A stretch of 43,484 nucleotides of DNA from Candidatus Woesearchaeota archaeon. Lineage in GTDB: Archaea > Nanobdellota > Nanobdellia > Woesearchaeales > GW2011-AR4. The DNA is taken from positions 1 through 43,484 of the forward strand of contig JACPMV010000015.1 of assembly GCA_016185845.1 (NCBI GenBank). The letters are read 5' to 3'. The position numbers and the translations under genes are program-made. Positions within the stretch are counted from its first letter, which is position 1; every line of letters begins with the position of its first letter. The notes below the pieces were generated by a model. That model saw only the letters and a list, made by a program, of their open reading frames with translations, was not told the origin of the DNA and did no database searches. Of the stretch, positions 1 to 43,484 are shown piece by piece.

Positions 1-225
1 CAAATCAGCAGCATCTTTTATGTTTTCATCAGAGCTTAATCCCTTGACAGGCATCATTATTCCATGAACATTTTCCTTGCCGATTGCGTCTGCGACCAAT
101 TTCGCGCTTAAAGAAGAGTCAATGCCTCCGCTCAGCCCTATGACTGCCTTTTTAACATTATTTTTCTGGAAGTATCCTCTAATCTCTTTTATTAGCTCGC
201 CATATACTCGTTTAGCATCATTCAT
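1..225 (-). CDS. nadE: NAD+ synthase, N-terminal part (runs off window edge)
   Basis: Reverse-strand translation MNDAKRVYGELIKEIRGYFQKNNVKKAVIGLSGGIDSSLSAKLVADAIGKENVHGIMMPVKGLSSDENIKDAADL; SGGIDSS PP-loop. Confidence 0.88.
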   Translation of the reverse strand, partial: MNDAKRVYGELIKEIRGYFQKNNVKKAVIGLSGGIDSSLSAKLVADAIGKENVHGIMMPVKGLSSDENIKDAADL

Positions 226-275
226 TTTGGCATTATGACTTTAATATCATTTAAAAATGTTTTGAGAAGTTGTTT

Positions 276-593
276 TTATTGTGTGTCAGTTCTGGTACTT
301 AAGCCTAAACAGAATCTAAGGATAGCTTGTCTGATAGATTCTTCTGACACCTCTGGATTTCCTGTAACTTGTATAGAACCCTTAACGACTCTTACGCCAT
401 CTTGATTAGTTTGTTTGGCTGTAACTTGAATACCATCTCCAGTCAATAAATAAGTATCCGATGAGTGTGGTTGCGTAAATGTAACGCTAAAACCTGTGAT
501 AGGTGCCACTAAACGTAATTGGGTGTACAAATCTACAGGAGTTGTCCCTAATTGTCTCCCATCAGCTAAAGGAGCAACATAATCAATTGCCAT
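276..593 (-). CDS. hypothetical protein
   Basis: 105-aa ORF in a gap between genes; no recognisable family. Confidence 0.55.
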   Translation of the reverse strand: MAIDYVAPLADGRQLGTTPVDLYTQLRLVAPITGFSVTFTQPHSSDTYLLTGDGIQVTAKQTNQDGVRVVKGSIQVTGNPEVSEESIRQAILRFCLGLSTRTDTQ

Positions 594-654
594 TAGTTAT
601 AGTTTTGCTTTCTCATTTAAAAATCTTTTTAAATAAACGCTACTAGCTTAGCTT

Positions 655-1254
655 ATGGTCAAAGCCATAATCTTCGACTTGGGGAATGTCATAATCAAGT
701 TTGATGAAGCTCCTACTTTCAGGAAATGGGCGGAATGCGGCAATAAACCATTTTCTGATGTCAAAAAATACCATGGAAACTCGCCAGCCAGGAAGTCATT
801 TGAAAGAGGCGAGATAACTCCAAAGCAGTTTTATTCCAAATACACCCGGGATTTAGGGCTAAAAATAAGATATAACGATTTTGTAGATAATTACTGCGAT
901 ATTTTCACAATAAACTGGGAAGTTGAAGAAATAATAAAATCACTGAAAGGAAAAATAAGATTAGTCTTATTGTCAAACACAAATGTTTTGCAGTACGAGT
1001 ATTGCAAGAAAAGGTTTAAGGTGCTTAAGCTTTTTGACGAGCGCATCGCTTCCCACGAAGTTGGCATGAGAAAACCAAATCCATTTATATTTCTGAAAGC
1101 AGTCCAAAAAGCAGGTGTTTTGCCGTTCAACTGCGCCTATTTTGATGATATTGCTGAGTTTATTTATGCTGCAAGATGCCTTGGGATAAGGGCATTTCAG
1201 TACAAAAATACGGAAAAGTTAAGAAAAGACTTAAAAAAGATAAGGGTTTTATGA
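655..1254 (+). CDS. HAD-superfamily hydrolase
   Basis: IIFDLGNVI motif I, LLSNTN motif II, RKPNPFIF and FDD motifs. Confidence 0.88.
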   Translation: MVKAIIFDLGNVIIKFDEAPTFRKWAECGNKPFSDVKKYHGNSPARKSFERGEITPKQFYSKYTRDLGLKIRYNDFVDNYCDIFTINWEVEEIIKSLKGKIRLVLLSNTNVLQYEYCKKRFKVLKLFDERIASHEVGMRKPNPFIFLKAVQKAGVLPFNCAYFDDIAEFIYAARCLGIRAFQYKNTEKLRKDLKKIRVL

Positions 1255-1757
1255 CAAAGATGAAAATTGATAAAATGATTTTTTTATTGTTAATTGGAAT
1301 TGTGATAATCGGGTGCAGCCAGTCTGGCAAAAATGACGAGCTTGTGAAAAATCTTGTCCTGCAGCACGCCAAGGCATGGGAAACGGGAGATTACGGGTTA
1401 TTGGATTCTATACTGCATAAGGATTTGGTTTTTGCATATCCTGGAAGAAGGCTAAACAAGACAGAGACTTTAAAGGATTTAGTAGATTACAATGCATCTT
1501 TCAAAGACACAAAAATATACATCAATAAGATAATAATTGAGGGGAATGACTTGGCTGTTGAATGGCAGTTTGCCTCAACCAATAAGCTAACTGGAAACAG
1601 GACTGCTGTGAGCGATGCCATAATAGGAAAAGTACAGGACGGCAAAATCATAGTCTGGAAAGAATATCTTGACGGAAGAGTAAGCAGGATGCAAGTTGCC
1701 GGTAATTTATCTTTGGAGGAAGGACAAGAGCCGTTTCCGTGGCCGAGGAAGAAATGA
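1251..1757 (+). CDS. SnoaL/NTF2-like (DUF4440-type) putative lipoprotein
   Basis: ATGA overlap with upstream HAD gene (start 1251 preferred over 1176); signal peptide with lipobox IIGCSQ; NTF2-like pattern AWETGDYGLLDSILHKDLVF. Confidence 0.65.
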   Translation: MTKMKIDKMIFLLLIGIVIIGCSQSGKNDELVKNLVLQHAKAWETGDYGLLDSILHKDLVFAYPGRRLNKTETLKDLVDYNASFKDTKIYINKIIIEGNDLAVEWQFASTNKLTGNRTAVSDAIIGKVQDGKIIVWKEYLDGRVSRMQVAGNLSLEEGQEPFPWPRKK

Positions 1758-1804
1758 ATCATTTAGTTCAATAAATTTAAGAGTATAGTTGAATAACCAA
1801 TTCT

Positions 1805-2194
1805 ATGGCAGATGTATTATATGTTCATGGATTCACAGAGAATACACAAATCCGTAGAGAATTATTTACATTTTACAGTAATTTACTAAATGCCAATATT
1901 AACGGCCTTATGCTTATGCATCCAGTACTTGCCAAGGAAACACTGGACGGGCTTTTAAGGGGACAATCCTCTGAATTTCAGGGAAGGGTCACTGGGTATT
2001 TTGATGATATGTTTAGCGGCATCGGTATTTGGACTGAATGGTCATCTACAAATTTCATTGATGAGTTTTATCAAAGTCAAATGCATGTTGATTTTTTCAG
2101 ATTCGCCCAAGGCACATTAGACAAGGCTTGGTATTTAGTAATACAAAAGCGAGGAGATGCAGTGATTTCAAGGGAAGTTAAGAAACCTTTATAA
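1805..2194 (+). CDS. hypothetical protein
   Basis: 129-aa ORF between genes; no recognised family. Confidence 0.5.
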   Translation: MADVLYVHGFTENTQIRRELFTFYSNLLNANINGLMLMHPVLAKETLDGLLRGQSSEFQGRVTGYFDDMFSGIGIWTEWSSTNFIDEFYQSQMHVDFFRFAQGTLDKAWYLVIQKRGDAVISREVKKPL

Positions 2195-2216
2195 ATTCTC
2201 CAATTATCCATTTTCC

Positions 2217-2933
2217 ATGGACGTAGCAATTCTATACTCGGGCGGAAAAGACAGCACTTTTGCCATACAGCACGCAAAAGACAGTGGCTGGAACATAAGA
2301 TATTTGATATCAGTAAAGCCGACAAGGAAAGACTGCTTCTTGTTTCATTTTGCCACAGTAGAGCAGACAAAAGACCTGGCTAAAATGCTCGATATTCCTC
2401 ATTTCTATGTAAAGTGCAGGGTAGCTGATCCTGTGAAGGAAGCTAATATTGTAAAGGAAGTGGTGGAGAAAAATCAGAAGAAGCTTAAAATTGACGCTGT
2501 TGTCTTGGGCGGAACCGGGCTGCAGGAAACACAACTGAAAAGCATACAGGATGCATTAAGGCCGTTGAAAGTTGACGCATTTGCTGCCCACGCAGGGGAA
2601 GAGCATGATTTGGTCATGGAAAAAATGCTTGAGAACGGCTATGAAATAATGATAACCCAGATTGCTTCAGACGGATTAAAGGACTGGCTTGGCAAGAAAA
2701 TAACAAAGGAGAATTTTGCCCAGTTAAGGAAAGATTCTGTCAAATACGGCTTCCATATAGGGTTTGAAGGCGGCTACGCTGATACTTTGGTTACCGACTG
2801 CCCATTGTTCGCAAGGAAAATGGTTGTTGAAGACATGTCAGTCATATTTGACGACAATTACTGCGGGCATGTTGTTGTGAACAAGCATAAAATGGAAGAT
2901 AAAGAAAAGATTGAATTGCAGAAGATTGCTTAG
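2217..2933 (+). CDS. Dph6-type diphthine-ammonia ligase / ATP-pyrophosphatase family protein
   Basis: MDVAILYSGGKDSTFAIQHA PP-loop and conserved GGTGLQETQL / EGGYADTLVTDCPLF segments of the Dph6/DUF71 family. Confidence 0.8.
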   Translation: MDVAILYSGGKDSTFAIQHAKDSGWNIRYLISVKPTRKDCFLFHFATVEQTKDLAKMLDIPHFYVKCRVADPVKEANIVKEVVEKNQKKLKIDAVVLGGTGLQETQLKSIQDALRPLKVDAFAAHAGEEHDLVMEKMLENGYEIMITQIASDGLKDWLGKKITKENFAQLRKDSVKYGFHIGFEGGYADTLVTDCPLFARKMVVEDMSVIFDDNYCGHVVVNKHKMEDKEKIELQKIA

Positions 2934-2938
2934 ATTTC

Positions 2939-3493
2939 TTAGGTAAGCGTGTATCTGGTTAATGCTTTAACCGCATTTTTGTGAGAATCAGGCAAATTTG
3001 AATTCTTGACAAGCCTTACGAGTTTATTATACCTCCAAAATGATTGAAAAGGCAAATTAGGATGTTCCATCATTTTTCTTGCCTGTTCTTTGAATTGGGC
3101 AACTGTCAACAATCTCTCTCGTGAATTTGGTGAGCCCATTGTTTTCTGAAACTCTTCCAAGCTTGGCGCAAAGCCAAAGCTGGAATATCCAATCAGATAT
3201 TTATCTCTAATTAAATATGCTTCAAGCAGATGGTAGCTGGTATAGCCATTGACTGTTTCCTCTTTTCCGGTTTGCAGCATTGCAAGCCTTGCGCTGTAAT
3301 CTAAGCCTCTAAACTGGCCACCATCAACAAGCGGCGCATGCCTTTCGTTTAATGTAATAGCTAGTCTTGTATCAGGCAAATAAAGATATTCGTTTGCGTC
3401 CAAGAAAAACTCCCGCCCTAGAGGAGAATCCGCAGATTTCCAGATATAAGTCTGCGGCCTGGCAGTTAAGATACTATCTAAACCAAAACCCAT
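2939..3493 (-). CDS. hypothetical protein
   Basis: 184-aa ORF; no recognised family. Confidence 0.5.
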   Translation of the reverse strand: MGFGLDSILTARPQTYIWKSADSPLGREFFLDANEYLYLPDTRLAITLNERHAPLVDGGQFRGLDYSARLAMLQTGKEETVNGYTSYHLLEAYLIRDKYLIGYSSFGFAPSLEEFQKTMGSPNSRERLLTVAQFKEQARKMMEHPNLPFQSFWRYNKLVRLVKNSNLPDSHKNAVKALTRYTLT

Positions 3494-3494
3494 T

Positions 3495-3917
3495 TCACTG
3501 CAACTGCTTATTCTTTAACATGCTTCCTGCAGAAAGCTTTCCTGCCCCGCTTGCAAGCACAACAACTAATCCCGCTATAAGCACAAGCACAAACTCATAT
3601 CCTCCGTTTGAGACTAGCAATCCGTTCTTCAGGTGCACCAGGAATAATGCCACCAGCATATTAGCCAGCAGTAATACAGAAGACCATCTTGTAACTACGC
3701 CTAAGATTAAAAACAATCCACCTGCAAATTCAACAACAGAAACTGCAAGAGCCGAATAAAGAGGAACAGGTACGCCAAGCGATGCTAAAAAATTAACAGT
3801 GCCTGTAAATCCGCCTGCAACAAACAGTTTCAGATATCCGTGATACAAGAATATAACTCCCAAAACAACTCTTAACAGTGTCAAAGACCACCCATTCAAA
3901 TTATTCTTTTTAGCCAT
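3495..3917 (-). CDS. DoxX family membrane protein
   Basis: Four TM segments; LRVVLGVIFLYHGYLKLF...ALAVSVVEFAGGLFLILGVVTR typical of DoxX. Confidence 0.82.
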   Translation of the reverse strand: MAKKNNLNGWSLTLLRVVLGVIFLYHGYLKLFVAGGFTGTVNFLASLGVPVPLYSALAVSVVEFAGGLFLILGVVTRWSSVLLLANMLVALFLVHLKNGLLVSNGGYEFVLVLIAGLVVVLASGAGKLSAGSMLKNKQLQ

Positions 3918-4308
3918 AAATCAGCACCCCCAAAATCAATATTGATGATACTGTCGAAACAATGCAGTATATGCACCATTTTTTCAGTATAAATTTCTGC
4001 ACATAAGCAAGGTAAAGCGAAAACAAAACTGAAGCAATGCTTATACCTACTAGAAAATAGTAAACAGGCAGGGATATAAAAACATTTCGATTCAGCAAAA
4101 AGCCGTAGGCAAAAACCATTACATAGTAAATCATTCCGGGAATCGTGTTTTCTATCCCAAAAGTCTTTCCGTACCTGCTTCTTACAACAGCATCGCATTC
4201 AGCCTTTGAGAAGCAGTACAATGGCTTGTTATATTTCTTGGAGTAGAAGATGTAATAAGAGACTAAAAAGCCTATTAAAGACAAAATCATAAGGTAGATT
4301 TCTTTCAT
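3910..4308 (-). CDS. vitamin K epoxide reductase (VKOR) family protein
   Basis: CFSKAECDAVVRSRYGKTFGI plus WCIYCIVS CxxC motif; multiple TMs; overlaps ribL and DoxX genes (operon). Confidence 0.82.
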   Translation of the reverse strand: MKEIYLMILSLIGFLVSYYIFYSKKYNKPLYCFSKAECDAVVRSRYGKTFGIENTIPGMIYYVMVFAYGFLLNRNVFISLPVYYFLVGISIASVLFSLYLAYVQKFILKKWCIYCIVSTVSSILILGVLIYG

Positions 4309-4706
4309 TTTCCCATCTTGGAGCTTTTATAAATATGCGGCATGTAAGAACTGATTCTTATAACTTCTGCTTTTATATTTCTTTTCTTTAATTCTTCCTC
4401 AAGCTCATTTTTTTGGACTTTCTGGTCATAACCTAAACAGATTACATCTGGCCTTATTTCCTCAATTATATTAAAAATATTGCCCTGCTTTCCAAGCACA
4501 GCTTCATCAACGATTTCAAGGCTCCTGACATTTTCCAATCTTTCCCTTTCATTATGCAAAGGCTTTTTGCCTTTCACCTTCTCTGAAGTCTCGTCTCTTG
4601 CAACAACCACAACCAGTTTATTTCCGTATTTCTTTGCCTCGGAAAGAAAATACAGGTGCCCAGGATGGATTATGTCAAAAGTCCCTGCGCACATTACTGT
4701 TTTCAT
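4305..4706 (-). CDS. ribL: archaeal FAD synthase / cytidylyltransferase-like protein
   Basis: GTFDIIHPGHLYFLSEAKKYG nucleotidyltransferase motif; short RibL-like length. Confidence 0.75.
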   Translation of the reverse strand: MKTVMCAGTFDIIHPGHLYFLSEAKKYGNKLVVVVARDETSEKVKGKKPLHNERERLENVRSLEIVDEAVLGKQGNIFNIIEEIRPDVICLGYDQKVQKNELEEELKKRNIKAEVIRISSYMPHIYKSSKMGK

Positions 4707-4747
4707 AAGAAAAAGGGAAAAAAGGGATTATAAAAATGTTCTTACAA

Positions 4748-5389
4748 TCAGTTCATGGTCAGGTAAGCGTGAGCTGGATTTAATAAAACCCTATGGAAAT
4801 CACCATCATTTTGGACAAAACAAGGCCTTTCCGCCTCTCTTAAGGATTCGCCAAATTCGTCTAATATCCTTGCCTGCAGGTCTTTAAGCCTTGATTGTTC
4901 TAAGATTAATTGCTGGTCTCCATCCAGCATCAGTATAGGGCTGCCACCCCTATGGAATAAGGTAGTGTCAGGGTTCCAACTCAATACTTCATAACCGCGT
5001 GTTGTAACTATACTTGCATCAAAAACTATTTTAGGGCTGGACGATTCATTCGGTCTGTCCCGAGCATAATAAACAAAATTAACTAAACCTGGTCTGGCCC
5101 CATAGTTTAATCTGCTTGCAAGTGCAACAGCAAAATCTCTGTCCAAGTCAACTCCATGCAGAACGTCGTGGACTAACTCGTCTGGAAAAGCATGAGCATT
5201 GTTCTGCAATAATGTAATTTGCCTGGCTAACAATGCCTCTAGCTCACTTCCATAAAGAACCCTATCCTCCATATCATGCTTAATATTTTTGGGTGCTGCT
5301 ACGGCAAAACCTATAGGGGTCCTCATAGAAAAATTTGGGACTGCACTTACAACAACATGTTTTTCCGCGTAATGAGTTTCGTATGCCAT
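4748..5389 (-). CDS. hypothetical protein
   Basis: 213-aa ORF; no recognised family. Confidence 0.55.
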   Translation of the reverse strand: MAYETHYAEKHVVVSAVPNFSMRTPIGFAVAAPKNIKHDMEDRVLYGSELEALLARQITLLQNNAHAFPDELVHDVLHGVDLDRDFAVALASRLNYGARPGLVNFVYYARDRPNESSSPKIVFDASIVTTRGYEVLSWNPDTTLFHRGGSPILMLDGDQQLILEQSRLKDLQARILDEFGESLREAERPCFVQNDGDFHRVLLNPAHAYLTMN

Positions 5390-5423
5390 TTAATTATTAA
5401 TTTTTTAAGGTTTAATAATAATA

Positions 5424-6905
5424 TTAAGCATCAAAATACAGATTAAATTCCCACGGATGGGGTCTTAGCCTTACAGGATCGACTTCTTTTGTCCTTTTGT
5501 AGCTTATCCATGTGTCAATCATGTCCTGAGTGAAAACATTTCCGGCAAGCAAAAACTTGTGGTCGTTCTCCAACGCGTTCAATGACTCGGAAAGCGAGCC
5601 CGGAACGCTCTTCACTTTTGCAGCTTCTTCCGAGGACAAATGATAGATGTCCATTTCCATCGGCTCTCCGGGGTCTATTTTTCTTCTTATCCCGTCAATG
5701 CCTGCCATGAGCATGGCTGAAAATGCAAGATAAACATTGCATGAAGGGTCGGGAGTCCTGAACTCCACTCTTTTTGCCTTGTCGCTTGTGGAATACATAG
5801 GTATCCTCACAGCAGCGCTTCTGTTTCTTTTGGAATATACAAGATTGACAGGCGCTTCAAATCCAGGAACCAGTCTTTTGTAGGAGTTTGTTGTCGGCGC
5901 AATCAAGGCGCATAGCGCAGGAGCATGCTCAAGCAATCCCCCTATGTAGTGCTTTGCAGTCTCGCTGATCATTGCATAGCCGTCCTTATCGTAAAACAAA
6001 TTTTTGCCTGACTTCCACAAGCTTTGGTGCACGTGCATGCCGCTTCCATTGTCATTAAACAATGGCTTTGGCATGAAGGTTGCTGTCTTTCCATGCTTTA
6101 CTGCAACATTCTTTACTATATACTTGTACATCATCACCTGGTCTGCCATTCTTAGCAAAGGCGCATATCCCATGTCAATCTCGCATTGCCCTGCAGTGGC
6201 AACCTCATGGTGATGGCATTCCACATTTATTCCGGACTTGATTAAAGTTTCAACAATCTCGTTCCTGATGTTCTGCAATGAATCAGTCGGGGCGACGGGA
6301 AAATATCCTTCCTTGTATCTTGGCTTGTATCCCAGATTTGGGCTTCCGTTATTTTCTGCGCCGGTATTCCAGCTTCCCTCAGAAGAGTCAATGTAATAAT
6401 ACCCGCAGTTCTCCTTTTGGTCATACCTTATGCTGTCGAAAATAAAAAATTCAGCCTCAGGCCCGTAATAGGCAGTGTCTGCAATCCCGCTTTCCTTAAG
6501 ATACGCTTCTGCCTTTTGCGCGATAAACCTGGGATCTCTTGAATATGGTTCCCCTGTCTCAGGGTCTTTTACATTCCCTATTATGCTTACTGTATCATAA
6601 GAGAAAGGGTCTGTGAATCCTGTCTTCAAATCAGGCATGAGAAGCATGTCGCTTTCATTTATATCCTTGAACCCCCTTATTGATGAGCCGTCAAACCCAA
6701 AGCCGTTCATTATGGAATTCTCGCTTAATTCTGATATTGGAACCGTAAAATGCTGCCAGGTGCCAGGCATGTCTGTAAACTTCAAGTCAACAAACTTGAC
6801 TCTTTCCAGGTCCCTTTTCATGCTCTCAACAAAATCTGCCTTTGTATTTCTCGCAGGCTCCTTCTTTATCATTTCCAGTATTTCTGTTGCACCCATGTTC
6901 AGCAC
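5424..6905 (-). CDS. glnA: glutamine synthetase, type I
   Basis: Full-length GSI motifs: [67 protein letters not shown]. Confidence 0.97.
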
Positions 6906-7027
6906 CCCGCTTGCTTTTTTATCAGAATTAGGATAAACAGAGTTTGATTAATGTTTATATACTTATTGCAGATATTATTAAACAAAAAGATAATAAAATC
7001 AATTAAATTTAAATATTTGTTTAATTT

Positions 7028-7042
7028 TCCAATGAAAATTGG
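7028..7042. promoter_or_regulatory. candidate Lrp-type operator (CCAAT-GAAA-ATTGG palindrome)
   Basis: Inverted repeat CCAAT/ATTGG just upstream of the Lrp gene and in the glnA-lrp divergent intergenic region. Confidence 0.3.
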
Positions 7043-7057
7043 TGTGAAACTGAACAA

Positions 7058-7504
7058 ATGGAACTTGACGAAACCGATAAAAAAATATTGAACGCAGTCA
7101 TTGAAAACTCGCGGCTCTCGCTGAGGCAGATAGCAAAAAAACTTGGAGTTTCTGTAGCAACGGTCATGCACCGCCTCAACAGGCTTGAAGATGAAAAAAT
7201 AGTCAAGAAATACACATCTTACCTTGACTATGAGAAGATAGGTTATGATGTCGAAGTCATAATTGAAATCAGAATCTCAAAGGGCAAGCTTCTTGAGGTT
7301 GAGAAAAGGCTTGCAGTGCATCCGAACGTATTCGGCATTTATGATGTGACAGGGGCATTTGATGCAGTCGTATTGGCAAGGTTCAGGAACAGGAGGCAGA
7401 TGGACAACTTCCTGAAGAAGATACAGACTTACGAGTTTGTCGAAAGGACAGAGACAAAACTGGTGCTGAAGACGATAAAAGAGGAAAATATAAGGGTGGA
7501 ATAG
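7058..7504 (+). CDS. Lrp/AsnC family transcriptional regulator
   Basis: LDETDKKILNAVIENSRLSLRQIAKKLGVSVATVMHRLNRLE winged HTH plus RAM domain; divergent from glnA. Confidence 0.93.
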   Translation: MELDETDKKILNAVIENSRLSLRQIAKKLGVSVATVMHRLNRLEDEKIVKKYTSYLDYEKIGYDVEVIIEIRISKGKLLEVEKRLAVHPNVFGIYDVTGAFDAVVLARFRNRRQMDNFLKKIQTYEFVERTETKLVLKTIKEENIRVE

Positions 7505-7505
7505 A

Positions 7506-7692
7506 TGGGGCTGCGGAGATTCGAACTCCGGCCGGACCCAGTTTAGGCAACCTTTTCATTGGTGCAAAAGTTCGTTCGAGGGATTTTATGTCCCTCTCCG
7601 TTTTCTTTTGGTCAAGCTTTTCTTTGCGAGGCTTGCGAGCAAAGAAAAGGTTGTCCCCAAGGGCCAATTCTGCCTAGCTATACTACAGCCCC
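7506..7692 (-). tRNA. tRNA-Pro(GGG) with 114-nt intron at canonical 37/38 position (intron ~7541-7654)
   Basis: Acceptor GGGGCTG/CAGCCCC; T arm CGGAG-TTCGAAT-CTCCG; anticodon stem GGCCC/GGGTC with loop TTGGGGT after splicing; BHB motif (TTGG/CTAA central helix, GGA and ACT bulges, intron stem CAACCTTTTC/GAAAAGGTTG). Confidence 0.85.
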
Positions 7693-7767
7693 ATGGCAAA
7701 AGAAATCCGCAGCCAGAATAAAAAGATATTGGAATTTCCCGAGAGCCCGCAACTAAAAATGATTTAA

Positions 7768-8343
7768 TTAAGAAATTATGCCGGAAACTCCGTCTGTTAT
7801 CAGCCCTACGGCAATTGCAGCAAGAATTATGCCCATTATCCTTGATATCACAGTAGTCCAGTGCTCGCCCAGTATCCTATAAATTCTTGACGAGTTGCTG
7901 AGTATGATCCAGGTAGCCGATAATGCCAAGATGGCTGCTATGGCTGTCACGTACGGCCCGTTTTCATTGACTAATATTATGGTCACTGCAAGCACTCCGG
8001 GACCTGTAAGGAGGGGGGTTCCCACAGGCACGCTCAAGTCATTTCCATGCGTTTTAATAAACCTGCCCATGACACCCAATACAGACATGACGCCCATCAC
8101 CAATAGGATAATGCCGCCTGCTATCTGAAAGCTTGTCAAGTCGATGCCGAATAAGCTGAATATTCCAACGCCAAAAAATAAGAATATGAAAAGCAAAACT
8201 CCTGCAACCAAAACAGACTTATTTATATTTTTCCTTATCTCGATGGAAGGCATCCCCTTTGCCAGGCCTATGAAAATAGGCAAAATGCCTACAGGATCCA
8301 TTATTACAAACAAGGTTATAAACGCCTCTAGGAGCTTTTCCAT
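7768..8343 (-). CDS. MarC family integral membrane protein
   Basis: FITLFVIMDPVGILPIFIGLAKGM...PVGTPLLTGPGVLAVTIIL typical of MarC. Confidence 0.9.
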   Translation of the reverse strand: MEKLLEAFITLFVIMDPVGILPIFIGLAKGMPSIEIRKNINKSVLVAGVLLFIFLFFGVGIFSLFGIDLTSFQIAGGIILLVMGVMSVLGVMGRFIKTHGNDLSVPVGTPLLTGPGVLAVTIILVNENGPYVTAIAAILALSATWIILSNSSRIYRILGEHWTTVISRIMGIILAAIAVGLITDGVSGIIS

Positions 8344-8363
8344 CTTGATTCAAAAATACGCCG

Positions 8364-8804
8364 TCATTTCCCTTTAATGCTTTTTTGTATCGGCAGCTTG
8401 CTCAAAACATTTTTTCCGCCTTTTTTTCTCGGCAGCAAGATAAAAATGGATATGCCTGCCACAGCTATCGTATACATTATGGAGTACCTTACTATGTTTG
8501 AAGCGTCGTTTGCCGTATATGCATAGAATATCAGGCCGACTACGCCGGCAAAGAATAATACAGGTGCCAATGCATGGTAGCCCATTTTTTCCGTGTGGAA
8601 GTATACTGCTGAAATCAAAAAGAATGAAATGATTGTGAAAAAGAAGAAGATCAGGACAAGATTCATGAATCTGATGTCTTCAAAGTGTATTGCAGAATAT
8701 ACTGAAACATACATAGTGAACAGAAATGACACCAATATAGAAGTATAATAAAACCACGGGGCAGTATTTCCTGCCAATCCCTCTTTTTTTACAGGCATAT
8801 TCAA
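8364..8804 (-). CDS. hypothetical membrane protein
   Basis: 146-aa ORF with several hydrophobic segments. Confidence 0.6.
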   Translation of the reverse strand: MNMPVKKEGLAGNTAPWFYYTSILVSFLFTMYVSVYSAIHFEDIRFMNLVLIFFFFTIISFFLISAVYFHTEKMGYHALAPVLFFAGVVGLIFYAYTANDASNIVRYSIMYTIAVAGISIFILLPRKKGGKNVLSKLPIQKSIKGK

Positions 8805-8830
8805 ACTCTCTGATTCTTAATATTTAAATC

Positions 8831-9757
8831 TTATTGTTTTGCTTCATATTCCGATATCACCTTGTCAGCAACGCTTCTTACCTCATTTGATGATATCGCA
8901 AACCCAAGGCCTTCAAAGCCGCCAACCTTGAAGTTGTTTATTCCGACTATTTCGCCTTTTGTATTGATTAATGGGCCTCCCGAGTTGCCCGGGTTGATTG
9001 GAACATCTGTCTGCACATAATCCAGGCTGTTAAATTCCCTGAATGCGCTCACAATGCCCTCTGTGACAGTAAATGAGAGCCCGGCAGGATTTCCTGCTGC
9101 TATTACCTTTTCCCCGACTTTCAGCCCATCAGAATTGCCGAAACCGAGGGGCTTCAAGCCCGGCGCATCTATCTTAAGAACAACTATATCTGCCTCAAGG
9201 CTGTATCCCGCAAGCTCCTTGATATCATATCTATCGCCTGAATATGTATGCACCCTGATTGTGGAAGCGCCGTTAATGACATGGACATTTGTTATTACAT
9301 AGCCTTTTGAATTTATTATAACCCCGCTGCCCTGCCCCTTGTCAGTGCTTATGCTAACAACAGACTGCAGGACATCATCAACAATTGCGGAAAAATCAGC
9401 GCTTTTTATCTTGATGTTCTTGACTTCTGTCTTTAATTCATCAAGCTTGATGTTGCTCTGCTGCTCAATCTGGTCGATAAGATTTGATAATGTCTTCAAG
9501 TCCTGCTCATTCTTTTTTTTAAAATTGTCCAGGGCATTGTCAAGAAGCGCTAATTGGGCTGAAAGGTTGCTTCCTAAGCTGTATATGTCAGACTTCAATC
9601 CCTGAATATTTTCCTCTGTCTTTTGGCCTAAGCCTGTTATTTTTGCATTATAATCCTGCCTTGCAAGGTTCAAATTATAGTTGAAGTAATAGGACAATCC
9701 CCCAATAACTATCAAAATTGAGAATATTGCCGCTAAAATCTGGGTTTGCTGCTTCAT
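8831..9757 (-). CDS. trypsin-like (HtrA/DegP-type) serine protease, membrane-anchored, coiled-coil stalk, no PDZ domain
   Basis: Catalytic triad contexts ITNVHV, LEADIVVLKI and PINPGNSGGPL; N-terminal TM and coiled coil. Confidence 0.88.
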   Translation of the reverse strand: MKQQTQILAAIFSILIVIGGLSYYFNYNLNLARQDYNAKITGLGQKTEENIQGLKSDIYSLGSNLSAQLALLDNALDNFKKKNEQDLKTLSNLIDQIEQQSNIKLDELKTEVKNIKIKSADFSAIVDDVLQSVVSISTDKGQGSGVIINSKGYVITNVHVINGASTIRVHTYSGDRYDIKELAGYSLEADIVVLKIDAPGLKPLGFGNSDGLKVGEKVIAAGNPAGLSFTVTEGIVSAFREFNSLDYVQTDVPINPGNSGGPLINTKGEIVGINNFKVGGFEGLGFAISSNEVRSVADKVISEYEAKQ

Positions 9758-9758
9758 C

Positions 9759-10337
9759 TTACTCTTTTACCTTATATTCCGCGTCTATATATTCTTTATG
9801 ATTTTTGTGTTTTTTATGAATTTTTCCGGATATTTTTAGCTTTATCACTGCAATCAAAAATACAAATAATGAAAACAGCAATACTAATAAGATTATCAAT
9901 AAAGGCAATGCAAACAAAAAGCCGATTATGATCAAATACCACTTTGAAAGAAAAGCTAATAATGCCCATCCTTTGTCTTTTGCATAAAGATGTATAAAAT
10001 AGATTACCCCGTATGCAGCAGAAGCCAGCTTATAATTCTTTAATTCTATGCATTTAACCGCGACATCATTAAGCTTTTGCCTGTCTTTTGCAGGTATAAA
10101 ACACAATGCAGCAAGCTCAAACTTGTTTTCTGACACAAATAAATCCCCTAGTTTTACCAGCCTTTCCCTGTCGTTTGCCTTTTCCAGTATTTCTATCGCT
10201 TCCATCAGCCTGCCCTGCCTGTAAAGCTTTTCGCCGACATCTGTCAGGATATTTTTCCTTGACTTTTCATCAAGCATGGAAAGGTTTACGGAACTTATGC
10301 CCTCTTTCAGGATTTTCTCGACAATTGGGTGGTCCAT
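9759..10337 (-). CDS. TPR-like protein with C-terminal TM segment
   Basis: Helical-repeat pattern (LYRQGRLMEAIEILEKAND...) followed by a long hydrophobic stretch. Confidence 0.5.
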   Translation of the reverse strand: MDHPIVEKILKEGISSVNLSMLDEKSRKNILTDVGEKLYRQGRLMEAIEILEKANDRERLVKLGDLFVSENKFELAALCFIPAKDRQKLNDVAVKCIELKNYKLASAAYGVIYFIHLYAKDKGWALLAFLSKWYLIIIGFLFALPLLIILLVLLFSLFVFLIAVIKLKISGKIHKKHKNHKEYIDAEYKVKE

Positions 10338-10441
10338 AATGATTCCATTAGAATTGGATTATTTAAAGTTTATTGAATTATCTACCACTGGACATCCGTG
10401 CGCGTAAGCTATTTAAATGTATTCTGCCATCTCTTGGGCTT

Positions 10442-11158
10442 ATGAAAATGAATTGTAATGATGTTTTAATAGGAAAACCAGCCTTAAATATAGATACCAA
10501 CCTTGCCTATTTTATTGGGGTGCTGAACTCAGACGGATATATTTACATATTTAATGACAAAAAGCGCAATAGAAGACAAATTAGATTAGGGCTAGAAATA
10601 GGTACTAAATCAATAACTATGGGTTTAAAATTTAAGAATATTCTTTTTAATTATTTTGGTAAATCCGTGAATTTAAGACAAAGGCAAAATAGAACTACAT
10701 TAAGCTTACAGACATCTATTAATAAATGTTGGAATCTTTTTAAAAATTGGAATAATGGGAAAATACCTGAAGATATTAAAAATGATAAATCATTGTTTGG
10801 CGCATACTTAGCTGGACTAATAGACGGAGATGGTTATATTAAGATTAAGAAGGATGTGGCAGATAGGCTTATTCCCCAATGTGTTGTAAGGATAGCAAGT
10901 GGTCGTCCATTAGAACATATTAAGAGTTTAATTGAAGAGCATGTTAAATGCAGAGTCCATTTTGAATTTCATAAAAAAAGTAAAGGTGTAAATACTAATT
11001 TTTATATTTCAAAGAAAAGTATACAATTTGTAGAAGAATATGTTTATCCACATTTAGTAATGCCTCATAAGTTGGCTGCCCTTGAAAGATTTTTCAATAT
11101 GAAAGGCGGGCCTGCGAGGATTCGAACCCCGATTTCGGCTCCTATTAGTATAAACTAA
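10442..11158 (+). CDS. LAGLIDADG homing endonuclease (two motifs)
   Basis: P1 LAYFIGVLNSDGYIYIF and P2 FGAYLAGLIDGDGYIKIK; ORF opens at 10373 but the homologous region starts near Met 10442; C-terminus reads antisense through tRNA-Arg. Confidence 0.85.
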   Translation: MKMNCNDVLIGKPALNIDTNLAYFIGVLNSDGYIYIFNDKKRNRRQIRLGLEIGTKSITMGLKFKNILFNYFGKSVNLRQRQNRTTLSLQTSINKCWNLFKNWNNGKIPEDIKNDKSLFGAYLAGLIDGDGYIKIKKDVADRLIPQCVVRIASGRPLEHIKSLIEEHVKCRVHFEFHKKSKGVNTNFYISKKSIQFVEEYVYPHLVMPHKLAALERFFNMKGGPARIRTPISAPISIN

Positions 11159-11209
11159 TAAGATCAACCGGTCCGAAGCCGATTGCACTATCCGTTATGC
11201 TACAGGCCC
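11107..11209 (-). tRNA. tRNA-Arg(TCG) with ~31-nt noncanonical variable-loop intron (intron ~11134-11164)
   Basis: Acceptor GGGCCTG/CAGGCCC; D stem GCAT/GTGC; anticodon arm ATCGG-CTTCGGA-CCGGT; T arm CGGGG-TTCGAAT-CCTCG; extra hairpin TCTTATTAG-TTTATA-CTAATAGGA between anticodon and T arms, with BHB-like CGGT/GCCG helix and TGA/AAA bulges; spliced product is 72 nt. Confidence 0.8.
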
Positions 11210-11278
11210 ATAATTTAAAATCATATCTCAGATATTTAAACTTATTTGATAAAAATAGCCGATAGAATCAAATTTTAG

Positions 11279-12526
11279 TTATTTCGCCAAAGTTGATTTT
11301 ACTATCTTCGCCTTCAAAACCTTTTTTCCCTGAACTTCTTCAATTATAATCTTAAAGTTCTGATAATGTATCTCGTCCCCTGCCTTTGGCGGCCTGCCAA
11401 GGGTTGATGAAGCAAAGCTGTCAAGGCTGTCATAGTCAGATTCCCTTATCGACATGCCTGTCTTTGAATTAAGGTCATCTATTTCAGCTGTTCCCTTTGC
11501 GTCCCATTCATTTTTTGTTATCTGCATCACGCTCGGGTTTATCCTGTCGCTTTCATCGACAATTTCCCCGACAATCTCTTCAAGTATATTCTCAATTGTA
11601 ACCAATCCTACAACCTGGGCCTTGTTGTTTATGACAACTGCCATGTGCTCTTTTCTTGCCTGGAACAGCCTTAGCATGAAATCCAGCCTCTTGTTTTCAA
11701 ACACAAAAAACGGCTTTTTCATTATGTCCTTTACAGGAACATCAAGCTTGTCATCCTTTGCCTGGTGAAGCGCATCCTTTAGATATAATATTCCCACAAT
11801 GCTGTCCCTGTTTTTCTCATAGACCGGAAACCTTGAATAGAGCTTGGTTGATGACAGCTTAAGCACATCCCTTATTTTCATTTCAGATTCTACCATCATC
11901 ATTATTTTCTTCCGGGTCATGACATCAGCAACTGTAGTGTTTCCAAAATCAAAAATCCGCTGTATCAGCCTTTTTTCAACCGGCTTTATTGAGCCTTCTT
12001 CCTCGCTGTACCTGACTATGCTTTTCAGTTCTTCCTTGGTGAAGCTGGGCGATTTTTTTGCTCCGATAAGAATGCTTATTGCTTTTACCAAATAATCAAG
12101 CAGTTTGATCAGGGGGTAAATGAGAACACTGAAGTGCCAGACAACTGGGGCGATTATCGGCGAAATGGCTTCATTGTTGTTTGCGCCTATTGACTTGGGC
12201 ACTATGTCGCCAAAAACAAGTATGACGAATGCCGCAATCCCTGTTGCTATGCCCAATGCATTATTCTGAAAATAACCTATTGTAATGGAAGTTGTTATGA
12301 CGGCTGCTGCAGTATTCACTACGTTATTGGTTATTAATACAGTTGATAAAAGCATCACGGGCTCGTCTTTCAGCCTTTTGACATAAATTGCGCCAAATTT
12401 CTTTTTTTCTATCCACAACCTGACCTTGTATTTGCTCACAGAGAGCAAAGAAGCTTCAGCCATTGCTGACAGCGCCGAGACTATAATCAATCCAATCAAT
12501 ATCAGGATTTGGGTGTAAATAGTCAT
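11279..12526 (-). CDS. CNNM/CorC (HlyC) family transporter with DUF21, CBS pair and CorC domain
   Basis: N-terminal DUF21 membrane region, CBS repeats (VADVMTRKKIMMMVE, VKDIMKKPFFV), C-terminal GTAEIDDLNSKTGM. Confidence 0.92.
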   Translation of the reverse strand: MTIYTQILILIGLIIVSALSAMAEASLLSVSKYKVRLWIEKKKFGAIYVKRLKDEPVMLLSTVLITNNVVNTAAAVITTSITIGYFQNNALGIATGIAAFVILVFGDIVPKSIGANNNEAISPIIAPVVWHFSVLIYPLIKLLDYLVKAISILIGAKKSPSFTKEELKSIVRYSEEEGSIKPVEKRLIQRIFDFGNTTVADVMTRKKIMMMVESEMKIRDVLKLSSTKLYSRFPVYEKNRDSIVGILYLKDALHQAKDDKLDVPVKDIMKKPFFVFENKRLDFMLRLFQARKEHMAVVINNKAQVVGLVTIENILEEIVGEIVDESDRINPSVMQITKNEWDAKGTAEIDDLNSKTGMSIRESDYDSLDSFASSTLGRPPKAGDEIHYQNFKIIIEEVQGKKVLKAKIVKSTLAK

Positions 12527-12531
12527 TTTAG

Positions 12532-14190
12532 CTACATCCTTTCAAGTACCTCAATTCCTAACAAATTCAATCCATTTTTTATAACTTGCCTTACGGCGCT
12601 TATAAGCAGTAATCTTGCATCCTTTATTTTTTTATCTGACTTCAAAATATTATGCGCATGATAGTATTCGTTGAATTTCTGGGCCAGGGAATATGTATAG
12701 CTGGCAATCAAATGGGGCTTCAGGTCATTTGATGATTTAAGGATTGTTTCAGGAAAATTTGACAACAGCCTTATCAATTCCGTTTCTTCCTTTTCTTTTA
12801 GCAAACTTAAATCCGCTTTGGGATTTAGTTTATCTTTTGCCAGTATGCTGCTTATCCTTGCATAAGCATACTGAATATAAGGGGCGGTTTCGCCTTCAAA
12901 TGACAGGGCGTGCTCCCAGTCAAAAATTACGTTCTTTTCAGGGCTTACCCTCAGGATTCCGTATTTTACTGCGCCGTAGGCAATCACTTTTGCTTCATTT
13001 TCATCAGATTTTCCGTACCTTTTTTTCATCTCTTCGTTTGCCTTGCCCAACGCCTCTTTCATGAAATCGCTCAATAAGACCAGATTGCCTTTTCTTGTGG
13101 ACATCTTTCCTTCCTGAAGAAGAACAAAGGAATAGTAGACTGCTCTCGGAGGCTTTAATTCCAGCTCTTTCAGCGCCGCAAATACCTGCTCAGAATATGA
13201 CTTGTGGTCTTCTCCAAAAACCACTATATTATCGGACTTGCTGATTTTATCTATATGATAAGTAATATCCCTTAATGGATACAATGCTGTCCCGTCCGCT
13301 CTCGTCAAAACTAAAACAGGCACTTTTACCCCCAGTCCGTAGCCTTTCTGGTCCAGAACCCACCTGTTGAACCCGTCTATGAACAGCTTGCCTGTTTTCT
13401 CAAGCTTCCTTAATGTTTTTTCAGTCTCCTTGCTCCAGAGATATTTTGATTCGTAGTCAAATACATCATATTTTATTCCAAGCTCTGAGAATATTTTTGC
13501 CTGGCCGTCGATGCATATTTTTACGACATTCTCAAATTTCTTTCTTATTTCCTTGTCGTTTTTTTCCAGCTTGTTCAGCAATTCAAATACCTGCTTTTCA
13601 AGCTCCGGATTTCCCTCCATTTTTTTGTTGATTTCTATGTAAATTTCCAGCAGATTGCCAAATGAAACATTTTTTTTGCTTTCCGCCCCTAAAACGAGCA
13701 TTGCAATCTGCTTTCCGACATTGTTTACAAAATAATGCACTTCAACTTTATATCCCTGGAACCTCAATATTCTCGCTATTGAATCCCCAATCATTGCATT
13801 TCTTGCCCTTCCGACATGCGGGCTTGCATTTGGGTTGATGCTCGTATGCTCCAAAAGTATTTTTTTATTTTTCCCGACATTGGCTGAGCCGTATTTTCCT
13901 TTTTGCTTCAGGACCTGATTTATCGTGTCCTGCGCTATTTTATTTTTGCTTACGAAGAAATTAAGGTAAGGGCCGAGAGATTTGGCTTCACTTACCAATT
14001 TAGTGGGCCTGAATTTATTTGCTAATTCCTTTGAGATATCATTTGGGCTTTTCTTCCACTCTTTAGCCAGGACAAAGCATGGAAATGCGTAATCGCCCAT
14101 TTCAGGGTTTGGAGGAACCTCTAATTCAATATTTTCCAGTTTCGCCTCTTTTTTGAGAAACTTTGCTATTTCTTCCCTGAACTCGTCCAT
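12532..14190 (-). CDS. argS: arginyl-tRNA synthetase
   Basis: HTSINPNASPHVGRARNAMIGDSIARILRFQGYKVEVHYFVNN (HIGH-like), GKMSTRKGNLV, C-terminal DALR domain; Met 14190 preferred start. Confidence 0.95.
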   Translation of the reverse strand: MDEFREEIAKFLKKEAKLENIELEVPPNPEMGDYAFPCFVLAKEWKKSPNDISKELANKFRPTKLVSEAKSLGPYLNFFVSKNKIAQDTINQVLKQKGKYGSANVGKNKKILLEHTSINPNASPHVGRARNAMIGDSIARILRFQGYKVEVHYFVNNVGKQIAMLVLGAESKKNVSFGNLLEIYIEINKKMEGNPELEKQVFELLNKLEKNDKEIRKKFENVVKICIDGQAKIFSELGIKYDVFDYESKYLWSKETEKTLRKLEKTGKLFIDGFNRWVLDQKGYGLGVKVPVLVLTRADGTALYPLRDITYHIDKISKSDNIVVFGEDHKSYSEQVFAALKELELKPPRAVYYSFVLLQEGKMSTRKGNLVLLSDFMKEALGKANEEMKKRYGKSDENEAKVIAYGAVKYGILRVSPEKNVIFDWEHALSFEGETAPYIQYAYARISSILAKDKLNPKADLSLLKEKEETELIRLLSNFPETILKSSNDLKPHLIASYTYSLAQKFNEYYHAHNILKSDKKIKDARLLLISAVRQVIKNGLNLLGIEVLERM

Positions 14191-14282
14191 AAGAAAACAA
14201 TAAAAAAGGTGGGATTTAAAGGTTTTGGTCAATCACACGGATTTAAGCCCTATTGGAAATATTTAGGCTTTAACGCCGCATT

Positions 14283-14477
14283 CTATTTTGTTCTCTTAAT
14301 CATTTCGATGACCTGCTCCTTAGTCATCTTCTCAGTAATGCTTTCTATTTCCTTGACGCTGTCGCCTTTGCTGATGCCCATGCTTTGGAAGAACTTTATG
14401 GCTTTGCCTGGCCCAAGCTTCTTGAATACAGCTTCCACGCCTTCCTCAATCATTGATGTTTCCAATATTGTTTCCAT
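14283..14477 (-). CDS. hypothetical small protein
   Basis: 64-aa ORF, helical composition, between argS and ribB. Confidence 0.5.
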   Translation of the reverse strand: METILETSMIEEGVEAVFKKLGPGKAIKFFQSMGISKGDSVKEIESITEKMTKEQVIEMIKRTK

Positions 14478-14528
14478 TTTTAACCGCTAAATGAATCAAT
14501 AAACTCCTTTGATGCCAATATTTTTAGT

Positions 14529-15146
14529 TTATAGCCTTTTGGCAATAAAAAGATTTCTATTTAATTCTTCTATTTTTATAATTTTTAGGTTGTATTTTTT
14601 AGCCATCCTTTTAATCTCATCCATCTTAGCCATCCTCCCATTCTCCCCAATAATCTCACATATAACCGCAGCAGGATACAATCCAGCCAGTTTGCAGAGT
14701 TCAATCGCTGCTTCCGTATGGCCTGCCCTTTTTCTTAGGCCGCCTTCGTCGCATCTCAAAGGGAAAACATGGCCCGGCTTTGCCAAGTCATTTGGCTTTG
14801 TGTTTTTACCAATAAGCGCTTTTATCGTTTTAGCCCGATCATAGGCTGAAATCCCGGTTGTCGTTCCTTTCTTATAATCAGCAGAAACAGTGAATTTGCA
14901 ATGATGCAGCTCTGTATTGACTTTTGTCATTAGAGGGAGGTTCAGATCATCCAGCCTTTTGCCCAGCATCGGCACGCAGACCAATCCTCTGGCATGTTTA
15001 ATCATGAAGTTTATTTTTTCAGGCGTGACTTTCTCTGCGGCAAGAATTAAATCACCTTCATTTTCGCGGTGCTTTTCATCTATGACAATCAGGAATTTTC
15101 CTTTTTTGAAATCCGAAATTGCATCTTTTAGTGTTGAGAATGGCAT
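14529..15146 (-). CDS. ribB: 3,4-dihydroxy-2-butanone-4-phosphate synthase
   Basis: VIDEKHRENEGDLILAAEKVTPEKINFMIKHARGLVC; GHVFPLRCDEGGLRKRAGHTEAAIEL; Met 15146 preferred start. Confidence 0.95.
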   Translation of the reverse strand: MPFSTLKDAISDFKKGKFLIVIDEKHRENEGDLILAAEKVTPEKINFMIKHARGLVCVPMLGKRLDDLNLPLMTKVNTELHHCKFTVSADYKKGTTTGISAYDRAKTIKALIGKNTKPNDLAKPGHVFPLRCDEGGLRKRAGHTEAAIELCKLAGLYPAAVICEIIGENGRMAKMDEIKRMAKKYNLKIIKIEELNRNLFIAKRL

Positions 15147-15193
15147 TTTTAGTTTGTTGATAAATTTAAAAATTATTAAAAATAAACGAACTT

Positions 15194-16264
15194 TTACAAA
15201 TAACCTTCTACAAGCATATCCTTCCCAATCCGCGAGCATGCAGTATCTTTCAGGTTAATTGCCTTGTCTATCTTGCTGACTCCAAGATTTCCTATTGCTC
15301 CGTGGCCGTTTCCTATGAGCTTCGGCGCGGTAAATATCATTATCTTGTCAACTACCCCTGCCTGGATGGCAGATGAATTGAGCTCGGAGCCCCCTTCTAT
15401 CATTACGCTGGTAATTTCATGCTTTCCAAGCTGCTTCATCAGGTCTGTAATGTCCACCATGCCCCTGCTTGACTTTGCTTCAATTACCCTTATGCCCTTG
15501 TCCTTCATTTTTTGGATTTCATTCTTAGGCGCCTTGTTGGTTGTGGCAATTATAAGCTTTCCGGGATTTTTCATCAGATTGCACTTTTTAGGCATCTTTA
15601 AGGCACTGTCGACAACAATCTTCAAGGGGTCCTTGCCGGCGTATAATCTTGGGGTCAGCTCCGGATCATCCCTCAGCACAGTATTAAGGCCCACCATAAC
15701 AGCATCCACTTCTGTTCTTAATTTATGCACCAATGTCCTTGCTTCCTTGCTGGTGATATATTTAGAATCTCCTGTCTTTGTTGCAATCCTGCCGTCAGCG
15801 CTCATCGCAACCTTGATGATGACAAAAGGCTTTTTTGTTTTCACCCATTTTATAAAAAACTGGTTAAGCTTTTTTGCTTCGTCTTCCAGAATCCCTATCT
15901 TAGTCTTTATTCCGCGGGCTTTTAATTCCATGTAGCCGTGAACTTCAGGATTTGGGTCTTTCATTCCGATAATCACTTCCCTGACTCCCGCCTCAAGGAT
16001 TTTTTCGGTGCATGGGGGGGTCCTTCCCCAGTGCGAGCACGGCTCAAGATTGACATACATCGTAGAATTAATTGTTTTTTTACCGGCATCCTGTATTGCC
16101 AGGACTTCAGCATGCTCTGTGCCGGCCTTCTTGTGCCAGCCCTTGCCTACAATCCTGCCCCTTTTAACAATTATGCAGCCCACCATCGGGTTTGGGCTTG
16201 TCAGCCCTTTTCCCCTCTCGGCAAGCTTCAGGGTCAATTCCATGTATTTCTTATGAGATATCAA
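15194..16264 (-). CDS. ribD: bifunctional riboflavin deaminase/reductase
   Basis: TSPNPMVGCIIVKRGRIVGKGWHKKAGTEHAEVLAI...YVNLEPCSHWGRTPPC; reductase domain VMVGLNTVLRDDPELTPR; TTG start at 16264 preceded by AAAGGGGG SD-like sequence. Confidence 0.93.
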   Translation of the reverse strand: MISHKKYMELTLKLAERGKGLTSPNPMVGCIIVKRGRIVGKGWHKKAGTEHAEVLAIQDAGKKTINSTMYVNLEPCSHWGRTPPCTEKILEAGVREVIIGMKDPNPEVHGYMELKARGIKTKIGILEDEAKKLNQFFIKWVKTKKPFVIIKVAMSADGRIATKTGDSKYITSKEARTLVHKLRTEVDAVMVGLNTVLRDDPELTPRLYAGKDPLKIVVDSALKMPKKCNLMKNPGKLIIATTNKAPKNEIQKMKDKGIRVIEAKSSRGMVDITDLMKQLGKHEITSVMIEGGSELNSSAIQAGVVDKIMIFTAPKLIGNGHGAIGNLGVSKIDKAINLKDTACSRIGKDMLVEGYL

Positions 16265-16299
16265 GCAAACCCCCTTTATGCAGGTAATCGGCAGTTTAT

Positions 16300-16374
16300 A
16301 TTTAAATGTGACGAAAATGCATTGCATTTTCGAACATTTAAATTCGAAAATCTTTGATTTTCTTTATTTAAATG
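16300..16374. repeat. two consecutive perfect hairpins flanked by three ATTTAAATG/CATTTAAAT arms
   Basis: CGAAAATGC-att-GCATTTTCG (16312-16332) and GAAAATC-ttt-GATTTTC (16346-16362) in the ribD/16451 divergent intergenic region. Confidence 0.7.
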
Positions 16375-16450
16375 CTTGGGTTGATTAAATAGTGGTTAAA
16401 AGGAAAGCAAATAAAAAAGTTTATATACAAGCAAAAAAAGAAAGAATTGG

Positions 16451-17176
16451 ATGAATGGACTGGGAGAATTGTCAAGAAGAGCATTCATGGAATTTAGCGC
16501 ACTCTCTGCTGGAAGGCTGGCAGGTGTGCAAATCCCTCAATCAACTCATTCTGAAACAGCTGAAACTAAAGAGTCGATGCTTCTGCATTTAGTCGATTAT
16601 GCAATGACAAGCGCGCCGGATTTGTCTTCCATTCCGGAAGGCTCAAAATACGGGTACGATGAGAATGGCAGGCTGAAATTCACTGAAAAATTTCCAGCTT
16701 ATGGGCACAATTTCGAGGTTACAATCGCCATGACTGACTTAGCCGTTAATTATATAGCAGTTGCAAAGCGCATGAGCACTCCAAATAATCCGACCACTCC
16801 GAAGAAACTGATGGAGCAGATCTCTCCTGGCGGCAGCCATCTTGATGGCATCTTAAGCCATGTTGATTTGTTTGCAGGCCATTTTTATCTAAGGTATAGG
16901 CACCCGGACAATGTTGCATGGCTTAAAGAATTTAAAAAGCCTTATGACTCAGTAACTGGAAATATTAACAACCCCATACTATTTGATGGAGAATTGGCGT
17001 TGCAGAAATACGCAAGCTTGCGGCAGCCCGCCAATAGATTTGTGTCAGCCGTCATTGAAGCAACAAGCCGCCAAATCAAAAATATGGAGGAATCTCCTGA
17101 AAGCTCCGGCAGATATCTTTCTGCGCATAAAGGGTTAAATGGCGCTTTGGGACATTTTAGGCCGCCAGCTACATAA
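16451..17176 (+). CDS. hypothetical protein with possible Tat-like N-terminus
   Basis: 241-aa ORF; N-terminal SRRAFMEFSALSAG resembles SRRxF(L/M). Confidence 0.5.
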   Translation: MNGLGELSRRAFMEFSALSAGRLAGVQIPQSTHSETAETKESMLLHLVDYAMTSAPDLSSIPEGSKYGYDENGRLKFTEKFPAYGHNFEVTIAMTDLAVNYIAVAKRMSTPNNPTTPKKLMEQISPGGSHLDGILSHVDLFAGHFYLRYRHPDNVAWLKEFKKPYDSVTGNINNPILFDGELALQKYASLRQPANRFVSAVIEATSRQIKNMEESPESSGRYLSAHKGLNGALGHFRPPAT

Positions 17177-17230
17177 ATACATACTAAAAACCAAAAGCTT
17201 TATATAGTAGTATAACTTTTATACATACTA
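17177..17230. promoter_or_regulatory. TA-module promoter with direct repeats ATACATACTA (x2) and related inverted TAGTAGTAT
   Basis: ATACATACTA at 17177-17186 and 17221-17230; TAGTAGTAT 17205-17213; TATA-like box between. Confidence 0.5.
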
Positions 17231-17520
17231 TGAAAGCAACAATCGTTCTTGATGAGGAAACGGAGAAGGAGCTGAACGAGCTTAAAGCTTCTGCGAAAGC
17301 TTCAAAAAGCAGGCTAATCAGGGAAGCAGTCAGGGAATTATATCTAAAAGAAAAAAGAGCAAAGGAAAACTTATTGTTTTTTGTTGACATGTATAATGAA
17401 GGAGCAATGACTAAAGACTCCATATTTCTTTTGCTGCCAAGAAAAGATGCAGAAGCAGTCATAATAGGCTCGAAGGCAGGAAAAGAGGCAGCTGAAATTG
17501 CCAAGAAAATTAGTGGCTGA
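17230..17520 (+). CDS. ribbon-helix-helix antitoxin-like protein
   Basis: KATIVLDEETEKELNELKASAKASKSRLIREAVRELYLKEK RHH pattern; overlaps PIN gene downstream. Confidence 0.75.
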   Translation: MKATIVLDEETEKELNELKASAKASKSRLIREAVRELYLKEKRAKENLLFFVDMYNEGAMTKDSIFLLLPRKDAEAVIIGSKAGKEAAEIAKKISG

Positions 17521-17992
17521 CTCTTCAACGCTGATTGCGCTTGAGAGGGCTGATTTGATTAAATTCCTTAGCATGATTAATTATGCGGTAATTATACCCC
17601 CGTCCGTAAAAGACGAAGTGAACAGTGATAAAATATTGAAATTCTGCAAAGTGCAGGAGCTAAATGGAAGGACCCTCAAGCTTAGCAAAAGTCTTGAGCA
17701 TTTGGGCATCGGCAAAGGAGAAGCCCAATGCTGCGCTTTGGCGATTAAGCTAAAATTAAGGTTTATAGTCTGTGATGACAGGAAATTCATAAAGCAGAGA
17801 TTTTTTCTGGACAATAAAAATGTTCAGAATATTAAAGTTTTGGGTTTTTCTTTTTTTCTTCATCTTTTTTATAAGAAAAAACTGATAAAAGGCATATGGC
17901 AGCATTTTGACAGGATTGTAAAGCTGAATAATTGGGAAAGAAGCGAAGTGCAGGTTTCCAATTATACGTTTTTGAAGGAGATGGGATATTAG
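17498..17992 (+). CDS. PIN-domain toxin-like protein (VapC/DUF3368-like)
   Basis: VADSSTLIALERADLI...IPPSVKDEV...GKGEAQCCALAIKLKLRFIVCDDRKF acidic PIN motifs; TTG start overlapping RHH gene. Confidence 0.8.
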   Translation: MPRKLVADSSTLIALERADLIKFLSMINYAVIIPPSVKDEVNSDKILKFCKVQELNGRTLKLSKSLEHLGIGKGEAQCCALAIKLKLRFIVCDDRKFIKQRFFLDNKNVQNIKVLGFSFFLHLFYKKKLIKGIWQHFDRIVKLNNWERSEVQVSNYTFLKEMGY

Positions 17993-18225
17993 TCTCCAAT
18001 GTTTTAAATGAAATTGTTTAAGTCCGTTTTATTGAAAGAAATTTTTCTCAAGGTTTGGAAAAATTATTGTTATAGAGTATTACTGATTATCCTAAACAAA
18101 ATTTATCGGAGGCAAATACAAAACAGCACTTTTAATCCCGAGGGGTTCTAAAATAGCTATAACATCCTGCCTCGAAAAGAATCTATCTCCCAAGCTTTCA
18201 TGCTTAAGCTTTTAGGTGATAAGAA

Positions 18226-18666
18226 TTAAGATCTTCCGTCTTTCTTCGCGCGTTCTTCTGCCTCCTTCGCTAAATTAAGAGCTTTTAAACTGTTTCCTAA
18301 TACTGCCAAACCTAGAAATCCAAGAGGGATAAAAATGCCCAATCTAATGGCTTCCGCATTCGCATTGTAACTTCCAGCATATTCCTGTTCTACCGGATTG
18401 CTTAAAAGCTGTTCTAATCTTTCTTCTCTTTGAGCTATAGCAGATTTATAAGTTTTCTCATCAAAAAAGCTTTTATAATCACGGCGGGCTCTTGCCGCTT
18501 GGCTCTCCAATTGTGATATTTCGACCTGAATTCTTGGCACTTCAGAAATTTCTCTGTAATGGTTATAAATCCTATCCTTTAGATATGCCAAACCTCCGGC
18601 TGTTAATAACATTGATGTGAGTCCACCATATATAAGAGTTTCTGCGAGAGTTTTCCGTGATATCAT
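18226..18666 (-). CDS. hypothetical membrane-associated protein
   Basis: 146-aa ORF, N- and C-terminal hydrophobic segments with coiled-coil middle. Confidence 0.5.
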   Translation of the reverse strand: MISRKTLAETLIYGGLTSMLLTAGGLAYLKDRIYNHYREISEVPRIQVEISQLESQAARARRDYKSFFDEKTYKSAIAQREERLEQLLSNPVEQEYAGSYNANAEAIRLGIFIPLGFLGLAVLGNSLKALNLAKEAEERAKKDGRS

Positions 18667-18785
18667 AAGTTTACCCCTGCAACACGTGCTTAAAACTAAA
18701 TTAAAATTATTTCAATATATATAAAGTTTTCTAAGATAGAAGCCTTCCACATACTCGGCTAGCGAGTTGCGGCTAACTAAAATTT

Positions 18786-21700
18786 TCAATACTCCTCCCA
18801 GCTCTTGATTTCCAAGTCCTCCATCTTTTTGCTGTGGATTGAATCAACAAATAATTTTGCAATCTGGGCATTTGTCAGCAGGGGAATATTGAAATCAACC
18901 GCTTTTCTCCTGATTAAATAATCGTTTGTTATCTCTTCTTCCTCATAGCTTTTTGGGATGTTTATGACAATCTCTATTTTTCTTTCCTGAAGATAGGTCA
19001 TCGCATTTGGCTCTTTTTTCTCCAAAGGCCAGTGCAGCAAGCCTGCCTTTATGCCATTTTCTTCCAGGAATTTGGCAGTCCCTTCTGTGGCATAAATCGT
19101 GAAATTCATTTCAGCGAGCTTCTTAACGCTTTCAAGCAGGTAAGCCTTGTTTTTTATCGGCCCTGTTGAAAGCAGTATATTTTTTTTCGGAATTGAAAAG
19201 CCGACTGAAAACAGCGATTTCAAAAATGCTTCGCCCAAGTCATCGCCCAGGCAGCCGACTTCACCTGTAGAGGCCATTTCAACGCTTAAGACAGGGTCTG
19301 CGCCGTGCAGCCTTGAGAATGAAAATTGGGGAGCTTTCACCCCCACATAATCTAGATCCATCGTATTATATTTTCCTTTGACTTCAAGCCCAAGCATTGA
19401 TTTTGTTGCCAGGTCTATAAAGTTGTGCTTTGTGACTTTTGACACAAAAGGAAAGCTTCTCGAGGCCCTTAGGTTGCACTCAATAACTTTTATCTGGTTT
19501 TCTTTTGCAATGAACTGTATGTTGAACGGACCGGTTATGCTTAATGACTTGGCAATTCTTTTGCTTATGTCCTTAATCTTTCTTATAGTTTCGTGATAAG
19601 TGTACTGGGGAGGGAGCACCATTGTTGCATCGCCTGAATGGACACCTGCATTTTCAATGTGCTCAGATATTGCATAGATAATCAACTCGCCATTTTGGGC
19701 AACGGCGTCTATTTCAATTTCCTTGGCGTTTGTTATGAACTTGCTTATCACGACAGGGTGCTCCTTGGAAACTTCAACTGCCTTCTGCAGGTACTGATCC
19801 AGCTCTTTCCTGCCTGCTGCAACGCTCATTGCTGCACCGCTTAAAACGTAAGACGGCCTTATAAGCACGGGATAGCCGGCTTTTGCGGCAAACTTGTCAG
19901 CTTCTTCTATGGATTTTGCCTCTGTCCATTCAGGCTGGTCTATCTTAAGCTCGTCAAGCAGCTTGGAGAATTTATGCCTGTCCTCTGCGCTGTCGATGCT
20001 TAACGGCGAAGTTCCGAGAATCCTGACATCCTGCTTATGCAGCTTCATTGCCAGATTATTCGGGATTTGCCCGCCCATTGAGATTATCACTCCTTCGGGA
20101 TTTTCCTTTTCGTAAATATCCAGGACCCTTTCAAAGCTCAGCTCGTCAAAATAAAGCCTGTCGCATACGTCATAGTCAGTGCTGACAGTTTCCGGATTAT
20201 AGTTGATCATGATAGTTTCATAGCCAAGCTTTGCAAGAGCAAGCACTGAATTCACGCAGCACCAGTCGAACTCAACCGAACTGCCGATTCTGTAAGCTCC
20301 TGAGCCTAGGACAATCACACTTTTTTTATTGTCAAAAATCTTTAATTTTTGAGCATGATCGGAAATCGCAGAGCGATTTACCGACATGTCAAAGTTGATG
20401 TCATCTTCATCGCCGTTGTAAGTAAGATAAAGATAGTTTGTTTTTGCCGGATATTCCGCTGCCAGGGTGTCAATCTGCTTTACAACCGGAAGTATTCCGT
20501 ATTTTTTTCTCAATTTTCTGACTTCCAGTTTTTTTAAAGTCATTTTATTCCTGTCGTTTTTGAACAGAATTTTTGCAATCTGGAAATCTGAGAAACCCTG
20601 CTGCTTTGCCTGCTTCATAAGTTCCCTTGGTGCATCGCTTATGCCGAATTGCGATAATTCCTTCTCGGTATCAACAACATTTTTTATTTTATGCAGGAAC
20701 CACAAGTCAATTTTAGTTAAGTCGTGAATTTTTTCTATAGAGATGCCTTTTTTTAATGCTTCAACAATAGCCAAGATTCTTTTGTCGGTTGGTTTTTTAA
20801 GCTCTTTTTCCATGTCATTAAACTGGATATTGTTTGCAACCAATCCGTGCAGATTGATATTAAGCATCCTTATGGCTTTCTGCACGACTTCCTCGAATTT
20901 CCTGCCTATTGCCATTACTTCGCCGACGCTTTTCATTTCGCTTCCTATCTCGAGGCTTACTCTCTTGAATTTCTGCAGGTCCCATCTGGGCATCTTGATT
21001 ACAATATAATCCAGAGCCGGCTCAAAGCAGCTTTTTGTAACTTTTGTGATCTTGTTTTCCAGTTCAATCAAAGAATAGCCCAAAGCAAGCTTTGCGGCAA
21101 CAAAAGCCAGAGGGTATCCTGTTGCCTTTGACGCCAAGGCAGAGCTTCTTGAGAGCCTTGCATTCACTTCAATTATCCTGTAATCTTCAGAATAAGGGTC
21201 TAAGGCATATTGGATGTTGCACTCTCCGACAATTCCCAGATGCCTTATGACTTTTATTGCTATCTCCCTCAATTTGTGGTATTCGGAATTTGTCAGCGTC
21301 TGCGACGGCGCGACAACAATGCTTTCCCCTGTATGAATTCCCATCGGGTCAAAGTTTTCCATGTTGCAGACTGTGATGCAGTTGTCATAAGAATCCCGTA
21401 CAACCTCATATTCAATCTCTTTCCATCCGCCAAGATATTTTTCAACAAGAACTTGATTGGAATATGCGAAAGCCCTTTTTGATTTTTCCAGCAGTTCCTG
21501 CTCGTCTGATGCAACCCCTGAGCCTGCTCCTCCAAGGGCGTATGCAACTCTGATCATGACAGGGTAGCCAAGCTTTTTTGCAATTGCCAATGATTCTTCA
21601 ACAGAATTTGCAGCCTTGCTTTCAGGAGTTTTTAAATTAATTTCATTTAATGTTTTAACAAACAGCTCCCTGTCTTCAGTGTCCTTGATTGCATCAATCT

Positions 21701-22061
21701 GGGTGCCTAAAACTTTTACTTTATATTTTTCGAAAATGCCTGAATCGTGCAATTCAACTCCGCAGTTCAAGGCAGTCTGACCGCCAAAGGCGAGCATTAT
21801 GCCGTCGGGCTTTTCTTTTTCAATTACTTTTTCAACGAAATATGATGTTACGGGCAGGAGATATATTTTGTCAGCCATTCCTTCGCTTGTCTGGATTGTT
21901 GCAATGTTTGGATTTATTAAGACAGTTTGAATCCCCTCTTCTTTCAGTGCTTTGAGGCACTGGCTTCCTGAGTAATCAAACTCTCCAGCCTGGCCTATTT
22001 TCAATGAGCCGCTCCCCAATACTAGGACTTTTTTGGGCTTGTTTAGTTTTGGTTCTTCCAT
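18786..22061 (-). CDS. carB: carbamoyl-phosphate synthase large subunit
   Basis: 1091 aa, duplicated ATP-grasp halves, [26 protein letters not shown] and [22 protein letters not shown]-terminal MGS-like domain. Confidence 0.97.
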
Positions 22062-22062
22062 T

Positions 22063-23139
22063 TTATTTCATCATTTTAATAAACTCATCAAACAAAAACT
22101 CAGTATCCAAAGGCCCGGGTGTTGCTTCAGGATGGAATTGGACGCTCATGAATGGCTTTGTCTTATGCTTCAGCCCCTCATTTGTTCCGTCGTTTGCGTT
22201 GACAAAATATTCCTGCCATTCCGAGCTTAGCGATTTCATGTCAACGGCAAATCCGTGATTTTGCGTTGTGATGTGACATCTTTTTGTGCCGACTAATGTA
22301 CATGGCTGATTCTGAGAGCGATGGCCGTATTTCAGCTTGTAAGTGTTGCCTCCGGCAGCCAATGCAAGTATCTGGTTGCCAAGGCAGATTCCAAAAGTCG
22401 GGATATTGTGCTTTATTGCCCTTCCGACATTGTAAATTGTTTTTGCGCACATCTTTGGGTCGCCGGGGCCGTTTGAAATTACAAGCCCGTCAAACATCTG
22501 GGTGAGAAAATCGTAATCATGCGGAACCCTTATGACTGTGAGGTTTCTTTTTATCAGGTTTCTGATGATGTTAAGCTTTATCCCGCAGTCTACAACAACA
22601 ATCTTTTTTTGGTTTGGCTTTTCGTTGTAAATTATAGGATCCTTTATTGTAACTTCTTTCACAATATCAATCGCATTCGGGTCAAAAAAACTAATATCTT
22701 TATCATCAAAAACAATCTTGCCGAGCATTGCGCCTTTTTCCCTCAGGATTTTAGTTAATTTTCTTGTATCAATCCCGTAAATCCCAGGCACATTCTCTTC
22801 CTTCAGCCATTCAGCCAGTGATTTCTTTGCATTCCAGTGAGAATATTCAAAAGAATAATCAGAGACTATCAAGGCAGTTGCCTGTATTTTGTCTGATTCA
22901 AAATTCTTCAATAATCCGTGCTCTTTTTCTTTTCCCGGAACGCCATAATTTCCAATTAAAGGATAAGTAAGAGCTAAAATCTGGCCTTTATAGCTTGGGT
23001 CTGTCAAAGACTCTGGATAGCCCACCATTCCTGTGCTGAACACCACTTCACCGGAGACAGAGCGCTCTGCGCCAAAAGAAAAGCCATCAAAATAATCGCC
23101 GTTTTCTAGAATAAGCCTGACCTTTTTATATTCACGCAT
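22063..23139 (-). CDS. carA: carbamoyl-phosphate synthase small subunit
   Basis: [21 protein letters not shown]; glutaminase [18 protein letters not shown] and [11 protein letters not shown]. Confidence 0.97.
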
Positions 23140-23202
23140 TAAAAAAAAGTAATAGAATGAAGTTTTATATAAAGGTTGCGGTTAGGCGGGAAGTTCCATT
23201 AT

Positions 23203-23874
23203 TTATTCCAGATACCTAAATCCCGCTCCTGAAATCGGAACTGCTGTTGGGACCTTTAGGGTTACGTGCCTTGCAATTCTATCAAAAAGATTGAATGCTC
23301 CTGGAAATCTTTCAGGTCTATCAGTGTCGGTAATTTTGTTTAAAAAATTAAATCCGTGCACATAGTAAGAGCCTACCCTCACCCAAATATCGCTCCTTGG
23401 CTCATACTTTCCCTCATGCAGCTTTTCGCTGCTTGTTCTCAGCACTGCTAATGCGGGAAGTTGTCCGCCAGGATTAAATTCAAGAGTCTCATCCATAATA
23501 TGGCTCATTAATCCGTTTCCTTGATAAGGCTCTGGAACAAAAACTTTGCTGATATACCTGTAAGGGACCATCACTCTGCCATTAAGAATAGCATCATTTT
23601 CAGTTATGGATCCTCCGGCTAAACTGCTATTACCTGCTTCCATGACATAAGTAACATAAGAGAGACCTTGAGGATATTGCAGTGTGCCGGGTACAAGAAA
23701 TTCCTGGACAACCCGCATATCTCTGGAAGAAAATGCACTATTCAATGCCAATTCTAGTTGACCTTGGGGCACCAGATTTGGAAATTCATGATTTGGAGTG
23801 ATTATACTTTCTATTATTAAAGGCACAGGCACCTCTTGGCCTCCAACATGTTTCTTACCAATGACCTCTTTCAT
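23203..23874 (-). CDS. GNAT-like acetyltransferase (putative)
   Basis: YRYISKVFVPEPYQGNGLMSHIMDETLEF resembles GNAT motif A. Confidence 0.5.
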   Translation of the reverse strand: MKEVIGKKHVGGQEVPVPLIIESIITPNHEFPNLVPQGQLELALNSAFSSRDMRVVQEFLVPGTLQYPQGLSYVTYVMEAGNSSLAGGSITENDAILNGRVMVPYRYISKVFVPEPYQGNGLMSHIMDETLEFNPGGQLPALAVLRTSSEKLHEGKYEPRSDIWVRVGSYYVHGFNFLNKITDTDRPERFPGAFNLFDRIARHVTLKVPTAVPISGAGFRYLE

Positions 23875-23878
23875 TTTT

Positions 23879-24841
23879 TTATAGTTTCCCCAACAATTTC
23901 AGCATTATCGCCTTCTGCATGTGCAGCCTGTTCTCTGCCTGGTCAAAGACAACGCTTTGGGGGCCGTCAATCACATCTGCTGTCTGCTCGTAGCCCCTCA
24001 TCGCAGGCAGGCAGTTCATGAAAATTGCATCATCTTTTGCAGAAGACATCAGTTTCCTGTTGACTTGGTAAGGCTGGAACATTTTTATTCTGCGTTCTTT
24101 TTCATCTTTAGGCACGTGGTAGCTCATCCAAGTGTCCGCATATACAATATCTGCATCCTGCGCTGCCTTGAAAGCATCATTAGTTACTTCTACGGCTGAG
24201 CCGGTTTCTTCTGACTTCTTTTTTGCAATTTCAGCAATCCATTCCTGTGGCTTTGCCTCATCCGGGCAGCCGACAGAGATATTGATTCCTGCGGCGGAGC
24301 AGCCAAGAAGCAAGTCATGCGTTATGTTATTGTTGCCGTCGCCGACAAAGCAAAGCTTAAGCCCCTTTAATTTTCCTTTTTTTTCATATATGGTGAGCAT
24401 ATCAGATAAAACCTGGCAGGGATGAAATGTGTCAGTAAGGCCGTTTATTACAGGAACTGCCGCATTTTCTGCCATCTCCTCGATGTCTTCCTGCTTGAAT
24501 AGCCTTGCCATTATTATGTCAACATATCTGCTTGACGCCTTTGCAGTGTCTGCAATTGATTCTTTCTCCCTGAAAGGGGTGTCTTTTGTTTCCAGGACTA
24601 TTGAATGGCCACCAAGCTGGTGCATTCCCACCTGAAATGAAACTCTTGTCCTCAGGGACGGCTTTTCAAATATCATCAGCAGGGATTTGTTGTGCAGAAC
24701 ATCAGAATAATTGCCCGGATTTGCCTTTATCCTGATGGAGTGGCTGACCAAATCCAGAATCATGGCATTACTGCAGCCAATCAGAGAAGTAAGATTTTTC
24801 ATAGGAATCTGCTTTTCGCTCAACACAAGGTAACCGCCCAT
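23879..24841 (-). CDS. argF: ornithine carbamoyltransferase
   Basis: IFEKPSLRTRVSFQVGMHQLGG, FHPCQVLSDMLTIYE, MNCLPAMRGYE motifs. Confidence 0.95.
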   Translation of the reverse strand: MGGYLVLSEKQIPMKNLTSLIGCSNAMILDLVSHSIRIKANPGNYSDVLHNKSLLMIFEKPSLRTRVSFQVGMHQLGGHSIVLETKDTPFREKESIADTAKASSRYVDIIMARLFKQEDIEEMAENAAVPVINGLTDTFHPCQVLSDMLTIYEKKGKLKGLKLCFVGDGNNNITHDLLLGCSAAGINISVGCPDEAKPQEWIAEIAKKKSEETGSAVEVTNDAFKAAQDADIVYADTWMSYHVPKDEKERRIKMFQPYQVNRKLMSSAKDDAIFMNCLPAMRGYEQTADVIDGPQSVVFDQAENRLHMQKAIMLKLLGKL

Positions 24842-24966
24842 TTTTGAAGATAGCCTATAAAATCATAGACCTTTTTAAACCTGATGCCCAGATTGAAACA
24901 CAATTAAACAAAAATGTCCAAAACAAAACATTTAATAAGATGAGTCGGTTTTTTAAAAATATTATT

Positions 24967-25079
24967 GATTAAGATAGTTATTGAATTGCGCTCATTGTAA
25001 AGCGCAAGTGGAGCAAAAAGAATCAAATGTTTAAACACATTAAACAAGAACCCAATAACGGTTGAACATTAACTAAAAA
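24967..25079 (+). ncRNA. copy A of duplicated leader element (candidate structured RNA or repetitive operator) upstream of ACT-domain gene
   Basis: ~79% identical by hand alignment to 41218-41329; hairpin TTGCGC/GCGCAA; compensatory changes between copies. Confidence 0.55.
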
Positions 25080-25101
25080 TTAATAAAAATCCTTAATCAA
25101 A

Positions 25102-25737
25102 ATGCCCAACATAACAAGATTAACTGAAGCTTACATTTCCGAGCACCCTTCAATAAAGGACTGCCTGAAGAATGACTTGATAAATTACTCGTCTTTGTCA
25201 AGAAAATTAGCATCGGATGCCGGAATAAACATAAAAAAAAATTTCGATGCTATACTGATAGCATGCAGAAGATTCCAGAGAAAGCTGAAAAAGGAGGAGG
25301 TTTTTGAAAGCAGGATATTAAAAATCCTGAAAAGCAGCAAGATCGAGATAAAAAACAAGATAATAGTCATAGTCCTGGAAAAGGACGTGCATTTCGAAAC
25401 CCTGCTGCACATTGAAAAGGAAATAAAAAAGCAAAAGGAGATATTCAGGATCATAGAAAGCGCTTCAGCTATAACAATAATAACTACGGAGGAATTCGCA
25501 GATTTGATCAGGAAAAATTTCAGGAACAAGATAATTGTTGAAAATTCCAATCTTGCCGAAATCACAATCAAGAGCCCGAAGGAAATTGAAACAACTCCCG
25601 GAGCCTATGCCTATCTATGCTCGCTGTTCCAGGAAAACGGCATAAACATAGCTGAGACATTAAGCTGCTGGACAGACACGATTTTTCTTGTAGATGAGAA
25701 GGACGCAGGGAAAGTTATGGGGTTATTACGATTTTGA
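25102..25737 (+). CDS. ACT-domain-containing regulator-like protein
   Basis: C-terminal TPGAYAYLCSLFQENGINIAETLSCWTDTIFLVDEKDAGKVMGLL ACT pattern; helical N-terminus. Confidence 0.7.
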   Translation: MPNITRLTEAYISEHPSIKDCLKNDLINYSSLSRKLASDAGINIKKNFDAILIACRRFQRKLKKEEVFESRILKILKSSKIEIKNKIIVIVLEKDVHFETLLHIEKEIKKQKEIFRIIESASAITIITTEEFADLIRKNFRNKIIVENSNLAEITIKSPKEIETTPGAYAYLCSLFQENGINIAETLSCWTDTIFLVDEKDAGKVMGLLRF

Positions 25738-26343
25738 TTATCTCACAATCCCCTTCTCCTCCAGATAATGCCCCAGCTTCTCCTTCTTTGTTTTAAGATA
25801 TCTTTTGTTCAGCTTATTCGGCTTTATCTGTATCGGAATTCTTTGAACTATTTCAAGCCCGTATTTCTCAAGCCCGAGAATTTTCTTTGGATTGTTTGTG
25901 AGCAGGCTGATTTTGCAGACGCCTAAATCAGCAAGTATCTGCGCCCCTATAGTATAGTCTCTGGCATCTGCCTTAAATCCGAGCTTCAGGTTTGCCTCAA
26001 CGGTGTCCATTCCATGATCCTGAAGATGGTAAGCTGCTATCTTGTTCATCAAACCGATGCCTCTCCCTTCCTGCGCCATGTAAAGGAGGACTCCGCCTTT
26101 TTTCCCCATAATCTCGAGGGCTTTCTGCAGCTGGGGTCCGCAATCGCATCTTAGCGATCCCAAAGTGTCTCCGGTCACGCATTGGGAATGCACTCTGACT
26201 AGAACACTTTTCTTGTGCTTAACATTCCCTTTAACAAGAGCAAGATGATGATTCAGGTTATGGTCCTCATAAGCTATAACCTTGAAATTGCCGTATTTGG
26301 TCGGCAAATCTGCTTCTATGGTTTTTCTTACCAGTTTTTTCAT
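25738..26343 (-). CDS. ribA: GTP cyclohydrolase II
   Basis: [57 protein letters not shown]. Confidence 0.96.
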
Positions 26344-26437
26344 TGATAATGTTGGTTTAGCCAGTTATTTAAAGTTTTTGCGGCTGGCCGAAAATTAAAA
26401 GCAAATAAAAAGGTTTAAATATTAGCAAATATCAATA

Positions 26438-26614
26438 ATGTTTATGGAAATCGGCAAATCAATTTTATTTGGGATTTATGCAGCGATTGGATTGTATCTG
26501 CTTTACAGGGCTTTTTTCAGCAGAAACCCGCAGCAGGAAGAGTACGAGAAATTATACAAAGAAATAATCCATTCAAAGAAGTATAAGGTAAAGAGCCAGT
26601 ACGACAAGGATTAG
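26438..26614 (+). CDS. small membrane protein (58 aa), absent from supplied ORF track
   Basis: ATG 26438 to TAG 26612-26614, MFMEIGKSILFGIYAAIGLYLLYRAFFSRNPQQEEYEKLYKEIIHSKKYKVKSQYDKD; upstream AAAAGGTTTAAAT promoter-like sequence. Confidence 0.55.
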   Translation: MFMEIGKSILFGIYAAIGLYLLYRAFFSRNPQQEEYEKLYKEIIHSKKYKVKSQYDKD

Positions 26615-26844
26615 CCCTTAATTCTGAAGATTGCCCATATTATAAATAAAACAGCTGAAAGTACAGTAACAAACCAAACCATATCCTTGTCATTCCCAAA
26701 ACCGAACGGAATAAATCCTATAAATCCCCCTACAGCTACTTTTGTTTTTGACTCTTTTGCTGCCTGAAGCATGCCTATAAATACCATGATAAATCCTGCC
26801 AAAATCAGTATAGCTCCCAAATTGATTAGCTGTTCCATCTTCAT
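26611..26844 (-). CDS. DUF131/TIGR00304-like membrane protein
   Basis: LGAILILAGFIMVFIGMLQ...GGFIGFIPFGFGNDKDMV pattern. Confidence 0.75.
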   Translation of the reverse strand: MKMEQLINLGAILILAGFIMVFIGMLQAAKESKTKVAVGGFIGFIPFGFGNDKDMVWFVTVLSAVLFIIWAIFRIKG

Positions 26845-26907
26845 AAGGGTTTTATAAGGAGTATAATAATACTTAAATTTTGCCTTTTTGGAAAAATATA
26901 TTCTCCA

Positions 26908-26990
26908 GTATATACTAAAACCGAAAGATATATAAATAAGGAATATACAGAAAAGTATACTAGTATATCTTAATACAATAAGAATATACT
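26908..26990. promoter_or_regulatory. TATA/BRE promoter with clustered TATAC-type repeats and TATACTAGTATA palindrome
   Basis: GTATATAC 26908, GAATATAC 26941 and 26982, perfect palindrome TATACTAGTATA 26956-26967; BRE/TATA CCGAAAGATATATAAATA. Confidence 0.4.
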
Positions 26991-26993
26991 AGT

Positions 26994-27216
26994 CTTAAAA
27001 AAGGCAGATGCAGCTTTATGTTGCCATCGCTTGGAAGGCAGAGTCGCAAAAATGCTTTGGCATTTTTGGGAACTTGAAAATCTCGCGATTTTCAAGTAAA
27101 CAATCTCATCCTTTGAAGACGCCTTTTTTAAGCTGGAGGCAGCGGCAAGACAATGGCATATGAGCGGCTAAACACTTGCTTTGTAGCGAGTCAAAAGCCA
27201 GCTTGTCAGTCTTGCC
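26994..27216 (+). ncRNA. candidate structured RNA or long 5' leader
   Basis: Nested perfect helices: CTTAAAAAAGGC/GCCTTTTTTAAG (12 bp), GCAGC/GTTGC, CAAAAATGC/GCATTTTTG (9 bp), ACTTGAAAATC/GATTTTCAAGT (11 bp), AAGCTGG/CCAGCTT, GGCAAGAC/GTCTTGCC (8 bp), ACTTGC/GCGAGT; little coding potential; promoter-like upstream. Confidence 0.6.
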
Positions 27217-27243
27217 CAGTCCCCTCACTTTACAAGGTGAAAA

Positions 27244-27504
27244 ATGGAAAAAGAGCTTGAAATATTCCGGGACAATGTGGATTCGTGGATAAAGCAGATA
27301 AGAAGGGAATTCTCTGACTTTTCAGAACTGCCGGGAATACTTAACGAAAATGTTGATAATATACAGCACAATTATGAACTGATATATGAGCTAAAAGACC
27401 AGATAGAAGAGTTAAAGCAGGAAATAAACGCCCTTAAATTGATCCAGATAATAAGCCTGAAGCAGAAAAATGCTGCAAAAGCTGAAGAGCAGGCGCAGGC
27501 TTAA
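27244..27504 (+). CDS. hypothetical coiled-coil protein
   Basis: 86-aa ORF, heptad-like composition, SD-like AAGGTG before ATG. Confidence 0.65.
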   Translation: MEKELEIFRDNVDSWIKQIRREFSDFSELPGILNENVDNIQHNYELIYELKDQIEELKQEINALKLIQIISLKQKNAAKAEEQAQA

Positions 27505-27708
27505 ACATTCTTTAAATAATAATTATATTTAATAGATTTGGAGTCCTAATGATAGAAGGGGGCTTTGATAGTATTTATTATATATGTTCAGAAAGTTGCA
27601 GTAGCATCTTCGTGACTAATAAAATCCCCAAATATGTGTATACTAGATTCTATTAGACGATTAATAAGAATGGTGTTTATAGATGAATCAGTAAATCCAA
27701 TCACCTAT

Positions 27709-28209
27709 TCAAGGTGTGCGTCTTACCATTTCTGCCTTATATGCTGTGAGAAAATCATTCATCTCATCCCTTCTTACACAATCAATAGTTGGACAAAAAA
27801 CTCTGTACATACTAGCCATCTTGCCATATGAACTAGAGCCCCTTCCATGAATTACGTGTCTACTCTTCTCTACAGTATATGTTCCAAATAAAAGTGTTTG
27901 CATTAATTCCTGTGGAGATTCAACCTTTTCCCCCTCGACAACCAAACCGTTGTAGGAGTTACCGCCAATCACAATATCTCGACCATGCCCTAATCCAAGA
28001 TGATTGATTGCACCAGACCCTAAAGTCAACCTTAAGAATGCAATAAATTCATTTATCACTGGCTCAATAGGATTATCATCCAGAGCGTAAAGTCTTACAA
28101 TATTATGGCCTGGCAAACTATCCTCTCTAACTATGCTCCCTAGATCCTGCAATCTGCTTGCGTGCGGTTCAAGATGCTCATTAAACCTCGTATATTGATT
28201 ACTGTCCAT
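27709..28209 (-). CDS. hypothetical protein
   Basis: 166-aa ORF; no recognised family. Confidence 0.5.
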   Translation of the reverse strand: MDSNQYTRFNEHLEPHASRLQDLGSIVREDSLPGHNIVRLYALDDNPIEPVINEFIAFLRLTLGSGAINHLGLGHGRDIVIGGNSYNGLVVEGEKVESPQELMQTLLFGTYTVEKSRHVIHGRGSSSYGKMASMYRVFCPTIDCVRRDEMNDFLTAYKAEMVRRTP

Positions 28210-28355
28210 TTTTTAGCCAGTCTCTTTGAGAATACTTCATACTTATAAATCTTTCTATTTTGTAACTATTTGACAGTAACTAAAATATTTCGTAGCGAAC
28301 GCTAAATCCCCTTTAATTCTATGTCTTAACTATCCCTTCGCTCAAAATAAAAGAA

Positions 28356-28667
28356 TCAATCCATCTCATTAATCACTTTTTGCAGCGCCTTGTCAACTGC
28401 AGCAAGCAGGTTCCTGTCCGTTACATGAGAAGCGTATACTTTTCCGCCATCGGCAACTTTTGCATGAATGTCGTATATCTCGCTTTTTTCCCTTTCGTGA
28501 ATTAGCTTAAGGGTTATATGAATCTTGACCTCCTTCTCTGCAAGCTCGGCTATTCTTCTCGCATGATTTTGTATGTTTTTGTCAACAATATCCATTGAAG
28601 AGCTGTCTATGTCCCTAAATCCCGCTAATTGTACATCAATTTTAGAGCTTGCATCTGCTTTGTCCAT
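28356..28667 (-). CDS. possible HPF/RaiA-like ribosome-associated protein
   Basis: KIHITLKLIHEREKSEIYDIHAKVADGGKVYASHVTDRNLLAAVDKALQKVINEM resembles the HPF fold pattern; Met 28667 with GGTGAT upstream. Confidence 0.4.
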   Translation of the reverse strand: MDKADASSKIDVQLAGFRDIDSSSMDIVDKNIQNHARRIAELAEKEVKIHITLKLIHEREKSEIYDIHAKVADGGKVYASHVTDRNLLAAVDKALQKVINEMD

Positions 28668-28769
28668 TAAATCACCTGAAACCATTGATGCATGACAATA
28701 TAAAAAGATTTTGAATTTATTCCCCCTGAATAAGATAAACATATAAAACCCCTTTTATTAATGGGTTAT

Positions 28770-30161
28770 ATGGCACTGGTAGAATCATTTTCGGGAATAA
28801 GGGGAATTTACGGCAAAGACCTGACGGAAAGCGCCGCTGTCAGATACGCCCATTCCTATATCTCCTTTCTGAGAGATAAGGCAAAAAAAAACAATGTTTC
28901 AATAGTAATCGGCATGGACACAAGGCCTTCAGGAGCAAGGCTTATGGACCTGATTATTGGGATTGCAGACGCAAATTTCATTGATGTCGGTATTCTTCCC
29001 ACGCCGGCAATTGAGTTTGCAGTAAGATACTTCAATGCCGATGGCGGCATAATAATAACGGCGTCGCATAATGAGCCTTTCTGGAATGGGTTCAAGTTCC
29101 TGAATTCCGACGGTTCCATATTGAATGAAAAAGACATGAGTTTGGTAATTCGGGGCTCAAAATCGCTGAAAGACTTCCACAAAATCCAGGACAGGAAAAT
29201 ATCTGAAAAGAATACGGAGGTTTTGAGGGAATACACTAATTTCTTATTCGAGATTATTGGAAAAGAGAATATTGAAAGCATAAAAAGCTCAAGGCAGAAG
29301 ATTGTGATTGACCCAAATGGCGGCGCCGGAGCCGTGGCAAAAAAAATCCTTGAGCGGGCTGGAGTTGAGGTTATTGGAACCAATATGGCTTACGGCGAAT
29401 TCAACAGGAAAGTAGAGCCGTCAGAAGACTCGCTGATTTATCTAAAATCCCTGATTGACGAAAACAAGGCAGATTTTGCAGCCGGCTTTGACTGCGACGC
29501 AGACAGGGTCGAGATTTTGATGCAGAACGGGCAGTTCCTGTCCGGAAATTATATCCTTGCATTGGCTGTTGATGAAGTGCTGTCAGGCTTAAGAAATCCC
29601 AGGGGGCAGGCTGTTGTTGTAAATGACGCCACTTCAAATGTTGTCAGGGGTGCAGCGGAAAAATTCGGGGCAAAAACAAAGGAAGTCGAGGTCGGCGAGA
29701 CAAATGTCGTTGAGGAGATGAAAAAATCAAAGTCAATTATCGGCGGAGAAGGCTCAAGCGGGGGGGCAATTATAGCGCCTTCAAAATGCCGTGACGGCAT
29801 ACTGACACTTCTGGCTGTCCTGTCTTTTGTCGCCAGAAAAGGCCATAAACTGCATAAACTGGTTGAAGAGCTGCCAAAATACCATAACCTGAGGAAGAAA
29901 ATTGAGTTTGAACCGAAAAAACATGACAACATTAAAAATTATCTTGAAGATTATTATTCCAAAAAAGGCTTTGAAGCCAGAAAAACTGGAGGTATAAAAG
30001 GCGGACTGAAAATAATCGCAGGAAAAAACTCATTCATTTGGTTCAGGGCGTCAAAGACAGAACCTAATGTTTTTAGGATTATTGCGGACTCGGATAAAAA
30101 AGAGGAAGCAGAAAGATTGCTGGAAGAAGCTGTTAAGGTGTTTAACAGGGCGAATGAGTAA
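28770..30161 (+). CDS. phosphohexomutase (phosphoglucosamine/phosphomannomutase family)
   Basis: IVIGMDTRPSGARL, ITASHNEPFWNGFKFL, DCDADRVE, GEGSSGGAI motifs. Confidence 0.9.
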   Translation: MALVESFSGIRGIYGKDLTESAAVRYAHSYISFLRDKAKKNNVSIVIGMDTRPSGARLMDLIIGIADANFIDVGILPTPAIEFAVRYFNADGGIIITASHNEPFWNGFKFLNSDGSILNEKDMSLVIRGSKSLKDFHKIQDRKISEKNTEVLREYTNFLFEIIGKENIESIKSSRQKIVIDPNGGAGAVAKKILERAGVEVIGTNMAYGEFNRKVEPSEDSLIYLKSLIDENKADFAAGFDCDADRVEILMQNGQFLSGNYILALAVDEVLSGLRNPRGQAVVVNDATSNVVRGAAEKFGAKTKEVEVGETNVVEEMKKSKSIIGGEGSSGGAIIAPSKCRDGILTLLAVLSFVARKGHKLHKLVEELPKYHNLRKKIEFEPKKHDNIKNYLEDYYSKKGFEARKTGGIKGGLKIIAGKNSFIWFRASKTEPNVFRIIADSDKKEEAERLLEEAVKVFNRANE

Positions 30162-30942
30162 ATCCAAATTTAATGCAATAGAAAAGATTGAACTGCAGCT
30201 GCTTTCTACATTATGCCGATATATAGTTCCATTTCTAGGCAGAAAAATAAAATCCGGAGATGAAAAAAAGAAATCAAGACTTGAAGATATTGCCAATGAA
30301 ACTCCAAAAATCAGCTTTAAGGATATGCGTGAATTGGAAAAATCACTGCTGGGCAGCCTCCACAACAATGTAAAAACCAGAAAAAATACGGAGGTTCATT
30401 CAAACAGATTATTTTATTCATTGGTTTTAAGGCGGCAAAAAAATAAGGAAGAAAAAATATCTAATTATTCTATAGCAATAAAATATGAAGAAAACTCAAG
30501 CGAAGAGAAATTAAAAATAGGAGTAAGAAAAGAAGGCAAGGAAGTTTATTCTTCTGAAATCATAAGTAAAAAAGAAATTCCTAACAAAGTTGCGCCTTAC
30601 AAAATAGTAATTAGTTATGAGGATAATTATGCCGAGGAAAGATTATCCATAACTTATAAGCAGCAGCTTAAAAATTATATGAAGCAGCATATCGCCGATA
30701 AGGAAGACATGACCAACAGGGTGCCTCTAAAATGGCTCAACATTCTGCCTGAAAACATTATGGGCGGAGTTCTTGGATTCACTTATCTCGGGGAAAATTT
30801 CATGGGCAGAAGGGCTGACTTGACAGGCTGGACTGCAAGAATGGTTGACATACACGAAAGCATCCACACTCCTGACGAGTATGAAACGAGAGTCTTGACA
30901 AGCTGGATAATGGAGAAAGCAAGAAACAAGTATGTTAAATAA
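30154..30942 (+). CDS. hypothetical protein with HExxH-type motif (putative zincin metallopeptidase)
   Basis: Start overlaps upstream stop; MVDIHESIHTPDEYETR contains HESIH with downstream Glu. Confidence 0.5.
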   Translation: MSKSKFNAIEKIELQLLSTLCRYIVPFLGRKIKSGDEKKKSRLEDIANETPKISFKDMRELEKSLLGSLHNNVKTRKNTEVHSNRLFYSLVLRRQKNKEEKISNYSIAIKYEENSSEEKLKIGVRKEGKEVYSSEIISKKEIPNKVAPYKIVISYEDNYAEERLSITYKQQLKNYMKQHIADKEDMTNRVPLKWLNILPENIMGGVLGFTYLGENFMGRRADLTGWTARMVDIHESIHTPDEYETRVLTSWIMEKARNKYVK

Positions 30943-31046
30943 AAACCTTTAAAATCCTCTGCCCGTTATTGGAAAGGGAAGCTTTAAATTAGGGGACTAA
31001 TTAGAAGTAAAAATAATGGATGCAACAGCTTTTGATTTGAGGGAGA

Positions 31047-31589
31047 ATGGCTACAAGTGTGAAAAATCTTAACCTTAATAGCGGATTAAAACATGTTGTT
31101 GGTAAGGGCAGGTTAGTTGGGCTACTGGATGAAGCGCAAGTGCCTATGAAGACTGCTGCGGTACTCAATGCTGTAACAATTGATTGGGCAGTATTACCTG
31201 AGGATCATCCCTTAAAACAGGATCCAGAATTTAGAGGTATAAAGGCTGCAAATGATGCTATTGCTGATCGTGTTGAAAGAACAGAAAGAGAAAGCATGTA
31301 TCTCATAGATTTAGCAGATTATAATCAAGTTATAAATTTTATGTTGCGTATGATCACTAGGGCAGATAGGATAGATTCCGGTATGAATGTTAACAAAATT
31401 GATCCAAGATACGTTGCCACAGCAAATGCTGTAAGAAGCATGGGTTATCTATTGGCAGATAATTCTTCTGCAATTGACAGAATTGAAGAAATAAAAGGGA
31501 GATTATACCGAGCTTATGATTCAATATTATCAAGATACCAAGCACAAAGGACAGCATTAGCGCTGGCAAAAATGCCCCGAGTAAAGTAA
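31047..31589 (+). CDS. hypothetical protein
   Basis: 180-aa ORF; no recognised family. Confidence 0.5.
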   Translation: MATSVKNLNLNSGLKHVVGKGRLVGLLDEAQVPMKTAAVLNAVTIDWAVLPEDHPLKQDPEFRGIKAANDAIADRVERTERESMYLIDLADYNQVINFMLRMITRADRIDSGMNVNKIDPRYVATANAVRSMGYLLADNSSAIDRIEEIKGRLYRAYDSILSRYQAQRTALALAKMPRVK

Positions 31590-31599
31590 TTTAGAGTGT

Positions 31600-31618
31600 T
31601 TAGTATATTTTATACTAA
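31600..31618. terminator. hairpin between convergent genes
   Basis: TTAGTATA-TTT-TATACTAA perfect 8-bp inverted repeat. Confidence 0.35.
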
Positions 31619-32580
31619 TTCCCTCAGCTCCCTAAATTTATCATCCATGCCCAAATCTTCTGCCACTTGCTTGTAAGTTATGAAGCCCTTGAATGCATTG
31701 ACTCCTTTTGCGAATCCTGCATTCTCTTTGACTGATTTTTCAAATCCTTTTTCTGCAAGCTTCAGCAAATAAGGCAGCCTATGCTCACATCAACAATGAC
31801 AGAGCCGGGCTGCATTGTCTTTACCATTTCTTCTGTGACAACCCATGGGGCTTTTGCGCCTTTTACCAAAACCGCGCCTACAACCAGATCTGCATCTTTT
31901 ATATGCTCCGATATATTTTCAGGAGTTGACAGCAGTATATGGGCTCCCTTGCCGATTATATCCCCCAGATGGTCCATCCTTTCCTCGTGCCTTCCGAATA
32001 TGAAGACATTTGCGCCCATCCCGTAGGCTGTTTTTGCGGCATGCCTTCCCACAACTCCGTCGCCAATAATGACAGCCTTTCCGTATAATTTTCCGTTGAC
32101 TTCCCCAAGCATTGTCCCTTTGCCGCTGTTGAATTTTGCAAGGTAATATGAGCCTACTGTAACGGACATGTTTCCTGCCACAGCGCTCATCGGGGCCAGA
32201 AGTGGAAGCCTGTTGTAGCTGTCCTCTACTGTTTCGTAAGCAATAGCTCCTGTTTCAGCTTTCAGCAATGATTCTGTCAATGCCTTTGGCGCAGCAGCAA
32301 GATGAAGGTATGTAAATAAAATATGCTTTTTCAGAAATTTGTATTCCGGCTCAAGCGGCTCCTTGACTTTAACAACAATATCCGCAGACCATGCTTTTTC
32401 CGTGTCAACTATGGCTGCGCCGTTTTTTGAATAATCCTCATCGCTGAAGCCTGAGCCTGCCCCTGCATTTTTCTCAACAAGGACTTTGTGCCCTTTAGCG
32501 ACAAGCTGCTTTGCTCCATCAGGAGTCAGTGCTACCCGGTTCTCCTTGTCTTTGGTTTCTTTTGGTACGCCGATAATCAT
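31610..32580 (-). pseudogene. ald: alanine dehydrogenase with internal deletion and frameshift
   Basis: N-terminal 268 aa canonical Ald up to VIVDVSI, then frameshift; +2 frame continues LPYLLKLAEKGFEKSVKENAGFAKGVNAFKGFITYKQVAEDLGMDDKFRELRELV*, the normal Ald C-terminus; ~48 aa missing between. Confidence 0.85.
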
Positions 32581-32634
32581 TAGAATTGCCTTTTAGGTTT
32601 TATTTTTTATTATGAATCTAAGTTTTATTAAATT

Positions 32635-33648
32635 CTATTTTATCCCGAATGTTTCATTCGTCATTTTAATTGACTTATCACTATCTTTAAATCCCATCAT
32701 TGCCCTTATGCAGTCAACGTTTTCAGGAATGACATCGGATTCCTGGTGGACTGCCTGCATGTAAAGCAGCTTGTTGTAGCCGTTGGAAACTGTGCCGATC
32801 GCTTCCTTCCATACGCAGATTTCAGGCATGTCCCCCCTCAATCTTCCCAAATCCCTTGCAAACTCCATGATTTCAGCAGTGGAACGGAGATGCTCCGCAT
32901 TCCTTACCACCCTCACTCTGGTTGTATTGTTCAATACTCCAATAACATCATCAACATTCACTTTTTTTCTTACATCTGCTATGACTGAATGAAGATGCAT
33001 AAGTGTAGAAGGAACGCTTAATGCTGTCGTGAATATCTGGCATTTGGGAAGGACGCTTTGGACATCTGGACCATGATGGCTTGGCATTTCCAAAACAGGA
33101 ACAATTGCATTGATTGGACCATGGTAGATATCCCACGGATCTGCCCCTCTTCTGATCATTGTTGCGTGCACGCTCGTTATGTCAAACTTATTCAGGGCAT
33201 TTAGCGTCCTGCACAATCCTGTTGTGTTGCAAGAAACAACTCTTGCATATTCCTTGTTTAACGCTTCATTGTAGTTGCATTGCGCAACAAAGGAGGTTCC
33301 TATTGCTTCATGCTTTTCACCGCCCTGCACGATAGCTTTTACTTTCTTCTGCTTGTAAAATTTCTCAATATTCTCCTTGCCTATTTTTCTTGGAGTGGCA
33401 TCGACAATGATATCAACTTGTTCAAGAAGGTTTTTGAGATTGCCATCGGGGTTTATTCCATTTAACTTAAAATCCTCATCCCCATCTGTGGTGAAAATTT
33501 TGTAGCCTTTCTGCTTTGCCACTTCTGTGTTGAAGCTGTAGGAATGTGCTGTAACTCCGACTAATTTCATGTCTTTTTGCTTTGCGACTGCATCAGCAAC
33601 TCTCTTCCCTATTGTGCCATAACCATTGATTCCGACTTTTATTGACAT
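32635..33648 (-). CDS. gap: glyceraldehyde-3-phosphate dehydrogenase, archaeal type II
   Basis: KVGINGYGTIGKRVADAV...VSCNTTGLCRTLNAL...RRGADPWDIYHGPINAIVP. Confidence 0.96.
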   Translation of the reverse strand: MSIKVGINGYGTIGKRVADAVAKQKDMKLVGVTAHSYSFNTEVAKQKGYKIFTTDGDEDFKLNGINPDGNLKNLLEQVDIIVDATPRKIGKENIEKFYKQKKVKAIVQGGEKHEAIGTSFVAQCNYNEALNKEYARVVSCNTTGLCRTLNALNKFDITSVHATMIRRGADPWDIYHGPINAIVPVLEMPSHHGPDVQSVLPKCQIFTTALSVPSTLMHLHSVIADVRKKVNVDDVIGVLNNTTRVRVVRNAEHLRSTAEIMEFARDLGRLRGDMPEICVWKEAIGTVSNGYNKLLYMQAVHQESDVIPENVDCIRAMMGFKDSDKSIKMTNETFGIK

Positions 33649-33653
33649 TTTTG

Positions 33654-33935
33654 TTATTTGCTTTCTTCCTTTTTTCTTATGTCCCTTTCCAATTTAAGTT
33701 CCTCTTTCAAATTCTTTTCTACCAACTCTAATTTTTCTATCAATCTTGCATGCGAATTAAGTGCCAGATGCATTTTAGGATCCCTCTTAGCCTGCACGGC
33801 CAACTCCATTATTCCTTCTATCCCCTGCAATAAATCTCTAAGAGATTTTGACTTTGCCTGCAATAATTGTAATTCTTCAATTTCAATTTGTTCTAGCCTT
33901 CTTTCACCGCTAATAATACTCTGCAGCCAGCCCAT
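33654..33935 (-). CDS. hypothetical coiled-coil protein
   Basis: 93-aa helical ORF between gap and aldolase. Confidence 0.5.
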   Translation of the reverse strand: MGWLQSIISGERRLEQIEIEELQLLQAKSKSLRDLLQGIEGIMELAVQAKRDPKMHLALNSHARLIEKLELVEKNLKEELKLERDIRKKEESK

Positions 33936-33937
33936 TT

Positions 33938-34954
33938 TTAATCTTTTTCCATGTCTTCTGAATATTCGCCTTTTGTAGCCAGGCTGTTTAGCATAGCGCG
34001 CTTCAAAAATGCATTTTGCCCTGCTTCAACATTTTCTTTTTTGCCATGCCATGCCTTTAATGCAGAATCCTGTAGCGCCCTGCCATATGAAAAGCTGACA
34101 TACCACGGAAGCTCTTCGCCTAAAGTATGCATCCTGTTCAGATGTGCTGTTGCCTCCTGCGAAGTTTGGCCTCCTGAAAGAAAGTTGATGCTCGGCAGCT
34201 CTGCAGGCACGTTTGCTTTAAGGCATTTTATCGTTTGTCTTGCAACCTCATCAACATTTGCCCTGTTTGCAGCCTGCTTTCCTGAGATTACCATGCTTGG
34301 CTTCAAAATTGTGTATTCAAGCATAACACATTCATGCTTCAATGCGTCAAACACTGCTTTTTGCACTTTTTCAGTAATCTTGTAGCAGGTTTCTATTGAA
34401 TGATTGCCGTCTATCAACACTTCAGGCTCAACAATCGGGACAATAGAATGCTCCTGGCAGATTTTTGCGTATCTTGCCAAATCCCCTGCATTTCTTTTTA
34501 TCAGCATATCGCTTGGAGCATTTTCAGAAATTGAATAGACTGCGCGCCATTTTGCAAATCCTGGCTTTGATTTCTTGTACTCTTCCAGCTTTTTTCCCAA
34601 AGTTTCAATTCCTTTTGTATACTGCTCGCCGGGATGGCCTTCAAGATCTGCAAGCCCATCATCGACTTTGATTCCCGGCACAATCCCGTTTTTTTCCAGC
34701 AATTCCGGAAAAAGAATCCCGCTGTCTGATTTTTGATGCAGTGTTTCTTCGAACAGGATGACCCCGCAGATGTATTCCTCCATTCCCGGAGCTGTTAGGA
34801 TAAGATTCCTGTACTGCCTCCTTGTTTCTTCAGTTGACTCGATATTTATGCTTGCCAGCCTTTTTGCAGCAGTCTTTGCGCTTTCATCAGCTGCCAGGAT
34901 TCCTTTTCCGACAACAACCATATCTTTTATCGTCTGTTTTAGCTGATTAGTCAT
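33938..34954 (-). CDS. class I fructose-bisphosphate aldolase (eukaryote/bacterial type)
   Basis: GKGILAADESAKTAAKRLASINIESTEETRRQYRNLI, GIKVDDG, AKWRAVY, EPEVLIDG, LPSINFLSGGQTSQEATAHLN, SFSYGRALQ. Confidence 0.95.
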   Translation of the reverse strand: MTNQLKQTIKDMVVVGKGILAADESAKTAAKRLASINIESTEETRRQYRNLILTAPGMEEYICGVILFEETLHQKSDSGILFPELLEKNGIVPGIKVDDGLADLEGHPGEQYTKGIETLGKKLEEYKKSKPGFAKWRAVYSISENAPSDMLIKRNAGDLARYAKICQEHSIVPIVEPEVLIDGNHSIETCYKITEKVQKAVFDALKHECVMLEYTILKPSMVISGKQAANRANVDEVARQTIKCLKANVPAELPSINFLSGGQTSQEATAHLNRMHTLGEELPWYVSFSYGRALQDSALKAWHGKKENVEAGQNAFLKRAMLNSLATKGEYSEDMEKD

Positions 34955-34973
34955 TTTTTGTTTTTTATTTAAT

Positions 34974-35246
34974 TTATCTAGACAAGTCTCTCCCGTATTT
35001 GATTCTAAATGCTTCACTCTGATAATCTGGATTTTGAAAATGGTCGTAGGAAACTCCCTTACTTACTAACATAGGTATTGGAACGCCTCTGTCTACCAAA
35101 GTGTCAGGAAGGACTGTTTTAGGAAAAACGAAGTCTTCTGGTCTTAGTTTTTTAAATAATTCATCTGGAATCCAAATCCAATTTCCATAGCCCCTAACAA
35201 AAACTGGAGTTACTATATCATCTTCGATAGGCATTTTCCCCTCCAT
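34974..35246 (-). CDS. hypothetical protein
   Basis: 90-aa ORF; no recognised family. Confidence 0.45.
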   Translation of the reverse strand: MEGKMPIEDDIVTPVFVRGYGNWIWIPDELFKKLRPEDFVFPKTVLPDTLVDRGVPIPMLVSKGVSYDHFQNPDYQSEAFRIKYGRDLSR

Positions 35247-35379
35247 AACTTATTTATTTGATAATTATTAATTTTTCTTCAAATAATTTTTGTTGTAGTG
35301 ATATGGTGAGCGAGTTTCGATGAGCGAACCTCGCATGTCACAGGCAACGGATTTAATTATTTTTTTCTTAATATTTAAA

Positions 35380-36336
35380 TCAATATTCTGGAAAATGCTC
35401 AAAATGATGCTGCGCCTCAATAAATCTTATCGTCTTGGTCTTGGCCCTCATCACAATCGAATGGGTTTTTGCGCCGTGGCTTTGGAAACTCACGCCTCTA
35501 AGTATTGTGCCGTCGGTCACGCCAGTCGCCGCAAACATCGCTTCATTTGATCTGACTAAATCATCCATCATGAGCTTTTGATTGATGTCCTTCATTCCCA
35601 TCTTTTTTGCCCTTGCCTTTTCTTCCTCATTCCTGAATTTTAATCTGCCCTGTATCTCCCCTCCAAGACATTTAAGGGCAACTGCTGCAATAACCCCTTC
35701 AGGAGCGCCGCCTATTCCAATCAGGATGTCAATACCTGAATCATCAATGGCAGGCGCCAAAGCTCCGGCTATATCGCCGTCCCTGATCAACTTTATCCTG
35801 CAGCCTGTTTTCCTGACTTTCTCAATCAGTTCCCTGTGCCTGTCACGGTCCATGATCATGACTGTAATTTCATCCAAAGGCTTGTCCAGTTTTTTGGCAA
35901 CAGCATTAAGATTGTCTTCAACAGAAGCATCCAAATCAACTGCGCCAACGCATTTTGGGCCAACAGCTATCTTGTCCATATAAGTGTCAGGGGCATTTAA
36001 CAGGCATCCTGCAGGCGCTGCTGCAAAAACAGCCATTGCGTTTGGGTCGCCTCTTGCGGTGATAGTTGTGCCTTCTAAAGGATCAACAGCAATATCAAGC
36101 TTCATTCCCCTGCCTGAGCCTACTTTCTCGCCGATATAGAGCATTGGAGCTTCATCCCTTTCCCCTTCGCCTATGACTATTGTGCCGTCCATGTCTATTA
36201 CAGAAAAAGCTTTTCTCATTGCCTCAACAGCAGCATGATCAGCCTGATTCTCATTGCCCTTGCCAACCCAAAATGCAGAGTTTATGGCTGCAGCTTCTGT
36301 TGCCCTTACAAAGTCCAAAGCTAGGTTTCTGTCCAT
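35380..36336 (-). CDS. glpX: fructose-1,6-bisphosphatase class II (GlpX)
   Basis: IDMDGTIVIGEGERDEAPMLYIGEKVG, IAVDPLEGTTITARGDPNAMAV, GIGGAPEGVIAAVALKCLGGEIQGRL. Confidence 0.95.
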   Translation of the reverse strand: MDRNLALDFVRATEAAAINSAFWVGKGNENQADHAAVEAMRKAFSVIDMDGTIVIGEGERDEAPMLYIGEKVGSGRGMKLDIAVDPLEGTTITARGDPNAMAVFAAAPAGCLLNAPDTYMDKIAVGPKCVGAVDLDASVEDNLNAVAKKLDKPLDEITVMIMDRDRHRELIEKVRKTGCRIKLIRDGDIAGALAPAIDDSGIDILIGIGGAPEGVIAAVALKCLGGEIQGRLKFRNEEEKARAKKMGMKDINQKLMMDDLVRSNEAMFAATGVTDGTILRGVSFQSHGAKTHSIVMRAKTKTIRFIEAQHHFEHFPEY

Positions 36337-36423
36337 GCTTAAACCACCTTATAACTTTATAATTTATATAAAATTTTAACCCAGATAAAACAAGTTTGCA
36401 GAGCCATTATTTAAACTTTTCTG

Positions 36424-36443
36424 TTTATCATACTTTATCATAC
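36424..36443. promoter_or_regulatory. perfect tandem repeat TTTATCATAC x2 upstream of RHH-nucleotidyltransferase gene
   Basis: TTTATCATACTTTATCATAC just 5' of TATA-like TTTATAAATA. Confidence 0.55.
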
Positions 36444-36484
36444 AAAAAACAAAAAATTTATAAATAGAAGTTTTATATAGGCTG

Positions 36485-37375
36485 ATGGGGAATGGTTATC
36501 AAAGCAAAATGAAGGAAAGAATCACTATCACTCTAGACAAAAATCTTATACAGCAGATAGACAAAAGGATAGACGGAATTGATATCAAGAATAGGTCGCA
36601 GGAAATTGAAAACCTGCTGTCAGAGTCATTGGGCGCAAACATACCAAGCAAGGCCGTACTTCTTGTCGGTGGAAAAGGCACAAGATTAAAGCCATTGACT
36701 GACAAAATGCCAAAAGCGCTTCTTGAAGTGCAGGGAAAGGCAGTCACAGAGCACATCTTTGATTTATTGAAAAAATACGGCATAAGGGATGTAATTCTTT
36801 GCGTTGGCTATCTGAAAGACAAGATAAAGGAGCATTTTGGAGACGGAAGCAGATTGGGGGTAAACATAACCTATATTGAAGAAGACGAGCCTTTGGGAAC
36901 TGCAGGCCCCTTAAAACTCGCCAAGAAATACCTAAAAGAAAGCTTCATAGTATCAAACGGCGATGAACTGAAAAGCATAAATATTCCCAGAATGTTTCGG
37001 CTGCACAGGAGAAAGGGAGCATTGGGCACTTTGGCATTGACCACTGTTGATGATCCCTCGCATTATGGAGTTGCAAGGCTTGACGGCTCAAGAATAATAG
37101 AGTTTGTTGAGAAGCCTAAAAAAGAGGAAGCGCCTTCCAACCTGATAAATGCGGGCTTTTACATCCTTGAGCCTGAAGTCATTGACATGATTCCAAACGG
37201 CTTTTCAATGCTCGAAAAAGATGTTTTCCCAAAGCTTGCAAAAATGGGAAAATTAAGAGGATTTCCTTTTGCAGGCCAGTGGTTTGACATCGGGACTGTT
37301 GAAAGATACAGGCTGGCTGAGAAGCAGTGGAAAGGCATAGGCCATGCTCAGGAAGATGATGTCGAGGTAGAATGA
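36485..37375 (+). CDS. sugar-phosphate nucleotidyltransferase with N-terminal ribbon-helix-helix domain
   Basis: RITITLDKNLIQQIDKRIDGIDIKNRSQEIENLLSESL (RHH) then KAVLLVGGKGTRLKPLTDKMPKALLEVQGKAV (NTP transferase); alternative start Met at 36509. Confidence 0.9.
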   Translation: MGNGYQSKMKERITITLDKNLIQQIDKRIDGIDIKNRSQEIENLLSESLGANIPSKAVLLVGGKGTRLKPLTDKMPKALLEVQGKAVTEHIFDLLKKYGIRDVILCVGYLKDKIKEHFGDGSRLGVNITYIEEDEPLGTAGPLKLAKKYLKESFIVSNGDELKSINIPRMFRLHRRKGALGTLALTTVDDPSHYGVARLDGSRIIEFVEKPKKEEAPSNLINAGFYILEPEVIDMIPNGFSMLEKDVFPKLAKMGKLRGFPFAGQWFDIGTVERYRLAEKQWKGIGHAQEDDVEVE

Positions 37376-37442
37376 TACTTTAAAATAGATTTCAGCAAAA
37401 AAACCAAAAAATATTTAAATAAACGTTAGTTACTACTTTTTT

Positions 37443-37784
37443 ATGGGGAAAATATATTCTATAGCCGCTGGAACTTTGGCTGCAGCTATTGCAGCAAGTG
37501 CATGTGCTCCAAGAAGCGTCAGTGCACCTAATGTTCCTACAAGAGGAGGATATGCTTTATCCGACAGCATGACTCAAATGTGTATGGATCAGGCAGAAGG
37601 ATTAGCTGCTAGATTAACTGAAAATCCAAGCTTGGCTACGAAGGGAATTGAGATAAATGTTCCAAGCAGGGAATATGGAGCCTGCCTTAGAGATATACTG
37701 GCTAAGCAAACAGGGAAGGAGTACCTACTTGCCCCTACAGACAGCCCAGTTTACTTTACATTGACACTGGCTCCAGAGAAATAA
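37443..37784 (+). CDS. putative secreted/lipoprotein
   Basis: Signal-peptide-like N-terminus ending AASACAP. Confidence 0.5.
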   Translation: MGKIYSIAAGTLAAAIAASACAPRSVSAPNVPTRGGYALSDSMTQMCMDQAEGLAARLTENPSLATKGIEINVPSREYGACLRDILAKQTGKEYLLAPTDSPVYFTLTLAPEK

Positions 37785-37839
37785 ATCAAAATTCTTTTTT
37801 AGATATTTTTATGCGCATTTTTCATAGGGGGTATGCTTC

Positions 37840-39141
37840 ATGAGAAAGATTATTGCCACATTGGCAGCGGCTTCTATGTTGTTATCATATGAAGCAAGCG
37901 CAGTAGCTAATCTTCAGCAAACCCCAAAGCAAGCTGAACATGTTCAAGCGCAAAGCTTGGAAGACAGGCTTAGGTCAATAAAAGACCATGATAACATCCC
38001 ATTGGTTAATGATGGCGACATTCAAGAGTTTAGAAAAAAAGGGATCAGTATCGCTGAATTGCTGGCGATAGCATCTGTGCAGAAAAACAATAAATCAGTA
38101 TTTTGCAGAGAGTACTTTAGAGATTACATATTAGGCGGGGGAACTTCTGCCTATATATCCTCAATAACCAAATCAACAGGCGAAGTTCCAAGCGATGGCA
38201 CTATATTGGAATTATGGGTTGATAAAGATAAATGCAAAGGGAGCAATCTGCCAGCTGTGGCTGAGGAACTCGGAAAAATAAAGGATGGCAGGGGCAGGCC
38301 ATTTTTTAACGTTAATTCAAGATACCTTGCAATACAATATTGCGGCATTCAATTCGATATTTCTCAGGTTAGGGGTGTTGCAAGAGGAGTCTTGGATCCA
38401 AATGGCAATCCATTTTTTGGAGGAGAAACGCTTTTGGAGTTCGTAAATGCAGGAGGTTCAGCCCAATACGCAAACAGGTTCAGGGAAAAGTTTACCTTAA
38501 CCCCAAGAGAACTGGCAGATCTTAAGGCAGCTGATGCAGATCCTAAAAAATTTGGCAGATTTGTTGCAGAGACGGGGCTTGACGCTTCTACCGCCGCTTA
38601 TTACTTTGTTTTAGGAGTAGACAGCATGGATAAATTCAGCTTTAAGGATACAAATAAGCCTAATGCATTAATTGCTTATGCGCACTATGATCCAGACGGA
38701 GCGCTTAGAAATGATACTGAGAGAAAGATTCTCGATAGAATCAGGGAAGCATACGATCTTAAAGTTATAATAATCAGCAGCAAAAAAGATATCTACAATA
38801 CAGTAAGATCAATACCAGATATAATGCTGCTTGGAGTAAACGGGCACGGAGGATCTAACAGTTTAGATTTAAATGGAGGCAGTATTGGAAACCGGGAATT
38901 TATAATGGCAGATAAAGAGATGATACCTATCTTTGAAGGATTGCATCCAAATGCTTCGATATATTTTGCTTCATGCCTGGTAGAAAGGTTTGCAAGAAAC
39001 ATGGCTGCACTGGCGGGAGGCAGGAAAGTCTTTGCCGCAGGAGGCAGTTTGCGTTCAACAGGGGTTAGTATAGAATCCCTTGTTCCATTTGAAATAAAAT
39101 TTTACAGCAGCGGAAAGGACATCACAGTCACAAGCCCATAA
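37840..39141 (+). CDS. secreted protein with C-terminal caspase-like (clan CD/DUF4347-like) His-Cys motif region
   Basis: Signal peptide; IPDIMLLGVNGHGG ... NASIYFASCLVERFARNMA. Confidence 0.6.
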   Translation: MRKIIATLAAASMLLSYEASAVANLQQTPKQAEHVQAQSLEDRLRSIKDHDNIPLVNDGDIQEFRKKGISIAELLAIASVQKNNKSVFCREYFRDYILGGGTSAYISSITKSTGEVPSDGTILELWVDKDKCKGSNLPAVAEELGKIKDGRGRPFFNVNSRYLAIQYCGIQFDISQVRGVARGVLDPNGNPFFGGETLLEFVNAGGSAQYANRFREKFTLTPRELADLKAADADPKKFGRFVAETGLDASTAAYYFVLGVDSMDKFSFKDTNKPNALIAYAHYDPDGALRNDTERKILDRIREAYDLKVIIISSKKDIYNTVRSIPDIMLLGVNGHGGSNSLDLNGGSIGNREFIMADKEMIPIFEGLHPNASIYFASCLVERFARNMAALAGGRKVFAAGGSLRSTGVSIESLVPFEIKFYSSGKDITVTSP

Positions 39142-39282
39142 TTCAACTTCTCCGAAAAACTTGCATATATTTAATGAAATAGTTAAATTATACCGTTTTT
39201 CCATAGATTCTTTCCTGATTTTGCTGAGGATTAAGAAATCCAAACAGAAAAGTAATTAAATTAATGCAAAGCTAAAGCCATT

Positions 39283-40710
39283 ATGCTATCAGAAATTTTC
39301 AAAGCCTATGACGTAAGGGGAATCTACGGGCAGAGCCTTACAGAAGACATTGCCTATAAAATAGGCAGGGCTTTTGTTTATTTCCTAAAATGCAGGGAAG
39401 TAGTTGTAGGGACTGACATGAGAGTTTCGTCTCCAAAACTAAGCAAAGCGCTTATGAAAGGGATTACAGAGCAGGGCACAAATGCAATCTTTATAGGGCA
39501 GGTATGCACGGACGCTGTTTATTTTGCATCCGGATTTCTTAACAAGCCTGCCGTAATGTTCACTGCTTCCCATAATCCGAAGCAATATAACGGGATGAAA
39601 TTCTGCAGGGAAGATGCAATACCGATAAACAATGACACCGGGCTGCAAAAAATAAAATCGATAATTGAGAATGAAGAGTATGATAAAACAAAAAGTCGAA
39701 TGCGAGTGAGCTTGGGACATAAGCGAGCGAAAGGCGAGCTTTCGCAAGTCACACGAACTCGCTCACAATTGACTAAAAAAGGAAAAATAATCAAAAAAGA
39801 GATTTTAAATGAATATGTAAATCATGTAAAAAAATTCATTGACGTTAAAAAACTAAGGAAATTAAAAATTGCCGTTGATGCGGGCAACGGAATGGCAGGA
39901 AAAGTTATACCATTAGTTTTTAATGGTTTGCCGATAAAAATAATTCCATTATATTTTAAACTTGACGGAACTTTCCCTAATCATCCCGCAGACCCGTCAA
40001 AGTCAGAGAATCTTGCTGAGCTGCAAAAATCCGTAAGAAAGCATAAATGCGATTTCGGAATGGCTTTTGACGGCGATGCAGACAGGATTTTCTTTGTTGA
40101 TGAAAAAGGAAGCATAGTAAACAGCAGTTTGATTTCCTCGCTGATAGTTAAAAATATTTTGACAAAATCCAAAAATAAGAATCAAAAAATAATACACAAT
40201 GTAGTGTGCAGCAGGATTGTGCCTGAAACCATAATGAAATTTGGAGGCACGCCAATAATTGAAAGAGTAGGTCATTCTTTCATAAAAGAAACAATGAGGA
40301 AGACAAAAGCGCTGTTTGCATGCGAACATTCTGCGCATTACTATTACAGGGACAATTACAGGGCTGATTCAGGCATTATAACAAGCCTTATAGTTGCAGA
40401 GATTGTTTCAAAGGAAAATAAAAAATTATCAGAATTGCTTGATGAATTCAGGAAATACTTCACAATTGAGGAAACTAATGTTGAGGTTGAAGACAAGGAA
40501 GCAAAAATGAATGAAATAGAGTCTATATACAAAAAACAAAACCCAAAAAGAATATCAAGGCTGGACGGTGTTACTATAGAATTTAATGACTGGTGGTTTA
40601 ATGTCAGGCCTTCAAATACTGAGCCTTTGCTGAGGCTTAATCTGGAGGCAAATTCTAGGGAGCTGATGGAAAGGAAGAAGGGGGAAGTGCTGGAATTGAT
40701 GAAAAGATGA
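39283..40710 (+). CDS. phosphomannomutase/phosphoglucomutase with in-frame insertion
   Basis: AYDVRGIYGQSL, TASHNPKQYNGMKFC, DGDADRIFFVDEKG, ACEHSAHYYYRDNYRADSG, RPSNTEPLLRLNLEA. Confidence 0.94.
   Translation: MLSEIFKAYDVRGIYGQSLTEDIAYKIGRAFVYFLKCREVVVGTDMRVSSPKLSKALMKGITEQGTNAIFIGQVCTDAVYFASGFLNKPAVMFTASHNPKQYNGMKFCREDAIPINNDTGLQKIKSIIENEEYDKTKSRMRVSLGHKRAKGELSQVTRTRSQLTKKGKIIKKEILNEYVNHVKKFIDVKKLRKLKIAVDAGNGMAGKVIPLVFNGLPIKIIPLYFKLDGTFPNHPADPSKSENLAELQKSVRKHKCDFGMAFDGDADRIFFVDEKGSIVNSSLISSLIVKNILTKSKNKNQKIIHNVVCSRIVPETIMKFGGTPIIERVGHSFIKETMRKTKALFACEHSAHYYYRDNYRADSGIITSLIVAEIVSKENKKLSELLDEFRKYFTIEETNVEVEDKEAKMNEIESIYKKQNPKRISRLDGVTIEFNDWWFNVRPSNTEPLLRLNLEANSRELMERKKGEVLELMKR
39694..39774. 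repeat. 81-nt palindromic insert within the phosphomannomutase ORF
   Basis: AGTC/GACT, GTGAGC/GCTCAC, GCGAAAG-GCGAG-CTTTCGC nested inverted repeats; exactly 27 codons, starts at a codon boundary. Confidence 0.65.
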
Positions 40711-40817
40711 TATTTGATTCTCTTTTCGCAACCTTTAAATAGTATTAAATAATCCTATGCATTAACAGAGAGAGAAGGAACGCAGTTACTAAATATTTCT
40801 TTCTCAAAACATTTGAG

Positions 40818-41186
40818 ATGGTCAATACGAAATTAAAGCCTATTTTTCCAAGCTTAAGGGAAAAGAAAAGGTACTTAGCCTTTGAAATTATCTCGAAAGA
40901 AAGAATAGGCGGGCTAAATGCGGTTTCAGATGCAGTATACTCTGCTTCAATGCAGTTCATGGGAGTTATAGAGGCTGCAAAAGCAGGCGTAATGATGCTG
41001 AGCAACAAATGGAATCAAAATACTCAAAGAGGAATAATAAAAGTAGGGCACAGGCATGCAGATGCTATGAAAGCGTCCCTGACTTTTATAACCAGGATAG
41101 AAAACAAGGAAGCAATCTGCAGAAGCCTCGGAGTTTCGGGAATTTTAAAGAAAGCGGAGAATAATTATTTGAAAACAGCAGCGTAA
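40818..41186 (+). CDS. rnp2: RNase P protein component 2 (Pop5/Rnp2)
   Basis: FPSLREKKRYLAFEIISKERI...QRGIIKVGHRHADAMKASLTFITRIENKEAICRSLGVSGILKKAE; position upstream of psmA-sdo1. Confidence 0.88.
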   Translation: MVNTKLKPIFPSLREKKRYLAFEIISKERIGGLNAVSDAVYSASMQFMGVIEAAKAGVMMLSNKWNQNTQRGIIKVGHRHADAMKASLTFITRIENKEAICRSLGVSGILKKAENNYLKTAA

Positions 41187-41217
41187 GATTAGGGATTTTT
41201 TTAATTGAAAAGTAATG

Positions 41218-41329
41218 GATTAAGTCGTTAATGAATTGCGCCAATTGTCCAGCGCAGGAAGAACAAACATAATCAAGCGTTTGAACGCATTAACGAATAA
41301 TACAATAACGATTGAACATTAACGAAAAA
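41218..41329 (+). ncRNA. copy B of duplicated leader element upstream of psmA
   Basis: ~79% identical to 24967-25079; TGCGC/GCGCA hairpin; CAWTAAC motif repeated every 14-15 nt. Confidence 0.55.
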
Positions 41330-41388
41330 CACATTAACTAAATTTCAATAAAAACAAATTAAAAAATGATTAACCGGAGGTAATTATT

Positions 41389-42135
41389 ATGCAGCCAATG
41401 CAGCATCAGATGATGGGTTATGACAGGGCAATCACAATGTTCAGCCCTGACGGAAGATTATTGCAGGTTGAATATGCCAAAAAAACAGTAAGGCAGGGCT
41501 CCACGGCAATAGGGATGGTCTGCTCTGACGGAGTATTGCTGGTGGCTGACAAAAGGGTTGTTGACAGCCTTATAGTGCCTGAATCTGTCGAGAAAATCTG
41601 GCAGATTGACGACAACATAGGGGCGGCAGCATCCGGAATATTAAGCGACGCAAGGGTTTTGATAGACAGAGCACAATTAAAGGCGCAGCAGCACAAGGTC
41701 ACTTACGATTCTGAAATCGACACTTTGACCATTGTAAAGGACATATGCGACCTGAAGCAGATATGCACGCAAAGCGGCGGCTTAAGGCCTTTTGGAGTTT
41801 CAATACTTGTAGCAGGCATTGATGATCATTCTCCGAAATTGTTCGAGACAGACCCGATAGGAATATACTTCCAGTACAAGGCAACGGCAATCGGAGAAGG
41901 CGAAGTCGAGGTTGAGGAAATTTTACATAGTGAATACAAGCAGGACATGAGCATTGAAGAAGGCTTAAAGCTGTCTTTGAAGGCCCTTAAAAAGGTCCTT
42001 GGCGAAAATTTTAATGTGGAAAGGATTGATGCGGCTCATATCACAACAGCCGAAAAAAAGTTCAGAAGAGTGGCAAAATCAAAAATGGAGAAGATGTCAT
42101 CAGAGCTGAAAGATGACAAAAAGCCCAAGAAATGA
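41389..42135 (+). CDS. psmA: proteasome alpha subunit
   Basis: YDRAITMFSPDGRLLQVEYAKKTVRQGSTAIGMVCSDGVLLVADKR; SD GGAGGTAATTATTATG. Confidence 0.97.
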   Translation: MQPMQHQMMGYDRAITMFSPDGRLLQVEYAKKTVRQGSTAIGMVCSDGVLLVADKRVVDSLIVPESVEKIWQIDDNIGAAASGILSDARVLIDRAQLKAQQHKVTYDSEIDTLTIVKDICDLKQICTQSGGLRPFGVSILVAGIDDHSPKLFETDPIGIYFQYKATAIGEGEVEVEEILHSEYKQDMSIEEGLKLSLKALKKVLGENFNVERIDAAHITTAEKKFRRVAKSKMEKMSSELKDDKKPKK

Positions 42136-42142
42136 GTGAATT

Positions 42143-42847
42143 ATGATGGTCACAGTAGATCAGGCGATAATCGCAAGGCTTAAAGTCCAGGGCAATAATT
42201 TCGAGATTCTTGTTGACTGCGCCAATGCGCTTGCAGTAAGGGAAGGCAGGGAAATAAGCATGAGGGATGTTCTTGCCGCAATGCAGGTTTTTTCCGACGC
42301 AAAAAAGGGATTAGCAGCTTCTGAAACTGCGATGAAGCAGATTTTCGGGACAAGCGACGCAGAGGATGTTTCAAAAGAGATCATAAAAAAAGGCGAAATC
42401 CAGCTTACACAGGAATACAGGGAAAAATTAAGGGAGGAAAAAAGAAAGCAGATTATTTCAATCCTGCACAGGAACGGAGTTGATCCAAAGACTCATCTGC
42501 CGCATCCTCCGCAAAGGATTGAAAACGCTTTTGCAGAGGCAAAATTTCATGTTGACGAGTTTAAGCAAGTTCAGGAGCAGGTTCAGGAAGCGCTGAAAGC
42601 ATTAAGGCCAATACTGCCCATAAAATTCGAGATCAAGGAAATAGCGCTCAAGATATCCCCTGATTACGCGCCAAAATGCTATTCAACAGTCAAGCAGTTC
42701 GGCACAATGCTCAGGGAAGAATGGCAGACGAACGGTTACTGGGTTGCTGTTGTAGAGATTCCCGGCGGCCTGGAAAGCGACCTTTACGACAAATTAAACA
42801 GGATATGCCACGGGAATGTGGAAAGCAAGGTTTTGAAGACGAAGTGA
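42143..42847 (+). CDS. sdo1: SBDS/Sdo1 ribosome assembly factor
   Basis: FEILVDCANALAVREGREI...FGTSDAEDVSKEIIKKGEIQLTQEYREKLREEKRKQIISILHRNGVDPKTHLPHPPQRIENAF. Confidence 0.96.
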   Translation: MMVTVDQAIIARLKVQGNNFEILVDCANALAVREGREISMRDVLAAMQVFSDAKKGLAASETAMKQIFGTSDAEDVSKEIIKKGEIQLTQEYREKLREEKRKQIISILHRNGVDPKTHLPHPPQRIENAFAEAKFHVDEFKQVQEQVQEALKALRPILPIKFEIKEIALKISPDYAPKCYSTVKQFGTMLREEWQTNGYWVAVVEIPGGLESDLYDKLNRICHGNVESKVLKTK

Positions 42848-42853
42848 ATAAAA

Positions 42854-43147
42854 ATGAATGATATTGTAATTCATGATATTAATCCGGAAATAAGGAAAGT
42901 GAGAGAAAGCGGATATGTGGAAATATCGCGTACGCCATTAGAGGAGAGGCTGAAACAGGTAAAATTAGTCTTCGAATTTGGCCGGTCTGCTTTAAGTCAC
43001 CCAAATAACAAACCTCGCGTGCAGCGGGCTTTGAATGCAATGAAGGACGCAATTATAGACAATCTTGCCAGGCCTTGGGATTTCAGGGAAGCTTATGAAT
43101 TTGGCAATTTATACAAGGCAATGGTCCAACCGTATTTACCGGGTTAA
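42854..43147 (+). CDS. hypothetical protein
   Basis: 97-aa ORF right after sdo1; no recognised family. Confidence 0.5.
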   Translation: MNDIVIHDINPEIRKVRESGYVEISRTPLEERLKQVKLVFEFGRSALSHPNNKPRVQRALNAMKDAIIDNLARPWDFREAYEFGNLYKAMVQPYLPG

Positions 43148-43164
43148 ATGTAATATTTAAAAAA

Positions 43165-43476
43165 TTGAAAATGAACATCACCACAGATAAAATAGATCAG
43201 AAATTTGCTATGAGCCAAAGAAAAGGCATTGCAGAAATAATCAAGGCAAAGGGAATACTAAATATTGCAAAATCTGAGCCTGATTCTCAGCTGCCTCTTT
43301 CGCATGAAACAATTCTTCTTTCGACAATTTCCGGAAGCTTTGATATGCCTGTTCCGAAAATTCAGCTGGCTTCAATGCAGGGAAACAATTCTGCATCAAA
43401 AGATGAGCAGGAGGATGCTGAAGGAAAAAATACAGCCTCAAAGAAATGGGGCTACAAATCAAGTTTAAACATATAA
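43165..43476 (+). CDS. hypothetical protein
   Basis: 103-aa ORF; acidic/low-complexity C-terminus; no recognised family. Confidence 0.4.
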   Translation: MKMNITTDKIDQKFAMSQRKGIAEIIKAKGILNIAKSEPDSQLPLSHETILLSTISGSFDMPVPKIQLASMQGNNSASKDEQEDAEGKNTASKKWGYKSSLNI

Positions 43477-43484
43477 GGTGAAAA

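Follow-up and report, generated by a model that had tools for sequence, protein, structure and literature searches.

A small dispersed hairpin repeat of one Woesearchaeota genus, found upstream of psmA and of an ACT-domain gene

The DNA analysed is a stretch of 43,484 nucleotides from a Candidatus Woesearchaeota archaeon, referred to below as the window; its psmA shows up to 90% identity with records under this name. Two similar noncoding regions lie in it in the same orientation, one upstream of an ACT-domain gene (copy A) and one between pop5 and the proteasome gene psmA (copy B). A first-pass annotation had described them as a duplicated element of ~113 nt (24967-25079 and 41218-41329) with ~79% identity by hand count; the duplication holds, with 77% identity over 130 nt in BLASTN (E=2.1e-21). 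The distances to the genes also agree, as copy A stops 22 nt before the ATG at 25102 and copy B 59 nt before the ATG at 41389. A TTGCGC...GCGCA hairpin (P1) is found in both copies, at 24986-25007 and 41236-41256, and the second hairpin (P2; TGTTTAAACA / GCGTTTGAACGC) and the CAWTAAC repeats were likewise found as described. The order of the parts in copy A is a T-rich left arm, GTTATTG, P1, a linker, P2, CAWTAAC repeats and an A-rich right arm. The features are as follows; core matches are those of the covariance model R1, described below.

24905..24939, + strand: promoter/operator-like block AAAAATGTCCAAAACAAAACATTTAA, upstream of copy A and the ACT-domain gene, conserved in the genus
24947..25092, + strand: copy A, whole element, with outer limits inferred from comparison of orthologous loci
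24977-25045: copy A core, R1 match of 79.4 bits, E=7.8e-19
24986..25007, + strand: P1 hairpin of copy A (TTGCGC ... GCGCAA, ATTGT in the loop), with covariation over ~150 copies
25028..25037, + strand: P2 hairpin of copy A (TGT-TTAA-ACA), formed family-wide in 42% of copies vs 14% of shuffles
41190..41365, + strand: copy B, whole element, between pop5 and psmA, with inferred outer limits
41227-41294: copy B core, R1 match of 76.5 bits, E=4.6e-18
41236..41256, + strand: P1 hairpin of copy B
41277..41288, + strand: P2 hairpin of copy B (GCGT-TTGA-ACGC)
41303..41338, + strand: CAWTAAC direct repeats in the right arm of copy B
41376..41381, + strand: Shine-Dalgarno sequence GGAGGT of psmA, intact downstream of copy B and common to relatives without the insert

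Perfect matches to CAWTAAC-N7-CAWTAAC occur in the window only at 25053 and 41303. A scan of the window with the 4227 models of Rfam gave tRNA only, and the region of copy A had no match up to E=5. The tRNA gene is found at 11107-11209 on the minus strand; its match covers 103 nt vs 71 positions of the model, so it probably contains an intron.

The two regions are members of a dispersed hairpin repeat with about 15 copies in the source genome, and other genomes of the same uncultured genus carry it too. Within the source genome BLASTN gave 11 copies (the two of the window and nine further places), and matches were found in 13 of the 39 genomes searched, all from one genus. The covariance model R1 was built from 18 copies and used in the genus with a threshold of E≤0.1; copies are present in 17 of the 20 genomes, with up to 45 per genome (G015: 45, G001: 27, G006: 19, G016: 16, source genome: 15). 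Across the order, where 145 genomes were searched with R1, matches were confined to the two members of this genus, and none of the other 120 genera sampled from Woesearchaeales contained a copy. About 150 copies were fetched with their flanks and realigned, 142 of which could be aligned for the structure counts. Literature searches for repeats of Woesearchaeota and DPANN gave nothing relevant.

The family consensus is TTTATTG...TGCC-ATTGT-GGCA. P1 and the linker are kept nearly everywhere, and both the loop and the linker are conserved and single-stranded. P1 is formed in 98% of the 142 alignable copies vs 51% of shuffles, a figure to be read as an upper estimate because the copies were searched with a model that rewards P1. 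None of 500 shuffles attained its covariation score, whichever half of the data was used, and the score also exceeded every slid control; the third-position pair, C-G, has changed to G-C in three genomes and to T-A in four. P1 thus has genuine, independent compensatory changes. P2 is supported in part; it is formed in 42% of the 142 copies (14% of shuffles) and has the variant stems GCGU/ACGC and AAUUC/GAAUU. The proposed closing helix is part of the fold predicted for either window copy but is not copy-specific across the family: the left arm of a copy pairs with its own right arm at -12.4 kcal/mol and with that of another copy at -12.5 kcal/mol (shuffled: -11.3 kcal/mol). The arms, T-rich and A-rich with GTTAWTG and CAWTAAC, are candidate terminal inverted repeats; since they have no specific mutual complementarity, they do not establish a classical long-palindrome MITE. 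A mini-ORF in the TGC frame (C-A/P-x-C-K...) was considered and rejected: the frames are open in 19, 32 and 15 of the 142 copies vs ~20 expected, which indicates no conserved protein.

Of the 150 copies, 34 are followed by the CAWTAAC pair, which is a module. Such pairs recur at 14-15 nt in both window copies, and this had raised the alternative of a DNA operator array bound by a regulator. That reading is scarcely credible, since the pair follows only this minority of copies whereas P1 and the linker are kept almost throughout, and operator binding does not explain the compensatory changes of P1. A second hairpin module (TTCAATCCG - stem with TTCG - CAAA..AGTGCTCGGC) was also seen just downstream of the element, e.g. 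in L206, L218, L250 and L263; it lies within 200 nt after at least 19 of the 150 copies, vs one in the upstream control.

The 150 copies represent about 87 distinct sites, nearly all of them intergenic and one coding. Judging by names read from sequence, the neighbours are unrelated housekeeping genes (gyrB, ispH, ispG, thyA/DHFR, tyrS, aspS, eIF2-gamma and others). An association with neighbouring tRNA genes was considered and is not general for the element. Between co-directional genes the element is in the sense orientation at 63 of 68 sites and antisense at five (p=8e-14); antisense placements are few and some are conserved. Among all copies, 98 begin at most 60 nt after a co-directional stop codon, following a T-rich tract, and copies generally have an A-T rich tract 14-30 nt upstream. 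The element is placed between convergent genes (19) about as often as between divergent genes (16), which excludes a purely 5'-leader role.

These placements bear on the function first proposed, a cis-regulatory RNA common to two unrelated genes. A leader RNA, riboswitch-like or protein-bound, that controls the genes behind it, psmA and the ACT-domain gene among them, would fit the two hairpins (one clearly covarying), the conserved single-stranded loop and linker, and the location of copy A between promoter and start codon. However, the copies stand beside dozens of unrelated genes rather than upstream of functionally related ones, some of them antisense and one site in frame within a coding gene; convergent and divergent sites are equally common, copy B lies within an operon, and most relatives, close ones included, lack the element at either site. 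An element scattered next to unrelated genes, and in one case within such a gene, is not a switch common to the ACT-domain gene and psmA, and we consider a leader RNA very improbable. Independent small RNA genes, each with its own TATA box in the T-rich tract, would account for the general A-T rich tract upstream and for conserved copies at convergent and antisense sites. Against this, the copies read have no discrete 3' terminator, free-standing genes would not be expected to show the sense bias, and one site lies inside a coding gene; this explanation too has very little to recommend it.

Judged from orthologous loci, three sites (psmA, ACT and kinase) have gained the element relative to relatives. 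The distance from the stop codon of pop5 (PF01900) to psmA is ~15-46 nt in relatives and 202 nt here, filled by the element, so that by this comparison copy B is an insertion into the pop5-psmA operon, upstream of the intact Shine-Dalgarno sequence. The psmA loci of other Woesearchaeota gave no confident match to the element. In L041 and L095 the same spacer contains a different insertion, with a second psmA ribosome-binding site and start region, followed after the duplicate start region by an inverted copy of it.

Among the genus orthologues of the ACT-domain gene with retrieved upstream DNA, all but one with a short flank have the promoter block. A conserved block ending CATTTAAATA lies ~28 nt before the ATG in G002, G005, G009, G012, G017 and G019 (somewhat more than 28 nt in G017 and G019), and the leader is without the element in six congeners. 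From this distance, the message of the ACT-domain gene is probably leaderless or short-leadered in several relatives. The source genome and G006 have the element between the conserved block and the ATG, while other or decayed repeats occupy the leader in G001, G010, G015 and G016. One of these is another small repeat (GAGCGACTTTT...ACAGC...AAAGTGAACCGC), which replaces the element in G001 and G010 (L345 and L342). Separately, an inverted repeat AAATGT-N10-ACATTT at 24912-24933 overlaps the TATA-like element of the ACT-domain gene and is conserved in the orthologues of the genus; it looks like an operator, perhaps an autoregulatory one.

The coding site is an adenylate-kinase-like ORF, which contains the element in frame in G010, G016 and G018. 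The protein is uninterrupted in at least seven congeners (including G011, G008, G001, G015, G002 and G014), and the gene of the source genome has a CATTAAC-rich remnant. At psmA and inside the kinase gene, the T-rich tract arrives together with the insertion. The species are too diverged for a target-site duplication or the exact ends to be read at the psmA, ACT and kinase junctions.

Concerning the age of the copies, 28 of the 87 sites are common to two or more genomes. Copies at orthologous sites are 70.7% identical vs 68.8% for unrelated copies, and at shared orthologous sites the variable positions have drifted to background while the core is still recognisable. Many insertions are therefore old. 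No genome contains near-identical copies (the best pair has 91% identity in the core and 84% with arms), so no recent movement is seen. P1 is nevertheless kept at the 28 shared sites, more than a neutral, decaying insertion would do. Old copies whose core can still be recognised point to selection acting on the structure, to recurrent insertion at favoured sites or to gene conversion, in no order of preference.

A search limited to Y1 transposases found none tied to the element. Mobility driven by IS200/Y1 was rejected, the Y1 transposase being absent from the copy-rich genomes G000, G001, G006, G008 and G010. G015 has two IS200-like (Y1) elements (L166 and L191) that each adjoin, with the left end, the A/T-rich arm of a repeat copy, the relative orientation differing between the two; both IS copies end in the arms of the repeat and do not carry it.

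The conservation of P1 at old sites also bears on a further alternative, namely a functional element of the transcript (3'-UTR, inter-cistronic or a terminator-type hairpin) that is under selection and whose spread is secondary. Here the T-rich tract after the stop codon would end transcription, and P1 and P2 would protect or process mRNA ends. The 98 copies close behind a co-directional stop and a T-rich tract, the sense bias between co-directional genes (63 of 68 sites), and the retention of P1 where variable positions have drifted all agree with it. However, some antisense and divergent placements are conserved, one copy lies inside a coding gene, the T-rich tract comes with the insertion itself, and orthologous sites in relatives are without the element. 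We regard this alternative as unlikely; a transcript-level role may have been acquired after the repeat arose.

Several known bacterial repeats are similar in part. Rickettsia palindromic elements (RPE) insert in frame within Rickettsia genes (PMC10969869), and are likewise ~150 bp long, structured, present in many copies and found in frame in unrelated protein-coding genes (here at one site, in three genomes). The likeness lies in these general features; the element differs in being nearly all intergenic, with one of ~87 sites coding, in its archaeal host and in its weak long palindrome. In Streptococcus pneumoniae, the structured repeats BOX, RUP and SPRITE can be co-transcribed, and their present-day movement is slow (PMC3049150). 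They are also small and interspersed with conserved secondary structure, RUP and SPRITE being AT-rich and BOX modular, whereas the present element has a strong sense bias, a host from another domain of life, and no demonstrated terminal inverted repeat with target duplication. REP elements share the hairpin in an intergenic repeat, located between co-directional genes near 3' ends. REPs are palindromes of 20-40 bp with GTAG/CGTC tags (PMC3733652); the consensus here has neither tag and, unlike a REP/RAYT system, several genomes with many copies have no Y1 transposase. In Neisseria, the Correia repeats (CREE/NEMIS) are also dispersed and adjoin genes; they can add promoters or bind RNase III, affecting neighbours (PMC2649163), and they differ in having defined inverted repeats.

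We conclude that both window regions are, with good probability, copies of a small non-autonomous interspersed repeat of ~130-170 bp which has spread through one Woesearchaeota genus. It is best read as a new family of the RPE/BOX/REP/MITE kind, though not as an established member of the MITE class proper, which calls for exact ends, a target duplication and a partner enzyme. The repeat has spread mostly into short intergenic spacers. Its copying would proceed either through RNA or through an enzyme that acts in trans on the hairpin, probably recognised in single-stranded DNA, and the copies would be co-transcribed with the neighbouring genes. Copy B lies in the spacer of the pop5-psmA operon, and copy A probably supplies a leader to the ACT-domain gene, the mRNA of which probably has none in several relatives. 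The persistence of P1 where insertions are old and shared suggests selective retention of some copies, perhaps for processing or stability of the co-transcribed mRNA. Because the sense orientation dominates and old copies keep P1, a transcript-level role has some standing, and a more speculative version can be put forward with low confidence: the RNA structure itself would be selected, the repeat having spread almost exclusively in the sense orientation, directly behind stop codons, by insertion coupled to transcription or RNA, and then having been retained in mRNAs of DPANN archaea, between cistrons or at 3' ends.

A DPANN lineage with tiny genomes thus has its own structured interspersed repeat. 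This repeat makes the spacers within operons longer, has enlarged a kinase by ~30 internal residues and probably supplies a leader to a gene for which relatives have none. Caution is due when a covarying hairpin is seen in a leader in this group, as it can be a repeat instead of a riboswitch. The preference for the sense strand raises the testable question of whether it reflects the mode of movement or the reason for retention.
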